Assembly: GCF_008153345.1 (NCBI RefSeq)
Contig: NZ_CP042818.1
Coordinates: 1,488,001 to 1,552,000, forward strand
Direction of reading: 5' to 3'
DNA length: 64,000 nucleotides
Source of the DNA: Treponema phagedenis
GTDB taxonomy: Bacteria; Spirochaetota; Spirochaetia; Treponematales; Treponemataceae
Under the pieces are notes generated by a model that saw only the letters and a list, made by a program, of their open reading frames with translations, was not told where the DNA came from and did no database searches. The position numbers and the translations under genes are program-made. This document shows positions 1-64,000 of the stretch, piece by piece; position 1 is the stretch's first letter; every line of letters begins with the position of its first letter.

Positions 1-1
1 G

Positions 2-1440
2 TGGGCTCCTTTTGTGTTCTTGCCCATATTTATTGCAGTAACCGCATCAAAACATTTTAAGGCTAATACGTATATAGCCATAGCGGTATGTGCCGCACTC
101 GTCAGTCCGACTCTTTCATCGATGGTTGCAAGAATACAGGCGGGAGAAAGCATAACATTATTTTTTATGAATCTGAGCCCAACCGTCTACACGGCAACCG
201 TATTACCCGCATTATTTTTGGTGTGGTGGTTATCGTATTTAGAAAAATTTTTGGATAGAATTTTTCATGCAGTTGTAAGAGGACTATTTACTCCGTTTTT
301 TTCGATAGTAATAACCGTGCCGCTCACCTTGTTGATAATAGGCCCGATAACGGCGACAGGGGCGAACATGGTTGCAAACGGATATAATTTCCTTGTTGCG
401 GCGGCAAGACCTGTGGCGGCAATTGTTATAGGCGGATTTTGGCAAGTCTTTGTATTATTTGGAGTACACTGGGGTATAACACCTGTAGTACTTGCTAACT
501 TTGATCTATACGGGAGGGACAGCTTTCAAGCCTATCAAACAATAGCGGTTATAGCGCAAGTCGGAGCAGCTTTAGGGGTAGCACTTAAAACAAGAGATAA
601 AAAATTAAAGGGCGTCGGAATATCGGCCTTTGTTACCGGCCTTTTCGGTATAACCGAACCGGCAATATACGGAACAAACCTCAGGTTTAAAAAGCCCTTT
701 ATCGTTGCCTGTGTGTCGGGAGCCATAGGAGCCTTAGTTGCAAGCTTTTTTTCTCCGTATTATTTTATCTATGCGGGACTGCCGGGGCCGCTTACTTTGG
801 TAAATGCTTTCAACAAAGAATTTCCCTTGTCTTTAATAGGTGAACTTATAGGTGCCGCCATAGCATTTTCCTTGCCTATAGCGGTAGTTTTTCTAAGCGG
901 TTACGGAAAAGATAGCACCACTGATGCGGATAACAAAGATTTTATAAACAAAGATATACAAAATAAAATAAATTCAAAAATAGAAAAACTTGCAAAAGAA
1001 GAAAAAATTGTCAGCATTGCAAAACCGATAAAAGGAAAAACCATAAAAATGACAGAAGTGAATGACGAAGCTTTTTCTTCTGAAACGATGGGGAAGGGCG
1101 CTGCTATTGTTCCCGAAGAAGGAAAGGTTTATGCTCCTTTTAACGGAGAGGTTGTTTTTCTTGCAGACACCTTACACGCTATCAGCATGCTTTTAGATAA
1201 CGGTGTGGACGTACTGATACATTTTGGTCTTGATACCGTAACATTAAACGGTAAAGGTTTTAAAGCCTTTGTCAAAGAGGGGGATAAAATAAAACAAGGC
1301 GACTTATTGTTGGAAGCAGACCTTGACTATATCAGATCTCAAAATTTAGATATAACAACTCCGATACTCATCAACAATTCAGATGATTATAAAGAAGTTG
1401 AGATTACCGAAGATATACATAGGTTTTTGGTTCTGAAAAA

Positions 1441-1444
<4 letters not shown>
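2..1444 (+). CDS. PTS beta-glucoside transporter, IIC-IIA part (5' truncated by window edge)
   Basis: Membrane permease of the sugar phosphotransferase system. It imports and phosphorylates a beta-glucoside, feeding the phospho-beta-glucosidase two genes downstream. The reading frame is open to the first base of the window, so the true start and probably the IIB domain lie upstream; the GTG at 14 is only an internal codon. The first ~300 residues are hydrophobic IIC segments with the family motif GITEPAIYG near 650-676. A charged linker follows, then a IIA (crr-like) domain. The IIA domain shows the two histidine regions, LHAIS near 1173 and VLIHFGLDTV near 1211-1240, the second holding the phosphorylated His. 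The gene overlaps the next by ATGA. It fits the BglF/BglP glucoside family; the exact sugar cannot be read from sequence. Confidence 0.9.
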
Positions 1445-3676
<2,232 letters not shown>

Positions 3677-3779
3677 CGAACGGAAGGTACGAAAATTTCT
3701 ACCCCCGATCCGGTGCAGCGTTTTTTGATAACTCGATTAATTTTTTAATTCATTCACTACGAGTTATAAAAAAGAGTTT

Positions 3780-4285
3780 GACACTACGGGTTGGTTTTGA
3801 CGTCCATGTCAAAACCAACCCTGCGAGTTTTAAAGCTTTGCAATCTGTCCTGCTTTAAAACATCGCTTCTGCTTGGAACCACGGGCGTCCGTGCCCGTTC
3901 TGATTTTTCCGTCCATGGCAAAAACTAAACCGTCTGCTTGGAACCACCGCCATCCGTGCCCGTTCTGAGTTTTTGCCGTCCGTGGCAAAACCAACCCTGC
4001 GAGTTTTAAAATCTTTGCAATCTGTCTTGCTTTAAAACATCGCTTCTGCGTGGAACCACGGGCGTCCGTGCCCGTTCTGATTTTTCCGTCCATGGCAAAA
4101 CCAAACCTGCGAGTTTTAAAGCTTTGTAAATTACTTTGCTTTAAAACATCGTTTGGAATTTTGCAACGGTGAGCAATTTACCATAGGAATACTTAAATCC
4201 GCAGTCCCTTATTGTTGATACCCCGATTTTTATAACAGGAAGTTAATTACAAAACGCTGTACTAGCTCCTCAAGGAGTTTTCGCT
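3780..4285. repeat. Modular palindromic intergenic repeat, copy 1 (includes gene-free stretch 3677-4342)
   Basis: No gene is visible between the GH1 stop and the IS. The stretch holds tandem modules built from three hairpins. Module A has arms GTTTTAAAGC/GCTTTAAAAC (3827-3836 and 3852-3861). Module B is ACGGGC-GTCCGT-GCCCGT (3881-3898, again near 4058). Module C has a GTCCAT or GTCCGT loop; its best copy here has perfect 14-bp arms, GGGTTGGTTTTGAC (3788-3801) against 3808-3821. The array ends with a conserved tail: GCAACGGTGAG...TTACCATAGGAAT near 4164-4190, then AAATCCGCAGTCC... and GGAAGTTAATTACAAAACGC near 4238-4257. Short open frames inside it on the minus strand are repeat translations, not genes. 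Confidence 0.85.
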
Positions 4286-4342
4286 GTAATGTAAGGGAAA
4301 TAATATCTACTGAAAAAACGGCGCGCATGCACAAAAGCTCCA

Positions 4343-4357
4343 TCTGCTTTATTTTTC
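4343..4357. repeat. 15-bp IS target-site sequence, left copy
   Basis: TCTGCTTTATTTTTC sits directly outside the left end of IS copy 1. The same 15 bases occur inverted at 19557-19571, directly outside the right end of IS copy 2. A normal insertion would place both copies of the duplication around one IS, so this layout marks an inversion. Confidence 0.85.
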
Positions 4358-5793
4358 TGTCTTTAATCTGTGATAATTTCACCCCTATAAGTTTTCAATG
4401 AATATTTCGCCCCTATATTTTACCGAGGTGAAATTATTGACTTGTTACACTAAACTGGAGGAATGAAATTATTTATGAGCATTGATCAAATTACACGAGG
4501 ACATGTTATCGCCAACTGCTTAGAAGGGAGATGTACGGTACAACAGGCTGCGCTTCGATTAAACCTTTCACGAAGACGCGTACAGCAATTAAAAAAGGCG
4601 TTCAAAGAAAAGGGTTTAGCAGCAATGCTGCATGGCAACAGTCAGCGTCCCTCTGCAAAGAAGACCTCGAAAGAAATTGAGCAGCGATTACTTGCACTGC
4701 GAAGCGATCCCGCATTGTCAAAAAGCAATTTTTTGCATTTTCATGAAATAGTAACTGAAGAATATCAATTGCAGCTGTCATATTCGACTCTGCGCCGTAT
4801 TCTGTTATCACATGGAATTTGTTCACCAAAGAAAAGACGAACACGAAAGAAGGTGCATAAAACGCGCAATAGAAGAGCTTGCTTCGGAGAGCTGTTGCAA
4901 GTGGACGCAACCCCGTTTCCTTGGTTCGGCGGGAAAGAAAAATCCGCATTACATGCTTTTATTGATGATGCACGCGGAATGATTACCGGTCTTTATTTAT
5001 GCAAAAACGAGTGCCTGCTCGGATATTTAGAAGTTCTGCGGCAGACACTCGAAAATTACGGACTCCCTGCCGCTCTTTATCCGGATAAGTGTAGCGTTTT
5101 TTTTGTTAATGCAAAAAAACAGTTATCCATTGAGGAGCAATTACAAGGAACCAAGGAACAAGTAACACAATTCGGCAAAATTATCAAGTACTTAGGAATC
5201 GATATGTTCCCGGCTCATTCATCACAAGCAAAAGGACGTGTTGAGCGATTATGGCAAACTTTACAAAGCCGACTCCCTGTTGAATTTGCACGACGCGGAA
5301 TTACAACCATAGAGCAAGCAAATCAATTCTTAAAAGAGTATATCGGTATTTTCAACAAACAGTTTGGTGTTCCTGCCTGCGATTCATATTCAATGTTTGT
5401 ACCGACGCCAAAAACACTCGATCTTGATAAACTGTTGTCATCGGTTATTACGCGCAAACTTTCAAGCGGTTCCACCATCTCAATTAAAAACATGTTGTTT
5501 AAAATTGAGCAGAATAAATTCTGCGCAGGCACAACGGTAAATATTTTGATTTCACAAAAACATGGTATACGCGCTTTAATACATGATGAATTCTATCCGA
5601 TTGTACCGCTCGATGATATATACCGAACCGATACGGTTGGACGAACCGGAGACCTGCCTCAAGTAGTTATTGACTTGATTTATGAATTCTTACTTAAAGA
5701 TGCAAAAGCAGGATAACTCGATGTGTTAAGGGGTGCAATTTTCATTGCAAAATTAACCCACTTTAGGGGTGAAATATTCACTGGGTATTGACA
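4358..5793 (+). mobile_element. IS1202/ISTde1-like insertion sequence, copy 1 (1436 bp)
   Basis: Ends were set by comparison with copy 2 at 19572-21007, which has exactly the same length. Both ends begin TGTC on the inward strand and form imperfect terminal inverted repeats of about 30 bp: TGTCTTTAATCTGTGATAAT at the left against TGTCAATAACCAGTGAATAT at the right, each followed by TTCACCCCTA. Iterated ATTTCACCCCTAT-type motifs inside the left end look like transposase binding sites. One transposase gene fills the element. The family name is from recollection of the IS1202 group; the 15-bp target duplication fits the ISTde1 subgroup as I recall it. Confidence 0.85.
4463..5716 (+). CDS. IS1202/ISNCY-like DDE transposase, copy 1
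   Basis: A 417-aa transposase that cuts and joins the ends of the surrounding IS. It starts with a helix-turn-helix region (about residues 1-60, VQQAALRLNLSRRRVQQLKK), then a basic linker (KKRRTRKKVHKTRNRR). An RNase-H-fold catalytic core follows, with candidate DDE residues in VDATP, YPDKC and KGRVERLW. An AGGAG site lies just upstream of the ATG. It is nearly identical to the copy on the minus strand at 19649-20902, with only about seven residue differences (for example LSHG/LSNG, TKEQ/TEEQ, KNML/KNNL). Both copies look intact and therefore recent. Confidence 0.9.
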   Translation: MKLFMSIDQITRGHVIANCLEGRCTVQQAALRLNLSRRRVQQLKKAFKEKGLAAMLHGNSQRPSAKKTSKEIEQRLLALRSDPALSKSNFLHFHEIVTEEYQLQLSYSTLRRILLSHGICSPKKRRTRKKVHKTRNRRACFGELLQVDATPFPWFGGKEKSALHAFIDDARGMITGLYLCKNECLLGYLEVLRQTLENYGLPAALYPDKCSVFFVNAKKQLSIEEQLQGTKEQVTQFGKIIKYLGIDMFPAHSSQAKGRVERLWQTLQSRLPVEFARRGITTIEQANQFLKEYIGIFNKQFGVPACDSYSMFVPTPKTLDLDKLLSSVITRKLSSGSTISIKNMLFKIEQNKFCAGTTVNILISQKHGIRALIHDEFYPIVPLDDIYRTDTVGRTGDLPQVVIDLIYEFLLKDAKAG

Positions 5794-5815
5794 AAATATT
5801 CACTGGTTATTGACA
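5794..5815 (+). repeat. Extra 22-bp IS right-end duplicate
   Basis: Immediately after the right end of IS copy 1 lies AAATATTCACTGGTTATTGACA, a second copy of the IS terminus with a single base difference from the true end at 5772-5793. Copy 2 lacks it. It could be the stub of an older IS, or the product of transposition next to an existing end. Confidence 0.75.
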
Positions 5816-5839
5816 CATAATTTTTATACATGCTATAAT
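5810..5839 (+). promoter_or_regulatory. Hybrid promoter, -35 supplied by the IS end
   Basis: TTGACA at 5810-5815 is the last six bases of the duplicated IS end. TATAAT at 5834-5839 lies in the adjoining chromosomal sequence, with an 18-bp spacer. Both hexamers are consensus. The start site would be near 5846, about 90 bp before the first chemoreceptor gene. Confidence 0.7.
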
Positions 5840-5934
5840 AGCTACAGAGAAGTCTTATAAGTTTAAAATTTTTATCTTTACTGATAATTATTTTATTATG
5901 CAATTTTAGAAAATTAGGAGAATTTATAATAAAT

Positions 5935-8061
5935 ATGTCAGAAAAAGAAATCATATCTTCTCAAAACAAGAAAATATTTTCCATCAGAAAAAAGCTTATA
6001 TTTATTTTTAGTTTAATTATAATGACGTTGGGCTTATTACAGACAGCGCTTGAAAGTTATATTATACGAACCGCTATTGAAAAAGAAGCAATAGTATATT
6101 TGCAAGACAGAGCTGTTGACCTTGCGGAATTAATCAGTATAAGAATACACACCCTTTCAAGATTTTTAGAATATGTTGCCATGTCTCCGGAGATGAAGGA
6201 CCCGAAAACTTCGCCCGAAGCAAAAACAACCTTTTTGCAACAAGAAATGAAATACCAACCCTTACTGATGACGCTTGATTTTGTTGACGTAAACGGTATC
6301 CGGTATCTTCCCTCAGGTGGAACTATCAATATCAGTGATCGTTCATGGATTCAAACCGCATTAAAAGGGAAGCTTTCTATTTCAGAGCCGGTTAAATCCC
6401 GTACTGGCAAAGGAATCGCTATCACCATTTCAGTGCCCGTATACGACAATGCAGCAAATAGTATCGGAGTTATTCTTGCGGCAATACCGGCAAAAACACT
6501 CAGTAAAATTATCGATGATATTCTTATCGGCGAAACAGGAGATTGTTATATACTGGGTAAAACAGGAACAACAATTGCCGAAAAGGATTTTTCATTGGTT
6601 GAAAATTTTGAAAACTCTATTGAACAAGCAAAAACCGACCCTTCAGTACGAGACATGGCTGATTTTGAAAAGCGTGCAATAGAATCTGACGATCCGATCA
6701 TTGGTTATTATACTTGGGATGGAGATGAATATATTTCGGCATCGGCAAAAATTGCAAATACCGGGTGGACAATCTTTCCAAACCTGACGACATATGAACT
6801 TTTTTCCGCAATAAGCTCATTGCGCCGCAACCTTTTTGTGATCGGTCTTATCGGATTTTTAATCGGGGCAGTCATTACTGCTATCACCGCACAGAGTATC
6901 ACTAAACCTCTAAATCAGACGGTACGTATTTTACAAGATATTTCCGAAGGCGCCGGAGATTTAACAACAACGCTTCCCGCAATAGGAGGCGAAGAAATAG
7001 CAAACCTTTCACGGTATTTTAATTTGACAATCGCTAAAATACGAAGTTCAATTATCATTGTAAGCGACACTGCCTCAACACTGCAAAAGGTAGCGGAAGA
7101 TCTTTCAAGCAATATGAACCATACTTCCGATACGGTAAATAAAATAGGCATAGATGTTGACGGCATAAAAACACAGGTAATATCACAAGCGTCAAGCGTT
7201 ACACAAACAGCCTCCTCATTGGAACAAATGAGACGGGCTATTGAAAGTTTGCATATCAACATCGAAACCCAGTCTGCTAACGTAAGCGAAAGTTCTTCGG
7301 CTATTGAAGAAATGGTAGCAAACGTTCATTCGGTAAACTCAATATTGGTAGAAAATGCAAAACGAATCGCCAAATTGCAAGAAAAATCAGTGCAGGTAAA
7401 AGACAATGCGTCAAAGTCAGCCATCCTTATGCAAGAAATATCAGTACAATCCGACGGACTTTTAGATGCGACAAATGTTATTCAGCACATTGCAAGTCAA
7501 ACAAATTTACTTGCAATGAATGCGGCAATTGAAGCGGCACATGCGGGAGATGCGGGAAAAGGTTTTGCGGTAGTTGCCGATGAAATCCGAAAACTCGCAG
7601 AAGAATCAAGTGCCCAAGGTAAGCAGATCAGTACGGTTTTAAAAAACCTTAAAGCAAACATTGATGAAGTAGCCAATGATGAAGATAAAGCACAAAAGCT
7701 TTGCGAAGAAACGTATAATCTTACCACCGAAGTTAAACAGCAGGAAGATATAATAATGAACGCAATGCAGGAACAAACCGCAGGCTCGGGGGCAGTATTG
7801 CAATCAATGACCGATATCAACGAAATTACCGTGGAAGTAAAAGCCGGTGCATCTGAAATGATGACGGGAAGTACAGAGGTTACCAAAGAAATGCAAAAAC
7901 TTACCGAAATTTCCGCTCTGATGACGGACAGCATGGACGAAATGACTGCGGGAGCAATTCAAATCGGCAAGGCGATTGATGAGGTTAATGAAATAACACA
8001 ACAAACAAAAAATAATATTGAAATACTTGTAACCGAAGTAGATAAGTTTAAGATAATGTAA
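5935..8061 (+). CDS. Methyl-accepting chemotaxis protein (dCache-HAMP-MA), first of a tandem pair
   Basis: Inner-membrane chemoreceptor of 708 aa that passes ligand binding to CheA/CheW at the flagellar switch. After a short cytoplasmic start comes a membrane helix (about 22-45), then a periplasmic dCache-type sensor with the [15 protein letters not shown] and [13 protein letters not shown] stretches. A second membrane helix lies near 298-320, then a HAMP domain ([12 protein letters not shown]). The cytoplasmic four-helix bundle has the hairpin tip [17 protein letters not shown] near residues 521-537. No CheR-docking pentapeptide is seen at the C-terminus. A GGAG site precedes the ATG. The next gene, 16 bp on, is a paralogue, so the two are probably cotranscribed from the IS-derived promoter. 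Ligand unknown. Confidence 0.92.
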
Positions 8062-8077
8062 GGAGAGCTAAACGCAG

Positions 8078-10201
8078 ATGGAAATACATGACAGCAAACC
8101 TATAAACCGAAAAAAATCCCTTTCTATTAGAAAAAAACTGCTCTTTAGTTTTAATGCCATCTTGGTTCTGTTAGGGATATTTCAAGCATATTCATCAGTC
8201 AAAGTGGCAAAAAATACTCTTGAGAAAAAAGTTGAATCTCGGTTGCACGATAAAGCTGAGGACATTGCCGCTTTAATTAGTGCGCGAATAGATTCTCAAA
8301 TTGTAATTATCGAAGCTATTGCCCGCTATCCTGAATTAATCGATAAAAACACCTCATACATTCAGAAAAATGCATTTTTAAAAAAAGAGTTAACGTATAA
8401 CCCGCTCTTTATCTCACTTGAAATTATCGATGCCAATGCAAAAAGATATTTACCTAACGGAAGCACAATAGCACTAACGGATCGAGAGTGGATATTGGAA
8501 GCGTTCAAAGGCAAGACCGCTATTTCGGAACCGTTTGTATCCCGCGGTGAAGAAGGGCTTATAATAGCAATAGCGGTTCCGGTGTATGATACTAATCAAC
8601 AAATTACCGGAGCTCTGGTGGCGGTCATGAACGCTTCGTACTTAAGTGATATGATTAAAGATATCGTTGTCGGAAAAACCGGCAGCTGTTACATACTCGG
8701 TAAAACAGGAACAACGATTGCCGAAAAAGATTATAAAGTAGTGATGAATTTTGAAAACATCATAGAAAAATCAAAAATCGATCCCTCATTAAAAACAGTT
8801 GCGGATTTTGAAAAACGATCAATTGAAACCGATGAAAGCTTGATAGGATACTATATGCGGAAGGGAAAGCGGACTATTTCGGCATCAAAAACCATACCCA
8901 ATACGGGATGGACTGTTTTTCCATATGCTCCGTTACATGAATTTTTATCTCATATTACCACTTTAGTGATCATGTTGGTCGGGCTTGGACTAACTATTTT
9001 AATTATCGCTATCATCATTATATTTATTGTAGCAAAAAAAATTGTGGAGCCGATCACCAGGACAGTAAACATTTTACAAGATATTGCCGAAGGGGCGGGA
9101 GATTTAACGGTAGCATTGCCGGTAACGGGAAATGACGAGGTAACACAGCTTGCAATATATTTTAATCGGACTATTGAAAAGATACGCAATTCGGTAACTG
9201 CGGTTGGCTCTACCACTGGTGACTTGCAAAAAGTGGGGGAAAGTCTTTCAACCAATATGACGGAAATCGCAAATACGGTACAACAAATCAGCACAAATAT
9301 TGAAAGTATAAAAAAGCAGGCGGTTTTACAAGCTTCAAGCGTTACGCAAACAGCGGGTTCAATGGAGCAAATGCAAAGAGCAATTGAAAATTTAAACATA
9401 AATATTGAAACCCAAGCAACAAACGTTACTGAAAGCTCATCCGCTATCGAAGAAATGGTGGCAAATATCAATTCGGTGAATAATATTCTGGCTGAAAATG
9501 CAAAACGAATTGCAATTTTGCAGGAAAAATCAGCAGAAGTAAAAGAGAATGCGGCTAATTCCACACAGTTGATAAAGACAATCTCCGATGAATCGGAAGG
9601 GCTTTTGGATGCGACCAATGTTATTCAACATATTGCAAGTCAAACAAACTTGCTTGCAATGAATGCCGCCATTGAAGCGGCTCACGCAGGAGATGCGGGA
9701 AAAGGATTTGCCGTTGTTGCCGATGAAATCAGAAAGCTTGCCGAAGAATCGGGCACGCAAGGAAAACAAATCAGCTCCGTGTTAAAAGCCCTTAAGGTGC
9801 GCATTGACGGAGTAGCCGCCGAGGCAATAAAAGCAGAGCAGCTTTTTGATGAAACCCATGCGCTTGCTCAAGATGTAAAGCAGCAAGAAGACACGATAAT
9901 GAATGCAATGAATGAACAAAGCACGGGCTCAGGGCAAGTATTGAAAGCCATGATCGATATCAGTGAAATCACACACGAGGTCAAAGCGGGCTCTATTGAA
10001 ATGATGTCTGGAAGCAAGCAGGTTTCGGATGAAATGCAAAGACTGACAGAACTTACCGGACGGCTCACCGTAAGCATGGACGACATGTCGTCAGGAGCTA
10101 TGCAGATAAATCATGCCGTTCAAGAAGTAGCCGAAATAACACAAAAAACCAAGGAAAGCATTGAAAATCTTGCGGATGAGGTATACAAGTTCAAAGTATA
10201 A
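8078..10201 (+). CDS. Methyl-accepting chemotaxis protein (dCache-HAMP-MA), second of a tandem pair
   Basis: A 707-aa chemoreceptor with the same plan as its upstream neighbour: membrane helix about 20-45, periplasmic dCache sensor, second membrane helix about 290-318, HAMP ([12 protein letters not shown]) and signalling bundle with tip [17 protein letters not shown] near residue 520. The signalling half is almost identical to that of the first gene. The sensor halves share motifs such as [11 protein letters not shown] but have diverged more, as expected for duplicated receptors that now sense different or related ligands. It starts 16 bp after the previous stop behind AGGAGAG, so it is part of the same transcript. 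Confidence 0.92.
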
Positions 10202-10339
10202 AATAGTATATTTTTTCTTATACACTTTGTTGCCGACATTCCACCAACATACTTCTTCCAAACAAGATTGGCAATTTTCATATTTCTTTAAAGACTTTCA
10301 CTATTCAACCGATACTGAAAGAAGTCAACGGGAGGCGCC

Positions 10340-10780
10340 ATGAGATATAATGATCTATCAGCATATAAAGAAATCGATATTAGAACTGCCGGACAGGGAA
10401 CTTTAATATTAATGCTCTATGATGAAGGAATTAAACAGATATCTTTTGCAATTACTTTAATGGATTGCCCAAAAATTCATGCAACCGATATTGAAAAAAT
10501 CAATAATCATATTTTAAAAGCCCAGGAAATTATCACGGAATTATCCGCTTCTCTTAATTTAGAAGAAGGTGGTGAAATAGCGGCAAACCTTCTTTCGATT
10601 TACACGTATTTTAATCAACAACTTTTACAAGCAAATATTCAAAAGAAAATACAACCCTTGATCACCGTAAAAGAGATGATGAATGAACTTCGCGGCGCAT
10701 GGGAGCAAATTGTCAATACTTCTGTCGCCGCACCCGCTGCTGATACAAAAGTTTCTTCCGGTATAAATATTGCGGGGTAA
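10340..10780 (+). CDS. fliS: Flagellar export chaperone FliS
   Basis: A small cytoplasmic chaperone (146 aa) that binds flagellin C-termini and keeps them unpolymerised until export. The family pattern is clear: an early Tyr-containing segment (LSAYKEIDI), then LILMLYDEGIKQISFA, KAQEIITELSASLNLEEGGEIAANLLSIYTYFNQQLLQAN and a C-terminal MMNELRGAWEQI. It lies 139 bp after the chemoreceptor pair, with GGGAGG just before its ATG. The flgN-like gene begins 2 bp after its stop, giving a small motility operon. Confidence 0.85.
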   Translation: MRYNDLSAYKEIDIRTAGQGTLILMLYDEGIKQISFAITLMDCPKIHATDIEKINNHILKAQEIITELSASLNLEEGGEIAANLLSIYTYFNQQLLQANIQKKIQPLITVKEMMNELRGAWEQIVNTSVAAPAADTKVSSGINIAG

Positions 10781-10782
10781 AT

Positions 10783-11262
10783 ATGCAAATGCAAACAATG
10801 TCTTTAACAAATGAAGAAATTGCCCACCGTGTGGCAATTTTAAAACGCTTAAGAGGGCTTCTGGAAGAACAGCGAGATAAATTTAAAGAATATCTTCAGG
10901 TGCTTGAAGCGCAGGAAAATTCTATTCTTAAAGAAGACTCTGAAGCTATTTTACACCACGTTGAGCTTGAAGAATCAATACTTACAGAAATAAACACAAT
11001 TCAAAAAGTTATCGATCCGATGGAACATCTTTATAAAACGGTACACACAAATACGGATGAAACAACTATTCCGCATTTAAAAACAGATTTGGCAAAACTG
11101 CAAAATCAGGTTCTGGCAAGGAATAAGAAAAACAGAGACTTACTCAAAGAACATCTTGTAGATCTACGGACTAAAATTGCTTCAATGCAACGGCCACGTT
11201 ATAACACCGGTGTGTATACTGATTCCGCAAATATCGGAAACGTAATCAATATTGTCTCGTAA
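10783..11262 (+). CDS. FlgN-like flagellar chaperone
   Basis: A 159-aa, mostly alpha-helical protein starting 2 bp after fliS. The long charged helices (LKRLRGLLEEQRDKFKEYL, then VELEESILTEINTIQKVI) and its place beside fliS fit the FlgN family. FlgN proteins escort the hook-filament junction proteins FlgK and FlgL to the export gate. Sequence conservation in this family is weak, so the name rests on length, helical pattern and context. An alternative ATG lies 15 bp downstream at 10798. Confidence 0.68.
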   Translation: MQMQTMSLTNEEIAHRVAILKRLRGLLEEQRDKFKEYLQVLEAQENSILKEDSEAILHHVELEESILTEINTIQKVIDPMEHLYKTVHTNTDETTIPHLKTDLAKLQNQVLARNKKNRDLLKEHLVDLRTKIASMQRPRYNTGVYTDSANIGNVINIVS

Positions 11263-11324
11263 AATAAAAAAATACCGTTGTTTTATTTACCATTCAGAAG
11301 CTTTATGCCGATATTTAAACTGTA

Positions 11325-12452
11325 ATGGATTTTTTACGTACCACAAAAAAAATAACAATAGGCGGAAAAGGCTCCACAAAAAAGATTGAGATTGGAGGGG
11401 ATGCCCCCGTTTCAATTCAAACTATGTGGAAAGAATCTCTTTTAGGAGCGGATTTACAAAAAATCGCAGAGCGTATAACCGGATTGGAAGCGCTTGGCTG
11501 CGATATTTTGCGTTTTGCCGTTCCCGACAAAGAATCTGCCGATGCCTTTGTAAAACTTTGCACACTCACAAGCATGCCCCTCGTAGCGGACATTCATTTT
11601 GACTATACACTTGCGCTGCGGTGTATGGACGGACCGGTGGCAAAAATACGAATTAATCCGGGGAATATAGGATCAAAAGAGAGAATTAAGGCGGTAACCG
11701 ATAAAGCAAAAGATACGGGAACAGCCATCCGAATAGGTGTAAATTCTGGCTCTTTGCCTACCTCCATTACGCAAGAAATCGCAGCCTCGGGAAAAACACT
11801 TTCCACACACGCTCGAGCCGAAGCTTTGGTAAAAACAGCTTTAAGAGAGGCGGAGTATTTTGATGCGTTAAATTTTGACGCTGTTATTATTTCGATGAAA
11901 GCTTCCACTGTGGAGGAAACGGTCGAAGCAAATACGCTTTTTGCGCAGCAATCAGATATTCCCCTGCACATCGGCGTAACCGAAGCCGGTCCAATAATTT
12001 CAGGAATCGTAAAAAGCACTCTTGCATTTTCTCGGCTTTTAGATAAAAATATCGGTGCAACAGTACGAGTAAGCCTTTCCGATTCAATGGAAAACGAAGT
12101 GATAGCCGCAAGAGAAATTCTTACCGAATGCGGGAAACGCCGGGAAGGAATTCGGCTTATATCCTGCCCTCGTTGCGGCAGACTCGGGTTTGATGTACAC
12201 GCTTTTGTAAAACGATGGCAAACGGAACTTTTCAGCTTAAAAAATACAATCACAATTGCGGTTATGGGCTGTGTGGTAAACGGGCCAGGCGAAGGGAAAC
12301 ATGCGGATTTAGGCATTACCGGATCTGAAAATTCGGTAGTTATTTTTAAACACGGAAAAGTAGTACGAAGACTTGATGTAAAGAATCTTTCAGAGCAGGA
12401 AAAAATCGCTGCAATTGATGCAGCTTTTAGAGAGGAATTAGCAAGCTTATGA
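11325..12452 (+). CDS. ispG: 4-hydroxy-3-methylbut-2-enyl diphosphate synthase IspG
   Basis: Iron-sulphur enzyme of the MEP isoprenoid pathway. It reductively opens methylerythritol cyclodiphosphate to HMBPP. The 375-aa length matches the compact bacterial form. The N-terminal TIM-barrel shows VADIHFDYTLAL and KIRINPGNIGS. The 4Fe-4S ligands are visible as SCPRCGRLG (two Cys, near residues 283-286) and GCVVNGPGEG (third Cys, near 317). The partner glutamate region GEGKHADLGITG is intact. The ATG at 11325 lacks a strong ribosome site. The stop overlaps the next gene by ATGA. Confidence 0.95.
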   Translation: MDFLRTTKKITIGGKGSTKKIEIGGDAPVSIQTMWKESLLGADLQKIAERITGLEALGCDILRFAVPDKESADAFVKLCTLTSMPLVADIHFDYTLALRCMDGPVAKIRINPGNIGSKERIKAVTDKAKDTGTAIRIGVNSGSLPTSITQEIAASGKTLSTHARAEALVKTALREAEYFDALNFDAVIISMKASTVEETVEANTLFAQQSDIPLHIGVTEAGPIISGIVKSTLAFSRLLDKNIGATVRVSLSDSMENEVIAAREILTECGKRREGIRLISCPRCGRLGFDVHAFVKRWQTELFSLKNTITIAVMGCVVNGPGEGKHADLGITGSENSVVIFKHGKVVRRLDVKNLSEQEKIAAIDAAFREELASL

Positions 12453-13573
12453 AAAAAAAATACTCATTTTTTATTTTCGCTGTTTTTATCTCCGCTTCTC
12501 TTTATCCGGTAGCAACCCGCGGTATTGAAGATTATGACCATACAGACGACAAAGAGCCGTGGCATTTGTTGGAGTGGGCAAAAATAGCCTATGAAAAGGA
12601 AGAGTTTGGTAAAGCACTTTTGTACACCGGCAGTGCAGCGGACATTCAAAAAGAAACCGTGCAAAATAAATACGCATTATTGGAAAAGGCGCTTCGTTCC
12701 CGCCAAGTACAAAAAGTCGGAGATTCAATACTTGATATTTACGCAATCTTAAAAAAACGAGAAGAGATTGACGCATGCACAATTTTAGATGAAATTTTTT
12801 TAACTCACTCTCCACAATTTTTTCATAACTCAATGGAAAAATTACTTGTATGGCTCAAAGGTACGGAAACATTTCCCGAATGTGATTATATGTCCGGAAA
12901 AATCTATCAAATTGAGGGTGAATACAGTCAAGCACTCTCTTATTATAAAAAAGCGTGGAAAAACAGGGCGTTTTTAACCGTTCCCGACACCCGTTTCGAT
13001 ATTATTTATTCAATGGCGGACGTTTCGGGTTTGATGAAAAACAATAATGAGAAAGAAAAATATCTTTTATTAGTATTAACAGAAGATCCTGTGTATGGCA
13101 CCACCGATTTTGAAAGCAGTACTTTGCAAGCAATGATTAGAACAATCAGTACCTCAAATACGGTGGAAAAATTTTTTCGCTTATACCGGCATCATAACCC
13201 AATTGCAATGAAAGCATATACGGAACTTGCCGCTATTTATCTGCAAGCGGGAAATCTTGATCGGGCGCTTGCGGTGTCCGCGCTTGCGGCTAATATTGCG
13301 GTAAGCAGTTTGGATAGTTTTTTGCATGAGGCGGATTTTACATATCGGTATCAAGACTTAGCGGATTTATTTATTCGTACCGGTAGCAAACCTGCTATTT
13401 TGCAATGGGCAAACGGCAATAATGTTTGGGCAATTTTTATCCAGTTCGCCGATCTTTTATTTAAGAAAGGCTATGATGAGCAAGTTAAGGATATCTATTA
13501 TAAGCTTGCTGAAAAATGCCCCTCTTTTGAGCACGCCCGCCTTGCAGCTTATCGGCTTTCAGGCACGTTATAA
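12449..13573 (+). CDS. Secreted TPR-like repeat protein
   Basis: A 374-aa protein with an N-terminal signal peptide (MKKKYSFFIFAVFISASLYP, likely cut near ATRG), so it acts in the periplasm or envelope. Helical pairs resembling tetratricopeptide repeats run through it, for example WAKIAYEKEEFGKALLYTGSA, GKIYQIEGEYSQALSYYKKA, AIYLQAGNLDRALAVSALAA and a C-terminal FKKGYDEQVKDIYYKLAEKCP. Such proteins are scaffolds for protein binding. Its start overlaps the ispG stop, so the two are translationally coupled, but no functional link is evident. Confidence 0.72.
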   Translation: MKKKYSFFIFAVFISASLYPVATRGIEDYDHTDDKEPWHLLEWAKIAYEKEEFGKALLYTGSAADIQKETVQNKYALLEKALRSRQVQKVGDSILDIYAILKKREEIDACTILDEIFLTHSPQFFHNSMEKLLVWLKGTETFPECDYMSGKIYQIEGEYSQALSYYKKAWKNRAFLTVPDTRFDIIYSMADVSGLMKNNNEKEKYLLLVLTEDPVYGTTDFESSTLQAMIRTISTSNTVEKFFRLYRHHNPIAMKAYTELAAIYLQAGNLDRALAVSALAANIAVSSLDSFLHEADFTYRYQDLADLFIRTGSKPAILQWANGNNVWAIFIQFADLLFKKGYDEQVKDIYYKLAEKCPSFEHARLAAYRLSGTL

Positions 13574-13884
13574 AAAACCGCCCTACTCTTTGGTAATACC
13601 GCGAAAGGTCTGCCGGCATTTTGAGCGTGAAATCTGTTTGCGTAATGGATTATGCGTTAGACGCACGGCCGGCCGGCGGCGAACCGCGTTTTCAGAACTG
13701 CTAAGCAAAAGTCCATAGTTTTTGTATTTGTGATAAACCTTACAGTCGATGAGTGTACACCATCTCTTTACAATGGTTATAGTACGCCCACCCGAATACC
13801 ATCCATGATTTTTATTCTTCAGGTGCACCCATTAAGTGTAAGGCTAACGCTTGCATAAGCGAAATCTATCGGCTACAATAGCGC
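13574..13884. other. Intergenic stretch with small GC-rich patch
   Basis: Between the TPR protein and the pseudouridine synthase I see no supported gene. A GC-rich palindromic patch (CGGCCGGCCGGC, near 13668-13679) stands out against the AT-rich background. The far end carries the promoter annotated at 13851-13879. Confidence 0.5.
13851..13879 (+). promoter_or_regulatory. Promoter of the RluA-family gene, possibly leaderless
   Basis: TTGCAT (13851-13856), a 17-bp spacer and TACAAT (13874-13879) form a good sigma70-type promoter. The gene's ATG begins only six bases after the -10 box, so transcription would start at or next to the A of the ATG. No ribosome site is present. The -35 box overlaps the small palindrome GCTT-GCAT-AAGC. 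Confidence 0.5.
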
Positions 13885-14586
13885 ATGACTTCCGCTCAAA
13901 TCGCTCGACAAAATCAGGAATCAGAAAACCAAAGAATCATTTATAAAGATGCATCCCTTGCGGTGATTATAAAAAAGAACGGTGAAGATGCGCAAAAATT
14001 TTATCAAAAATATTTTTTACAACACGCATATGCACAAGCTGTCAATCGCTTGGATAAACCGGTAAGCGGCTTAATGCTTATTGCATGTAATTCTAAAATA
14101 CACACCGCTCTTTCACATGCTTTTTCAGACGGTAAAATCGTAAAAACATATTTTGCAATCTGTGAAAAACCGAAAAAACCGACGACGGACATTCCCATTC
14201 TTGTGCCCCAAACATGCAACGATACGCTTATTTTTTCTTCTAAAAAACAAAAAGCTTTTATTTCAGATAAAAAAGGAGCAAAAGAAGCCTGCCTTTCTTG
14301 GACTCTTTGTGCAAGAGGAGAAAACTATGATTTTTTGCAAGTTATCCCAATCAGCGGAAGAACACACCAAATCAGGGCACAGCTTGCCCATATCGGTAGA
14401 CCAATTAAAGGTGATTTAAAATACGGTGCAAAACGAAGCGAAAAAACCGGTGGAATCAGATTGCACGCCTATAGTTTGGAATTTCTTCATCCCGTGTTGC
14501 ATAAACCCTTGCATATATCTACTTACCCGGAAAACATGGATGCCTTATGGGCTGCTTGCATAAAAAGCATGGGGCTCACAGTTTAA
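13885..14586 (+). CDS. RluA-family RNA pseudouridine synthase
   Basis: A 233-aa enzyme that isomerises uridine to pseudouridine in rRNA or tRNA. The catalytic motif is NRLDKPVSGLML with nucleophile Asp57. The second family signature is ISGRTHQIRAQLAHIGRPIKGDLKYG near residues 155-180. There is no N-terminal S4 domain, so it resembles the short RluA/TruC-like members rather than RluC/D. The ATG at 13885 follows its promoter so closely that the message may be leaderless. A methyltransferase gene for RNA follows 27 bp downstream, suggesting a small RNA-modification operon. Target uridine not predictable. Confidence 0.88.
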   Translation: MTSAQIARQNQESENQRIIYKDASLAVIIKKNGEDAQKFYQKYFLQHAYAQAVNRLDKPVSGLMLIACNSKIHTALSHAFSDGKIVKTYFAICEKPKKPTTDIPILVPQTCNDTLIFSSKKQKAFISDKKGAKEACLSWTLCARGENYDFLQVIPISGRTHQIRAQLAHIGRPIKGDLKYGAKRSEKTGGIRLHAYSLEFLHPVLHKPLHISTYPENMDALWAACIKSMGLTV

Positions 14587-14613
14587 AAAATCAACGGAAA
14601 GCGTGAATAGAAA

Positions 14614-15417
14614 ATGAAAAAAAAAGAAACAGGCGCGGAAGCTTTTGAAGCATATTATAGAGATCTTTTCGGCGCACGATGGGAGCCTTTGCGAAAAGCC
14701 TTGCTGGAAGAAAGCAAGCAAATAGCTTTTTCTGACGGCTTGCGTAAGCCGTATTACCTTGATTTTGCCTCCGTGCAGGCGGCAAGGGCACTTCCCTACT
14801 CTGCCAGAGGACATTGCCTCGATATGTGTGCGGCTCCCGGAGGCAAAACTTTGGTTCTGCTTCGGGATGTACTGGGAAAAGATGCCTTGCTCCATGCAAA
14901 TGAACTCTCCCTTGCCCGCCGTCGTCGTTTACAGGAAGTGATCAAAACACACCTCCCGCCTGAAGAAAATGCTCGAGTGCAAATAAGCGGTTTTGATGCG
15001 GCGCGAATGCCACGCTTTAAAAGAAATGCATACGAAAGAATTCTTCTTGACGCGCCCTGCTCTTCGGAGCGCCACCTGCTGCGTGATCAAAAATATTTAA
15101 CCCAATGGACTGAATCAAGAGTCAAAAGCCTTTCCCGACGACAGTGGGCGCTTATTTCCGCCGCCTTTCTGCTGTTAAAGCCGGACGGTTTTTTGGTTTA
15201 CTCTACCTGTGCGCTTGCGCCGCAAGAAAATGATATGATAATTGATAAGCTGATAAAAAAATATGGTTCAGAAGTAATCGTAGAAAAAATCTCTCAAGAT
15301 AAATTATGCGAGCCCACGCAATTCGGTATACAATATCTGCCCGATACGGCTGAGGGCGCGGGGCCTATCTATATTGCGCGGATAAAAAAATCAGCTAAAC
15401 CTGCACTCAATTCTTAG
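14614..15417 (+). CDS. RsmB/NOL1/NSUN-family RNA cytosine-5 methyltransferase
   Basis: SAM-dependent m5C methyltransferase of 267 aa acting on rRNA or tRNA. The SAM-binding motif LDMCAAPGGKTLVLL is near residue 70. The motif IV cysteine is in LLDAPCSSERHL and the catalytic motif VI cysteine in VYSTCALAPQENDMII. The two-cysteine arrangement is diagnostic for the family. It lacks the NusB-like N-terminal domain of RsmB and is closer to the short NSUN4-like form. It lies 27 bp after the pseudouridine synthase and is followed by the second palindromic repeat array. Confidence 0.88.
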   Translation: MKKKETGAEAFEAYYRDLFGARWEPLRKALLEESKQIAFSDGLRKPYYLDFASVQAARALPYSARGHCLDMCAAPGGKTLVLLRDVLGKDALLHANELSLARRRRLQEVIKTHLPPEENARVQISGFDAARMPRFKRNAYERILLDAPCSSERHLLRDQKYLTQWTESRVKSLSRRQWALISAAFLLLKPDGFLVYSTCALAPQENDMIIDKLIKKYGSEVIVEKISQDKLCEPTQFGIQYLPDTAEGAGPIYIARIKKSAKPALNS

Positions 15418-15454
15418 GATAGCGGTTTTTTCATACCGTTAAATTATATAAAAA

Positions 15455-16110
15455 GAGCCAGACACAACGGTTAAGTTTTTGCCGTCCGTGGCAAAAACTT
15501 AACCACGAGTTTTAAAAGCACTTGGAAAAAGCTTGTGCTTTTAAAACATCGTTTCTGTTTGGAACCACGGGCGTCCGTGCCCGTTCTGAGTTTTACCGTC
15601 CTTGTCAAAAACTAAACCTGCGAGTTTTAAAGCTTTGTAAATAGCCTTGCTTTAAAACGTCGTTTCTGTTTGGAACCACGGGCGTCCGTGCCCGTTCTGA
15701 GTTTTGCCGTCCGTGGCAAAATGAAACCTACGAGTTTTAAAGCTTTGCAAAAACTTTTGCTTTAAAACGTCGTTTCTGTTTGGAACCACGAGCGTCCGTG
15801 CCCGTTCTGAGCTTGACAACGGTGAGTAAACTTACCATAGGAATGCCTACACCGCGCTTGACGCCAAGCAAACACCCAAAGCCCCGCACGCCAAAAAACC
15901 TCCCCGAAAGTCTGCGCGCAAGAGCAGGGCGACTATCATTATAAAGATAAACTGTTCCCCTTTTTTTATGTGGAAGCACGGGCATCCATATTCTGATTTT
16001 GACATCCGTAGAAATTTACCATAAGAATGCTAAAATCCTACCCCCCCTGTTGATGCTTCGACTAAGATACCGGCAACTTAATTCCAGAATACTATACTAC
16101 TGACGCAAAA
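15455..16110. repeat. Modular palindromic intergenic repeat, copy 2 (fills 15418-16186)
   Basis: Same architecture as at 3.8-4.3 kb. A module C hairpin with perfect 15-bp arms, GGTTAAGTTTTTGCC (15469-15483) against 15490-15504, has loop GTCCGT. A module A hairpin with 13-bp arms, GTTTTAAAAGCAC (15509-15521) against 15535-15547, follows. Three ACGGGC-GTCCGT-GCCCGT-type units lie near 15567, 15688 and 15788, the last with one changed base. The tail GACAACGGTGAGTAAACTTACCATAGGAATG occurs near 15815-15845. The rest to about 16110 is a diverged version of the copy 1 tail. No gene is visible up to the EAL domain. Confidence 0.82.
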
Positions 16111-16186
16111 ATAAATATCTTTCTCACAAAAAAAGCAAAAAAACTTTGACCCATTTTGATAAGACAATTTAACCGTGAGCTCATTT

Positions 16187-17471
16187 TTACATGAGCGACA
16201 CCGGTCTGGCAAGGAGAAATCCTTGTCCGAAATCAATTTTTATATCTTTTAGTATTTCAAGCACTTCAGGATCCTCAATATACTCGGCAATAGTATATAG
16301 CCCGAGTCTGTGACACATTTCCCGCATTGCTTTTACCATTGAAAAATCAATATAATCGAATTTAATATTGCGAACAAAGTCGCCTGCAATTTTTACATAA
16401 TCAATAGGCAAGGTTTTCAGGTATGGAAATGAGGAAAAACCGGTTCCAAAGTCATCAAGAGAAAATGCAAAGCCGTATTTTCTAAGCGCGGAGACAAAAG
16501 CCGAGGTTACATCAAGATTCCTGATTGCACTTCTTTCCGTTATTTCAAAACAAAAGTTGTCCGGACTTAAATCATATTTTTTAATATTTTTCAACACATA
16601 GTCGATTATATCGTTCGAAAAAATTGAAGCTCCTGAAAGATTAATACTGAAAAACACTGTTTTTATCGGGATGGTCAATCTCTTTCATTTTTGCCACTGA
16701 TGCAAAAACATGCTTGATAACCCAGCGAGCAATTAAATAAATCATATTATATTTTTCAGCCGCTGGAATAAAACTGTCCGGCGGAATAATTGAACCGTCC
16801 GTATCTTTCATCCGTAATAAAATTTCATATTTTTTATTTGGCAACTCTTTATTGAGCGGTGCAATTTCCTGTTTGTATAAAACAAAACCATCATTATCAA
16901 CTGCATTTTGAATTTTTTGCAGCCATAACCCGACATTTTTAGTACTGTAAGTTTTCATTTCCAATGGAGAAAATAGCTTAAACGCATTTCCACCGGTTTG
17001 GTAGGCTTCCAGCGTAGCTTGCTGAGCAGCATTAATAACATCCTGTTCTCTGGCAGTACTGCAGGTAATCGGAACAATCCCGATGCTCACACAAATATTA
17101 AAAGTATTTTCATTCCAAATAAAATTAGTATTGCTGACCTTTTCTAAAATCGTATCGGCAAGCGCAAGAGCGGATTCTTTTGAACCGCCATGAAAAACCG
17201 AAAATTCATCGCCTCCTATATGAAAAGCGGAATCTTCATAATTAAGACAAGAAGAAATAATATCGGCAACATCTTCGATAAGATGATCCCCCGCAAAATG
17301 TCCCCATACCTCATTAATTGTCTTAAAGCTGTCAATGTCGATATACAAAAAATAAACAACCTTATCTGAATCTTTTAGTGTTTGAAAAACAAGAGGAAGT
17401 TGTTGTGTAATGTCATGATTAATCCGAATAGGAATTTTTTTATCGGCATGTATACTTTTTGTTTTGCGCAA
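16187..17471 (-). pseudogene. GGDEF-EAL cyclic-di-GMP protein split by a frameshift
   Basis: Read from 17471 leftward. The TTG start has AAGGAG eight bases upstream. The first part (276 aa) holds a diguanylate cyclase domain with an intact HIGGDEFSVF active site and the beginning of an EAL phosphodiesterase (YEILLRMKD). Its frame stops just after KEIDHPDKN. The EAL domain continues in another frame from 16678 with SINLSGAS, FEITE, DDFGTGFSS, DYVKI, AEYIED and a C-terminal GFLLARP. Removing one A from the A5 run near 16660-16665 restores KEIDHPDKTVFFSINLSG. Both active sites look functional, so the single indel is recent, switchable or a sequencing error. No sensor or membrane domain is attached. 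Confidence 0.8.
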
Positions 17472-17829
17472 CGATTACTCCTTAGGCCAGAACTTATGAT
17501 GTTATGCATGTCTTTTATTTTCGAATCAGTATAACCCGATCTCGAAACTATTACGCGTGTGCTATAGTATATCTTCTTTAGAGCTTTTTGTAAAGTTAAA
17601 AGATTTTCTTATTTTATTTTTAAGATCTATCTTTAAACCGTAAAAAATTATAAACAATTTTTTGCTTTTTACTCTCCCCTCCTCCAATAAAATTTTGTCT
17701 TTTTTATAAATCTTTTGTAAGAATTTGTTTATAAAAAAATGCCAGTACCTTAAAAGATGTGTAAAAGCATCAGAAATTTTACTGAAGTATTTTAATTTTT
17801 ACTCTTTACATTTTTAAAATGATCGTTTT
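17472..17829. other. AT-rich intergenic stretch
   Basis: About 360 bases between the 3' end of the helicase gene and the start of the GGDEF gene, both on the minus strand. I see only the ribosome site of the GGDEF gene near 17480-17485 and poly-T/A runs. No gene, convincing terminator or repeat is visible. Confidence 0.5.
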
Positions 17830-19518
17830 TTATTCAATTTCATCCTCCGTTAAAATTGAATATTCATATCCCTGTTCGGCAAGAAATTTTTGCCTATGTT
17901 CCGCAAATTCTTCTTCAACCGATTGTCTGGTAACCAGTGTATAAAAGTATGAGCTTTCTTCTTTAGGCCGCAAGATTCTTCCAAGCCGCTGTGCCTCTTC
18001 TTGTCTGCTGCCGAAAGAACCTGAAATTTGAATAGCAACCGATGCGTCGGGCAAGTCAATGGCAAAATTTGCAACTTTTGAAACAACCAGCACTTTTATT
18101 TTTCCCATTCTAAAATCATTGTATAGTATTTCCCGTTCGGCATTCGGCATTTTACCGGTAATTACCGGCGCCTGTATTTCCGTTGCAATTTCGGTAAGTT
18201 GCGCAATATATTGTCCAATAATGAGAATCTGGGCGTCTGCGTGTTTTTCTAAAAGCTTGATGATAATCGGCAACTTCCTCGGGTTTTCACTTGCGATCCG
18301 GTACTTTTCTCTTTGAGAGGCTATTGCATAATCAATCTCTTTTTTGCTGTCCAGCGCAATACGAACTTCTATGCAATAGGCGTGCGCAATCCAGCCCGCT
18401 TCCTCAAGTTCTTTCCACGGAACGTCATAGCGTTTCGGACCGACCAAACTAAAAACATCCCCTTCACAACCGTCTTCACGAATAAGAGTTGCGGTAAGTC
18501 CGAGCCGTCTGATAATTTGTAATTCAGCAGTAATACGAAATACCGGCGCGGGTAAAAGATGCACTTCATCATAAATGATGAGTCCCCAATCTCTTTTTCT
18601 AAAAAGCTCGAAATGTTCAAATGGAGAATCCGTTGTTTTTCTCCATGTAAGAATTTGGTAGGTTGCAAGAGTAACCGGGCGGATTTCTTTTGTCTCCCCC
18701 GAATAAAGTCCGATGGTATTTTCAGAAATATCGGTTTTATCTAAAAGTTCCCGCTTCCACTGATATAAGGCGGCAACATTGGTGGTAAGAATAAGCGTGT
18801 CGGTTTGCAACATTGACATAACCAACATGCCAACCACGGTTTTCCCCGCCCCACAAGGCAATACAATTGTGCCAAAGCCTGTACCTGCGGATTTATCTCC
18901 GACAAATGATGATGCAGCTTCTTTTTGGTAGTCTCGCAGTATGAGCGCTTCATTTTTGGAAGTTTTTTCCTTTAATGCGATTGCAAGCGGAGCTCCATCT
19001 CGTAAAGGCACCTCATCTTGCACCGGCCAACCCTGTTTTAATAATGCTTGCTTTACGCTTCCTCTGTGTAAAACGGGTAAAATAAAGGAGCGTTTTTTTG
19101 ACGGATCCGGCGTTAAAAATTTTGCAATCGACTTGGAGGCGGCGATTTCTTTATAAATCATTTCGGTTTCCGCTTCCAGTCTCAGATATTCCGTAGTATC
19201 AGAAGTTTCGGTCGGAAGCAATCTGATTTTTCCGTACCTGCTGATAGTCTCTTTCATCCAGGCAAGAATTGATTCCGGAACGGTAAAGCGGGAAAAGCGT
19301 ATAAGCGTTTGCATTATTTGCTCTGCGGAAAAGCCTGCGCTTGCCGCATTCCATAATGAAAGCGGCGTAAGCCGGTAAGTATGTAAATGTTCGGGAGATT
19401 TTTCTAATTCCGCAAAAGGAATTAGGGAGAAGCGGGCTTCTTGTGCTTCAGGAGTATGAACATCCAAAAGGATAGAGCGATCCCCTTGAATTATCAAAGG
19501 TTTTAAGGCATCGGACAT
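17830..19518 (-). CDS. XPB/Rad25-type superfamily 2 DNA helicase
   Basis: ATP-dependent DNA helicase of 562 aa, the usual size of bacterial XPB proteins. The N-terminal ~200 residues form the XPB-type damage-recognition region. Walker A is LPCGAGKT near residue 218. The DEVH box is near 315 (LIIYDEVHLLPA), and motif III is GLTATLIREDG. The C-terminal RecA fold carries the arginine-finger motif QRLGRILRPK. Such proteins are thought to act in nucleotide excision repair or DNA unwinding; the bacterial role is not settled. A consensus-like promoter lies just upstream, and IS copy 2 abuts it at 19572. Confidence 0.9.
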   Translation of the reverse strand: MSDALKPLIIQGDRSILLDVHTPEAQEARFSLIPFAELEKSPEHLHTYRLTPLSLWNAASAGFSAEQIMQTLIRFSRFTVPESILAWMKETISRYGKIRLLPTETSDTTEYLRLEAETEMIYKEIAASKSIAKFLTPDPSKKRSFILPVLHRGSVKQALLKQGWPVQDEVPLRDGAPLAIALKEKTSKNEALILRDYQKEAASSFVGDKSAGTGFGTIVLPCGAGKTVVGMLVMSMLQTDTLILTTNVAALYQWKRELLDKTDISENTIGLYSGETKEIRPVTLATYQILTWRKTTDSPFEHFELFRKRDWGLIIYDEVHLLPAPVFRITAELQIIRRLGLTATLIREDGCEGDVFSLVGPKRYDVPWKELEEAGWIAHAYCIEVRIALDSKKEIDYAIASQREKYRIASENPRKLPIIIKLLEKHADAQILIIGQYIAQLTEIATEIQAPVITGKMPNAEREILYNDFRMGKIKVLVVSKVANFAIDLPDASVAIQISGSFGSRQEEAQRLGRILRPKEESSYFYTLVTRQSVEEEFAEHRQKFLAEQGYEYSILTEDEIE

Positions 19519-19526
19519 AACAAAGT

Positions 19527-19555
19527 ATTATATCGTACAAGAAAAGAAAAGTCAA
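19527..19555 (-). promoter_or_regulatory. Promoter of the XPB helicase gene
   Basis: On the minus strand, TTGACT (19550-19555), a 17-bp spacer and TATAAT (19527-19532) lie directly before the ATG at 19518. The -10 box ends eight bases before the start codon, so the leader would be nearly absent. The 15-bp IS target sequence begins two bases upstream of the -35 box. Confidence 0.6.
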
Positions 19556-19556
19556 A

Positions 19557-19571
19557 GAAAAATAAAGCAGA
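19557..19571. repeat. 15-bp IS target-site sequence, right copy (inverted)
   Basis: GAAAAATAAAGCAGA is the exact reverse complement of 4343-4357 and abuts IS copy 2. See the inversion finding. Confidence 0.85.
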
Positions 19572-21007
19572 TGTCAATAACCAGTGAATATTTCACCCCT
19601 AAAGGGGGGTAATTTTGCAATGAAAATTGCACCCCTTAACACATCGAGTTATCCTGCTTTTGCATCTTTAAGTAAGAATTCATAAATCAAATCAATAACT
19701 ACTTGAGGCAGGTCTCCGGTTCGTCCAACCGTATCGGTTCGGTATATATCATCGAGCGGTACAATCGGATAGAATTCATCATGTATTAAAGCGCGTATAC
19801 CATGTTTTTGTGAAATCAATACATTTACCGTTGCGCCTGCGCCGAATTTATTCTGCTCAATTTTAAACAAATTGTTTTTTATTGAGATGGTAGATCCGCT
19901 TGAAAGTTTGCGCGTAATAACCGATGACAACAGTTTATCAAGATCGAGTGTTTTTGGCGTCGGTACAAACATTGAATATGAATCGCAGGCAGGAACACCA
20001 AACTGTTTGTTGAAAATACCGATATACTCTTTTAAGAATTGATTTGCTTGCTCTATGGTTGTAATTCCGCGTCGTGCAAATTCAACAGGGAGTCGGCTTT
20101 GTAAAGTTTGCCATAATCGCTCAACACGTCCTTTTGCTTGTGATGAATGAGCCGGGAACATATCGATTCCTAAGTACTTGATAATTTTGCCGAATTGTGT
20201 TACTTGTTCCTCGGTTCCTTGTAATTGCTCCTCAATGGATAACTGTTTTTTTGCATTAACAAAAAAAACGCTACACTTATCCGGATAAAGAGCGGCAGGG
20301 AGTCCGTAATTTTCGAGTGTCTGCCGCAGAACTTCTAAATATCCGAGCAGGCACTCGTTTTTGCATAAATAAAGACCGGTAATCATTCCGCGTGCATCAT
20401 CAATAAAAGCATGTAATGCGGATTTTTCTTTCCCGCCGAACCAAGGAAACGGGGTTGCGTCCACTTGCAACAGCTCTCCGAAGCAAGCTCTTCTATTGCG
20501 CGTTTTATGCACCTTCTTTCGTGTTCGTCTTTTCTTTGGTGAACAAATTCCATTTGATAACAGAATACGGCGCAGAGTCGAATATGACAGCTGCAATTGA
20601 TATTCTTCAGTTACTATTTCATGAAAATGCAAAAAATTGCTTTTTGACAATGCGGGATCGCTTCGCAGCGCAAGTAATCGCTGCTCAATTTCTTTCGAGG
20701 TCTTCTTTGCAGAAGGTCGCTGACTGTTGCCATGCAGCATTGCTGCTAAACCCTTTTCTTTGAACGCCTTTTTTAATTGCTGTACGCGTCTTCGTGAAAG
20801 GTTTAATCGAAGCGCAGCTTGTTGTACCGTACATCGCCCCTCTAAGCAGTTGGCGATAACATGTCCTCGTGTAATTTGATCAATGCTCATAAATAATTTC
20901 ATTCCTCCAGTTTAGTGTAACAAGTAAATAATTTCACCTCGGTAAAATATAGGGGCGAAATATTCATTGAAAACTTATAGGGGTGAAATTATCACAGATT
21001 AAAGACA
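19572..21007 (-). mobile_element. IS1202/ISTde1-like insertion sequence, copy 2 (1436 bp)
   Basis: Same length, ends and gene content as copy 1 but in opposite orientation. It starts TGTCAATAACC and ends ...TTAAAGACA on the plus strand. Its inner flank matches the outer flank of copy 1 in inverted form. Its outer flank (from 21008) has no partner elsewhere in the window. Confidence 0.87.
19649..20902 (-). CDS. IS1202/ISNCY-like DDE transposase, copy 2
   Basis: A 417-aa transposase nearly identical to that at 4463-5716. Residue changes include LSNG for LSHG, TEEQ for TKEQ, and GAGATVNVLI for CAGTTVNILI near the C-terminus. The helix-turn-helix and the VDATP, YPDKC and GRVERLW catalytic regions are all intact, so the element may still be active. 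Confidence 0.9.
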   Translation of the reverse strand: MKLFMSIDQITRGHVIANCLEGRCTVQQAALRLNLSRRRVQQLKKAFKEKGLAAMLHGNSQRPSAKKTSKEIEQRLLALRSDPALSKSNFLHFHEIVTEEYQLQLSYSTLRRILLSNGICSPKKRRTRKKVHKTRNRRACFGELLQVDATPFPWFGGKEKSALHAFIDDARGMITGLYLCKNECLLGYLEVLRQTLENYGLPAALYPDKCSVFFVNAKKQLSIEEQLQGTEEQVTQFGKIIKYLGIDMFPAHSSQAKGRVERLWQTLQSRLPVEFARRGITTIEQANQFLKEYIGIFNKQFGVPACDSYSMFVPTPKTLDLDKLLSSVITRKLSSGSTISIKNNLFKIEQNKFGAGATVNVLISQKHGIRALIHDEFYPIVPLDDIYRTDTVGRTGDLPQVVIDLIYEFLLKDAKAG

Positions 21008-21641
21008 GAAGTTCTTATTATCTATAAAATATTAAATTTGATGGCGGTGATACAATGTGCAGAATTCTAGCTGTGGCGGGAAGTCAACCATTAATATTTT
21101 TCTAAGATTCTTTATTTTTCCTCCTTTTGTATATAAAATTTGGACAAAAGCAGCTCTCTATAGTTGCAAAAATTATTTTTGAATACCGTAATCATACTTC
21201 TCAAATTAAATGCGCGTTTGAGTAAAATTGATAATCGGGAATCTTTATTTGATGTATAAACTCAATGTTTGCTTACTCATACGATGTAACGTATCCTTAT
21301 ATTCATATATATCGGATTTTTATTTACTAAACTCAACGTTAACAATTTTCATCTTCATCACGTTATCCGCAATTTTTGCCATAATGCGAAACAAGGATTG
21401 TATGTTTTCCCAATGTGCGATAGCCCGATATGTATTTTTTGTGAGTTACCATTAGCTTGCCGCGCTATACGCCGATTTCTTTTGTCGGGTCTTTTTTAAT
21501 GCAAAAGCTCACACGCACATGGTCGATGCCGGATTTTTTAACCGTTGCGGTTTGAACTGTGCAGAAAGCGAGTGTGCTTTACCGGAATGAAGCAGTTATA
21601 AAGCACCGGCTTGGAAAGTGTGGTAAAAACCATTTGCAGAC
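21008..21641. other. Intergenic stretch right of IS copy 2, with a possible gene relic
   Basis: Mostly AT-rich DNA with no supported gene. On the minus strand, 21465-21578 encodes an open peptide ending SGIDHVRVSFCIKKDPTKEIGV that reads like the last part of a real protein. The frame is closed upstream and has no start, so it may be the broken end of a gene left by rearrangement at the IS. Confidence 0.4.
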
Positions 21642-21680
21642 ATAAAAAAAGCTTAGCGAAAACCGCTAAGCTTTTTTTAT
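21642..21680. terminator. Bidirectional intrinsic terminator
   Basis: Perfect 17-bp arms, ATAAAAAAAGCTTAGCG (21642-21658) and its complement (21664-21680), flank a 5-base loop. A-runs on one side and T-runs on the other make it work in both directions. It lies 15 bp beyond the stop of the minus-strand Ig-repeat gene, which it should terminate. Confidence 0.88.
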
Positions 21681-21694
21681 GTAGTTATAATATT

Positions 21695-24600
21695 TTAGAA
21701 TACATCCGCGCGGATTCCGCAGGAAAGGTGCGGAATGATTGATTTAATTGCGGATTTGTCTTTGCTATCCACATCGGTGGGGATAAACCAGAGGGAACCC
21801 TCAATAAAGAACGCAAAACTGCTAAAGTTTTTTGTCTTTCGTTTGTCAAGTCGTACTCTCGGTAATTCCAACTGGGTGAGTAAGGCTGCGAGTACTTGAG
21901 GCCTTCCGCTTTGTGTTTGACTAAACACGGAGAAGTTTGCGCCAAGTGCACCGGTCATGTAGAACCAGTTCCAGTCAGGTCCGAAATAGTATCCAAAAGG
22001 AAGTTCAAAGACGTTTGCAAGAAGTTTAAGACTGAAAATATGCCCGCCATAGCGCTTCTTTTCATTGGCGTTTTTAAAGAAGAACTTGTACTGGCTATCC
22101 AAGAACTGCCCGTAATGGAACTGCACCTTAACGTTATTATCAAAGAAACTTAATCCTACACCCATATTCCATAAGCTTGCGCCCCAAAATCCCAATTCAA
22201 AGTGTAAACCTTGAATAAATTTTGGTACTCCGTATAAGGATTTGTCTCCTTTTCGCAGCTTGAAGTTCAAGGTATTAAGTGCAACATCATCGGTTGCCAA
22301 GCCTACAAAGCCAAGATTTTCATTATACCTGCCTCCTTCATGGGGAGCAATCAGTATAACTTGCGGCGGATTTTTATCAACATGGAAAATAGTTCTTGAA
22401 GTTGCAACCTCATTATTGCGCATTGTTGCGCGTACTAAAAGGAAGTGATCGCCTTCGGGTATATCGCCTGTTTCTACTCGATACTTCCAGTTTTCTTTTC
22501 CTCGTATTCTCTGGAAGCTTTTACCGTTATCAAAACTGATGTCAATATAGTCAACTGCTTTTTCAGCTACGGTTCGCTTTTCTTCGCTAAGGGCTTGTTT
22601 TGATTTCATAACCGCCTTATCTGTTTCTGAAAGAGCATACCCCGCCTTTCCTCGAATATAGGGGCGTTCAATCGCAAAGTCTCCCATGGCAAAATTATCA
22701 ATGGTTACCCATGGTCCGGAAACGTTATAGGTAATCGTGTGCGTATTTGAGGAAAATACTTTGTTTCCGGGGAATACCGCCCGTACCGCAAATGAATGCT
22801 CTCCGTTTTCCAAAACACCCTCTTTTATTTTGAAAGCGAAGAACTCTGTTCTTGAAACATCTACGGTTTCAAATTCTTTTCCGTCTATAAAGAGCGAGGC
22901 TTTTTCTATCGGCGTTTCATTATTAATTTTTCCGTATATATTGAACTCGCCCGTCATTGCTTCTCCGTCAAGCGGATACAGAAGTTTGACTCTATCAATA
23001 TCCGATCGGGAAATAGTAAAGTTTCGTGCAAGCTCTGTTATATTTTTTGCCTTATCAATGGCAATAATGTCAAGATTATAATGACCTTCAACCAACGAAG
23101 AAATATCAATCTCTTGTTTTATTAAGCGAGCTTCCGTAACCTTTATTTCGGCAAGGCGTGCAGGTACTATTTGTCCGTCCAAGCCGCGCAAACGAATTGT
23201 GATCCCTTCCATCGCAACATTATCCATTGCTTGTCCGGCGACAAAAAGCGTTTTATCGTATTTTCCGCCGGCAACGGGGTATTCAAACCGTACAACGGGA
23301 GGGGTATTATCAATTGAGATTAAATGTGAGCCGATGCCGGTTTGTCCATACCTATCGGTTGCTTTGACAAAAACCATATTTGTGCCATCCGGAATAACAT
23401 GCGTATCTACCGTGTAGCTCCAATTCTCTTTGCCTTGAATTCTATTATATGTGCTACCGTTATCCATTGACAGTTCTACATAGGCAATACCGTTTTTATC
23501 ACTTGCGGATCCGGATATGGTTATGGTTCTCCGTAAGGTTTCGCCAAGAACCGGTTTTGCAAAGCTTATCTGCGGCACCGCAGTGGATACTCGTAAGTTT
23601 CGTACCACGGGAGCGCTTTTAACGCCATAGATGTCTTCAGCATATAAAGTAACCCGATGCGCATTATCGCCTAACTCATCAACAGTAAGAGGAATTGCAA
23701 AGCTGTCCTGAATATCAATGGATTTAAAAGGACCGTCATCTATCTTATAAAAGATTTTTGCGGCACCGTCATCATCGTATACCATTCCTGAAAGTACAAA
23801 ATCATCAAAGACAACCGCATTTTCTTCGGGAAGATGGATTTCCACACGGGGTTTATCCGCTTCAGGATCAATACCAAAATCAAATCTATTTACTATTGTA
23901 GAGTTCCCCGCGGAATCTGAAAATCTGAACTGCATTTGTTTGCTTATCGGGTCTGCAGCGGTTCCCGCAACAATATGTGGTAAAGAGCCGAGCTCCATCG
24001 GCTGCCAGGAGGCAGAAGATCCTACCGGTTTATATTCAGCGGATGTTATCGGAAAGCTGCTTGAAACTTTAAAAGCGGTTAATATTGAGCCGTTTACCGT
24101 ATCTTCCGAGGGAGGAAGAATCATTTCCGCAAAAACGCCTTCCGTTGTTTTATACACCGCTCTTTGCACGGATATTTCAGAGCCATCACTTGCGGTAGCT
24201 TTAATGGTTATCGGAATAATCCCGTCGGGATGGTTCGCAATGCTAACCGATTGATCAAAGTTTGACGAAAGTCGTATAGGAGCGGCTTCGCCGATAGTAC
24301 AGGTAATGTTTTGGGCACTTCCCGAGATTTGTCCTTTTATACGAACCGATGCCTGTACCAGACCCCCTTCCAAAGTCGGTGATTCAATGTTTATTTCAAC
24401 ATCTTCAGGATTAGCGGCGGTTGAGACAACTTCAAAAGAAGAAGTTACCGCACTGCCTTGTATGCCGAAAATATTTATCGGATATGCACTTACGAGGTGC
24501 GAACCGGGCGCCAAAGGAGGCAGCTCTACTGAAAAAGTTCCGTTTGGCGCTTCAACTCTTTGCTCAACCCCTTTGTCGAGTCTATAGGCAATTTCTTTAA

Positions 24601-25789
24601 TTCCGTGTGCGTCTTTTGCCATTCCGGTCAGGAATATATTCCCTTCAACAGAACCTTCAGGAGCAATAACCTCTATTGAAGGAATACTTTTGTTCCTGTC
24701 GATTTCTATTGTTTTTTCCGCAACGGTAATATTTCCTACCTTATCTTTTGCAATAATCTCAACTACAGCGGTTTTAGTACTTGATTTGCTTAAATCAAAC
24801 TCTTTTACCCAATAAGGATTTCCTTTAATAATTTCAAAATCACCGGTTTCCCGTCCGATTTTCCATGAAAGAGATTCTAAGCCTACCGCATCCTGAGCCT
24901 TACCCGCAATGGAAAAAATAGCTCCTTGCGGACCGTCAAGCTCTCTCGGATATATAAAAGAAACTTCAGGGGCGGTATTATCCACAAAAAAGAGAAAGGT
25001 GTAAATTCCTACGGATCCCTGTTTGTCAAACGCTTTGAACCAGCAGATATTCGGCCCTTCCGCCATATTTTTTGTATCAATAGGCAGTTTGAATGTATAG
25101 GTCTGCTGTTTTTTGTTATATGATATCCTTAAATCTCGATACGTTTGCCCTGAGTCAAAAGAATACATCAACCCGTCTATACCGTTTTTATCAGTTACAC
25201 TTCCATGCAGGATAAACTTACCGGAAACAAGCTGCCCTACGTTCATATTGGTAATTTCAACTTCGGGTGCGGTATTATTTAAATGAAATGTAACCGAAAC
25301 CGGTTTACCCTTTACGCCGTTAATATCTATACCCCAAGCAGAGATAGTGTGTTCTCCTTCTTCCAGTGCTGAAGTATCCAAATAATATGACCAAAATTCT
25401 TTGCCTTGAGCTCGATAAATAGTCTCTTCTTTGTCTATTTGCAGCTCTACATAATCAACGGCATCATCATCAGCACAGGTACCGATAATATTAACATTTC
25501 CGGTAATACGGGCACCCTGCGATGGATTGTTGATATGTGTTATCGGCAAATCGGACTTAGGATCAATAAACATATTAAAAGGTCCGACAATTCCCTCATT
25601 GCCCGCGGTGTCCGTTGCGGTAACAATAACATTATATTTTCCCGGTTTTTTTCCTGAGATATCAATATTTTTGTCCCAGGTTTTTGGATCCTCCGCATCA
25701 AAAGAATCAACCGATCCTTTTGCAAATACGGGGAATGAAAACAATACTAAAAACAGTATTTTGAACATTGTTTTAAATTTTCTGGTCAT
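21695..25789 (-). CDS. Large secreted Ig-like repeat protein with C-terminal barrel-like region
   Basis: A 1364-aa exported protein. The signal peptide is about residues 1-23 (ILFLVLFSFPVFA, cut before KGS). About a dozen Ig-like beta-sandwich repeats of ~90-100 residues follow. They recur as a pattern: DNTPPVVxFxYP, G.A.D..G...V.LSMDNG.TY..IQGKENWSY..DT, then IPDGTNMVFVKATDRYGQ. From about residue 1165 the character changes to aromatic-rich alternating segments (FELGFWGASLWNMGVGLSFF, GYYFGPDWNWFYMTGALGANFS) ending in ADVF. The terminal Phe resembles an outer-membrane barrel signal. I infer an outer-membrane-anchored, surface-exposed adhesin-like protein. It follows the NifU-like gene by 36 bp and has its own AAGGA site. 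The divergent 3000-aa gene shares its Ig-repeat style. Confidence 0.75.
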   Translation of the reverse strand: MTRKFKTMFKILFLVLFSFPVFAKGSVDSFDAEDPKTWDKNIDISGKKPGKYNVIVTATDTAGNEGIVGPFNMFIDPKSDLPITHINNPSQGARITGNVNIIGTCADDDAVDYVELQIDKEETIYRAQGKEFWSYYLDTSALEEGEHTISAWGIDINGVKGKPVSVTFHLNNTAPEVEITNMNVGQLVSGKFILHGSVTDKNGIDGLMYSFDSGQTYRDLRISYNKKQQTYTFKLPIDTKNMAEGPNICWFKAFDKQGSVGIYTFLFFVDNTAPEVSFIYPRELDGPQGAIFSIAGKAQDAVGLESLSWKIGRETGDFEIIKGNPYWVKEFDLSKSSTKTAVVEIIAKDKVGNITVAEKTIEIDRNKSIPSIEVIAPEGSVEGNIFLTGMAKDAHGIKEIAYRLDKGVEQRVEAPNGTFSVELPPLAPGSHLVSAYPINIFGIQGSAVTSSFEVVSTAANPEDVEINIESPTLEGGLVQASVRIKGQISGSAQNITCTIGEAAPIRLSSNFDQSVSIANHPDGIIPITIKATASDGSEISVQRAVYKTTEGVFAEMILPPSEDTVNGSILTAFKVSSSFPITSAEYKPVGSSASWQPMELGSLPHIVAGTAADPISKQMQFRFSDSAGNSTIVNRFDFGIDPEADKPRVEIHLPEENAVVFDDFVLSGMVYDDDGAAKIFYKIDDGPFKSIDIQDSFAIPLTVDELGDNAHRVTLYAEDIYGVKSAPVVRNLRVSTAVPQISFAKPVLGETLRRTITISGSASDKNGIAYVELSMDNGSTYNRIQGKENWSYTVDTHVIPDGTNMVFVKATDRYGQTGIGSHLISIDNTPPVVRFEYPVAGGKYDKTLFVAGQAMDNVAMEGITIRLRGLDGQIVPARLAEIKVTEARLIKQEIDISSLVEGHYNLDIIAIDKAKNITELARNFTISRSDIDRVKLLYPLDGEAMTGEFNIYGKINNETPIEKASLFIDGKEFETVDVSRTEFFAFKIKEGVLENGEHSFAVRAVFPGNKVFSSNTHTITYNVSGPWVTIDNFAMGDFAIERPYIRGKAGYALSETDKAVMKSKQALSEEKRTVAEKAVDYIDISFDNGKSFQRIRGKENWKYRVETGDIPEGDHFLLVRATMRNNEVATSRTIFHVDKNPPQVILIAPHEGGRYNENLGFVGLATDDVALNTLNFKLRKGDKSLYGVPKFIQGLHFELGFWGASLWNMGVGLSFFDNNVKVQFHYGQFLDSQYKFFFKNANEKKRYGGHIFSLKLLANVFELPFGYYFGPDWNWFYMTGALGANFSVFSQTQSGRPQVLAALLTQLELPRVRLDKRKTKNFSSFAFFIEGSLWFIPTDVDSKDKSAIKSIIPHLSCGIRADVF

Positions 25790-25825
25790 GACTCATCCTT
25801 TTGTATATGCTGTGAATATAAAGAA

Positions 25826-26053
25826 TTAGGCGGGAACAACTTCCGTAAGTTCAGGAAAAATTTCCTTAAGATACGCTTCTATACCCATTTTTAATGTCAT
25901 AATCGACATTGGGCATGAGCCGCATGCACCGGTCAGTTTTACTTTAACCCTGCCGTCATCTTCGATAGATATAAGTTCAATATCTCCGCCGTCTGCACGA
26001 AGTTTAGGTCTAATCATATCTAAAGCTTTTTCCATATCTTCCATGTGTATCAT
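25826..26053 (-). CDS. NifU-like (NFU domain) iron-sulphur scaffold protein
   Basis: A 75-aa protein consisting of just the NifU C-terminal domain, which holds a transient 4Fe-4S cluster for transfer to apoproteins in the cytoplasm. The family core is plain: ALDMIRPKLRADGGDIELISIEDDGRVKVKLTGACGSCPMS, with the cluster cysteines in the CGSC motif, then TLKMGIEAYLKE. AAGGAG seven bases upstream supports the ATG at 26053. It leads a transcript that continues into the large Ig-repeat gene, an odd pairing with no clear functional link. Confidence 0.9.
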   Translation of the reverse strand: MIHMEDMEKALDMIRPKLRADGGDIELISIEDDGRVKVKLTGACGSCPMSIMTLKMGIEAYLKEIFPELTEVVPA

Positions 26054-26114
26054 GATATAACTCCTTACGTATTAGAAAATTTTAAAAGTGAAAATTTTAC
26101 TATTGATTTATTTA

Positions 26115-26143
26115 AGTTTATAGACATTTGTATTGATTGTCAA
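26115..26143 (-). promoter_or_regulatory. Probable promoter of the nifU-like gene
   Basis: On the minus strand, TTGACA (26138-26143), a 17-bp spacer and TAAACT (26115-26120). The -35 is consensus and the -10 weak. An alternative -10 TATAAA would leave only a 15-bp spacer. Confidence 0.45.
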
Positions 26144-26292
26144 GAGAAGCAAGCTGCCTGTATATAAAAATGAGAAAAGAGTTTTTTTAATGTCCAAAAC
26201 ATTAAAATAAAAATGTCTAAAACTTTTATTGTATGTAATTTTACGTAAAGTTTATAAAAAAACAAAGAATCGGATTTTTTAAAATATGCCTC

Positions 26293-26321
26293 TTGCGTCT
26301 TTATTATCTTCATGTTATAAT
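26293..26321 (+). promoter_or_regulatory. Promoter of the 3000-aa surface protein gene
   Basis: TTGCGT (26293-26298), a 17-bp spacer and consensus TATAAT (26316-26321). The start site would be near 26328, giving a leader of about 80 bases. The rest of the 357-bp divergent region (26054-26410) is AT-rich with no further gene. Confidence 0.62.
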
Positions 26322-26410
26322 TCAATTGGAATAGAGTTTATAAACATATTCCTATTAGTTTTTTTAGTTTTTTATTTTATACGCCGAAAATATATGCAAA
26401 GGGGTCTGCT

Positions 26411-29400
26411 ATGAAATCCCACTTAAAACTTAAATGGAAACTTTTATTATTAATCACTTTATTATCACCGGTGTTTTTTACCTGTAAGGGGAATGTCGGT
26501 CTTGGTTCTACCATAGACATAACCCCGCCGACGGTTCGCATTGATTCTCCGGAAGCGGCGGGAGCCCCTGCGCGCGGTTCTTTTGTAATTAAAGGAAAAG
26601 CCGAGGATGATACGCAAATAAAAAGCGTACACGTTATGTTACTTGATAGCAACGGTGGCCTTAAATCCTCGGGGCATGCAGAACTGAGCGATAAATCCGG
26701 TGCATCCCGCTCAACGGCGAAGGATGTGCGGGAGTGGTGGATACTTTTTGAAAACAAAATGGAGGGCGGAAAACATGTGTTGCCCGACGGAGAATATACA
26801 ATAAAAGTTGATGTTGTGGACGAAAGCGGGAAAACGGCAACAACGACCACAAAGTTTACGATAGACAATACGCCTCCTGTGTTGGTACTGCATCGTCCGA
26901 GCACGGTAATGAGTTCGGAGACACCTGACCGGTACGGCAAAGACCTGTGGTTGGAAGGCATGTCAGCCGATGATTCGGGGGTTTCAAAAATAGTTATGCG
27001 CGCGTATGCAGACAAAGAGGGTACAACCTTGTTGGCGGAAAAGACCCTGGAAAATGTTCCGCCGACGGTAGAAATTAAAGTAGGCTCACGTAACGGCAGT
27101 AACAATGGCAATAAAAAGGATGATTTTTATAACACGATTTATAACAAACGTGGAAAAAATCCGGTGTACTGCACGATAGAAATATTTGATAATGCAAAGC
27201 AGTATACAAAAGAAGGAGCAAGTGGCGAAGGGAACAGCACCACAAGCTATTACTTATATGCACCGTTGTATGATGAAGTATTCTCGTTAGTAAACACAAA
27301 CGATATATATAGGGCATTTGCGGGGTTCAATATTGCTGAGGATAAGGGGCTTGATAAAGGCAAGATTATTTCCCTGCTTTCAAAAGACAACGCCGCCGTC
27401 AGCGAAGCGTTCAAAGCGAATGGAAAAGAAAAAGGCTCTTTTACACTTGATCCGGATGCGAGTCCTGAATATGAACTGCTCGGATTTCAGGCGGTTGCAG
27501 AAGACGCGGGTGTTGATTCGTATAATACAATAGGAAAGGGCAGCACGATAACCGTGCAACTTTCAGCGGGACTTGATAAGGCTCCGCTTGATAAGAACAG
27601 TTTTGTCTTTTGCTACATGACAAAAGAGACGTATGAAAAGTACAGAAAAGATCCGGCGCTACAGAGTTTTGGTCAGACTCCTGAATCATTATTTAAAGAC
27701 AATTCTAAAAAAGAGATACGAGACGGGATAATACAACTTGATGCAAAACTGACCCCGCAAGGCACCTCCTATATAGCGACCTATACCTTTAAAGACAAGG
27801 AGTTAAAAGTTAATCACCCGTATGTATTTATAGCGGCAGGGCGTGAGAAAAAGGGGAGAAATAAGCTTGGGAATCAGCTAAGAATGAAAACCGAGACTGC
27901 CGGTGATTTTATCTACGGATTTAAGGTTGCAGGTTTGGTAGACATCGAACCGCCGCGCATTCTGCCGGAATATCCGCAAGAAGGAGTTCTCTTTGATCCT
28001 GCAAAAAAAATTAGCGCCATTATTTTTGATGCATCCGGAATACAAGAAGCAAGAGTTCATTATCGATATAAGAATGAGGAAGAAAAAGAAGTCCTTCTTT
28101 CACCTGAAAGCGGAAAAGCAAATATGTATACCGCGGCACTGCCTGCTGCTGACCTAAAAGAGGGTCAGTATGAAGTATGGTTTACAGCAATAGATAAAGC
28201 GGAACCCCCGAATACAAATACAGGAGCAAACAGCAAAATAACGGTAACGTATGATAAAGAGGATCCGGACATTAAAAACGTACAAGTGAATGGAACAGCT
28301 ATAAGTAATGGTGGCAAACTCAATGTTAAGTCGAATGATATACACATAACCGGAGAAGTTATAGAATCGCATGGACTTGAGTATTTGAAAATAAAAGGCG
28401 ACGGGGTACCCTTTTCTTCTAGTGGTGACACCTACAGCTTTGACCGAACACTGTTACTTGAAGATGAAAACCATACTATCAAAATTGAAGCAAGAGACAA
28501 GGCGGGGAAGGTTAGCAGTATAGAATTTACTCTTTGTGTGGATACGACAGCGCCTACGTTACACAATATAAAGCTTGCACATCAAGAAAATGCCGCTTCC
28601 GGCGGATCTCTTACAACAGATTCAAGTGTTGTGCCTATTGTGGGTATAGCGGACGATGGGGCGAACGGCAGCGGCATAGCAGAGGTACAGTGTCAGGTTG
28701 AAGGCGGCGATTGGAAGCTGTTGGCGGGAAGAGTTGATAACGGCAAATATGCTTTTACCGATTCTGTGGTCATAGCCACCGGTGAACAAAAAACTATCAC
28801 GCTGCAGGCAATAGACAGGGTAGGAAACAAAAGCGACAAATGGCAATATACCGTTAGCGTAGCTTCCAACATACCTATCATAACAGTAGAAGTACTGGCA
28901 CCTACTCCGAGTGAGAATCTTATTTCGAAAGATAATGGTACGTTATGTTATTTAAAAGGCATAACCGATATTAGACTATACGCAGAATTACCGAACGCAA
29001 ACGGTGGTGAAAAGCTGGTTGTAGAAGTAGTAAGACTTAACGAGAATGGACAGTCTAAAGTTGCATTAGAGGATTTTTTTGCTGATCCCAACGCTGTTAA
29101 AGCACTTACCATCAAGCCGGATTCTTCGGGAAAGGATGCTTCAAAATTTACGATAAAGGATGGGGTGGCTGACGGTGAATACCAGATAACCGCAAAACAA
29201 AATAAGCACTCAAAGACGGTTAAACTTATTATAGACAACACGCCTCCCAAGGTTGAGTCAAGAGTGCCGTTTTATGATTCGGCTTCGTCCACCGAAGTTT
29301 ATAAATTTACTTCTCTGCAAAATTTCTACGGTACCATTACCGATGGCAGCAGTGGCTCGGGCGTTAAAAGCATAACCGCTAAGATTGACGGGGCTAATCA

Positions 29401-32400
29401 CGAACTCATACGTACAGGCGGCGCATGGAAATCAAAAGAAGCTCCTTCTCTTAACGAAGGAATGCATACGTTGGTACTTAACTATGAGGATAATCTGGGA
29501 AATAAAGGCAGCTCGAGTGAAATTTCGTTTGTATATGATGATGCCGACCCGGTGCTTTCCGAAATAACGGTAAACAGCGAGACGAGCGCACAGGTATTGG
29601 TTGGTGTTGATACAACCGGAAAAATCTTAAAAAACATTGAAATTAAAGGAAATGTGCAAGATAACGTTGACATGAAGTTTGTGCGCGTTTCCATAGGAAA
29701 ACCAGATGGTACGTATAAGAAAGACTTTCCTGTTATTTCTATACCCGGAAGCACCGAAACGTCCTGGACTCAAACTATTACCAAAGATGATTTGAAAAAC
29801 AGCAGCGTCTATGTAGGCGGGCCATATATCATTACGATAACAGCGGAAGATGCTGCGGGCAGAAGAACAATACAAACACGATCGGTCGAAATCGATTCGG
29901 AGAAGCCAAAAGTTACGGTTGAATATCCTCAGGTAATCAATAAAACAATTACCATCAAGGGTACGTCATCGGACAATGTGGCATTGCAGTTTGTTAAGAT
30001 TGTCAAGAAAGATGGTAGTGAACTTATCGGCGTGAGCGAAAGCAGCGGCGATGACCCGAATAAAGCGGAATTTAGCGGTACAAAAGCCTACAACTGGAGC
30101 TTCAAACTGGATACAACCAAGTATACCGATAACCAAGATCTTACACTAAAAGCCATTGCTAAAGATAAGGCAGGGCTTGACGTAGAAAAAGAATTTACGC
30201 TTAAGATAAATCAGGATAGCGACAGACCGCGCATTGTGATAACCAATGCCAATAAGGATCCTGACAAAGCCGATACGTACACGCTCACAAACGGGCGTAC
30301 CCTTTACGGATCTATCCAAGATGATGACGGTGTGGTAAAAGAGCTCAAGATTTCAAAAGATGGCGGAAGGACATATGAATCGGTAACGAATATAGGCGGC
30401 GGCTGGCAGTATGCATTTGATAAGGATGGCACCTATACGATTACTTTCAAAGCAACCGATAGTATCGGCACCGTATTCCCCTCACCATCGGGAACACCGC
30501 CGGCTGAAAAAGCCCCCTATGTGTACTATGAACAGGAAGCGCCCACCAATGGTATAAACACCTTTAACTTGGTTGTGGATAACACCGAGCCTGAGTGTAA
30601 AAGCATTCAGTTTACACGGAAGGACGATTATTCCGGCTTGGAAGCTCTTAAACAAAACGCAAAGTTTAAGGCGGAAAAAATCTATGTACAAATAAAGGCC
30701 TTTGACGCAAACGGAATTAAGGCAGTAAAACTTGCGATGAAGGACAAAACCGTACAGGCAACAAAGAAGTCTGCATCCGGTACCGAGGAAATCTGGCAGG
30801 CGGCCTTTGATTTCTCGGCAGCTGGGCTTGAAGGCACCAACGCCTTGAACATAACGCTCATCGATAATGCCGGTAAAAAAGCTGAACGTTCAACGTCACT
30901 TATTATCGATCATACTCCGCCTACCGCGAGCATAGACTACCCGAAAGAAGATTCCCCTCAGTCGGGAAAGATAACTATTTCCGGTATGGTAAAAGATGTG
31001 AAGGATAGTAACGGGGAAGAACATATGGGCAGCGGCGTAAATCCGCAAGGCACTAAGTGGCTTATTGTGCCCACAGCTAACGATGTGCCGACAGCAACCA
31101 CTACCGGCTGGCACGATATGAAAACATCCACCGTTGCAAACTGGAACTTTGAATATAATTTTACAACAGCAATAGGCACTACTGAAGCCGAATGTGAAAA
31201 TTACGGAACAAAAACCGGTGATTATTATACGATACCGGTGTATGTCCTGACGGAAGATACGGTAGGAAATAAAGCAGTAACCACATTTAGTGTTCTGTAT
31301 AACCCTGACGGTACAAAACCGATAGTCCATGTCCTTTCTCCCACTAAGGACGCAATAGTAGGTGGAACAATACAAATATTCGGTTCAAGTACTGTTGCCG
31401 TAGGCACGCCGGATCATATCGGCGAAGTACATATCCAGTTTTCAAAAACAGGTAATTTTAACAATACAGACTGTATCTTTAATGGAAAGGATTGGTGGAA
31501 CAATGAGGAAGGTGTGCTTGTCCCCGATACAGACAGTCCAACGGGCGGCGGTGCTTCATGGCGCATGACCGTTAACGAAGACGGCAAGCTTAATCCTCCT
31601 ACCGGTGATAAATGGCCCTTGTGGTTTAGACTGCGTGCAAAGAATAAAATAGCTGGAACAATAGGAGCATGGTCAGAGCCGATAGAAATCGCTGTGGATA
31701 AGTCCGCTCCGACAATAGGCAGCCCTACTGAGATACAGCTTGAAAGTATGGCGGGCGGTAACAACAAAGTCTATGTGCCCAATATGTGGATCAGCAAAGA
31801 TCTTAAGCTTACCGGTTCCCTTCATGATGAATCCGGTATAAAAGAGCTTATGATAACAGGCGATCTTGAAGGCGGAATACCAATCGGCCTCGCCGAAGCA
31901 CTCAACACGGGTTGGATTTGTGAAGATACTCATAACAAGCCTACGGGAGCCGGCGTCACCGCTAAAAACTATCTATTAAACTTGCCGCTTGACCTTGATA
32001 AGCTAACGCAGGATGCGAAAAATAATAAGGCTTTCAAGGTTAAGATACGGATTGTTGAAGATACAAATAAAAACCTTTCCGCAGATAGGGAATTTACTTT
32101 TAGGTACGACATTGAAAATCCGGTAGGCGATTTTGGTACGCTTTTGTATACCTCGAATGCAGAGTTCGGTGTGAACTCCATCACCGACTCAAACCTTGTT
32201 GAAAATCTTGGCGGCAGCCATACGGGTAAAAAGATGCTGGTAGGCAATACGGTTGTAACCCCAACCGGTATAAACGGTCATACCGTAAGCTTTATCCCCG
32301 CCATTACCGCAGGCAGGCATAATTACATAGTGTTTGCTCCTGATACCATTGTTAAAGATAACACATGGACAATCAGAGGCGTTGCAAATGACGATGGCTC

Positions 32401-35400
32401 CGGTATAAACGAGGTTGTCGCATGGCTGAATGTAAGCAATACTGCTACACAAAAGATAACCTGTAAAGCGGGCGATCCGACGAATAAGATTTTGCGCCAG
32501 CTCGGCGGTCAATGTACGTGGGAAGCACAACTCACACTTCCTGCTGATTTCCCTGACGGTAAGGGTACCGTGCATTACGAAATAAAAGATGCAAGCGGTA
32601 ACACCACAGGTGAGAAAACGGCGGAAATTCTGGTACGCAGAAAGCCGATACAGGTAAGCAAGATAACCCTTAAAACAAAATACGGTACTGACGGGGTAAC
32701 GTATGACGGGGCACCGAAAATGAAACAGGATTCAGAGTTAAATGCTACCGGCACCGTTGAAACCAAGGACTTTGCCTTCAAGAGCATAACAGACTCAAAA
32801 ATCAAGGTTGAATTTAGCGGCGGCGAAGGAACAGTGCAGTATCGGCTCAAATATGGTGGCACTGTGTTGGCAGGACATGATCTTAGGCAGATTGGAAATA
32901 CCGGAACTATTACTTTGTCAAAAGCTAACCTTGAGAAAATAAAAAATTCTGTTGGTGAAGTGCCGAAAGAACTTGTGCTTGAGCTTTGGGATGCGGCAAA
33001 AGGTTATACGCAAGGAACGGATTCCTGTAATGCAATTGTTACGATTAAAACCCTGTTTAATGCGCTTGATGATAAGTCTCCGGTGGTTGTTATACACGAC
33101 TTCCATTGGAACAGCGAAGACGATAACTCATTGTTTGAGAACAGCAAGGAAAAGGGACACGTGGAAATAGTAGACACTCCTTCCGTATCCGGAAAGGTGA
33201 GCATTCGCGGTATTGCCTACGATAATATTAATATTACTACGCTTACCGCTACGTTGCCGAACGGTACGGTAACCGCAACACAGGGTACTGACGGTACTTG
33301 GTCATCGGATAAAAAAATGAATAATGACGGCTGTAAGTTCGTTATAGAAAAACACGATGTTGACTTCCGCGGGTATTATCTGAAATGGCGTCTTGACTGG
33401 GATACCGAAAAAACGACCGTTGGAAACGGAAAAGAAATAACCGTAATTGCAAACGACGGAACTAACGAGTCAGCGTCTTCGAATGCCGCTATTACAGGAG
33501 AAATTAAAGAGATTACACGTACCGACAAGCGCTACGCAACGCATGACAGTTTTGTAAACGCAAAGCCCAATCAGTTTATTGCCTTCAAAGACGGGGAAAA
33601 ACTATATGCTACCCATATCAGAAGTGTAAACGGCAATACTATTGAACTGAATGAGGATGTTCCAAAAGAGCTCACAACAGCACTGCTGTATTCGTATACG
33701 GCAAACAAAACTAAAATAATGGTCAACGTTGTGCCGTATATAACAAAACTTGGAACCTTCCTTTCCGATGCAGCAGGGACAGAATTTGCCCGCTCCGCAC
33801 TGGGGTATTACTCGGTATATACAGGCGAAATGATAAAGCTTTACGGATTTAACTTAACGAAAAAACCCGTAGTTACGTTTGCAGGGAATTCTTTGACAGT
33901 CGGGAATAAGGTTACTAACGATGGTGAGCCATATTATCCCATTACGGTACCGAATGCTGCACAAAGCGGCCAGTTGACGGTAACGGTTGGCGGCATTGAG
34001 GCAACGAATAATCTCAATAAGAACCCTGCGTTTAAAGAAGAACCGAAAAAGGGGATAGAAATAACCAAGTATGCATATAATTCCTGTGCAAATGCGGCTA
34101 ATAAAAAACTGAACGATGACTTACAGCTCTACGTATGGAAAGTAGATGCGTTCCATTCTTCGATTGCAAAGGATATTACCAGTCCACGGCTTAAAATAGC
34201 TGCCGACGGCAGATGGTACATGAGCTACGGCGAAGGAATTCCGAGCATGGTGGTAAATAAAAACGGAACAAAAACATCAATCGACTACAGCTATAATAAA
34301 TTTCATAATACGGCGGTTGCCTATGACGAAGCCGGAAACATTTATGCACTTGCTACCAACACCGACCGAATAAGTGATACTTCTGCAAAGTTCTCATTTT
34401 ATTCGCGAGAAGTTTCTAAAAAGGATGGCAACACTAGCTATACCTCAAACTGGACAGGAAAATCGCGTTTGGAGCCGGTGTATAATACGGTTAATGGTAC
34501 CGGAATATACAACATCAACAGGGTAAAGCGCCCTAAAATGGTAGCTGCTGGGAACACTAATGAGGCAAAGATATACATGGCATACTTTGATTCAAACCAT
34601 TCCGATAATCCGGTCAAATTCCGCTATGGTACCGTTATGAGTGATAATACGTTTACAGGCGGCCTTAAAGATGGCGGGAATAATAGTACTGCTTCCGATT
34701 GCCATATTATTGCAAATAAAAATACCGAGTATAAAGGCGGCGACTATGCAGCGGTCGGTGTAACAAAGAGGGGTGTTGCGGTTGTTGCCTGGTACGATGC
34801 TGCCGCACGGCGGTTGGTTTATTCATGGAACAGTAATCCGGAAACGCCGCAGACAAGCACAACAACAACCGATAACACATGGCAAAAAAATGCACAGGTT
34901 ATTGATAATCAATATGCAGGCTGGTATGTTGACCTTGTTGTTGATGAAAATGACGGTATCCATATTGCCTACTATAATAATGCGAAAGGCGATCTAAAAT
35001 ACGCCTATCTTTCTCAATACAATAAGGCCGCGAAAGTAGTAACCGTTGATTCGTACCTTTCGGTTGGTACCCAAATAACGATTAACACCAGAAAAGAGGG
35101 CGACAATATTGTACCATATATCTCGTACTATGCGCCGGCGTTTACTCAAACAGCATCTTCGGTGAAGGTTGCATGGCGTACCGATTTTACCAACTTAAAA
35201 CCCGGTGCCGGTAAAGATGATAAAGACATAGGTACAGATGATTCGTTTACCGGCAAATGGGAGGTAATGACTGTTTCTATGGCTGGTCATATCCCGAACG
35301 ATGATATTATTGCAAATGGTGTACCGACCGGCACTATCAACGGATGGAATGGCGCTATTGTGCTTGGATTTATGACCGATGACGGTTATAAGAAGGCTGT

Positions 35401-35413
35401 GCTGACAAAATAA
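26411..35413 (+). CDS. Giant (3000 aa) Ig-repeat lipoprotein with IPT/TIG and propeller-like C-terminus
   Basis: Predicted lipoprotein: the signal peptide (KLLLLITLLSPVFF) ends in a spirochaete-style lipobox with lipidated Cys25, followed by KGNVG. Most of the chain (about 30-2400) is a long series of Ig-like repeats marked by DxTPPxV, SGKITISGxVKD and IxAxDxAGN motifs. Near residue 2470 an IPT/TIG-like unit appears (MIKLYGFNLTKKPVVTFAGNSLTVG). From about 2580 to the end, blades such as GVAVVAWYDAAARRLVYSW and DGIHIAYYNNAKGDLKYAYLS suggest a beta-propeller. An AAAGGGG site lies just before the ATG. The single 9-kb open frame without interruption argues for selection. I infer a long surface filament or adhesin; binding partner unknown. 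Confidence 0.78.
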   Translation: MKSHLKLKWKLLLLITLLSPVFFTCKGNVGLGSTIDITPPTVRIDSPEAAGAPARGSFVIKGKAEDDTQIKSVHVMLLDSNGGLKSSGHAELSDKSGASRSTAKDVREWWILFENKMEGGKHVLPDGEYTIKVDVVDESGKTATTTTKFTIDNTPPVLVLHRPSTVMSSETPDRYGKDLWLEGMSADDSGVSKIVMRAYADKEGTTLLAEKTLENVPPTVEIKVGSRNGSNNGNKKDDFYNTIYNKRGKNPVYCTIEIFDNAKQYTKEGASGEGNSTTSYYLYAPLYDEVFSLVNTNDIYRAFAGFNIAEDKGLDKGKIISLLSKDNAAVSEAFKANGKEKGSFTLDPDASPEYELLGFQAVAEDAGVDSYNTIGKGSTITVQLSAGLDKAPLDKNSFVFCYMTKETYEKYRKDPALQSFGQTPESLFKDNSKKEIRDGIIQLDAKLTPQGTSYIATYTFKDKELKVNHPYVFIAAGREKKGRNKLGNQLRMKTETAGDFIYGFKVAGLVDIEPPRILPEYPQEGVLFDPAKKISAIIFDASGIQEARVHYRYKNEEEKEVLLSPESGKANMYTAALPAADLKEGQYEVWFTAIDKAEPPNTNTGANSKITVTYDKEDPDIKNVQVNGTAISNGGKLNVKSNDIHITGEVIESHGLEYLKIKGDGVPFSSSGDTYSFDRTLLLEDENHTIKIEARDKAGKVSSIEFTLCVDTTAPTLHNIKLAHQENAASGGSLTTDSSVVPIVGIADDGANGSGIAEVQCQVEGGDWKLLAGRVDNGKYAFTDSVVIATGEQKTITLQAIDRVGNKSDKWQYTVSVASNIPIITVEVLAPTPSENLISKDNGTLCYLKGITDIRLYAELPNANGGEKLVVEVVRLNENGQSKVALEDFFADPNAVKALTIKPDSSGKDASKFTIKDGVADGEYQITAKQNKHSKTVKLIIDNTPPKVESRVPFYDSASSTEVYKFTSLQNFYGTITDGSSGSGVKSITAKIDGANHELIRTGGAWKSKEAPSLNEGMHTLVLNYEDNLGNKGSSSEISFVYDDADPVLSEITVNSETSAQVLVGVDTTGKILKNIEIKGNVQDNVDMKFVRVSIGKPDGTYKKDFPVISIPGSTETSWTQTITKDDLKNSSVYVGGPYIITITAEDAAGRRTIQTRSVEIDSEKPKVTVEYPQVINKTITIKGTSSDNVALQFVKIVKKDGSELIGVSESSGDDPNKAEFSGTKAYNWSFKLDTTKYTDNQDLTLKAIAKDKAGLDVEKEFTLKINQDSDRPRIVITNANKDPDKADTYTLTNGRTLYGSIQDDDGVVKELKISKDGGRTYESVTNIGGGWQYAFDKDGTYTITFKATDSIGTVFPSPSGTPPAEKAPYVYYEQEAPTNGINTFNLVVDNTEPECKSIQFTRKDDYSGLEALKQNAKFKAEKIYVQIKAFDANGIKAVKLAMKDKTVQATKKSASGTEEIWQAAFDFSAAGLEGTNALNITLIDNAGKKAERSTSLIIDHTPPTASIDYPKEDSPQSGKITISGMVKDVKDSNGEEHMGSGVNPQGTKWLIVPTANDVPTATTTGWHDMKTSTVANWNFEYNFTTAIGTTEAECENYGTKTGDYYTIPVYVLTEDTVGNKAVTTFSVLYNPDGTKPIVHVLSPTKDAIVGGTIQIFGSSTVAVGTPDHIGEVHIQFSKTGNFNNTDCIFNGKDWWNNEEGVLVPDTDSPTGGGASWRMTVNEDGKLNPPTGDKWPLWFRLRAKNKIAGTIGAWSEPIEIAVDKSAPTIGSPTEIQLESMAGGNNKVYVPNMWISKDLKLTGSLHDESGIKELMITGDLEGGIPIGLAEALNTGWICEDTHNKPTGAGVTAKNYLLNLPLDLDKLTQDAKNNKAFKVKIRIVEDTNKNLSADREFTFRYDIENPVGDFGTLLYTSNAEFGVNSITDSNLVENLGGSHTGKKMLVGNTVVTPTGINGHTVSFIPAITAGRHNYIVFAPDTIVKDNTWTIRGVANDDGSGINEVVAWLNVSNTATQKITCKAGDPTNKILRQLGGQCTWEAQLTLPADFPDGKGTVHYEIKDASGNTTGEKTAEILVRRKPIQVSKITLKTKYGTDGVTYDGAPKMKQDSELNATGTVETKDFAFKSITDSKIKVEFSGGEGTVQYRLKYGGTVLAGHDLRQIGNTGTITLSKANLEKIKNSVGEVPKELVLELWDAAKGYTQGTDSCNAIVTIKTLFNALDDKSPVVVIHDFHWNSEDDNSLFENSKEKGHVEIVDTPSVSGKVSIRGIAYDNINITTLTATLPNGTVTATQGTDGTWSSDKKMNNDGCKFVIEKHDVDFRGYYLKWRLDWDTEKTTVGNGKEITVIANDGTNESASSNAAITGEIKEITRTDKRYATHDSFVNAKPNQFIAFKDGEKLYATHIRSVNGNTIELNEDVPKELTTALLYSYTANKTKIMVNVVPYITKLGTFLSDAAGTEFARSALGYYSVYTGEMIKLYGFNLTKKPVVTFAGNSLTVGNKVTNDGEPYYPITVPNAAQSGQLTVTVGGIEATNNLNKNPAFKEEPKKGIEITKYAYNSCANAANKKLNDDLQLYVWKVDAFHSSIAKDITSPRLKIAADGRWYMSYGEGIPSMVVNKNGTKTSIDYSYNKFHNTAVAYDEAGNIYALATNTDRISDTSAKFSFYSREVSKKDGNTSYTSNWTGKSRLEPVYNTVNGTGIYNINRVKRPKMVAAGNTNEAKIYMAYFDSNHSDNPVKFRYGTVMSDNTFTGGLKDGGNNSTASDCHIIANKNTEYKGGDYAAVGVTKRGVAVVAWYDAAARRLVYSWNSNPETPQTSTTTTDNTWQKNAQVIDNQYAGWYVDLVVDENDGIHIAYYNNAKGDLKYAYLSQYNKAAKVVTVDSYLSVGTQITINTRKEGDNIVPYISYYAPAFTQTASSVKVAWRTDFTNLKPGAGKDDKDIGTDDSFTGKWEVMTVSMAGHIPNDDIIANGVPTGTINGWNGAIVLGFMTDDGYKKAVLTK

Positions 35414-35442
35414 GCTTTCGGGCTTGGTTAACACGGTAATCT

Positions 35443-35476
35443 AAGGCATTCCCCGCGCGGGGAATGCCTTTTTTTT
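35443..35476 (+). terminator. Intrinsic terminator of the 3000-aa gene
   Basis: AAGGCATTCCCC (35443-35454), loop GCGC, GGGGAATGCCTT (35459-35470) and a run of T to 35476. The stem is strong and 12 bp long, 29 bp past the stop codon. Confidence 0.92.
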
Positions 35477-35689
35477 CAAAGAAAATTTGTTTTATACCGG
35501 TTTTAAGCCTATTACGCCTGGCATAAATCCGAACCTGTTTTTACTTGGTATTTTTATTCAGAAAAGGCTATGCCGGCAGCAAATAAAACTGCCAGCATCG
35601 GAGTTTGCTCACGCCCTTACCTATGCCCATTAGTATGGTACGTCTTCCCACCGTTGCGCCGTGTTGAATTCTTTTTATATAAAATAAAT

Positions 35690-35905
35690 TTGATTAAGAT
35701 AAAGGTTCTTTGCAAAGCTTTAAAACTCGCAGGTTCGGTTTTGACAAGAACGTCAAAACTCAGAACCGCCACGGATGGCGGTGGTTCCACGCAGAAATGA
35801 TGTTTTAAAGCAAGACTGTTTGCAAAGCTTTAAAACTCGTGGTTTAGTTTTTGACAAGGACGTCAAAAACTAAACCGTTGTGTCGGACTCTTTTTTAATA
35901 AAAAC
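35690..35905. repeat. Modular palindromic intergenic repeat, copy 3 (inside gene-free 35477-36077)
   Basis: Relative to copies 1 and 2 this one is inverted. A module C hairpin has perfect 15-bp arms, GGTTTAGTTTTTGAC (35841-35855) against 35862-35876, loop AAGGAC. A second, shorter one is at 35738-35745/35752-35759. The module B hairpin is ACCGCC-ACGGAT-GGCGGT (35765-35782), with compensatory changes compared with ACGGGC/GCCCGT. Module A arms occur near 35715-35725 and 35810-35836. The remaining DNA before the peptidase promoter shows no gene. Confidence 0.8.
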
Positions 35906-36077
35906 GATGGTATGAGAGTTTGGGATATAAGAGAAGTAAATATTTTTCTTGCTTTTTCAGTACAAACTCCGTGATACCTTTTTGAGTTAAAAATCACGCG
36001 TAGTCTTTCTGTTGATGACAATACCGTCATCAGCAGGGGACTGCCATCCTTGCACTATGGTTTGCATTTTCCCCTCC

Positions 36078-36106
36078 TTGTTAAACAAAACGGATATTGT
36101 TATACT
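36078..36106 (+). promoter_or_regulatory. Promoter of the S9 peptidase gene
   Basis: TTGTTA (36078-36083), a 17-bp spacer and TATACT (36101-36106) place the transcript start near 36113. This rules out the in-frame ATG at 36050 and supports the start at 36134. Confidence 0.65.
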
Positions 36107-36133
36107 CCATTGACAAATTTTTTTGGAGGAGTT

Positions 36134-38107
36134 ATGAAATCGATCAAACTTGATGAGTTTAAAAAGTATGTTTTTTTAAGCGGTTTGCAAATATCCGATG
36201 ACGGAAACTTTGCCGCCTATGTTGCGGCGCATATGGATATGGAAGAGAACGGATATAAAAAAGCTTTGTATCTGCTTGATTTGCAAACAAAAAAAACAAA
36301 ACAGCTTACCGGCGAAGATGTTGAATCGTTTTTCGGTTTTGACGGCGAGCGTCTTTTATTTTCCGCACGAAGAAGCACGCATGAAAAAGATGAAAGCGAA
36401 AAAACTTTTGTGTATGCTTTGCCGCTTTGCGGAGGAGAGGCGCTGCCTGCATACTGCTTTCCGTATCCGGTTCTAAAATTAAAAATGGTTGACAAAAAAA
36501 CAGCCCTTGTTTTGCATTCGTGGAAGAGCGATCCCTTTGCCACGTTATCGAAAGAAAAAGCGGAGGCGGCAAAAAAGGAAGAAAAAGACTATGAAGTTTT
36601 TGAAGAGATTCCTTTTTGGAAAAATGGCGGCGGTTTTACATCTCGGAAACGGGACAGGCTGTATGTATACAATCTTTCAACGATGAAAAGCGTTGCCTTA
36701 ACCGATGAGTTTACGCAAGTAAACAGTTTTGACTTTGATAAAAAATCAGGAGACATTCTTTTTACTAAAGTAACGTATACAGATAAAATGCCGATTTATG
36801 ATGAGCTTATGCTGATGAATATCAAAACAAAAAAAGCGAAGCGCTTACATGCAGCAGTTGATTTTATGTACAGCGATGCTCGGTTTTTAAATGATGCAAT
36901 AATTTACACCGGCGCTGACGGAAAAAAATACGGCATTAATCAGGATGCTGATATCTATTGTATGTCAAAAACAGGGAACGATTCAAAAAGAATTTCGCCT
37001 GCAAATTATGATAAGAGTCTTTGGAATTCGGTCGGCTCTGATTGCAGATTGGGTAGCGGAATAAATACTTTTTGTGAAAACGGTATGTATTATTTTATTA
37101 CAACCGAAGATGATTCTTCGTATCTGAATGTAATTGATTCAGACGGCGGCATTAGAAAACTGACAAACAAAAAAGGTTCGGTAGATTGTTTTGCAATTAA
37201 AAATGATACAATCCTTTTTATCGGATTGCGTGAACAGGAATTGCAGGAAGTATATCTTTTAAACAAAGACGGGATGGAAGAATGCCTTACGAACCATAAT
37301 GCGTACGCGCAAAAATTAACAAAAATAAAACCTGAAGAATTTACGTTTGAAAATGACGGAGTGCAATTACACGGCTTTGTATTAAAACCGATTGATTATA
37401 AAAGCGGAAAAAAATATCCCGGTATTCTTGCAATTCACGGTGGACCGAAAACAGTTTACGGCTCTGTTTTTTATCACGAGATGCAGTTTTTAGCGCAGCA
37501 AGGATATTTTGTATTTTATACCAACCCGCGCGGTTCCGACGGAATGGGAAGAGCCTTTGCCGATATTCGCGGGAAATACGGTACGGTTGATTATGATGAC
37601 CTAATGAAAATGTGTGATGAGACCCTAAAGCGCTACAAGAGTATTGACAAAACAAGACTCGGCGTAATGGGCGGCTCTTACGGCGGATTTATGACAAACT
37701 GGATAATCGGGCACACCGATCGTTTTGCAGCAGCCTGTTCACAGCGATCAATTTCCAACTGGGTTTCAAAATTCGGCATAACGGATATCGGCTATTATTT
37801 TAATTCCGATCAACAAGGCGGCGCAACTCCGTGGAAAAATCAGGAAAAACTTTGGGAACACAGTCCGCTCAAATATGCCGACAAGTGTAAAACACCCACG
37901 CTCTTTATCCAAGGCGATGAGGATTATCGCTGTTTTGAAGCATGCGCTTTTCAAATGTTTACCGGTTTAAAATATCACGGCTGCGAAGCAAAGCTTGTCC
38001 TGTTTCATGGCGAAAACCACGAACTTTCACGAAGCGGCAAACCTAAACACAGAGTTCGCCGTCTTACCGAAATTTTTAACTGGTTTGAAAAGTATCTGAA
38101 AAAATAA
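36134..38107 (+). CDS. S9-family prolyl oligopeptidase / acylaminoacyl-peptidase
   Basis: Serine peptidase of 657 aa with an N-terminal beta-propeller and a C-terminal alpha/beta-hydrolase domain. It trims short peptides, and no signal peptide is seen, so it is probably cytoplasmic. The nucleophile Ser is in GVMGGSYGGFMTNW. The oxyanion-side GGP motif (AIHGGPKTVYG) precedes it. The catalytic Asp is in QGDEDYRCF and the His in HGENHELSRSG. GGAGGAG five bases before the ATG at 36134 and the promoter upstream fix the start; a longer frame from 36050 would begin before the transcript. The length fits S9C acyl-aminoacyl peptidases. Confidence 0.9.
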   Translation: MKSIKLDEFKKYVFLSGLQISDDGNFAAYVAAHMDMEENGYKKALYLLDLQTKKTKQLTGEDVESFFGFDGERLLFSARRSTHEKDESEKTFVYALPLCGGEALPAYCFPYPVLKLKMVDKKTALVLHSWKSDPFATLSKEKAEAAKKEEKDYEVFEEIPFWKNGGGFTSRKRDRLYVYNLSTMKSVALTDEFTQVNSFDFDKKSGDILFTKVTYTDKMPIYDELMLMNIKTKKAKRLHAAVDFMYSDARFLNDAIIYTGADGKKYGINQDADIYCMSKTGNDSKRISPANYDKSLWNSVGSDCRLGSGINTFCENGMYYFITTEDDSSYLNVIDSDGGIRKLTNKKGSVDCFAIKNDTILFIGLREQELQEVYLLNKDGMEECLTNHNAYAQKLTKIKPEEFTFENDGVQLHGFVLKPIDYKSGKKYPGILAIHGGPKTVYGSVFYHEMQFLAQQGYFVFYTNPRGSDGMGRAFADIRGKYGTVDYDDLMKMCDETLKRYKSIDKTRLGVMGGSYGGFMTNWIIGHTDRFAAACSQRSISNWVSKFGITDIGYYFNSDQQGGATPWKNQEKLWEHSPLKYADKCKTPTLFIQGDEDYRCFEACAFQMFTGLKYHGCEAKLVLFHGENHELSRSGKPKHRVRRLTEIFNWFEKYLKK

Positions 38108-38625
38108 GATAGTTTTAAAACTCCCTGTTATAAAAAAAAGCTTGGGGCGAACCTTGGAATTGCTGCCTTCGGTTCGCCTACGAGTTTTACCTGTTTACGT
38201 TAGAGTATCAGGCAAAACACGTTTGGAATTTCGCAACGGTGAGTAAACTTACCATAGGAATGTTTAAATCCGATTTTAACGTCCGTGACAATTTCGCATG
38301 GGGAATACCGAATACAGACGCCATGATTAAAAACTACATGCACAAGTTAAGTCGATATGCCTCAATAATGTTGGGCGCAAACGGAGTAAATTATTCTAAT
38401 AACATAAGAACTATTATCAAATTTTGCATAAATATTTGATTTTTCTTCTGTGCAATTTTATCTAAAATAAAAAAAATAGTATATTTCTTCCGCATGTACA
38501 ATTATTATAATAAAAATTATCGATAATTAAATTTTTATGTAGACAGAGTTTTATTTTTTGTATAAAATATAGAAAGTGTTTTTTTTTCAAAAAAAACATA
38601 TTAAATTTTTAAGGAGGATAAAATT
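38108..38625. repeat. Intergenic stretch with a degenerate palindromic repeat, copy 4
   Basis: The tail CGCAACGGTGAGTAAACTTACCATAGGAATG (about 38231-38262) followed by AAATCCG repeats the end of copies 1 and 2. An imperfect hairpin GTTTTACCTG...CAGGCAAAAC precedes it near 38183-38218. A 66-codon open frame from 38239 begins inside this repeat and is not convincing. The rest is AT-rich leader of the next chemoreceptor. Confidence 0.6.
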
Positions 38626-40785
38626 ATGTTTAATGAAAAAAAGCAATTCGGATTGCAATTAAAACTAATTATTAGTTTTATAGCACTTGCAGTTTTCTCT
38701 CTGTTATTTTTTGCGGTAATCGTCTATTCAAAAAATTTGGGATTTTTTAAAGAACAGTTACAATATTCCGCAAATGTGTATTTAAAAAACATTGATAAGC
38801 TTTTAACAAAATATTTTTCAGGAATTGAATATACGATAAATACTTTCACCTCCTTAGATACTATCCGCTCTCATTCTGCTGATATTACTTCATACAAGGA
38901 TTTAAAAACCGCTGCGGGAATTTCAAAGATGCAGCCCAAAAAGGGAAGTTATGAAGATTCGGTATTTAGAATCTGTGAACAATTCAAAATAACAAATCCG
39001 TTTTTTATCGGGGTTGCTTTTGCAACGGAACATAATGGCGGTTTTATACAGTATCCGCCGGTTGACAGAAAAGACGGGTACGATTCCAGAACCAGAAGCT
39101 GGTATAAAATGGGAAAAACAAATATTGGAAAAGTTTCATCGCTTGACGCGTATCAAACCTCTGCAGGCAAAAAAGTTATCACAATCGTAAAGAGCGTACA
39201 AAATAGCAGTGGACAATTTAAAGGAGTTGCAACCTTTGACATTGATTTAAATGATTTGTCTCTTCTATTTAAAAACGAAGGGGAAGAAGATATCAAAATT
39301 ATTTTGGCAGATAAAAAAGGAACCGTAGTAATTAACAATATTGATTCCGAAGCAATATTTAAATCAGTATCTGAACTTGGAATTGATGAGTTAAAAAACT
39401 ATACTTATACTGATGCGATCAGTTTTGATAAAGTAATAAACGGCATATCCTATTCTGTCATTACTAAACCGATACATGCGGGACTTGTTGACATGGGGAG
39501 TATTATCTTAATTCCTAAAACTAATTTTATAGCAAATATTAAAAACTTGCAAAGAGTCTTTTTATTTGCACTTGGGGTATCGTTTGTAATTACAGCAGTA
39601 ATTTCCAGTTTTACCAGCAAGCATATAACAAAACCGCTGCGCGAGGTTGCCGAGCTTTTAAAAAATATTTCCGAAGGAGAGGGTAACTTAACTGTTTCGC
39701 TCAATATGCGCGGCAGTGATGAGATTGCCGTGCTTGCACAATCCTTTGATAAGACAATGGCAAAGATTAGAGCGGTAATTACTTCTGTTTCAGATGAATG
39801 TAAGAATTTACGTTCGGTTGGAGAAAACCTTTCTGCCAATGTAATTGAAACAGCAAATGCTGTTGAACAGATAAGCTCAAATATCAATGAGGTTAAAAAT
39901 AAAACGGAAGGGCAAACCGACAGCGCGGCGAACACATCCTTATCGGTAACTGAAATTATTAAAACTATGCAAGAGCTGGATAACAGTATTGAAAATCAAT
40001 CATCCGGTGTAAGCGAATCTTTTTCGGCAATAGAAGAGATGATTGCAAATATTCGTTCAATAGGAACCATCCTTGAAGAAAATAATATTGTCATCGAGGA
40101 ACTTTACAAAAATGTAACAACAGGAACTGAAGATGCCGGCAAAGCAAATACGATTGCTCTTCAAATTGCGGAAAAGTCTGATGCGCTTATGCAGGCGAAT
40201 GCGGTAATTCAGAATATCTCTGCCCAAACAAACCTTCTTGCAATGAATGCGGCAATTGAAGCGGCGCATGCCGGCGCTGCGGGAAAAGGCTTTGCCGTTG
40301 TTGCAAGTGAAATACGAAAACTTGCCGAGGATGCGAATACGCAGGGAAAGCAGATCGGTGCATTATTAAAAGAATCTACCGAGATTATTGGCGATCTTAC
40401 CGGTGCGGTAAAGACAGCGGAATTAATATTTACGCAAGTGTATAATCTTACGGGTAAAATTTTAGATCGTGAATCTGCAGTCCTTAGTGCAATGCATGAG
40501 CAAGAAGTTGGAAGCCGCGAAGTGCTTAGTGCTATTAGGGACATCAATAAGGTAACAGCCGATGTAAAGTTATATGTTAAAAAGGTGTTAAGCGAGGGTG
40601 ATCAAATATCAAATGAAATGCACAAGTTAAATGATTTGACTCAGGTTATCGCAAGCAGCATACATGAGATGGCTGCCGGCACCGGTCAAATAACCGAATC
40701 AGTAAATGATGTAAGAACAATTACTCAGAGCAATCAAAACTGTATTCAAATTCTTACCGCTGAAGTAAACAAGTTTAAAATTTAA
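38626..40785 (+). CDS. Methyl-accepting chemotaxis protein (Cache-HAMP-MA)
   Basis: A 719-aa chemoreceptor. Membrane helix about 12-35, then a periplasmic Cache-type sensor with a conserved [10 protein letters not shown] stretch and [12 protein letters not shown] second membrane helix lies near 312-335. HAMP ([13 protein letters not shown]) and a signalling bundle follow, with tip [36 protein letters not shown] near residue 533. AAGGAGG seven bases upstream supports the ATG. It is a more distant relative of the tandem pair at 5.9-10.2 kb, with a different sensor. It stands alone between the S9 peptidase and the convergent phoR. Ligand unknown. Confidence 0.92.
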
Positions 40786-40880
40786 CGATTGCGTTTTTCT
40801 GTAATCCTTTTAAAAGCGGTCTTTGTATTTACATATACGGAGGCTGCTTTTTATTATGTTACGTACGATTAAAAAAGATT

Positions 40881-42416
40881 TTACTCAAATGAGTTAAACT
40901 CATTTTCATCGGTGCATAAGGAAATGTCCAAATGAAAACAGGTGTTTCCGTTTTCACTTATACAGCTGCATCGACCGCCGTGTATTAAAGCAATGTGTTT
41001 TACAATTGCAAGCCCGAGTCCTGTGCCGCCTAACTCCCGACTGCGTGCCTTATCCGCTCGGTAAAAGCGTTCAAATATCCGCGGTAAATCTTTTTCCGAA
41101 ATGGTTGAGCCGGAATTCTGAACGGTAAAGCGCACTGCTTTTTTTTTGCTTTCGGTTTTAATGCTGACAACGGCGCCGGCAGGTGAATACTTTATGGCAT
41201 TATCAACTAAATTTGAAAGGGCCATTTCAATAAGTCCGGTGGAAGCAAATGCGTATAAACCCTCTTGCGTATTTGTTTGAATTATAATTTCTTTTTTAGC
41301 TGCCTGTAGTTTAAATTTATCGGCAATGCTCTGTACTAAAAAAGCGGTATCGGTTGGAATAAAATCTTCCCGTACCGAAGCACTTGCATTTTCAATTTTT
41401 GCCAGCATTAATAAATCGGTGATAATACTTTCCATTCTGTCGGCATTTTTATTGATAATCTCGAGCATGTTCCGCATTTCTTTGATATCGGTGTTTTGCT
41501 TTTCTGCTGGTTCTTTTTTAGAATCCGGCAGCGCTGCCTCTTTTGATTCTTTATTACTCACAGGTGGTGCAGGCAATTTAAAATATCTATCGTCTAAAAG
41601 ATTTTCTGAAAATCCTTTGATAAGGGTTATCGGTGTGCGCAGTTCGTGTGAAACGTTTGCAACAAAATCACGGCGCATTGCTTCAAGTTTAATTAAACTG
41701 GTAAGCGTTTCTCCCATTTTTTCCGCCATTTGATTCATCGTAATGCTGAGCATATTAAAATCCGGTTCAAAGAATTCCGGAATTCTTTCATCAAAATTTC
41801 CTTGCGCCCATTTTTTTGCAGTATGAATAAGCGAGTAAATCGGCTTTGAAACTTTTGATGCAATATATTTTGAAAAGAGGATTGAAAAACAAACTAAGAC
41901 AATACCTATACTTGCAAGCAATACAACCAAATAGCGTACTTGTTTTTTTATTTCAGGTATCGGTAAAGATAATCGTAAAACAGTTTTCGGCGACCTTCCG
42001 TCATTGATGGGGATTGCAAGATATGCCGCATACTCTTTTAGCGTATTTGAGTATCTGATTTCTCTGCCGATGGTTCCGTGCAAGGCGGTAATAACTTCGG
42101 GACGATTTGCGTGATTTTCTCTTTCGGAATTGTATTGCTCCGACTCCAGTAAAACATGCCCTTCGGAGTCTATCTGTGTAAGCCGTAAAATCTTTTGGGC
42201 TGCAATGGATTCGGTAATCTTTTTTGCGGTTAGCGAATCATTTTCCGCAAATACTTTTTCAAACGAGCGGGCTGTTTGTTCAAGTGAAAAAAAAGTGGCA
42301 TCAATGCGCAGCTTATGGATTACTGCGAATGAAGCCGCCGCATAGACGGCAAGCATTGCGGTAAGTGAGGTAAGTATAATAATGCGTATCTTGGCTGAAA
42401 AGTATAACTTCTTCAT
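40881..42416 (-). CDS. phoR: PhoR-like sensor histidine kinase
   Basis: A 511-aa membrane kinase that senses phosphate status through the Pst/PhoU complex and phosphorylates the adjacent response regulator. Membrane helix about 10-30, periplasmic loop, second helix about 165-187, then HAMP. The HisKA box is FVANVSHELRTPITLIKGFSEN with phosphorylated His257. A Pro/Lys/Glu-rich insert (about 275-305) lies between HisKA helices, which is unusual. The HATPase has NLVDNAIKYSPAG, a G1-type DLPRIFERFYR and GGTGLGLAIVKHI. It is last in the pst-pho operon, 24 bp after phoB. Confidence 0.88.
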   Translation of the reverse strand: MKKLYFSAKIRIIILTSLTAMLAVYAAASFAVIHKLRIDATFFSLEQTARSFEKVFAENDSLTAKKITESIAAQKILRLTQIDSEGHVLLESEQYNSERENHANRPEVITALHGTIGREIRYSNTLKEYAAYLAIPINDGRSPKTVLRLSLPIPEIKKQVRYLVVLLASIGIVLVCFSILFSKYIASKVSKPIYSLIHTAKKWAQGNFDERIPEFFEPDFNMLSITMNQMAEKMGETLTSLIKLEAMRRDFVANVSHELRTPITLIKGFSENLLDDRYFKLPAPPVSNKESKEAALPDSKKEPAEKQNTDIKEMRNMLEIINKNADRMESIITDLLMLAKIENASASVREDFIPTDTAFLVQSIADKFKLQAAKKEIIIQTNTQEGLYAFASTGLIEMALSNLVDNAIKYSPAGAVVSIKTESKKKAVRFTVQNSGSTISEKDLPRIFERFYRADKARSRELGGTGLGLAIVKHIALIHGGRCSCISENGNTCFHLDISLCTDENEFNSFE

Positions 42417-42440
42417 TGTTTCTTCTATTTAAAAATAGTT

Positions 42441-43139
42441 TTATCGCTCCTCTGAATCGGCATATCGATACCCGACACCTCGAACGGTTTCTATTTTTTG
42501 ATTTTTAGATCCGAGCTTTTTTCGTATTGACAATATTTGCACATCAATAGACCTATCCGTTATGGGGCTGTCTTCTCCGTGTATGCTTGCAATAATTTGA
42601 GCGCGAGTAAAAACACGTCCGGGAGACGATGCAAGATATTTTAAAATAGAAAACTCGGTAATGGTTAAATCAATTATGCTGTCATCAAGCCAAACCTCAT
42701 GCCGTAATAAATTAAAACTGAGGTTGTCAACGGTGAAAGAATCGGGTTCTGTTTTTTTTGTATTAGTTGCCGTCCTTCGAAGCACCGCAAGGATTCGTGC
42801 GGTTAAAACGCGCAGGCTGAAAGGTTTTGAAACATAATCTTCGGCGCCTAATTCCAATCCTTTCACAATATCGGTTTCATCTCCGCGCGCACTGACAATA
42901 ATGACCGGAATGTTTTTATACTCTGCGCTGTTTTTTATTCGTTTTAAAAATCCGTATCCGTCCATTACGGGAAGCATTAAGTCTAAAAGCACAAGGTGAA
43001 TACTTTCTTTTCTTAAAATTGTAAATCCGTCTTCTGCGGTTCCCGCAGCATGAGTTTGATATCCGTCTTTTGATAATGAATATGCTAAAAGTTCCCGTAT
43101 ATCCGGATCATCTTCTATGATCAATATCCTTTCGTTCAT
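42441..43139 (-). CDS. phoB: PhoB-like OmpR-family response regulator
   Basis: A 232-aa transcription regulator for the phosphate regulon. The receiver domain has acidic residues in IIEDDPD, phosphoacceptor Asp53 (LVLLDLMLP) and the conserved Lys in YVSKPFS. The C-terminal winged helix includes LTITEFSILKYLASSPGRVFTRAQI and RSIDVQILSIRKKLG, typical of OmpR/PhoB. It lies 10 bp after phoU and before the kinase. Direct repeats upstream of pstS are candidate binding sites. Confidence 0.9.
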   Translation of the reverse strand: MNERILIIEDDPDIRELLAYSLSKDGYQTHAAGTAEDGFTILRKESIHLVLLDLMLPVMDGYGFLKRIKNSAEYKNIPVIIVSARGDETDIVKGLELGAEDYVSKPFSLRVLTARILAVLRRTATNTKKTEPDSFTVDNLSFNLLRHEVWLDDSIIDLTITEFSILKYLASSPGRVFTRAQIIASIHGEDSPITDRSIDVQILSIRKKLGSKNQKIETVRGVGYRYADSEER

Positions 43140-43149
43140 TTGTCCGTCT

Positions 43150-43803
43150 TTAGTTTAAGTCAACATAAATTCCCTCACAGATATATACGATTGCTTCACA
43201 AATATCAACAATATGATCACACAAACGTTCTACGGAATTTGATGTGGAAAGAAGTCTGCTGTACATATCCGATCGTGCAGAGTCGGTGGTCATGAGCAGT
43301 ATAATGTTTTTTAAAAAAAGTTTATAGCGCCTGTCAATCTCATCATCTCTTTTTGCAATTTTGTAAGCTGCTTCAACATCATCTTTTAAAAACGCATTTA
43401 AAGCGTCTTTAAGCATTTGAATGCCGTCAAGGATAATAGCTTCCAGTTCAACCAAGGAATGCGGACAGTTGTTTTCCGCAAGTCTTTTTGCTTCTTTTGC
43501 AATATGAACAGTGTAATCACCGATGCGCTCTAAACTTGTGCATATTTTAAATATGGAAACAAGCTCCCGTAGATTTTGTGCAACAGGTTGCCGTGTTGCC
43601 ATAAACTTTATGGTAGTATCATTTATTTCAATTTGCAGTTTGTCTATTTCATCGTCTTTTGCAATAACAGAGTCTGCCAGCTTTGTGTCCAATGTTTGAA
43701 AAGCCTGCAATGCGTTTTCAAGGTTTTCAATTACCGTTATGCCCATTCGCTCTATCTCGTGTAAAATTGCCGTATATTCCTGTTTATAAATATTTGCCGT
43801 CAT
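43150..43803 (-). CDS. phoU: Phosphate signalling protein PhoU
   Basis: A 217-aa all-helical cytoplasmic protein that couples the Pst transporter to PhoR and keeps the kinase off when phosphate is plentiful. The two three-helix repeats with metal-binding acidic motifs are visible: DSVIAKDDEIDKLQIEI in the first half and AYKIAKRDDEIDRRY in the second, plus ERIGDYTVHIAKEA and CDHIVDICEAIVYI. It follows pstB after a 95-bp gap, preceded by GGGAGA before the ATG. Confidence 0.92.
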   Translation of the reverse strand: MTANIYKQEYTAILHEIERMGITVIENLENALQAFQTLDTKLADSVIAKDDEIDKLQIEINDTTIKFMATRQPVAQNLRELVSIFKICTSLERIGDYTVHIAKEAKRLAENNCPHSLVELEAIILDGIQMLKDALNAFLKDDVEAAYKIAKRDDEIDRRYKLFLKNIILLMTTDSARSDMYSRLLSTSNSVERLCDHIVDICEAIVYICEGIYVDLN

Positions 43804-43898
43804 ATCTTCTCCCGTATTTTTACTGTATTTTTTAAAGCAGCATTTTACATAAACAAACCTGAGTTCGGTTGCTTATATTTTGATGCCTGTAAATTATC

Positions 43899-44663
43899 TT
43901 ATCCGAATTGTCCCGAAATATATTTTTCGGTTTTTTTATTTTTCGGTTGTATAAAAAGTTCTTTTGTCGGACTGTATTCTATCAATTCTCCAAGCAGAAA
44001 AAATCCGGTCATATCCGATGCCCGTCCCGCCTGTGCCATGTTATGCGTAACGATAACAATAGTCAATCGTTTTTTTAATTCCTGAATTAGCTCTTCAATT
44101 TTTGCAGTTGAAAGCGGATCAAGGGCGCTGGTAGGCTCATCCATTAAAATAACATCGGGATTAACCGCCAGTACGCGCGCAATGCAAAGCCGCTGCTGCT
44201 GTCCGCCGGAAAGCGCGGTTGCCGGACTTTTTAAGCGATCTTTCACCTCATCAAAAAGAGCTGCTTTTTTCAAGCTTTCTTCAACTAATACATCAAGGTC
44301 TTTTTTCTTTTTAATGCCGTGTATTCTCGGGCCGTATGCAATATTATCGTATATGCTCATCGGAAAAGGATTCGGTTTTTGAAATACCATCCCGACATTT
44401 TTTCTTAAGGTAATTGTTTCTATATTTCCCGAATAAATATCTTCTCCGTTGTAAAAGATATTCCCTTCGATTTTAACCCCGTCAACAAGATCGTTCATTC
44501 GGTTTAATGTCCGCAAAAAACTTGACTTGCCACAACCCGATGGCCCGATAAGTGCCGTAATGGTATTCGGTTTTATTTCGATTGTGATATTTTTTAAGGC
44601 ATGGGTGTCCCCATACCAAAGATTTAAATTCTGCGAATAAATTTTACTAGTTTGTATGTTCAT
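43899..44663 (-). CDS. pstB: Phosphate ABC transporter ATP-binding protein PstB
   Basis: ATPase subunit of the PstSCAB phosphate importer, 254 aa. Walker A is GPSGCGKSS (about 40-48), the Q-loop is in [21 protein letters not shown], the signature is LSGGQQQRL, and Walker B is [14 protein letters not shown] longer frame opens at 44690 overlapping pstA, but AGGAG eight bases before the ATG at 44663 and the usual PstB N-terminus favour the shorter start. Confidence 0.94.
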
Positions 44664-44682
44664 AGTATCCACTCCTAAAAAC

Positions 44683-46155
44683 TTATCCATAAACGGCCGG
44701 TCTCATTTTAGCAATAAGTTTTTTTGAAACAAAGTTAAAAATTAAAATAAACAGTATCAACACCGTTGCCGAGGCAAATGATTTATTAATGTCTATTCCT
44801 TCGGCAAATAATAAGTAAATATGCGTTGAAAGACTTCGTGCCGATGAAAATAAACTTGTTACCAGTTTATAATCCGAGCCCATGGTAAAAAGCAGGGCGG
44901 CTGTTTCGCCCATTGCGCGTCCCATTCCTAAAACCATACCGGTGATAATTCCGGGAACCGCTGCGGGTAAAATAATAAATCGTATTGTTTCGATTCTTGT
45001 TGCCCCCAGTCCAACAGAGGATTCAATTAAACTATGCGGTACCGCAAGAATAGCTTCTTCCGAAGTTCTGATAATGGTCGGCAGTATCATCAAGCTTAAG
45101 GTCAACGCTCCCGATAAGAGTCCGAAGCCTAAACCTAAAAAATTGACAAATAAAACCGAACCGAACAAACCGAAAATGATTGAAGGGATTCCCGCAAGGG
45201 TTTCTATTCCAAATCGGATAACTGAAATCAACTTTTTTTTGCGGGCAAACTGTGTTAAATAAACAGCTGCTCCGACTCCAAGCGGTAAAGAAATAAAAAG
45301 CGTTAACGCTAATACAAAAAATGTATTTACAATAATACCTGAAATACCGCCGCTTTTTCCGGATGAGCGGGTAGGTTGTATAAGGTACTCAAAAGTTAAA
45401 TTTAATCCGCTTTTTATCTGTGTAAAATAAATAAGCGTTTTTCCGTTTTTGATTGCTTTTACTGTTTGCATAACTTCAAAGCGGGAATCGCTTAGCAAAT
45501 CTTTTTCTTTTTCAACTTCATACTCGGTTACAAGAGATTGGTTTTTCGAGTACCCGGAATCTTTTACAGTAAGCGAGTATCGGCGTAAATTAAGCGTTTT
45601 AATTTTTTCGCTGAGTTCCGGAAAGCGGATGCGAAAATCATCAAAGCTTTGTTTTCTGATAACGGATACGGCGCCGACGGTATCGGCAGTACGTTTAAAG
45701 GCTGCCTCTTCATTTTCCGCAATCTGTGTAAGCACGCCGATTGCCTCATCATTCTTCTGATCAAAAAGAAACAGGTATAGTTTTTGCAAATCGGTTTTAT
45801 CCAAAAGAGGCAGGACAGGAATCACGTCATGAATAGATCCGTCAAGCTTTTCCCAGTCAATATAAAAGTCTTCGTATAATCCGTTTAACTGTTCCCAATT
45901 CAATTCGTTTATGCGCTGCGCTTTATTTACGATAATTACAAAACCGTCTGGAGCGGCTTCGCTTTTGCGTAAATATTTTGAGCGTTCAATATCGGAATAC
46001 CGAAAACCTTTTAACAAAATAAAAAAGAGGATCAAGCCTAAAATAAAAATAGTTAAATAGGCAAAAAAATGAATAGCCCCAAAGGCAAGTTTTTCATGCT
46101 GCAAATTTCGTTGTGCTATTTTTTTCTCATCGGGGATTCTTTCAGGTATGCTCAT
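44683..46155 (-). CDS. pstA: Phosphate ABC transporter permease PstA with long periplasmic insert
   Basis: A 490-aa inner-membrane permease, about 200 residues longer than a standard PstA. A first membrane helix (about 30-50) is followed by a predicted periplasmic region of about 210 residues. The usual five-helix permease core comes after, with the EAA loop around [33 protein letters not shown]. The insert contains [35 protein letters not shown], which resembles the phosphate-binding-protein segment seen in the PstS of this operon (VVVNAKGSGVTNISLENLAKIYHGDIKNWKEVGG). It follows pstC by 9 bp. Confidence 0.9.
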
Positions 46156-46164
46156 AGGGTTTCC

Positions 46165-47034
46165 TTATTTCATTTCCATCGATTTTTTTAAAATAATTTG
46201 GACGGTTAAATTTAACAGTACAATAAAAATAAAGAGCACAATGCCAGTGGTGAAAAGAGAAGTTAAATGATCGCCGGTTGCGTAACTCATATCGGTGATA
46301 ATATTCATTGTAAGCGTGCGCACCATTCCGTTTAACTGTGTGGGCATAATCGGCGCATTTCCGCCTACCATTAAAACCGCCATAGTTTCGCCCATCGCTC
46401 GTCCCATCGCCAGCACTACTCCCGCAATAATGCCTTTATTCGCAGCAGGCATTAAAACGGATTTTAGTGTTTGCCATCGTGTTGCTCCGAGCGCAAGGGA
46501 ATTTTCTTTCAGCAAAGGATTTACCGAGCGCAAAGATATTTCCGTTACATTGATAATAGTGGGCAAAATCATAATAGCCAAAACAGCGGATGCGCTTGCA
46601 ATATTGAATCCCGATCCTCCGAATAAAAATCTGCTCACCCTTGTAATAAGCGCGATTCCGAAAAGTCCGTAAACAACCGAAGGCACTCCGGCTAAAAGCT
46701 CTACGGCGGAGCGGACAATGCGGCCGTTTTTTTCTCCGCTCAGTTCTGCAAGGTAGGCGCCTGCTGCAAGCCCAATCGGCACGGCAATCAAAAGCGATAA
46801 GCCTGTTACATAAAAAGAGCCGATAATAAACGAGAGTATTCCGTACGATGGATTTTCCGCAGTCGGTTCCCACGTGCTTGAAAACAAAAAGTCGGCGACC
46901 CGAACCGTTTTAAACAGCGGCAGTCCTCGGTAAAATAAAAATAAACTGATAAACAAAACTGCCGCTATCGATAGTAAGGCGGAGGCAAATAATGCCCCCC
47001 TTACTATTTTTTCAAAAATAGTTTTTCTATTCAT
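46165..47034 (-). CDS. pstC: Phosphate ABC transporter permease PstC
   Basis: A 289-aa inner-membrane permease that pairs with PstA to form the phosphate channel. Six membrane helices are predicted. The cytoplasmic EAA loop is visible as EISLRSVNPLLKENSLALGATRWQTLKSVLMPAA, followed by [20 protein letters not shown], the conserved PstC/PstA segment carrying charged residues needed for transport. Its length is normal, unlike the enlarged PstA. It begins 12 bp after pstS. Confidence 0.93.
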   Translation of the reverse strand: MNRKTIFEKIVRGALFASALLSIAAVLFISLFLFYRGLPLFKTVRVADFLFSSTWEPTAENPSYGILSFIIGSFYVTGLSLLIAVPIGLAAGAYLAELSGEKNGRIVRSAVELLAGVPSVVYGLFGIALITRVSRFLFGGSGFNIASASAVLAIMILPTIINVTEISLRSVNPLLKENSLALGATRWQTLKSVLMPAANKGIIAGVVLAMGRAMGETMAVLMVGGNAPIMPTQLNGMVRTLTMNIITDMSYATGDHLTSLFTTGIVLFIFIVLLNLTVQIILKKSMEMK

Positions 47035-47046
47035 TGAGTTTTCAGC

Positions 47047-47886
47047 TTATTTTGCAAGCGGAATATAGCCGGTAGACTTAACCACCGCCTGTCCCTTCGG
47101 TGAAAGCACATAGTCAATAAACTTTTGCTCAAAAGAATCCGCCTTTGTGTCGGGCTTTTTAATTAAGTACAGATATCGGGAAAGAGGATATTTTTTTGCA
47201 ATGACATTTTTTACGGTGGGCTCAACTCCGTCAATCGAAAGTTCTTTTCCGCCCGCCTTTTGCAGTTCTTCCGCATAAGACATTCCTGCATAGCCGATAG
47301 CGCCGGGTGTTGCAAGTACTTTTGCGACAACCTCACCGTTTTCTTTTGCAACAATAGCCTCTTTTAAATATGCCGGAGCTTTACCGAAAAATGGCTGACA
47401 AACCAATTCCCAAAAAGCCGCATAGGTTCCCGAAGACTCATCGCGGTTTACAACAAGGATAGGGAGGTCTTCTCCGCCAACCTCTTTCCAGTTTTTTATA
47501 TCGCCGTGATAAATCTTTGCAAGGTTTTCCAAGCTGATGTTTGTAACGCCTGAACCTTTTGCATTTACTACAACCGATAAGCCGTCAATGGCTATCGGAA
47601 CGCTGATCATGCCCTTCAATTTTTCTGCGGAAAACTCGGAAGAAGAACCCGCCAAACTGATTTCTCCGCTTATTAAAGACTTTAAGCCGGCACTTGAACC
47701 GATTGCCTCATAGGAAACGGTAATATTCGGCTGTTCTTTTTGCACAACTTCGATGAGCTTGTACATGATCGGTGAAACAGTGGTAGATCCGCCGAAGGTG
47801 TAAACCTTCTTTTCCTGCCCGCCGAACCCGAAACAAACCGACACGGCAATAAAGCTGAAAGCCAAAAGAGCTAAAATTTTTTTCAT
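47047..47886 (-). CDS. pstS: Phosphate-binding protein PstS
   Basis: Periplasmic phosphate receptor of the importer, 279 aa. An N-terminal signal sequence (ILALLAFSFIAVSVCFG) is present; the Cys may make it a lipoprotein, but the lipobox is poor. Phosphate-binding loops appear as GGSTTVSPIMYK, AIGSSAGLKSLISGEISLAGSSSE and VNRDESSGTYAAFWEL. The frame is open further upstream to 47934, but GGAGG seven bases before the ATG at 47886 and the signal peptide fix this start. It leads the operon pstS-C-A-B-phoU-phoB-phoR, with PhoB-box-like repeats about 60-90 bp upstream. Confidence 0.93.
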   Translation of the reverse strand: MKKILALLAFSFIAVSVCFGFGGQEKKVYTFGGSTTVSPIMYKLIEVVQKEQPNITVSYEAIGSSAGLKSLISGEISLAGSSSEFSAEKLKGMISVPIAIDGLSVVVNAKGSGVTNISLENLAKIYHGDIKNWKEVGGEDLPILVVNRDESSGTYAAFWELVCQPFFGKAPAYLKEAIVAKENGEVVAKVLATPGAIGYAGMSYAEELQKAGGKELSIDGVEPTVKNVIAKKYPLSRYLYLIKKPDTKADSFEQKFIDYVLSPKGQAVVKSTGYIPLAK

Positions 47887-47934
47887 ACAAACCTCCATTC
47901 GTTGTATTATTTCTGGATGAAATGTACAAAACAA

Positions 47935-47974
47935 ATATTAGGGCTCTATAAATAAAATGTTAAAATTCGGTTAA
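47935..47974 (-). promoter_or_regulatory. PhoB/PhoP-box-like direct repeats and -10 upstream of pstS
   Basis: On the minus strand, TTAACC (47969-47974), TTAACA (47958-47963) and TTTATA (47947-47952) are spaced exactly 11 bp apart. This is the one-helical-turn spacing of Pho-box repeats. TAATAT (47935-47940) could be the -10. No separate -35 is evident, as expected for an activator-dependent Pho promoter. Confidence 0.5.
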
Positions 47975-48151
47975 TTTTTAAGATTGCTTTGCAGCGGGTG
48001 ATAGGTTTTATTTGCGGTAATACTATTGAAGAAAAAGGAAAGGGGTTGCCGTGAGAAAATCGGATGCACGGTAATCCCCTTTGAGTTAACAAAAAATAAT
48101 CTTCGATATCCTAAATTTTATATATTAAAAAGTCAAGATTATTATGTTTTG

Positions 48152-48739
48152 TTAGTATGGTTCTACAACGTTTCCGTATGCATCAAGATAGTATATTGGA
48201 ATTGTACATATACTGTTCTTATGATCTCTTTTTTCCGTACGGATAGTTTGTTCTACCGGACTATAGTAATAGGCTTTGTCCAGCATTTCTCCGTCGGACA
48301 ACCAGAATTTTTTATCGGTAAACTCTGCCATTTTATTTGCTTCATCTCTTGAAGGAAGCCAGCCCCCCTTGGATTCAGCGTATTTTGCTGCAGTATTCAT
48401 GTTTGTGTAGACGTGAGAAGAGAACTCCGATAGCAGGTATAAAGTATTTTCTTTTCCCATACCCATATTAGTTGACATTTTGCTTGCACTTAACACTTTG
48501 CTTCTATCGTTTGTCCACGGCATAGGGTCAGACGCTCTTCCCATAGCTAAGAATTTCCATGAATCACCGCTCTTGTTTTCCCAAACAATGGTTTTTCCTT
48601 TTACCGTGTCTCCAACATGCAACTCTTTGCTGGGAACAGGTTTGTCATTATCGGGAGCAGACGAGGTAAACAAAAAACAACTTTGTACACTCAACATCAC
48701 CAAGGTCAGTAAAGGTAAAAAAAACAATTTCTTTTTCAT
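48152..48739 (-). CDS. Lipoprotein with Lcl/DUF1566-like domain
   Basis: A 195-aa predicted lipoprotein. The signal peptide (LFFLPLLTLVMLSVQS) ends at lipidated Cys21. A second upstream ATG at 48745 directly abuts the GGAG ribosome site, so the ATG at 48739 with six-base spacing is chosen. The mature part has VKGKTIVWENKSGDSWKFLAMG and AAKYAESKGGWLPSRDEANKMAEF, then KFWLSDGEMLDKAYYYSP. This layout recalls secreted Lcl/FGE-like folds that carry a WLPSRDE-type motif. Exact function unknown; probably surface-exposed or periplasmic. Confidence 0.7.
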   Translation of the reverse strand: MKKKLFFLPLLTLVMLSVQSCFLFTSSAPDNDKPVPSKELHVGDTVKGKTIVWENKSGDSWKFLAMGRASDPMPWTNDRSKVLSASKMSTNMGMGKENTLYLLSEFSSHVYTNMNTAAKYAESKGGWLPSRDEANKMAEFTDKKFWLSDGEMLDKAYYYSPVEQTIRTEKRDHKNSICTIPIYYLDAYGNVVEPY

Positions 48740-48988
48740 ATTCATCTCCAGTTTTACGAAATTAAAATATTTAGGATACTAATCTAAATTTGAATATATA
48801 CCATGCATTTCTGAAAAACAATTTATTTCCGTGATTTATGCAATAAAACTCTTAAAAAGAACCGTTTTTTCAAAATTAACAAAAAAGTAGTTACAGCTTC
48901 TAAAAACTAATAATTTTTTTAGAAAACTTGTTTTTTCGCCAAAAGCGTAGTACGCTGTTTTTATATTTTCTAACCTTGAGGAGGGAAC

Positions 48989-50285
48989 ATGAAAAAAAAT
49001 ATTTTAATTCTATTTTTTTGCCGCATTTTTAACACTTTCGTTAACTGCTGCAGAGATTTATGTCAGTAAGGGAACCGGCAAGAACGGAAATGCCGGAACA
49101 AAAACAGAACCGCTAAAAAATCTGCAAAAAGCTTTGGATAAGGCGCGAGCCGGAGATAAAATCTATGTAGCCGAAGGTAATTATTGCGGAATGCGCGATG
49201 TAGGGTTTCTTGAAATGAAGGAACCGGTCGAAATTTACGGCGGATATTCAAAGGATTTTTCCACACGAAACGTTTTAAAATACCACTCAACGGTTATTCC
49301 GCCGAATGCAGCAACTCCCACATCATCCAGCAAACCCCTTTTGGGAATATTGTTGGACGGGAAAAAAGGAACAGCGATTATTGACGGTATAATTTTTGAC
49401 AAGGGCGAATCCAATGCCTATCATCCGCGAGACGGAAAACCTAAGGGGGTTGATACCGGCTATTTAACGTTGCCGCCGCAAGAAGGAGATAAACCGAATA
49501 AAACTTCCAGCAACCAAATTTTGTATGGTATTGTCGGCGATAAACTTGTTGTGCAAAACTGTGTGTTTAACAATAGTGCCTGGTATGCGATACAGCTTGG
49601 AATTGCCCCCGGCGGTGCCGTAAAAGTACTTAATAATGTATTTACCTCAAGTGCGCTTGCCGCAACCGAAATTTACGGCAGAGGGCGTGGAAATGACAGT
49701 ACGCTTGAGGTGGCATACAATACGATCCTGTTTAACTGGACGCGTACAAAAAGTTACGAAGATATGGGATATGGTGTACGATGTATGACCAAATGCAATA
49801 CAAACATTCATCATAATATTATCGGCTGTTCCTATTTGGGCGGAATTGACCGAACCAGAATTGATTCCTCGGCAACAGCGGAAAAGATGAGAGAAATTAA
49901 AGTAGATCATAACCGCTTTTTCTTAAACAAACAGGGAGACATGACTCTTCCTTCGGGCGGCGGAAAATTTGAACGTGTAAAAGCGGCAGATTTTGAAGAT
50001 TTGGATTTGGCTTCGGCTACCGATAATGAAGAGTTACAGAATGTGCAGGGATTAAAAAATGCAATCAATAAGGCATACCTTGAGGGCTTTATCTCTCTTG
50101 CATTCAGTGAAAAAACAGACTATGATCCGGATTCATCGGTAAACCAATTCCGGTCGGCGATGGGTATGAACACAGTAGGAAAAATTTCTACAAAGGTTTC
50201 AATGTTTGCAAACAGGTATCCGCTTGAAGATTCGATAAAACTCTTCGGCGCTGTATCAGGATTTGGCGCTCAATCTATAAAATAA
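48989..50285 (+). CDS. Beta-helix-like secreted protein, signal peptide out of frame
   Basis: The body (frame open from about 49030, first start-type codon TTG at 49134) resembles right-handed beta-helix proteins: EIYVSKGTGKNGNAGTKTEPLKNLQKAL, AGDKIYVAEGNYCG, VEIYGGYSKDFSTRN and N-rich turns such as YNTILFNW and HHNIIGCSYLGGID. A perfect ribosome site (GAGGAGG) precedes an ATG at 48989 that opens a signal peptide (MKKNILILFF), but this runs into a stop after 26 codons. Deleting one T from the T7 run at about 49013-49019 joins it to AAFLTLSLTAAEIYVSKG, a proper signal peptide. The start region also has an A8 run. Either a slippage switch, a broken gene or a sequence error. Function probably surface or polysaccharide binding. 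Confidence 0.7.
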
Positions 50286-50296
50286 ACACTGCTTTC

Positions 50297-50340
50297 ATAC
50301 ACTCTTTCAAAACAAAATAGTTTTGGAAGAGTGTATTTTC
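50297..50340 (+). terminator. Intrinsic terminator after the beta-helix gene
   Basis: Arms ATACACTCTTTCAAAAC (50297-50313) and GTTTTGGAAGAGTGTAT (50320-50336), with one G-T pair, form a 17-bp stem with loop AAAATA followed by TTTTC. It lies 11 bp past the stop. Confidence 0.8.
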
Positions 50341-50844
50341 TTTAAGCATGCAAAAACGCCGGATATCTGCACAACGCTCTCCGGAGATTTTTGGTAGATG
50401 CCCTAAAGAACGAAAATAGAGATGGATTGCAAGTAATCGAATGCTATCCCTTTCTTTTAGACATAATTTATAAAATTGCTACTTGCATTTTTTTATACAA
50501 TTACTTAAAATATATCTATGATAAGGCGAAAATAGATGTTTTATATCTAAATATGTCTTGAGAGGGGAGATTTCTATTGTATGGATAGACCGATTTATCT
50601 AAGTGATTTCTCAACATGTTTTTTTAGGCTTATAAATAGCAGACTCAGTCTGTTATGTTTGGCACAGTTGTTGCCACACACACACACAGTACCTCGTCAT
50701 TTAAAAATAGCTTTACGCTCGAAAAAACTCAACGGACAAAAATAAGTATTTCTCAAATAAAAAAAGCTGTAAAAAGCCGGTTTTCTTTCATCTTTTTTTT
50801 TATAACGCAGCTATTTGGCGCACCTGGCATGGTAGAGTATAAGT
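50341..50844. other. Intergenic stretch before the WYL regulator
   Basis: No supported gene. It holds a short CA dinucleotide run (near 50677-50690) and AT-rich DNA. The start of the regulator gene has no strong ribosome site. A TTGGCG-N17-TATAAG pair ends at the ATG itself, too close to serve this start. Confidence 0.45.
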
Positions 50845-51789
50845 ATGGATAAAAAAGAAGGAAGACTGCGGTTTTGGCGAATATTGCAGCTGGACGAAGT
50901 AATACGCACAAAAAAATATCCTACACTCAAAACATTGGTTCAAGTGCTTGGCGTGAGTGCGCGAACAGTACAACGCGATATAGAATTTCTGCGGGACATG
51001 TATAATGCCCCGATCGAATACGACCACACGAGGCGCGGATATTTTTACACGGAAAATACCTTTTTTTTAAAAAGCGTTTTTTTAAATGAGGAAGAATTTT
51101 TTTCTGTTGCAATTTTTGAAAAACTTTTGCGTCAATACCGCAATACGCCGATTGAAAAACTTTTACAAGATGTATTTGAAAAAATACTTTCGATAATGCC
51201 GGATAAAGCTGTCTGTCTTGACACTTGTTGGCTTGATAATTCCGTTACCTTTATTGCAGATCCCGCTCCGAATATTAACAATCAAACTTTTTCTTCAGTA
51301 TTTAAAGCGGTTAAGGTGGGTATGCCTATAGGTTTTTTATACCGCAGCTTAAAAACCGATTCTTACGAAAAGCGAAAAATAAATCCATATCATATTATTT
51401 GCCAAAGAGGAGTTTGGTACGTTATAGGCTTTTGTCATACCAAAAATGATTTGCGCATTTTTTCCTTTAGCCGAATAAAAGATTTGCACCTTTTTGAAAA
51501 CGAAAAGTTTGAAGTGCCTGCTGATTTTAATCCCGAAAAATACATTGACAAAAACATCGGCGTGTGGCTGACCAAGCGCGAACCCTTTACCGTGCGGCTT
51601 TTATTTTCGAGCGAGGTTGGCGTATTTGCCGAAGAGCGGATGTGGAGCAAGGATCAAAAACTGAAAGTACACGATGATAAAACAGTTGAAGTAAGTTTTA
51701 AAACTACCCAACTTGAAGAAATAAAACGCTTTGTCTTAGGGCAGGGGGCAAACCGTGCAAGTACTGGAGCCGCAGGAATTACTCGATGA
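50845..51789 (+). CDS. WYL-domain transcriptional regulator, C-terminal frameshift
   Basis: A 314-aa DNA-binding regulator. The N-terminal helix-turn-helix is about residues 8-60 (TLKTLVQVLGVSARTVQRDIEFLRD). The WYL domain has KINPYHIICQRGVWYVIGFCHTKNDLRIFSFSRI near 172-210, and a WCX-like C-terminal part follows. The last residues are abnormal: after EIKRFVLGQGAN the normal end (VQVLEPQELLDEVRSELEKM) is encoded one frame over. It would finish at 51844 if one C near 51752-51756 were removed. WYL regulators such as CapW and BrxR often control anti-phage loci, and this one lies directly before the TerB/dynamin operon. Whether the altered tail still folds is unknown. Confidence 0.85.
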   Translation: MDKKEGRLRFWRILQLDEVIRTKKYPTLKTLVQVLGVSARTVQRDIEFLRDMYNAPIEYDHTRRGYFYTENTFFLKSVFLNEEEFFSVAIFEKLLRQYRNTPIEKLLQDVFEKILSIMPDKAVCLDTCWLDNSVTFIADPAPNINNQTFSSVFKAVKVGMPIGFLYRSLKTDSYEKRKINPYHIICQRGVWYVIGFCHTKNDLRIFSFSRIKDLHLFENEKFEVPADFNPEKYIDKNIGVWLTKREPFTVRLLFSSEVGVFAEERMWSKDQKLKVHDDKTVEVSFKTTQLEEIKRFVLGQGANRASTGAAGITR

Positions 51790-51947
51790 AGTAAGGTCTG
51801 AGCTTGAGAAAATGAGGCGGGTGTATGGAGACGCCGGCTGTTAAATAGTAATCAAGGCGTACGCGGAGATAAACTTTAATTTTTGCAAGTGTAAGAAAGC
51901 TTGCATGTGTAGAGAAAAATGAATTGTGGAAGTATATAGATTGAGGC

Positions 51948-52027
51948 GGTAACCTTGCAGAAACAAAGATGCGTTTTTGCAAGATAATCGATAAAAGATT
52001 TAAAGGTAACTAGTAACTGAGGTTACC
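51948..52027 (+). promoter_or_regulatory. Inverted-repeat operator cluster before the TerB-dynamin operon
   Basis: An 11-bp inverted repeat, CTTGCAGAAAC (51954-51964) and GTTTTTGCAAG (51973-51983), has one mismatch and an 8-bp gap. It is flanked by GGTAACC (51948-51954) and GGTTACC (52021-52027), themselves complementary, with GGTAACTAGTAACT between. The position 25-100 bp before the first operon gene suits a repressor site, plausibly for the WYL protein. No clear promoter hexamers were identified. Confidence 0.5.
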
Positions 52028-52051
52028 AAATATTGTTATAAGGAGTTTTAT

Positions 52052-52819
52052 ATGAACAATGATTTTGAAAACGAACGCTTACCCTTTGATGAGGAACGGC
52101 TTACTCGCTATGCCGAGTATTTGGACAATGTGGAAAAGTATTTTTTTCCAGAAGTACAAAAATCAAGTGGAATGATGGGTATCGGAAAAATAACAAGACA
52201 CTTGTATGACTTTTCGGAAAGCAATTTAGTTAGTGATTTTTTGAAGAATATTAACCCATATTTGGCATTTTTAAATTTTGATGCTGATGTCTCAGAAGAG
52301 GAAGTGAAAATACTTTTAGAAAAAAATGTCTATTTTAAACGCAATAAAAATATAAATGAAGTTGAAGAAGGATGTGTCCCTGCATCGTCTTTGGACGATG
52401 CAGATGATCGATATGATCTATTAGCAGAAATATGTGAGTCAGTGATAACTTTTGCAATATGGTGTGATTATAGTGCAAGCCCAATAGGTTTATGTATTTC
52501 AGAACTACTTGCGTACTCCATACTTGCATGCTGCGACGGCGTATACAGTAAAAATGAAAAGCGATTTATTAAAAAGATTTTTCGAAAAACAGGTTTTGAC
52601 TTAGAGTTTAAAGAAAAACTTGAAAAAATTATTGCAGAAGTCTGTCAATATGAGCAAGAAATTGAAAGTGTAAAAAAAGGTTTCGGTGAGGAAGAAGAAA
52701 AAGCTGTACAACTCAAAAAATTAAAAATACTGCAAAAGGCAAGCATTGATGAGTTGGTAACGCTTATGAGAAAAATAAAGAGAAAAAATGAAGTGATAAA
52801 GTATTATAAAAGATACTGA
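52052..52819 (+). CDS. TerB-like helical protein, first of a tandem pair
   Basis: A 255-aa cytoplasmic protein; no signal peptide or membrane segment seen. The central ISELLAYSILACCDGVYSKNEKRFIKKIFRKTGFD resembles the TerB/tellurite-resistance fold, in which a DG(x)xxxxE motif binds metal. A charged coiled-coil tail (LKKLKILQKASIDELVTLMRKI) follows. Its N-terminus (NNDFENERLPFDEERLTRYAEYLD) and C-terminal half are nearly identical to the next gene, while the middle differs. TAAGGAG is six bases or so before the ATG. Together with the downstream GTPases it suggests a membrane-stress or defence module. The TerB assignment is by eye and not certain. Confidence 0.6.
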   Translation: MNNDFENERLPFDEERLTRYAEYLDNVEKYFFPEVQKSSGMMGIGKITRHLYDFSESNLVSDFLKNINPYLAFLNFDADVSEEEVKILLEKNVYFKRNKNINEVEEGCVPASSLDDADDRYDLLAEICESVITFAIWCDYSASPIGLCISELLAYSILACCDGVYSKNEKRFIKKIFRKTGFDLEFKEKLEKIIAEVCQYEQEIESVKKGFGEEEEKAVQLKKLKILQKASIDELVTLMRKIKRKNEVIKYYKRY

Positions 52820-52851
52820 TAGTTACCAAATATTTTTATAAGGAGTTTTAT

Positions 52852-53550
52852 ATGAACAATGATTTCGAAAACGAACGATTGCCCTTTGATGAGGAGCGGC
52901 TTACTCGCTATGCCGAGTATTTGGATAAGGCGGAAGAAATTGCAGATGTTGGAGGTACTTCCTCATTGGCATATCATTGTGTTGGTCCTTTTTTAGCATT
53001 TTTAAACTTTGATTCGGATGTTTCGCTTGAAGAAGTGGAAAAACTTTTAAAGGGAAACATATTTTTTTATGACGATGACGATGACGATGACGATACACCA
53101 TATACGTTCCCTGAAGATCCTGATGATCGGTATGATGAAATATCGGAAATATGCGAAGCCAGAATTACTAAAAAGACCAATATTTATGTGCCCGGTTTTG
53201 AAGAGAACTTATTGCCTATTTCAGAATTGTTTGCTTACTCTGTGCTTTCATGCTGCGACGGTGTATACAGTAAAAGCGAAAAACGATTTATTAAAAAGAT
53301 TTTTAGAAAAGCAGGTTTTAATTTAAAATTTAAAGAAAAACTTGAAAAAATTATTGATGAAGTTTGTCAATATGAGCATGAAATTGAAACCGTAAAAAAT
53401 TCTTCCGATGCCGAAACACAAAAATCTTTACAACTTAAAAAATTAAAAATACTACAGAAGGCAAGCATAGATGAACTGGTAGAATTGATGAAGAACATCA
53501 TGGAAAACAAAGAAAAAAATACAAGAAAAAAAGGTTTTTGGTGGTGGTAG
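52852..53550 (+). CDS. TerB-like helical protein, second of a tandem pair
   Basis: A 232-aa paralogue of the preceding gene. The 35 bases before its start (AGTTACCAAATAT...TATAAGGAG) are also duplicated, so leader and gene were copied together. The TerB-like core is ISELFAYSVLSCCDGVYSKSEKRFIKKIFRKAGFN. It carries an eight-residue Asp run encoded by a repeated GACGAT hexamer (53070-53093) and ends in the unusual aromatic tail KKGFWWW. It is followed by 135 bases with a hairpin before the first GTPase. Confidence 0.6.
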   Translation: MNNDFENERLPFDEERLTRYAEYLDKAEEIADVGGTSSLAYHCVGPFLAFLNFDSDVSLEEVEKLLKGNIFFYDDDDDDDDTPYTFPEDPDDRYDEISEICEARITKKTNIYVPGFEENLLPISELFAYSVLSCCDGVYSKSEKRFIKKIFRKAGFNLKFKEKLEKIIDEVCQYEHEIETVKNSSDAETQKSLQLKKLKILQKASIDELVELMKNIMENKEKNTRKKGFWWW

Positions 53551-53578
53551 TTTTATATAATTGAAGAAATAGGTATAG

Positions 53579-53603
53579 CCGGTAGCGCAAAAACCGCTAC
53601 CGG
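53579..53603 (+). promoter_or_regulatory. GC-rich hairpin between TerB-like and GTPase genes
   Basis: Perfect 9-bp arms CCGGTAGCG (53579-53587) and CGCTACCGG (53595-53603) around CAAAAAC. There is no T-run, so it is not a standard terminator. It could tune read-through or protect the GTPase message. Confidence 0.5.
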
Positions 53604-53685
53604 TATGCGTTTACTTGGTGCGAATGTTTTATGAATATATTAAATTTGCAAGACTTGGAAATCTTGTATATACGGAGGAAAAAAA

Positions 53686-55365
53686 ATGATAGGTATACAA
53701 AAAGAATTTAGTGGATTACTTTCTGAAGTAATATCAATTACAAAAGAATGTAAAATTGAAAATGGTAAAGCGGAAGCTTTAAAAGATGCGGTTGACAACA
53801 TGCATCTGCCTGTGGCTATTGTAGGAGAATTCAGTGCAGGTAAATCCACTATGCTGAATAACTTCATTGGAAAAAAACTATTGGCGACAAACATCAAACC
53901 GGAAACAGCCATTGCATCGGAATTATATTATTCCGAAATTGAATATGCTGAAGGAGTTAAAGGTGACGGTACTGTTGTCCGCTTAAGCGATACGGATACT
54001 GTCGGCGCAGACTTTAAATGTATTCGCCGTTATATTAACAGTGAAAACTTAAAGGCTATTCAGCCGCTTGTGTTAGTTGACATGCCCGGTTTTGATTCTC
54101 CGCTTGACAGTCACTCAAAAGCTATTCTCAGCTACTTGAGTGAAGCAGTTCACTACATCGTTTTAACGCCAGCTGACAGCGGCACAATTACCTCAAGTAT
54201 GAAAAGACAGCTGGAAAATATTGTAGAGTTTAAAAAAGACTTGACCTTTTTTGTCAGTAAAACCGATTTACGGAGCGATGAAGAAGCTAATGCCGTTGTT
54301 CAGCATATGGAATCGGAAATAGAAAATATTTTGGGCGTACAAAAAAAGGTTGGAAAAATAAATCAGGAAGAGACAAAAGTTTTTTCCGATATGGTAAAAA
54401 CACTTGATCCTGCAGCTCTCTTTAAAAATGCTTTTATGGATTCAATGAAAGATGTGTTTTACGAAACTCGAATGTCAATTAATACACGACTTGCCGCACT
54501 TAAAAATGACGAGAAAAAAAATAAAATCGCAATACAAGAACTTGAAGCAGCTCGCGATCGCTTAAAAGAGAGAAAAGAAAAATTGATAGCCGAAAAAAAA
54601 CAGTATGCATATTCAAATGAAGCCGATGTTATTTCTTCGGCGGTAGGAAATACTATTAACTCCAACATGGATTCCCTTGTTGCGATTGCAATGGGTGGCG
54701 GAGCTGATGCGCTAACCGAAGAAATAAACAGTATTATACAAAACACTGTAATTGAAAAAGTAAACAAGGTTATAGAAAACGTAAGTATGAACTTTTCTAC
54801 AAGTTTTGGTAATGAATGTAAAGAATTGAATAACTTGCTGGATTCTTTTAACTCTTCAGGTTTTATCAACAATCTTCAAAATAAAGCACAAAACTGGTAC
54901 AACTCAAGCAGAGAAAAAATAAATTTATATATTCAAAAACGGGAGGAAAAAGGTGGAAATGTTGCATACACGTCTATTACAGGTGTTCTCGCTGCTACAA
55001 CTGACATTGTCCATCCTATTGCTGAGGTAATAATTATATTGCTTCCGGAAATTATCAATTTGATTTTTGCAGAAATAGACAAACAAAATAAACAAGAGGA
55101 AATTCGCCAAAAGATTATCGGGCAAATGCCTACTATCAAGCGCAATATCCGTACAAAGGTTGTAGAAATTTTGCAGCAAAACTCAGAAGCTCTTATTCAA
55201 AAAATTTCTGAGCAGTTTGATGAAGCACTTAAAACAAAAACAAAAGAAATTCAAGCTGCGCAGGCTGAGTTGGAAAAAAACACTAATATCCCCGAACAAA
55301 TTGCCCAGCTGGAAAGTAATTATAAAAAACTTGAAGCTCTTGAAAAAAAACTTTTAAGTTATTAG
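53686..55365 (+). CDS. Dynamin-like GTPase 1 with C-terminal membrane segment
   Basis: A 559-aa large GTPase. G1 is GEFSAGKST (47-55), G2 Thr74 (PETAI), G3 DMPG (132-135) and G4 SKTD (191-194, in place of NKxD). Helical and coiled-coil stretches follow (about 265-310), then a hydrophobic patch (about 425-462, GVLAATTDIVHPIAEVIIILLPEIINLIF) that looks like a membrane-insertion paddle, and a final coiled coil. This is the layout of bacterial dynamin-like proteins, which tubulate or fuse membranes on GTP hydrolysis. AGGAGG precedes the ATG. The second GTPase starts 9 bp after its stop. Confidence 0.85.
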   Translation: MIGIQKEFSGLLSEVISITKECKIENGKAEALKDAVDNMHLPVAIVGEFSAGKSTMLNNFIGKKLLATNIKPETAIASELYYSEIEYAEGVKGDGTVVRLSDTDTVGADFKCIRRYINSENLKAIQPLVLVDMPGFDSPLDSHSKAILSYLSEAVHYIVLTPADSGTITSSMKRQLENIVEFKKDLTFFVSKTDLRSDEEANAVVQHMESEIENILGVQKKVGKINQEETKVFSDMVKTLDPAALFKNAFMDSMKDVFYETRMSINTRLAALKNDEKKNKIAIQELEAARDRLKERKEKLIAEKKQYAYSNEADVISSAVGNTINSNMDSLVAIAMGGGADALTEEINSIIQNTVIEKVNKVIENVSMNFSTSFGNECKELNNLLDSFNSSGFINNLQNKAQNWYNSSREKINLYIQKREEKGGNVAYTSITGVLAATTDIVHPIAEVIIILLPEIINLIFAEIDKQNKQEEIRQKIIGQMPTIKRNIRTKVVEILQQNSEALIQKISEQFDEALKTKTKEIQAAQAELEKNTNIPEQIAQLESNYKKLEALEKKLLSY

Positions 55366-55374
55366 AAGAATAAG

Positions 55375-57600
55375 ATGAGTACTGAAATACTAAATAGGAT
55401 ATGTGACTTAAGAAGTCAATTTGATGATTTATGCAACCGCCATTCCGATGACGAAAGTTTTATGGATGCAGTACATGATGCCTGCAAAGATTTTAGCGAA
55501 GTAGAAAAAATAAAAGAATCATACCAAAAAGATACCGATACTGATAGGCTTTTGCGAATAGGTATTGTTGGACGCGTAAAAGTGGGAAAATCTTCTTTGC
55601 TTAACTCTCTTATTTTTGATGGGAAGGATATTTTGCCGAAGGCCGCAACGCCTATGACCGCAGCTCTAACATATCTTGAATACGGTGAAAAAGTTGCGGT
55701 AACCGTAGAATTTTTTACAGAAGGCGATATTAAAAAATTAAAAGAAAATGCTGAAGACTATGAGAAACGTTTAAAGAATAAACAAGAAGAATGTTTTAAA
55801 AAACTTAAAGAACGTCGCAGCAGAAATCCGCAAACAACTCCGTCTGATTCGCAAATTAAGGAAGATGCTATAAAACAAGCTGAAAAAGAAATAAGAGGAG
55901 AGAATCTTTCTCTTTCGGCTGCATACGACCAATATCAGCGTATAGAAAGAGCAGGCAGTAATATTCGCGTAGAAATAGAAAGGGGCGAAAAAATAATACC
56001 GGTAAATTCAATTGATGACATAGCATCCGTTTTGACAGACTATGTTGGTGAAAGCGGTCCCTATATGCCGTTTACGCGTAACGTAAACATAAGGCTTCCG
56101 CTTGATGTACTAAAAGAAGTAACCATAGTTGATACTCCCGGTTTTAACGACCCTGTTCCTTCTCGAGATGATAAGGCGCGTGAGCTTTTAAGCAATTGCG
56201 ATGTTGTTTTAATTTTGAGTCCGGCGAACCAAATGCTTTCAAAAAGCGATACGGATGTGTTATCAAAGATTACCACCAAAGACGGAATCCAAGAAATATT
56301 TATTGTGGCAAGCCAATTTGACAACACGCTTTTTGGCGGAGAAGTAAAAGCGGAAGCCAATGGAAAATTAGAGGACGCAGTTGAATCAAATAAAATAAAA
56401 TTATCTAAACAAATAAAAGATGTTTTATCGGGTGAGATAAACAGTGACGGAGTTTTTAATACAATTCTCAAAGAAGGAGAAAAACGTATATTCCATTCAT
56501 CGGGGCTTTGTCAGGCAATGTTGCAAACATGGGAGAGTAAAGCAAGTTGGGATGAAGGTAGAAAAAAAGTTTGGTCAAATTTGTCCCGAGACTATGCCGA
56601 TTATTTTTCCGATAATAATGCCGAAACCTCAAAACATTTTTTAGAATATTTAGGAAATATAGCCGCCATAAATGGCAGTATTGAAAGTGTAAAAATACAA
56701 AAGAAAAAGATATTCAAAGATAAGCTCGAAAAATTTGAACAAAGGCATATAACTATTGCGCAAGACAGTAAAAAACAAATTTTAGAATATGTTGAACAAA
56801 GAAAGAATGACATTAAAACAAGGGACCTTGAAAAATTAACAAAAGAGATTGAAAGTATTGAAGAGTTTGCCGGAAAAATACGACCTGCTTTAAAAGATAT
56901 TTTTGCAGATACTATTGACGGCTGGTATTTTGAAACGCGAAATGATTGTAAAATCCTTTTAAAAAATTTTTTTTCCGAGGCAAAAGGCGGAATTGACAGT
57001 GCCGAAGGAAGTGATAGCAAATCATGGACAACAGGGCATTTGTTCTGGAAAAAACACCATTCAGAAACTTTTACCACAGTAAAAACCGCAACTGTTAAAG
57101 ATGCTATTAGACGTTTTATCCAAAGTTTTAATGCGGATGTCAGTCTTTTTGTACAAGAACAAAATCTAAATTTAATACGAAAATTAAGCTCTGCCGTTGC
57201 TCAGTTTTGGGGTGCTGAAGCATCTGAAGAATCGATGAGCATTCATGAAATTAGAAATGCTGTCCGCTCTCTTGTAGCATCGGTAATTGATGACGAGATT
57301 AAATACGCCGGTGAAACTTCTTTTTCTTCCGAAACAGGGATTTTAACAGACTCTTATGCAGAAGATTTTTTAGATGAAGCAAATGAATTTATTGGTAAAT
57401 TGGAATCTGAATTTACCGAACTTGCCAATGATAAGATTAAAGAAACAAAGGCTCGCTTAAGCAAGGTCGATTTTGCAAAAAGCATACTGGAAAAATATGA
57501 AAAAATACTCGAAACAAAAAAGAAAGAAGCCGAAGCACCGAAACTTGCTTTAGAAAACTTACAAAGAATTCAAAAAGAAGTGGAGGCTATCGAATGCTAA
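55375..57600 (+). CDS. Dynamin-like GTPase 2 with large insert
   Basis: A 741-aa GTPase with G1 GRVKVGKSS (66-74), G2 Thr95 (TPMTA), G3 DTPG (253-256) and G4 SQFD (313-316, degenerate). Between G2 and G3 lies an unusual insert of about 140 residues, much of it charged coiled coil (about 110-180). Long helices fill the remaining half. No membrane helix is evident, so it may act with its neighbours as a hetero-oligomer, as tandem bacterial dynamins do. It begins 9 bp after GTPase 1 and overlaps GTPase 3 by 7 bp, so the three are translationally coupled. Confidence 0.83.
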   Translation: MSTEILNRICDLRSQFDDLCNRHSDDESFMDAVHDACKDFSEVEKIKESYQKDTDTDRLLRIGIVGRVKVGKSSLLNSLIFDGKDILPKAATPMTAALTYLEYGEKVAVTVEFFTEGDIKKLKENAEDYEKRLKNKQEECFKKLKERRSRNPQTTPSDSQIKEDAIKQAEKEIRGENLSLSAAYDQYQRIERAGSNIRVEIERGEKIIPVNSIDDIASVLTDYVGESGPYMPFTRNVNIRLPLDVLKEVTIVDTPGFNDPVPSRDDKARELLSNCDVVLILSPANQMLSKSDTDVLSKITTKDGIQEIFIVASQFDNTLFGGEVKAEANGKLEDAVESNKIKLSKQIKDVLSGEINSDGVFNTILKEGEKRIFHSSGLCQAMLQTWESKASWDEGRKKVWSNLSRDYADYFSDNNAETSKHFLEYLGNIAAINGSIESVKIQKKKIFKDKLEKFEQRHITIAQDSKKQILEYVEQRKNDIKTRDLEKLTKEIESIEEFAGKIRPALKDIFADTIDGWYFETRNDCKILLKNFFSEAKGGIDSAEGSDSKSWTTGHLFWKKHHSETFTTVKTATVKDAIRRFIQSFNADVSLFVQEQNLNLIRKLSSAVAQFWGAEASEESMSIHEIRNAVRSLVASVIDDEIKYAGETSFSSETGILTDSYAEDFLDEANEFIGKLESEFTELANDKIKETKARLSKVDFAKSILEKYEKILETKKKEAEAPKLALENLQRIQKEVEAIEC

Positions 57601-59384
57601 GCGGTATTGTAGGGTATGCGGTACTACCGGCTGTTTTATTTATTGCATTTCTCATAGTAGTTTTTTTAAGTGTAAAAAAACAAAAACAAATAACTGCCGA
57701 ACTTGCTCAGCGTACCAAAATATATGATGAGCAAAGCGAGGTGCTTAAAAACACACAATTAGCAAAGGATGAGGTTGATGCCGAGCTTGTTCAGCGTATC
57801 AAAATGTATGATGAGCAAAGCGAGGTGCTTAAAGAGACGCAGTCGGCAAAAGAAAAAGTAGACGCCGAGCTTGCTCAGCGTACTCAGATGTATGATGAAC
57901 AAAGTGAAAAGCTTAAAGAAGCTCAATCGGTAAAGGACGAACTGGGCACCAATCTTTCTTTTATAGCATCGGTATTCAATGCGCCCCCTGTGGAAAATGA
58001 GAGTCTAGAAGAATTTTCACGATTACTTAATCATGATTATATAGAATATGCGAATAAAAATGATTCTCTCGCCGAAGAAGCAACCGCTTTTTTACAACTT
58101 CAAAATGTAGAACGGGAACTGCAACTTGTGGTGAACTGCCCAATTCTTTATAAGAAAAACATCGTTGCATTGGCAGGGAGCTTTAGCAGCGGTAAGTCAT
58201 CATTTATCAATAGCTTATTTCAAAATAATGACATAAGACTTCCGACAGGAATTCAACCCGTTACTGCGCTCCCTGCTTATATTATTGCGGGAGAAAAACC
58301 GTCAATTACGGGGTACTCTTGGGTTGGTGGCATTGTTAATATAACAAAAGAAATGTTCAAAAAATTCTCGCACGATAAATTAAAAAGTTTTTCATTTAGT
58401 ATTAAAACTATTTTGCCCTATGTAACGATCAATGCTAAATTATCGAATGCCTTTGAACATATTTGTTTTATTGATACTCCGGGATATAACCCGGGAACTA
58501 AAACGGAGAGTGATATGCAAACATCTCTTGAATATGTTGAACAGGCTTCAGCCTTAATTTGGGTAATAAGTGTTGAATCCGGAACATTAACAAATGATGA
58601 TCGTGAGATGTTGGAAAAGATTTTTGATCAAGATCCGAATAAACAATTATTTGTTGTTTGCAATAAAGCGGATTTACGTACAGAAGATGAGGTAGAAGAT
58701 GTTTGTGAAGAAATAAGAGAACAATTAGATATGTTCGGCATACCCTATGTAGATCTAATGCCGTATTCATCCTTGGGATTAGACGATGCTTTAGATAGTG
58801 ATAAAAGCTCGCCGCTGCAGTCTTTTTTTAAAAGTTTAAATCATAAAAATACGCACAAAGCTAATCACCTTAAAAGTATTGTCAAAGATATATTCAACCG
58901 ATATATTACTGCCGATGAAGATAGGATTGAGCATCTTACAAAATATAAAGCTATGTTAAATAAAATAAATTTAAATATTTTTGCAGCAGTTGAAAAAATG
59001 CAGTCCGACATATCATATTATAAAATCAGAATGGATAAAAAGTTTAAGAAGGAAAGTAAGAAAAAAGCAGAGGGGACAGAAGAGAATGATCCTCTTTCTG
59101 CTCTTGGATTGTTTTTTGGTTCAAATCGTAAAAAAGCTGTGAAACAAGAAAAAGAAACTGAAAAGCAAAGAGGAAAGAAAATGCAAGAAACTGTAAATCA
59201 AGCAGACAAAGAAATTAATGAACAGATTTTCGATGAAGAAGATGACGGATATAGCGAAACATTAATGGAAATGATGAAGGACTATGCTTCGAAAATAGAG
59301 GCATACGAAGATGATATTAGAACCGCAAAAAAACTTCGCGATAAAATGCTTGCATGTATATCGGATATATTTTCCAATGAATAA
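57594..59384 (+). CDS. Dynamin-like GTPase 3, N-terminally anchored, with coiled-coil repeats
   Basis: A 596-aa GTPase. An N-terminal membrane helix (about 5-27, VGYAVLPAVLFIAFLIVVFL) is followed by three tandem 28-residue coiled-coil repeats (about 35-118, unit AELAQRTKIYDEQSEVLK...). The GTPase domain follows with G1 GSFSSGKSS (195-203), G3 DTPG (294-297) and a canonical G4 NKAD (357-360). The C-terminal part is charged and helical. It looks like a membrane-tethered dynamin-family protein with a stalk that holds the G domain off the membrane. It starts inside the end of GTPase 2 and is the last complete gene of the run. Confidence 0.83.
   Translation: MLSGIVGYAVLPAVLFIAFLIVVFLSVKKQKQITAELAQRTKIYDEQSEVLKNTQLAKDEVDAELVQRIKMYDEQSEVLKETQSAKEKVDAELAQRTQMYDEQSEKLKEAQSVKDELGTNLSFIASVFNAPPVENESLEEFSRLLNHDYIEYANKNDSLAEEATAFLQLQNVERELQLVVNCPILYKKNIVALAGSFSSGKSSFINSLFQNNDIRLPTGIQPVTALPAYIIAGEKPSITGYSWVGGIVNITKEMFKKFSHDKLKSFSFSIKTILPYVTINAKLSNAFEHICFIDTPGYNPGTKTESDMQTSLEYVEQASALIWVISVESGTLTNDDREMLEKIFDQDPNKQLFVVCNKADLRTEDEVEDVCEEIREQLDMFGIPYVDLMPYSSLGLDDALDSDKSSPLQSFFKSLNHKNTHKANHLKSIVKDIFNRYITADEDRIEHLTKYKAMLNKINLNIFAAVEKMQSDISYYKIRMDKKFKKESKKKAEGTEENDPLSALGLFFGSNRKKAVKQEKETEKQRGKKMQETVNQADKEINEQIFDEEDDGYSETLMEMMKDYASKIEAYEDDIRTAKKLRDKMLACISDIFSNE
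57696..57947 (+). repeat. 84-bp tandem repeat, three units, inside GTPase 3
   Basis: Units begin at 57696, 57780 and 57864. Each encodes 28 residues, exactly four heptads, so unit gain or loss would keep the frame and lengthen the coiled-coil stalk by a fixed step. Confidence 0.85.
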
Positions 59385-59420
59385 GGTATACTGCGTAATA
59401 CAATAAGGAGGTTTAACCCC

Positions 59421-60209
59421 ATGCACAACTTTACCAACAACCTCATTCCGCCGGGACTTTCCGGCGACCGGCAATCCGTGTTTCATTGCACAGCCTGCGG
59501 GCATGGCTTTATTGCAACCGCAAAAGCCGCGGGAATATTTTCTCCCTTTGGGAAAAACCCCAAATGCCCGAAATGCGGCAGCCGCAAAACAATTGAAAAT
59601 AGCAATGCATTAAAAGGAATAACGATGAACGAACTCGCACGGAAAAACACCATGCCCGAAAAGGGCGACATCTTAATGATTGACCGCGGTATATACAAAC
59701 ACTTTGGCATATACAGTGGAGAACAAACGGTTATCCATTATGCCGACAAATCCGGAGACTGGGGCGGAAATATTTGCATACAGAAAATTCCTCTTTCAGA
59801 GTTTGTAAAAGGAGCAACCGTTACCGTATGCAAAATACCGCAGTCATACCGCAGAAATCACACCGTATATTCGCCGGAAGAAACGGTGCGCAGGGCGCGC
59901 TCTCGGCTTTGAGAGCGTGAATATAATTTGGTTACCAACAATTGCGAGCACTTTGCTCTTTGGTGCAAAACGGGTGTTTCAACCTCCGAGCAGGTAACCA
60001 CTGTGTTAAGCGTGCTTGCCGGCGGGGCATTGGCAATCGCCGGAATCAAAAAAATAGCCGACGCCCTTGATTCCGAAGAGCCCGCCGATGTAATTCTCGG
60101 CACACTCAGCCTTGCCGGAGCTGCGGGCATTGCGATTGTAAACGCTTTGAGTGATTCTCCAACAACCGAAACAAAAGGGACTATCAAATCAGGGTATAAA
60201 TCTTTTTAA
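59421..60209 (+). pseudogene. Zinc-ribbon/LRAT-type (NC domain) protein interrupted by an in-frame TGA
   Basis: The frame encodes a four-Cys zinc ribbon (Cys23, 26, 49, 52), then an LRAT/NC-type domain: GDILMIDRGIYKHFGIYSG (His94), VIHYADKSGDWGG (His106), and after the stop NNCEHFALWCKTG with the active-site Cys at codon 175. Two hydrophobic stretches end it. LRAT-fold enzymes acyl-transfer or cleave phospholipids. A TGA at codon 164 (59910-59912) replaces the Gly expected in SRLGEREYNL, so a single-base change (GGA to TGA) separates the histidines from the cysteine. AAGGAGG precedes the ATG. It follows GTPase 3 by 36 bp, so its partner may be the dynamin operon. Confidence 0.78.
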
Positions 60210-60388
60210 CGATTTTGAAATAGCAAATAAAAAGGACGACAAGCTCAAGGTCTTACATTGGGCAAAGCTCCAAGAGGAGCAAAAACTATGGAAAGGACAA
60301 AGTGGCTGTTTTGCACGGAGCAACCGCACTTACCTTTTTAATTAAACCCCCAGTGCACAGCACGGAACAGTGCACAAAGGAGATTGAT

Positions 60389-63300
60389 ATGAAAAAAATA
60401 TTTGGAATGCAAACTTTGATCCTCATTGCGGCGGCAAGTGTGTTGTTTTTTTGCGGGTGTAAAAAAGTACACGACAAAACAACCGTTAGCATAATGGTAA
60501 AAGGAGATGCCAATGTAACATCGCAAGAAACAACAATTACCGCAGTAAAAAATGACAAATGGGTAATAGTAAAAACTAAACTGCCTACACTGACCTTTGA
60601 AGAAAACTATGAGCTTGACTCGTGGCACCTCACTGATGCGAACGGTGCCGTACTGAAAGACAACGATACTTTTGCAACCGATACGGTTATTTTTGCCGTA
60701 TCAAAGCGCAGTCAAATTACGGTAACTATTGCCGGTGATGCGAACGTAATCCTTCCGGCAAATAAAACTGTTACGATAGACAAGGGCGAGAAGTGGGCAA
60801 CAGTAAAAACTAAGCTGCCTACTCTTGGCTTTCAAGAAAATTACGAGCTTGACAAATGGGTGCTTTCAGGTTCAAGTACCGCTGTTGAAGATTTCTATGT
60901 ATTTAAAGGCGGAGAAATTCTGAATGCGATTTCAAAGCGCAGTCAAGTTACAGTAACGATTGCCGGTGATTCGAATGTAATCCTTCCGGCAAGTAAAATT
61001 GTTACGGTGGATAAGGGCGAGAGCTGGGCAACAGTAAAAACTAAGCTGCCTACCCTTGGCTTTGAAGAAAACTATGTGTTTGACAAATGGGTGCTTTTAG
61101 GCTCAAGTGACGCTATTGCAGCTTCCTATGCGTTTAACGGCGGCGAAACTATTTTTGCCGTAGCAAAGCATAGTCAAGTTACAGTGACGATTACCGGTGA
61201 TTCCAATGTAATCGTTCCAGCAAATAAAACTGTTACAATAGACAAGGGCGAAAACTGGGCAACAGTAAAAACTAAGCTACCTACTCTTGGCTTTAAAGAA
61301 AACTACGAGCTTGATAAATGGGTGCTTTCAGGTTTAAGCGACGCTATTGCAGATTCCTATGAGTTTAACGGCGAAGAAACTATTTTTGCCGTGTCAAAGC
61401 GCAGTCAAGTTACGATAACTATTGCAGGCGATGAAGATACGGTACACCTTCCTACAAATAAAACTTTTATGGTAGATAAAGGCAGCACTTTAACAGAGAT
61501 AAAAAATAATATCGAAATACAAAATGCAATGGCAATGGTAAAACCGCAAGAATACTACGGGGACCCAATTGTTTGGTACCTTAGCGATGAAAACGGTGAA
61601 AAACTTGAAGAGTATACCGGAACGTTTAATGCCGATACAACTTTGTATGCGGTAGCAAAATTAAAACCGACGCCTGCTACGCAGTTTGACATAACCAGTG
61701 ATGGAATAATTTTGGAGATAAAAGGTGATGATCAAGTGCTTGTAATTCCTGAAGAAATAAATGGAACGCCGGTTACTGCAATCTCTATAAATCTGAATTT
61801 GCGCCCTAGATTCGTTAGGGAACTGAGGTTGCCTAAGACGCTGCAACATATTGCTCGCGGAGCTTTTGACTCTTGGAATATAACAAAGCTTACGATTCAA
61901 ACGGAAAATATCTCGTTTACGATGAAAGGTGTAAAGATACAAGAGCTTGTTTTAGCAGATACGGTTAAGACTATCGGAATGGCAACTTTTTCAAATTGCA
62001 GCGGCATAAAAAAACTCACACTGCCTGCCGGACTACAACGTATCGGGAGTATGGCTTTTGAAGGTTGCAGCGGAATCTCGGCACTTACACTGCCTGACGA
62101 GCTGCAACATATTGAAAGGGAAGCTTTTAAAGACTGCCACGGCATTAAGGGAGAGCTCAATTTGCCTGCCGAACTGGTAACTCTTGGATATGAAGCTTTT
62201 TTGAACTGCACTGGTATAACGGGAGAGTTGAGGTTGCCTTCTAAGTTAAAACGCATTGAAAGCAGTACTTTTTCTGGTTGCAAGGGAATTACGGCCGTTA
62301 GGTTTCCTTCCGGGCTGGAAAAAATCGATTATGCAGCTTTTAAAAACTGTAGTGGCATTGAGGAAGAACTTGAATTACCTACTGAATTGCAGACTATCGG
62401 ATAAGAAGCTTTTAAGGGCTGCGCCAATATTACGGGAGAACTGAAGCTGCCTGCTAGGTTGCAGACTATCGAAAGAGAAGCTTTTTGCGACTGCAACATA
62501 ACAAAACTTGTAATAGAAATGGAAAATATTACGTTTAGAAGCAACGAGGTATTCAACCATAAAAATATAAAAGAGCTTGTTTTATTGGATACGGTTAAAA
62601 CCATCGGTCAGGAGGCTTTTTCCGGCTGTAGCGGTATTGCGGGAGAATTGAAGTTGCCTGCCGGGCTGGAAAACATTTATTCGAATGCTTTTTCCGAATG
62701 CAGCAGCATCACGACACTTACACTGCCTGAGGGGCTGCAAAGCATCGGTGGCAGCGCTTTTTCCGGCTGTGGCATAACAAAGCTTACGATAGGAATGGAA
62801 AATATTACGTTTAAAAGCAACGAGATATTTGCTGCTAACTGCACAACCATACAAGAGCTTGTTTTATTGGATACAGTTAAAACTATCGGTCAGGATGCTT
62901 TTTCCGGCTGTGGCATAACAAAGCTTATAATAGGAATGGAAAACATCAAGTTTAAAAGCAATGAGATGTTCAAAGATAGCTATACAAATATAAAAGAGCT
63001 TGTTTTATTGGATACGGTTAAAACCATCGGTCAGGAGGCTTTTTCCGGTTGCGAGAACATCACAGGAGAACTAAGACTGCTAGGAGGGCTGCAAAGTATC
63101 GGAGCCGCCGCTTTTTCCGGTTGCAAGAACATCACAGGAGAACTAAGACTGCTAGGAGGGCTGCAAAGTATCGGAGCCGCCGCTTTTTCCGGTTGCAAGA
63201 ACATCACAGGAGAACTAAGACTGCCAGGAGGACTGCAAACTATTAGCCAGAGCGCTTTTTCCTACTGCAGCAGCATCACGACACTTACACTGCCTGAGGG

Positions 63301-63614
63301 GCTGCAAAGCATCGGTGGCAGCGCTTTTTCCGGCTGCAGCGGTATCACGGAACTTACACTGCCTGAGGGGCTGCAAACTATCGAACTTAAATGCTTTTAA
63401 AGGCTGCGTGAACGCAAGCATAAAACTGCCTAGAAGCATTACGAATATAGAGTTAGGTGCTTTTGGTACCGGTGCCATGGGAAGTAAAGCATGTAAAGCA
63501 GTGCTGATACCTTATCCGGAAGGAACTGAGGATTACACTCGACTATTTTACATGATATATTCACCTAGAAGTGGATATGGATATCCCGGTCCGATACGCT
63601 CATACACCCCCTAA
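60389..63614 (+). pseudogene. BspA-like leucine-rich-repeat lipoprotein gene, broken by a stop and a frameshift
   Basis: Starts with a lipoprotein signal (TLILIAAASVLFF, Cys22 or Cys24) behind AAAGGAG; the frame opens earlier at 60302 but has no ribosome site there. About four repeats of ~78 residues follow (VTIAGDANVILPANKTVTIDKGE...ATVKTKLPTLGF), resembling secreted B-repeat modules, then BspA-type LRRs (LPxGLQSIGxxAFSGC). An in-frame TAA at 62402-62404 falls in LQTIG-EAFKGC, where a coding codon is expected; the frame then continues to 63400. A +1 shift near 63382-63397 moves the true C-terminus (AFKGCVNASIKLPRSITN to SYTP) into another frame ending at 63614. BspA proteins mediate host attachment. 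As it stands the gene makes at most a truncated protein. Confidence 0.8.
63038..63253 (+). repeat. 72-bp tandem repeat, three units, in the BspA-like LRR region
   Basis: Units start at 63038, 63110 and 63182 and encode 24 residues each (AFSGC.NITGELRL.GGLQ). The first two are almost identical, so the array has expanded recently by slippage or recombination. Confidence 0.85.
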
Positions 63615-63631
63615 GTAAGTTGTTTTTCTTT

Positions 63632-63664
63632 GCCATTCCGTCCCTATGGGGCGGGGGCTTTTTG
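63632..63664 (+). terminator. Probable terminator after the BspA-like gene
   Basis: CCGTCCC-TAT-GGGGCGG (one mismatch) followed by GGGCTTTTT about 20 bp beyond the final stop. The stem is short and imperfect. Confidence 0.45.
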
Positions 63665-63734
63665 TCATAAAACTCTTGAGACTTTGCTTACGGCAAACCT
63701 CTTTGTCAGGTTCTGCCGAATAAATTGAGAATAT

Positions 63735-63837
63735 AACCCCCGGTGCACAACACGGAACAGTGCACAAAGGAGATGCCAATGTAACATCGCAAGAAACAAC
63801 CATTACTGCGATAAAAAATGACAAGTGGGTAATAGTG
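63735..63837 (+). pseudogene. Remnant of a second BspA-like gene start, with a precise internal deletion
   Basis: The bases match the leader of the BspA-like gene (from about 60345) up to AAAGGAGAT, then jump to sequence equivalent to 60509 onward (GCCAATGTAACATCGC). The 9-bp AAAGGAGAT occurs at both break points (60376-60384 and 60500-60508), so 124 bp carrying the start codon and signal peptide were lost by recombination between short repeats. Similarity ends where the next palindromic repeat begins. Confidence 0.78.
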
Positions 63838-64000
63838 TAGCGTTTTGTAATTAACTTCCTGTTATACAAATAGGGGTATCAACAATAAGGGGTTGCGGAT
63901 TTAAGCATCACTATGGTAAATTGCCCACCGTTGTCAAAATCAGAACAAAATCAAACGATGTTTTAAAGCATCAATACAAAATTGTAAAATTGAAGCTTTA
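63838..64000. repeat. Modular palindromic intergenic repeat, copy 5 (inverted, cut by window end)
   Basis: The reverse complement of the copy 1 tail: GCGTTTTGTAATTAACTTCC, then GGGGTATCAACAATAAGG, CTATGGTAAATTG, CACCGTTGTC and finally a module A arm GTTTTAAAGC near 63960-63969. It abuts or has inserted into the BspA remnant at about 63837. Confidence 0.8.

What the first reader, a model, noticed from the sequence alone, without database searches (positions are those of the whole stretch)
50845..60209. Candidate new system: WYL regulator, paired TerB-like proteins, three dynamin-like GTPases and an LRAT-type enzyme
Three non-identical dynamin-family GTPases lie end to end with 9-bp gaps or overlap, each with its own membrane strategy: a C-terminal paddle, none with a large insert, and an N-terminal anchor with stalk. 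They are preceded by two TerB-like paralogues and a WYL regulator, and followed by a zinc-ribbon/LRAT-type protein of a fold known to act on lipids. Bacterial dynamin pairs remodel membranes, LeoBC-type dynamins were reported as the Eleos anti-phage system, and WYL proteins (CapW, BrxR) commonly control defence islands. I recognise no published system with this full set. A membrane-surveillance or abortive-infection role is inference.
Basis: partly seen in the sequence, partly recalled or inferred. Interest (0 to 1): 0.92.

Follow-up and report, generated by a model that had tools for sequence, protein, structure and literature searches.

The report
Three-dynamin bacterial defence-like operon
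A spirochaete carries a regulator-led set of three different membrane-remodelling dynamin enzymes that recurs as one unit across about ten bacterial phyla, often on plasmids and beside anti-virus genes, so it looks like a widespread three-dynamin membrane defence system not in the catalogue checked.

Summary
The window encodes an HTH-WYL-WCX regulator, two tandem proteins with weak but real TerB similarity, three intact dynamin-family GTPases, and a zinc-ribbon/LRAT protein. The LRAT frame is cut by an in-frame TGA just before its catalytic NCEHF motif. The core is a conserved module. 60 of 80 related loci across about ten phyla have DYN1-DYN2-DYN3 collinear and nearly gapless. The three proteins co-evolve (distance correlations 0.91-0.95), and WYL lies upstream in 18 of 45 testable loci. 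The module is sporadic, plasmid-borne in places, and near Zorya-like, CBASS or other defence genes. TerB pairs sit inside the operon in Shewanella and Pseudoalteromonas, where most DYN1 carry a fused patatin phospholipase, so the lipid-enzyme link recurs. The same genome has a second copy beside a type II CBASS and a third WYL cassette with other GTPases. All three share a sigma-54-like promoter, and the genome's only three LRAT genes close these cassettes. The DYN3 membrane anchor is not a family trait. DYN1 and DYN2 resemble the Campylobacter Cj-DLP tethering pair more than LeoA/LeoBC (Eleos). Most likely this is a WYL-controlled, membrane-acting anti-phage or anti-plasmid system. That function is inferred, not shown.

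The parts
50659..50674 (+). Sigma-54-type promoter TTGGCAC-N5-TTGC, 171 bp before the WYL start
   Evidence: Exact pattern occurs 8 times in the 3.37 Mb genome (reversed control 1); three of the 8 precede the WYL genes of the three cassettes; RpoN gene present, 3 strong Sigma54_activat proteins
50845..51789 (+). HTH-WYL-WCX transcription factor, probable operon regulator
   Evidence: Pfam; PADLOC WYL 133.8 bits; WYL upstream on the same strand in 18/45 related loci
52052..52819 (+). TB1, TerB-like protein (first of a tandem pair; 59% identical to TB2)
   Evidence: Alignment; TerB profile and hhalign; no homologue in 269 family genomes
52852..53550 (+). TB2, TerB-like paralogue of TB1 (first 25 residues identical)
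53686..55365 (+). DYN1: dynamin-like GTPase with paddle-like hydrophobic segment near the C-terminus
   Evidence: Dynamin_N E 6.6e-17; 57/60 homologues have the segment about 117 aa from the C-terminus; nearest solved structures Nostoc BDLP1 and C. jejuni 5owv_C
55015..55071 (+). DYN1 paddle-like hydrophobic segment (residues 444-462)
   Evidence: Kyte-Doolittle 19-residue peak 2.09 at residue 453
55375..57600 (+). DYN2: dynamin-like GTPase with a long insert between G1 and G3, no hydrophobic segment
   Evidence: Dynamin_N E 9.2e-22; nearest solved structure C. jejuni 5owv_A (E 3.4e-20)
57594..59384 (+). DYN3: short dynamin-like GTPase, N-terminal membrane anchor, long coiled coil, two-helix stalk
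   Evidence: Dynamin_N E 2.6e-15; AlphaFold pLDDT 84.3; Foldseek IniA, BDLP, mitofusin and Cj-DLP
57618..57674 (+). DYN3 N-terminal membrane anchor (residues 9-27)
   Evidence: KD peak 2.98 at residue 18; rare in homologues
59421..59912 (+). Zinc ribbon plus N-terminal part of LRAT domain (both conserved His present), ends at in-frame TGA
   Evidence: LRAT E 9.7e-11; sequence
59910..59912 (+). In-frame TGA inside the LRAT domain, before the catalytic NCEHF
   Evidence: intact paralogue in L011 18717-19190
59928..60209 (+). Remainder of the LRAT frame: NCEHF motif and hydrophobic C-terminal tail
   Evidence: LRAT profile 103-119; same frame as 59421

Best explanation
It is a horizontally mobile immune-type operon built on three co-evolving dynamin-like GTPases under a WYL regulator. 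Proposed working: (1) WYL keeps the operon low and releases or activates it when infection- or damage-derived ligands appear; in this genome transcription may start from a sigma-54 promoter. (2) DYN1 and DYN2 form a hetero-oligomer like the C. jejuni Cj-DLP1/2 tetramer: DYN1 inserts its paddle into the inner membrane and DYN2 gives the paddle-free, insert-bearing assembly partner. DYN3, a short dynamin with a coiled-coil arm that is membrane-anchored in this lineage, docks or nucleates the pair as a third subunit. (3) TerB-like proteins act as adaptors at the membrane. (4) When phage or plasmid entry, assembly or lysis disturbs the membrane, GTP-driven assembly clusters or remodels it. A linked lipid enzyme (LRAT here, patatin fused to DYN1 in Shewanella, Vibrio, Pseudoalteromonas and Evansella) alters lipids, sealing or killing the cell before the invader spreads. 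Shown here: gene content, intact GTPase motifs (G4 degenerate in DYN2), collinearity, co-evolution, WYL, TerB and lipid-enzyme association, mobility and defence neighbourhood. Inferred: all biochemistry, the direction of WYL control, the complex, and anti-invader function.
For: 60/80 related loci are contiguous DYN1-2-3 with median gaps of 3.5 and -4 bp, across about ten phyla by record title. Mirror-tree r is 0.95, 0.91 and 0.93 (0.87, 0.76 and 0.82 on 49 non-redundant loci), 0/2000 permutations. WYL upstream in 18/45 loci, against well under 1 expected at the genome-wide density (my arithmetic). Plasmid copies in Calditerrivibrio, P. aeruginosa, E. coli and Photobacterium; the PA7 chromosomal DYN2 is 100% identical to two plasmid copies. 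P. aeruginosa copy beside EH-signature protein plus helicase, Zorya-like. Second copy in this genome beside a type II CBASS: patatin, CD-NTase, E2. Flanking proteins hit 84 PADLOC families versus 22 for equal-sized control regions of the same genomes. Patatin-DYN1 fusions and TerB pairs inside the operon. Sporadic: 8/274 family and 6/345 phylum genomes. Profiles closest to the Cj-DLP pair, whose 2:2 tetramer tethers membranes (PMC6104087). WYL proteins CapW and BrxR control defence operons (PMC9122588, PMC9122601); DynA delays phage lysis (PMC8844932).
Against: No functional assay exists. LRAT is present in few loci and broken in the window; patatin and TerB are each in few loci, so they may be optional. 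The PADLOC enrichment comes from one sample of 130 flank proteins; L051/L052 are near-duplicates and helicase models cross-match. WYL is not detected in 27/45 loci with my narrow profile. C. jejuni DLPs were linked to colonisation and LeoABC to vesicle release, so non-defence membrane roles are precedented.
Confidence: 0.6

Rival explanations
1. General envelope-stress or membrane-repair operon: three dynamins keep the membrane intact after any damage (antibiotics, pore formers), without being specific to phages or plasmids; WYL senses DNA damage or stress.
For: B. subtilis DynA does both antibiotic membrane surveillance and phage protection (PMC8844932); WYL proteins such as PafBC respond to DNA damage (PMC11804915); sigma-54 promoters often serve stress regulons (own knowledge).
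Against: Sporadic distribution, plasmid carriage, defence neighbours and duplication with swapped interiors fit accessory conflict genes better than housekeeping.
Confidence: 0.17
2. Secretion or vesicle system acting on the host, like the proposed role of LeoABC in ETEC or the C. jejuni DLP pair in colonisation.
For: Weak LeoA/LeoBC profile similarity; Leo deletions halve vesicle output (PMC4159319).
Against: The operon is found in free-living bacteria: hot-spring Calditerrivibrio, plant and soil Pseudomonas, Thiothrix, sediment MAGs. No secretion genes travel with it.
Confidence: 0.08
3. Plasmid or mobile-element function, for example entry exclusion or protection of the element's own transfer, with phage defence incidental.
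For: In Photobacterium pPGC22 the dynamins lie between TraU and TraN genes; several copies are on plasmids.
Against: Most found copies are on non-plasmid contigs and no tra genes are shared between loci.
Confidence: 0.12
4. Only the dynamin core is functional; TB1/TB2, LRAT and even WYL are hitchhikers of a cassette-exchange site in this genome.
For: Window and third cassette share both ends (WYL 78-85%, LRAT 91%) but have different interiors; LRAT is broken in the window and truncated in the third cassette; TB1/TB2 are unique to this genome among those searched.
Against: WYL, TerB-family and lipid enzymes recur with the trio in unrelated bacteria.
Confidence: 0.2

Closest known systems
Eleos / LeoA-LeoBC dynamin defence system (PADLOC LeoA, LeoBC; LeoABC of ETEC H10407, PMC4159319)
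   Same: Tandem bacterial dynamin genes on islands; DYN1 weakly matches LeoA and DYN2 of some loci LeoBC (38-50 bits)
   Different: Leo is two dynamins (LeoC+LeoB is one split protein); here three full dynamins plus WYL. Window DYN2 gives no LeoBC hit at E 0.01; LeoA is not among the 60 shown PDB matches of the DYN1 profile
Campylobacter jejuni Cj-DLP1/Cj-DLP2 tethering pair (PDB 5OWV, PMC6104087)
   Same: DYN2 and DYN1 profiles best or near-best match its two chains (E 3.4e-20 and 6.9e-13); adjacent heterotypic genes
   Different: No third dynamin or WYL is described in that operon; G-domain-centred similarity only
Nostoc BDLP1 (PDB 2J68)
   Same: Best PDB match of the broad DYN1 profile (E 2.9e-19); hydrophobic paddle
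   Different: No triple operon known to me; cyanobacterial
CapW/BrxR WYL regulators (PMC9122588, PMC9122601)
   Same: HTH-WYL-WCX protein encoded first in a defence-type operon
   Different: Putative sigma-54 promoter in this genome; operator and ligand unknown; dynamin is not mentioned in either paper
B. subtilis DynA (PMC8844932)
   Same: Dynamin that restricts phage spread by acting on the membrane
   Different: Single fused chromosomal protein, no WYL, TerB or lipase
CBASS patatin effector (CapV type)
   Same: Patatin phospholipase fused to DYN1 in four loci; a CBASS patatin sits beside the second copy
   Different: No cyclase is part of the triple-dynamin operon itself

Membership tests
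Dynamin superfamily | Large GTPase domain with G1, G2, G3, G4 | tested here: met
   PF00350 above cut-off in all three; G1 and G3 intact; DYN2 G4 degenerate
Dynamin superfamily | Helical stalk next to the G domain | tested here: met
   DYN3 AlphaFold model and Foldseek to IniA, BDLP and mitofusins, E about 1e-12; DYN1/2 by profile only
Eleos (LeoA/LeoBC) | Proteins score as LeoA and LeoBC family members | tested here: not met
   20-50 bits over partial lengths; window DYN2 none; the Firmicute triple none
Eleos (LeoA/LeoBC) | Two-dynamin gene content | tested here: not met
   Three separate dynamins, 60/80 loci collinear
Eleos (LeoA/LeoBC) | Experimentally shown phage protection | not testable with these tools
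   No assay
WYL defence regulator (CapW/BrxR type) | HTH plus WYL plus WCX | tested here: met
WYL defence regulator (CapW/BrxR type) | Binds a palindrome over its own promoter | tested here: inconclusive
   CAGACTCAGTCTG at 50640-50652 abuts the sigma-54 site but is not conserved in the third cassette
TerB family | Profile match to TerB | tested here: inconclusive
   Pfam none; custom profile 18.7/22.7 bits and hhalign 82%; model too poor
LRAT/HRASLS enzymes | Domain with His, His and NCEHF catalytic Cys in one chain | tested here: not met
   Residues all encoded but split by TGA 59910-59912; paralogue in L011 intact
CBASS | CD-NTase in the operon | tested here: not met
   None in the window operon; a separate CBASS flanks the second copy

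The most novel reading that the evidence does not exclude
An undescribed immune system in which three heterotypic dynamins act as a GTP-driven sensor of membrane perturbation and switch on an associated phospholipase or acyltransferase (patatin fused to DYN1, or LRAT), a bacterial counterpart of Mx/GBP/IRG immunity, placed under WYL and, in this spirochaete, sigma-54 control.
Probability: 0.35. Interest if true: 0.9.

Novelty: new variant of a known kind. Interest (0 to 1): 0.74.

Why it matters
Known bacterial dynamin defence (Eleos, DynA) rests on one or two dynamins with unclear mechanism. An ancient, mobile, co-evolving three-dynamin module that carries TerB and lipid-hydrolase partners, one fused directly to a dynamin, would link membrane sensing to lipid attack. 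It would give a tractable system for asking whether animal dynamin-family immunity (Mx, GBP, IRG) has bacterial counterparts.

Tried and rejected
IMG/VR scan with window DYN2 alone and tblastn of DYN1 in phages: no relatives, so phage origin of these genes was dropped. A sigma-54 site as a general feature of the operon: rejected, 2 hits in 82 loci against 1.4 expected; it belongs to this genome's WYL cassettes. The palindrome before the promoter as a conserved WYL operator: rejected, not shared with the other cassettes. TerB by AlphaFold/Foldseek: poor model, no answer. Homology of TB1/TB2 specifically to the gammaproteobacterial operon TerB proteins: not supported (hhalign 0.1%); only general TerB-family similarity. 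The DYN3 membrane anchor as a defining trait: rejected. A second genetic code to read through the TGA: not pursued, one isolated stop with an intact paralogue. Zinc ribbons as a universal partner: rejected, 7/54 loci. Whole-genome download was not available.
Full report
**Gene content.** WYL (HTH_11, WYL, WCX) is followed by two tandem paralogues, three dynamin-family GTPases (Dynamin_N 62.5, 78.3 and 57.3 bits) and a zinc-ribbon/LRAT gene. Each GTPase keeps its G1 and G3 motifs. The LRAT frame is stopped by TGA at 59910-59912 and resumes, in the same frame, with the catalytic NCEHF. A whole-genome search scores the two parts as one domain with one TGA. An intact paralogue exists. The window gene is therefore either a recent nonsense allele or a sequence error, and as read it would lack its catalytic cysteine.

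**TerB claim.** Pfam does not call TB1 or TB2. A profile built from 30 spirochaete TerB domains finds both (18.7 and 22.7 bits; hhalign 82%, E 1e-5, against 0.4% for the reversed sequences), aligned on the ADG...E...I motif region. AlphaFold gave an all-helical but low-confidence model (pLDDT 47). TB1/TB2 have no homologue in 269 family genomes. Independently, Pfam-significant TerB proteins sit inside other triple-dynamin operons: pairs in Shewanella (L108, L115) and Pseudoalteromonas (L116), single in Vibrio (L110) and Anaerobiospirillum (L099) (Pfam confirmed for L108 and L099). So the 'TerB plus dynamins' association is real, although the window pair is not demonstrably orthologous to those.

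**Conservation of the trio.** Seeded with nine DYN2 homologues, a GTDB scan returned 126 confirmed loci, of which 80 were kept. Of the 80, 60 carry contiguous DYN1-DYN2-DYN3 on one strand, with median gaps of 3.5 and -4 bp; others are permuted (1-3-2, 3-1-2) or incomplete, some cut by contig ends. Titles span Spirochaetota, Fibrobacterota, Pseudomonadota, Campylobacterota, Latescibacterota, Bacteroidota, Fusobacteriota, Bacillota, Synergistota and others; a plasmid copy adds Deferribacterota. Pairwise distances of the three proteins correlate at 0.95, 0.91 and 0.93, and at 0.87, 0.76 and 0.82 after redundancy removal, with 0 of 2000 permutations reaching them. The three travel and evolve together.

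**Membrane features.** DYN1 has a hydrophobic segment about 117 residues from its C-terminus in 57/60 loci, DYN2 in 1/60, and DYN3 a strong one in 5/60. The paddle of DYN1 is thus a family trait; the N-terminal anchor of the window's DYN3 is not. DYN3 models well (pLDDT 84.3): a long N-terminal coiled coil, a G domain and a two-helix stalk. Its best folds are IniA, BDLP1, mitofusin 1 and the C. jejuni pair.

**Closest structures.** DYN2 and DYN1 profiles match the two chains of the C. jejuni Cj-DLP1/2 complex (5OWV, E 3.4e-20 and 6.9e-13). The broad DYN1 profile ranks Nostoc BDLP1 first, and LeoA is absent from the 60 hits shown. In that C. jejuni complex two different dynamins form a 2:2 tetramer that tethers membranes (PMC6104087). 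I take this as the working model for DYN1/DYN2, with DYN3 an added third subunit (inference).

**Mobility and defence context.** Only 8 of 274 family genomes and 6 of 345 phylum genomes match, and the six other genus members lack it. Copies lie on plasmids, and the PA7 DYN2 is 100% identical to two P. aeruginosa plasmid copies. In P. aeruginosa ppae01 the order is WYL, DYN1, DYN2, DYN3 next to an EH-signature protein and a helicase, as in Zorya (the Zorya reading is mine). Flanks of 20 loci hit 84 PADLOC families among 130 proteins, against 22 families for 130 control proteins from the same genomes. Caveats: one sample, two near-duplicate loci, cross-matching helicase models. WYL lies upstream on the same strand in 18 of 45 loci.

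**Same-genome copies.** A second locus (L011) has WYL, a small ApoL-like glycine-rich protein, DYN1, DYN2, DYN3 with a C-terminal zinc ribbon, a zinc-ribbon protein, then patatin, CD-NTase and E2 (type II CBASS) and an intact LRAT gene. Its DYN1 is broken by two frameshifts at homopolymer runs, and the CD-NTase is also split, so sequencing error or decay cannot be separated. A third cassette (L148) has a closely related WYL gene interrupted by a transposase, DUF697-type membrane proteins, two other P-loop GTPases, and a truncated LRAT. Window and third cassette match at both ends (WYL 78-85%, LRAT 91%) but not inside, which suggests exchange of interiors between shared ends. The genome has just three LRAT matches, one at the end of each cassette.

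**Promoter.** TTGGCAC-N5-TTGC occurs 8 times in the genome. Three of the eight lie upstream of the three WYL genes; three more are copies of one repeat and two lie inside genes. RpoN and three strong sigma-54 activator proteins are encoded. Elsewhere the motif is not enriched before the operon. I regard sigma-54 control in this genome as likely but unproven.

**Lipid enzyme link.** In Shewanella, Vibrio, Pseudoalteromonas and Evansella, DYN1 is fused to an N-terminal patatin phospholipase (E 5.9e-28 to 2.6e-26). One of the two Shewanella loci (L115) has TerB proteins but no fusion. LRAT genes lie downstream in Paludibacteraceae and another Treponema (L062, L075). A lipid-acting enzyme is thus a recurrent though not universal partner, and in four loci it is physically joined to the paddle dynamin. 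This is the best clue to mechanism.

**Known versus new.** PADLOC LeoA/LeoBC models score these proteins at only about 20-50 bits over part of their length, and not at all for the Firmicute version. LeoABC is two dynamins, one of them split (PMC4159319). The trio is therefore not Eleos by profile or by gene count, though related in kind; current tools may still label parts of some loci as 'Dynamins'. My literature searches found no description of a three-dynamin WYL operon, but only open-licence papers were searchable. One paper reports three dynamin-like proteins on a Helicobacter pylori island without a defence reading (PMC8935386).

**Verdict.** I think it is an anti-phage or anti-plasmid membrane system (about 0.6), a new variant of dynamin-based defence. 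Function and mechanism remain untested.

Noticed in passing
L148 (G000:C1:1243500-1257000): Third WYL cassette with the same sigma-54 site but different cargo: DUF697-type proteins and two MMR_HSR1/AIG1-like GTPases; its WYL gene is interrupted by a transposase and its LRAT is truncated into a BspA-like repeat gene.
   Followed up: partly
L159 2166-3154 (G000:C1 about 1687666-1688572): Fourth related WYL gene with an in-frame stop, followed by Sel1-repeat proteins; its promoter region keeps only a degenerate sigma-54-like site.
   Followed up: partly
L108 3834-7457, L109 4371-8324, L110 4998-8663, L116 1815-5483: Patatin phospholipase fused to a dynamin (1207-1317 aa) inside triple-dynamin operons.
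   Followed up: partly
L028, L029, L030: A second dynamin trio architecture in spirochaetes: WYL, dynamin, small coiled-coil protein, membrane-anchored coiled-coil dynamin, dynamin.
   Followed up: partly
L104, L105, L106, L111, L114, L117, L119, plasmids L037/L038: A branch in Bacillota, enterics and Synergistota has a short DYN3 (about 415 aa) followed by a conserved 820-960 aa protein (Sel1 repeat in one) that may be its effector.
   Followed up: partly
L011 16978-17908: The CBASS CD-NTase beside the second copy is split into two frames, as is that copy's DYN1 at homopolymer runs; error or decay not separable.
   Followed up: partly
window 52010-52100 and 52815-52900: The leader before TB1 (GGTTACCAAATATT..AAGGAGTTTTATATGAACAAT) is repeated before TB2 and the first 25 residues are identical: recent tandem duplication or conversion.
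   Followed up: yes
window 60302-63614: BspA-type leucine-rich-repeat surface protein genes with repeat-rich DNA directly downstream; related repeats also follow the third cassette and may mediate recombination between cassettes.
   Followed up: partly
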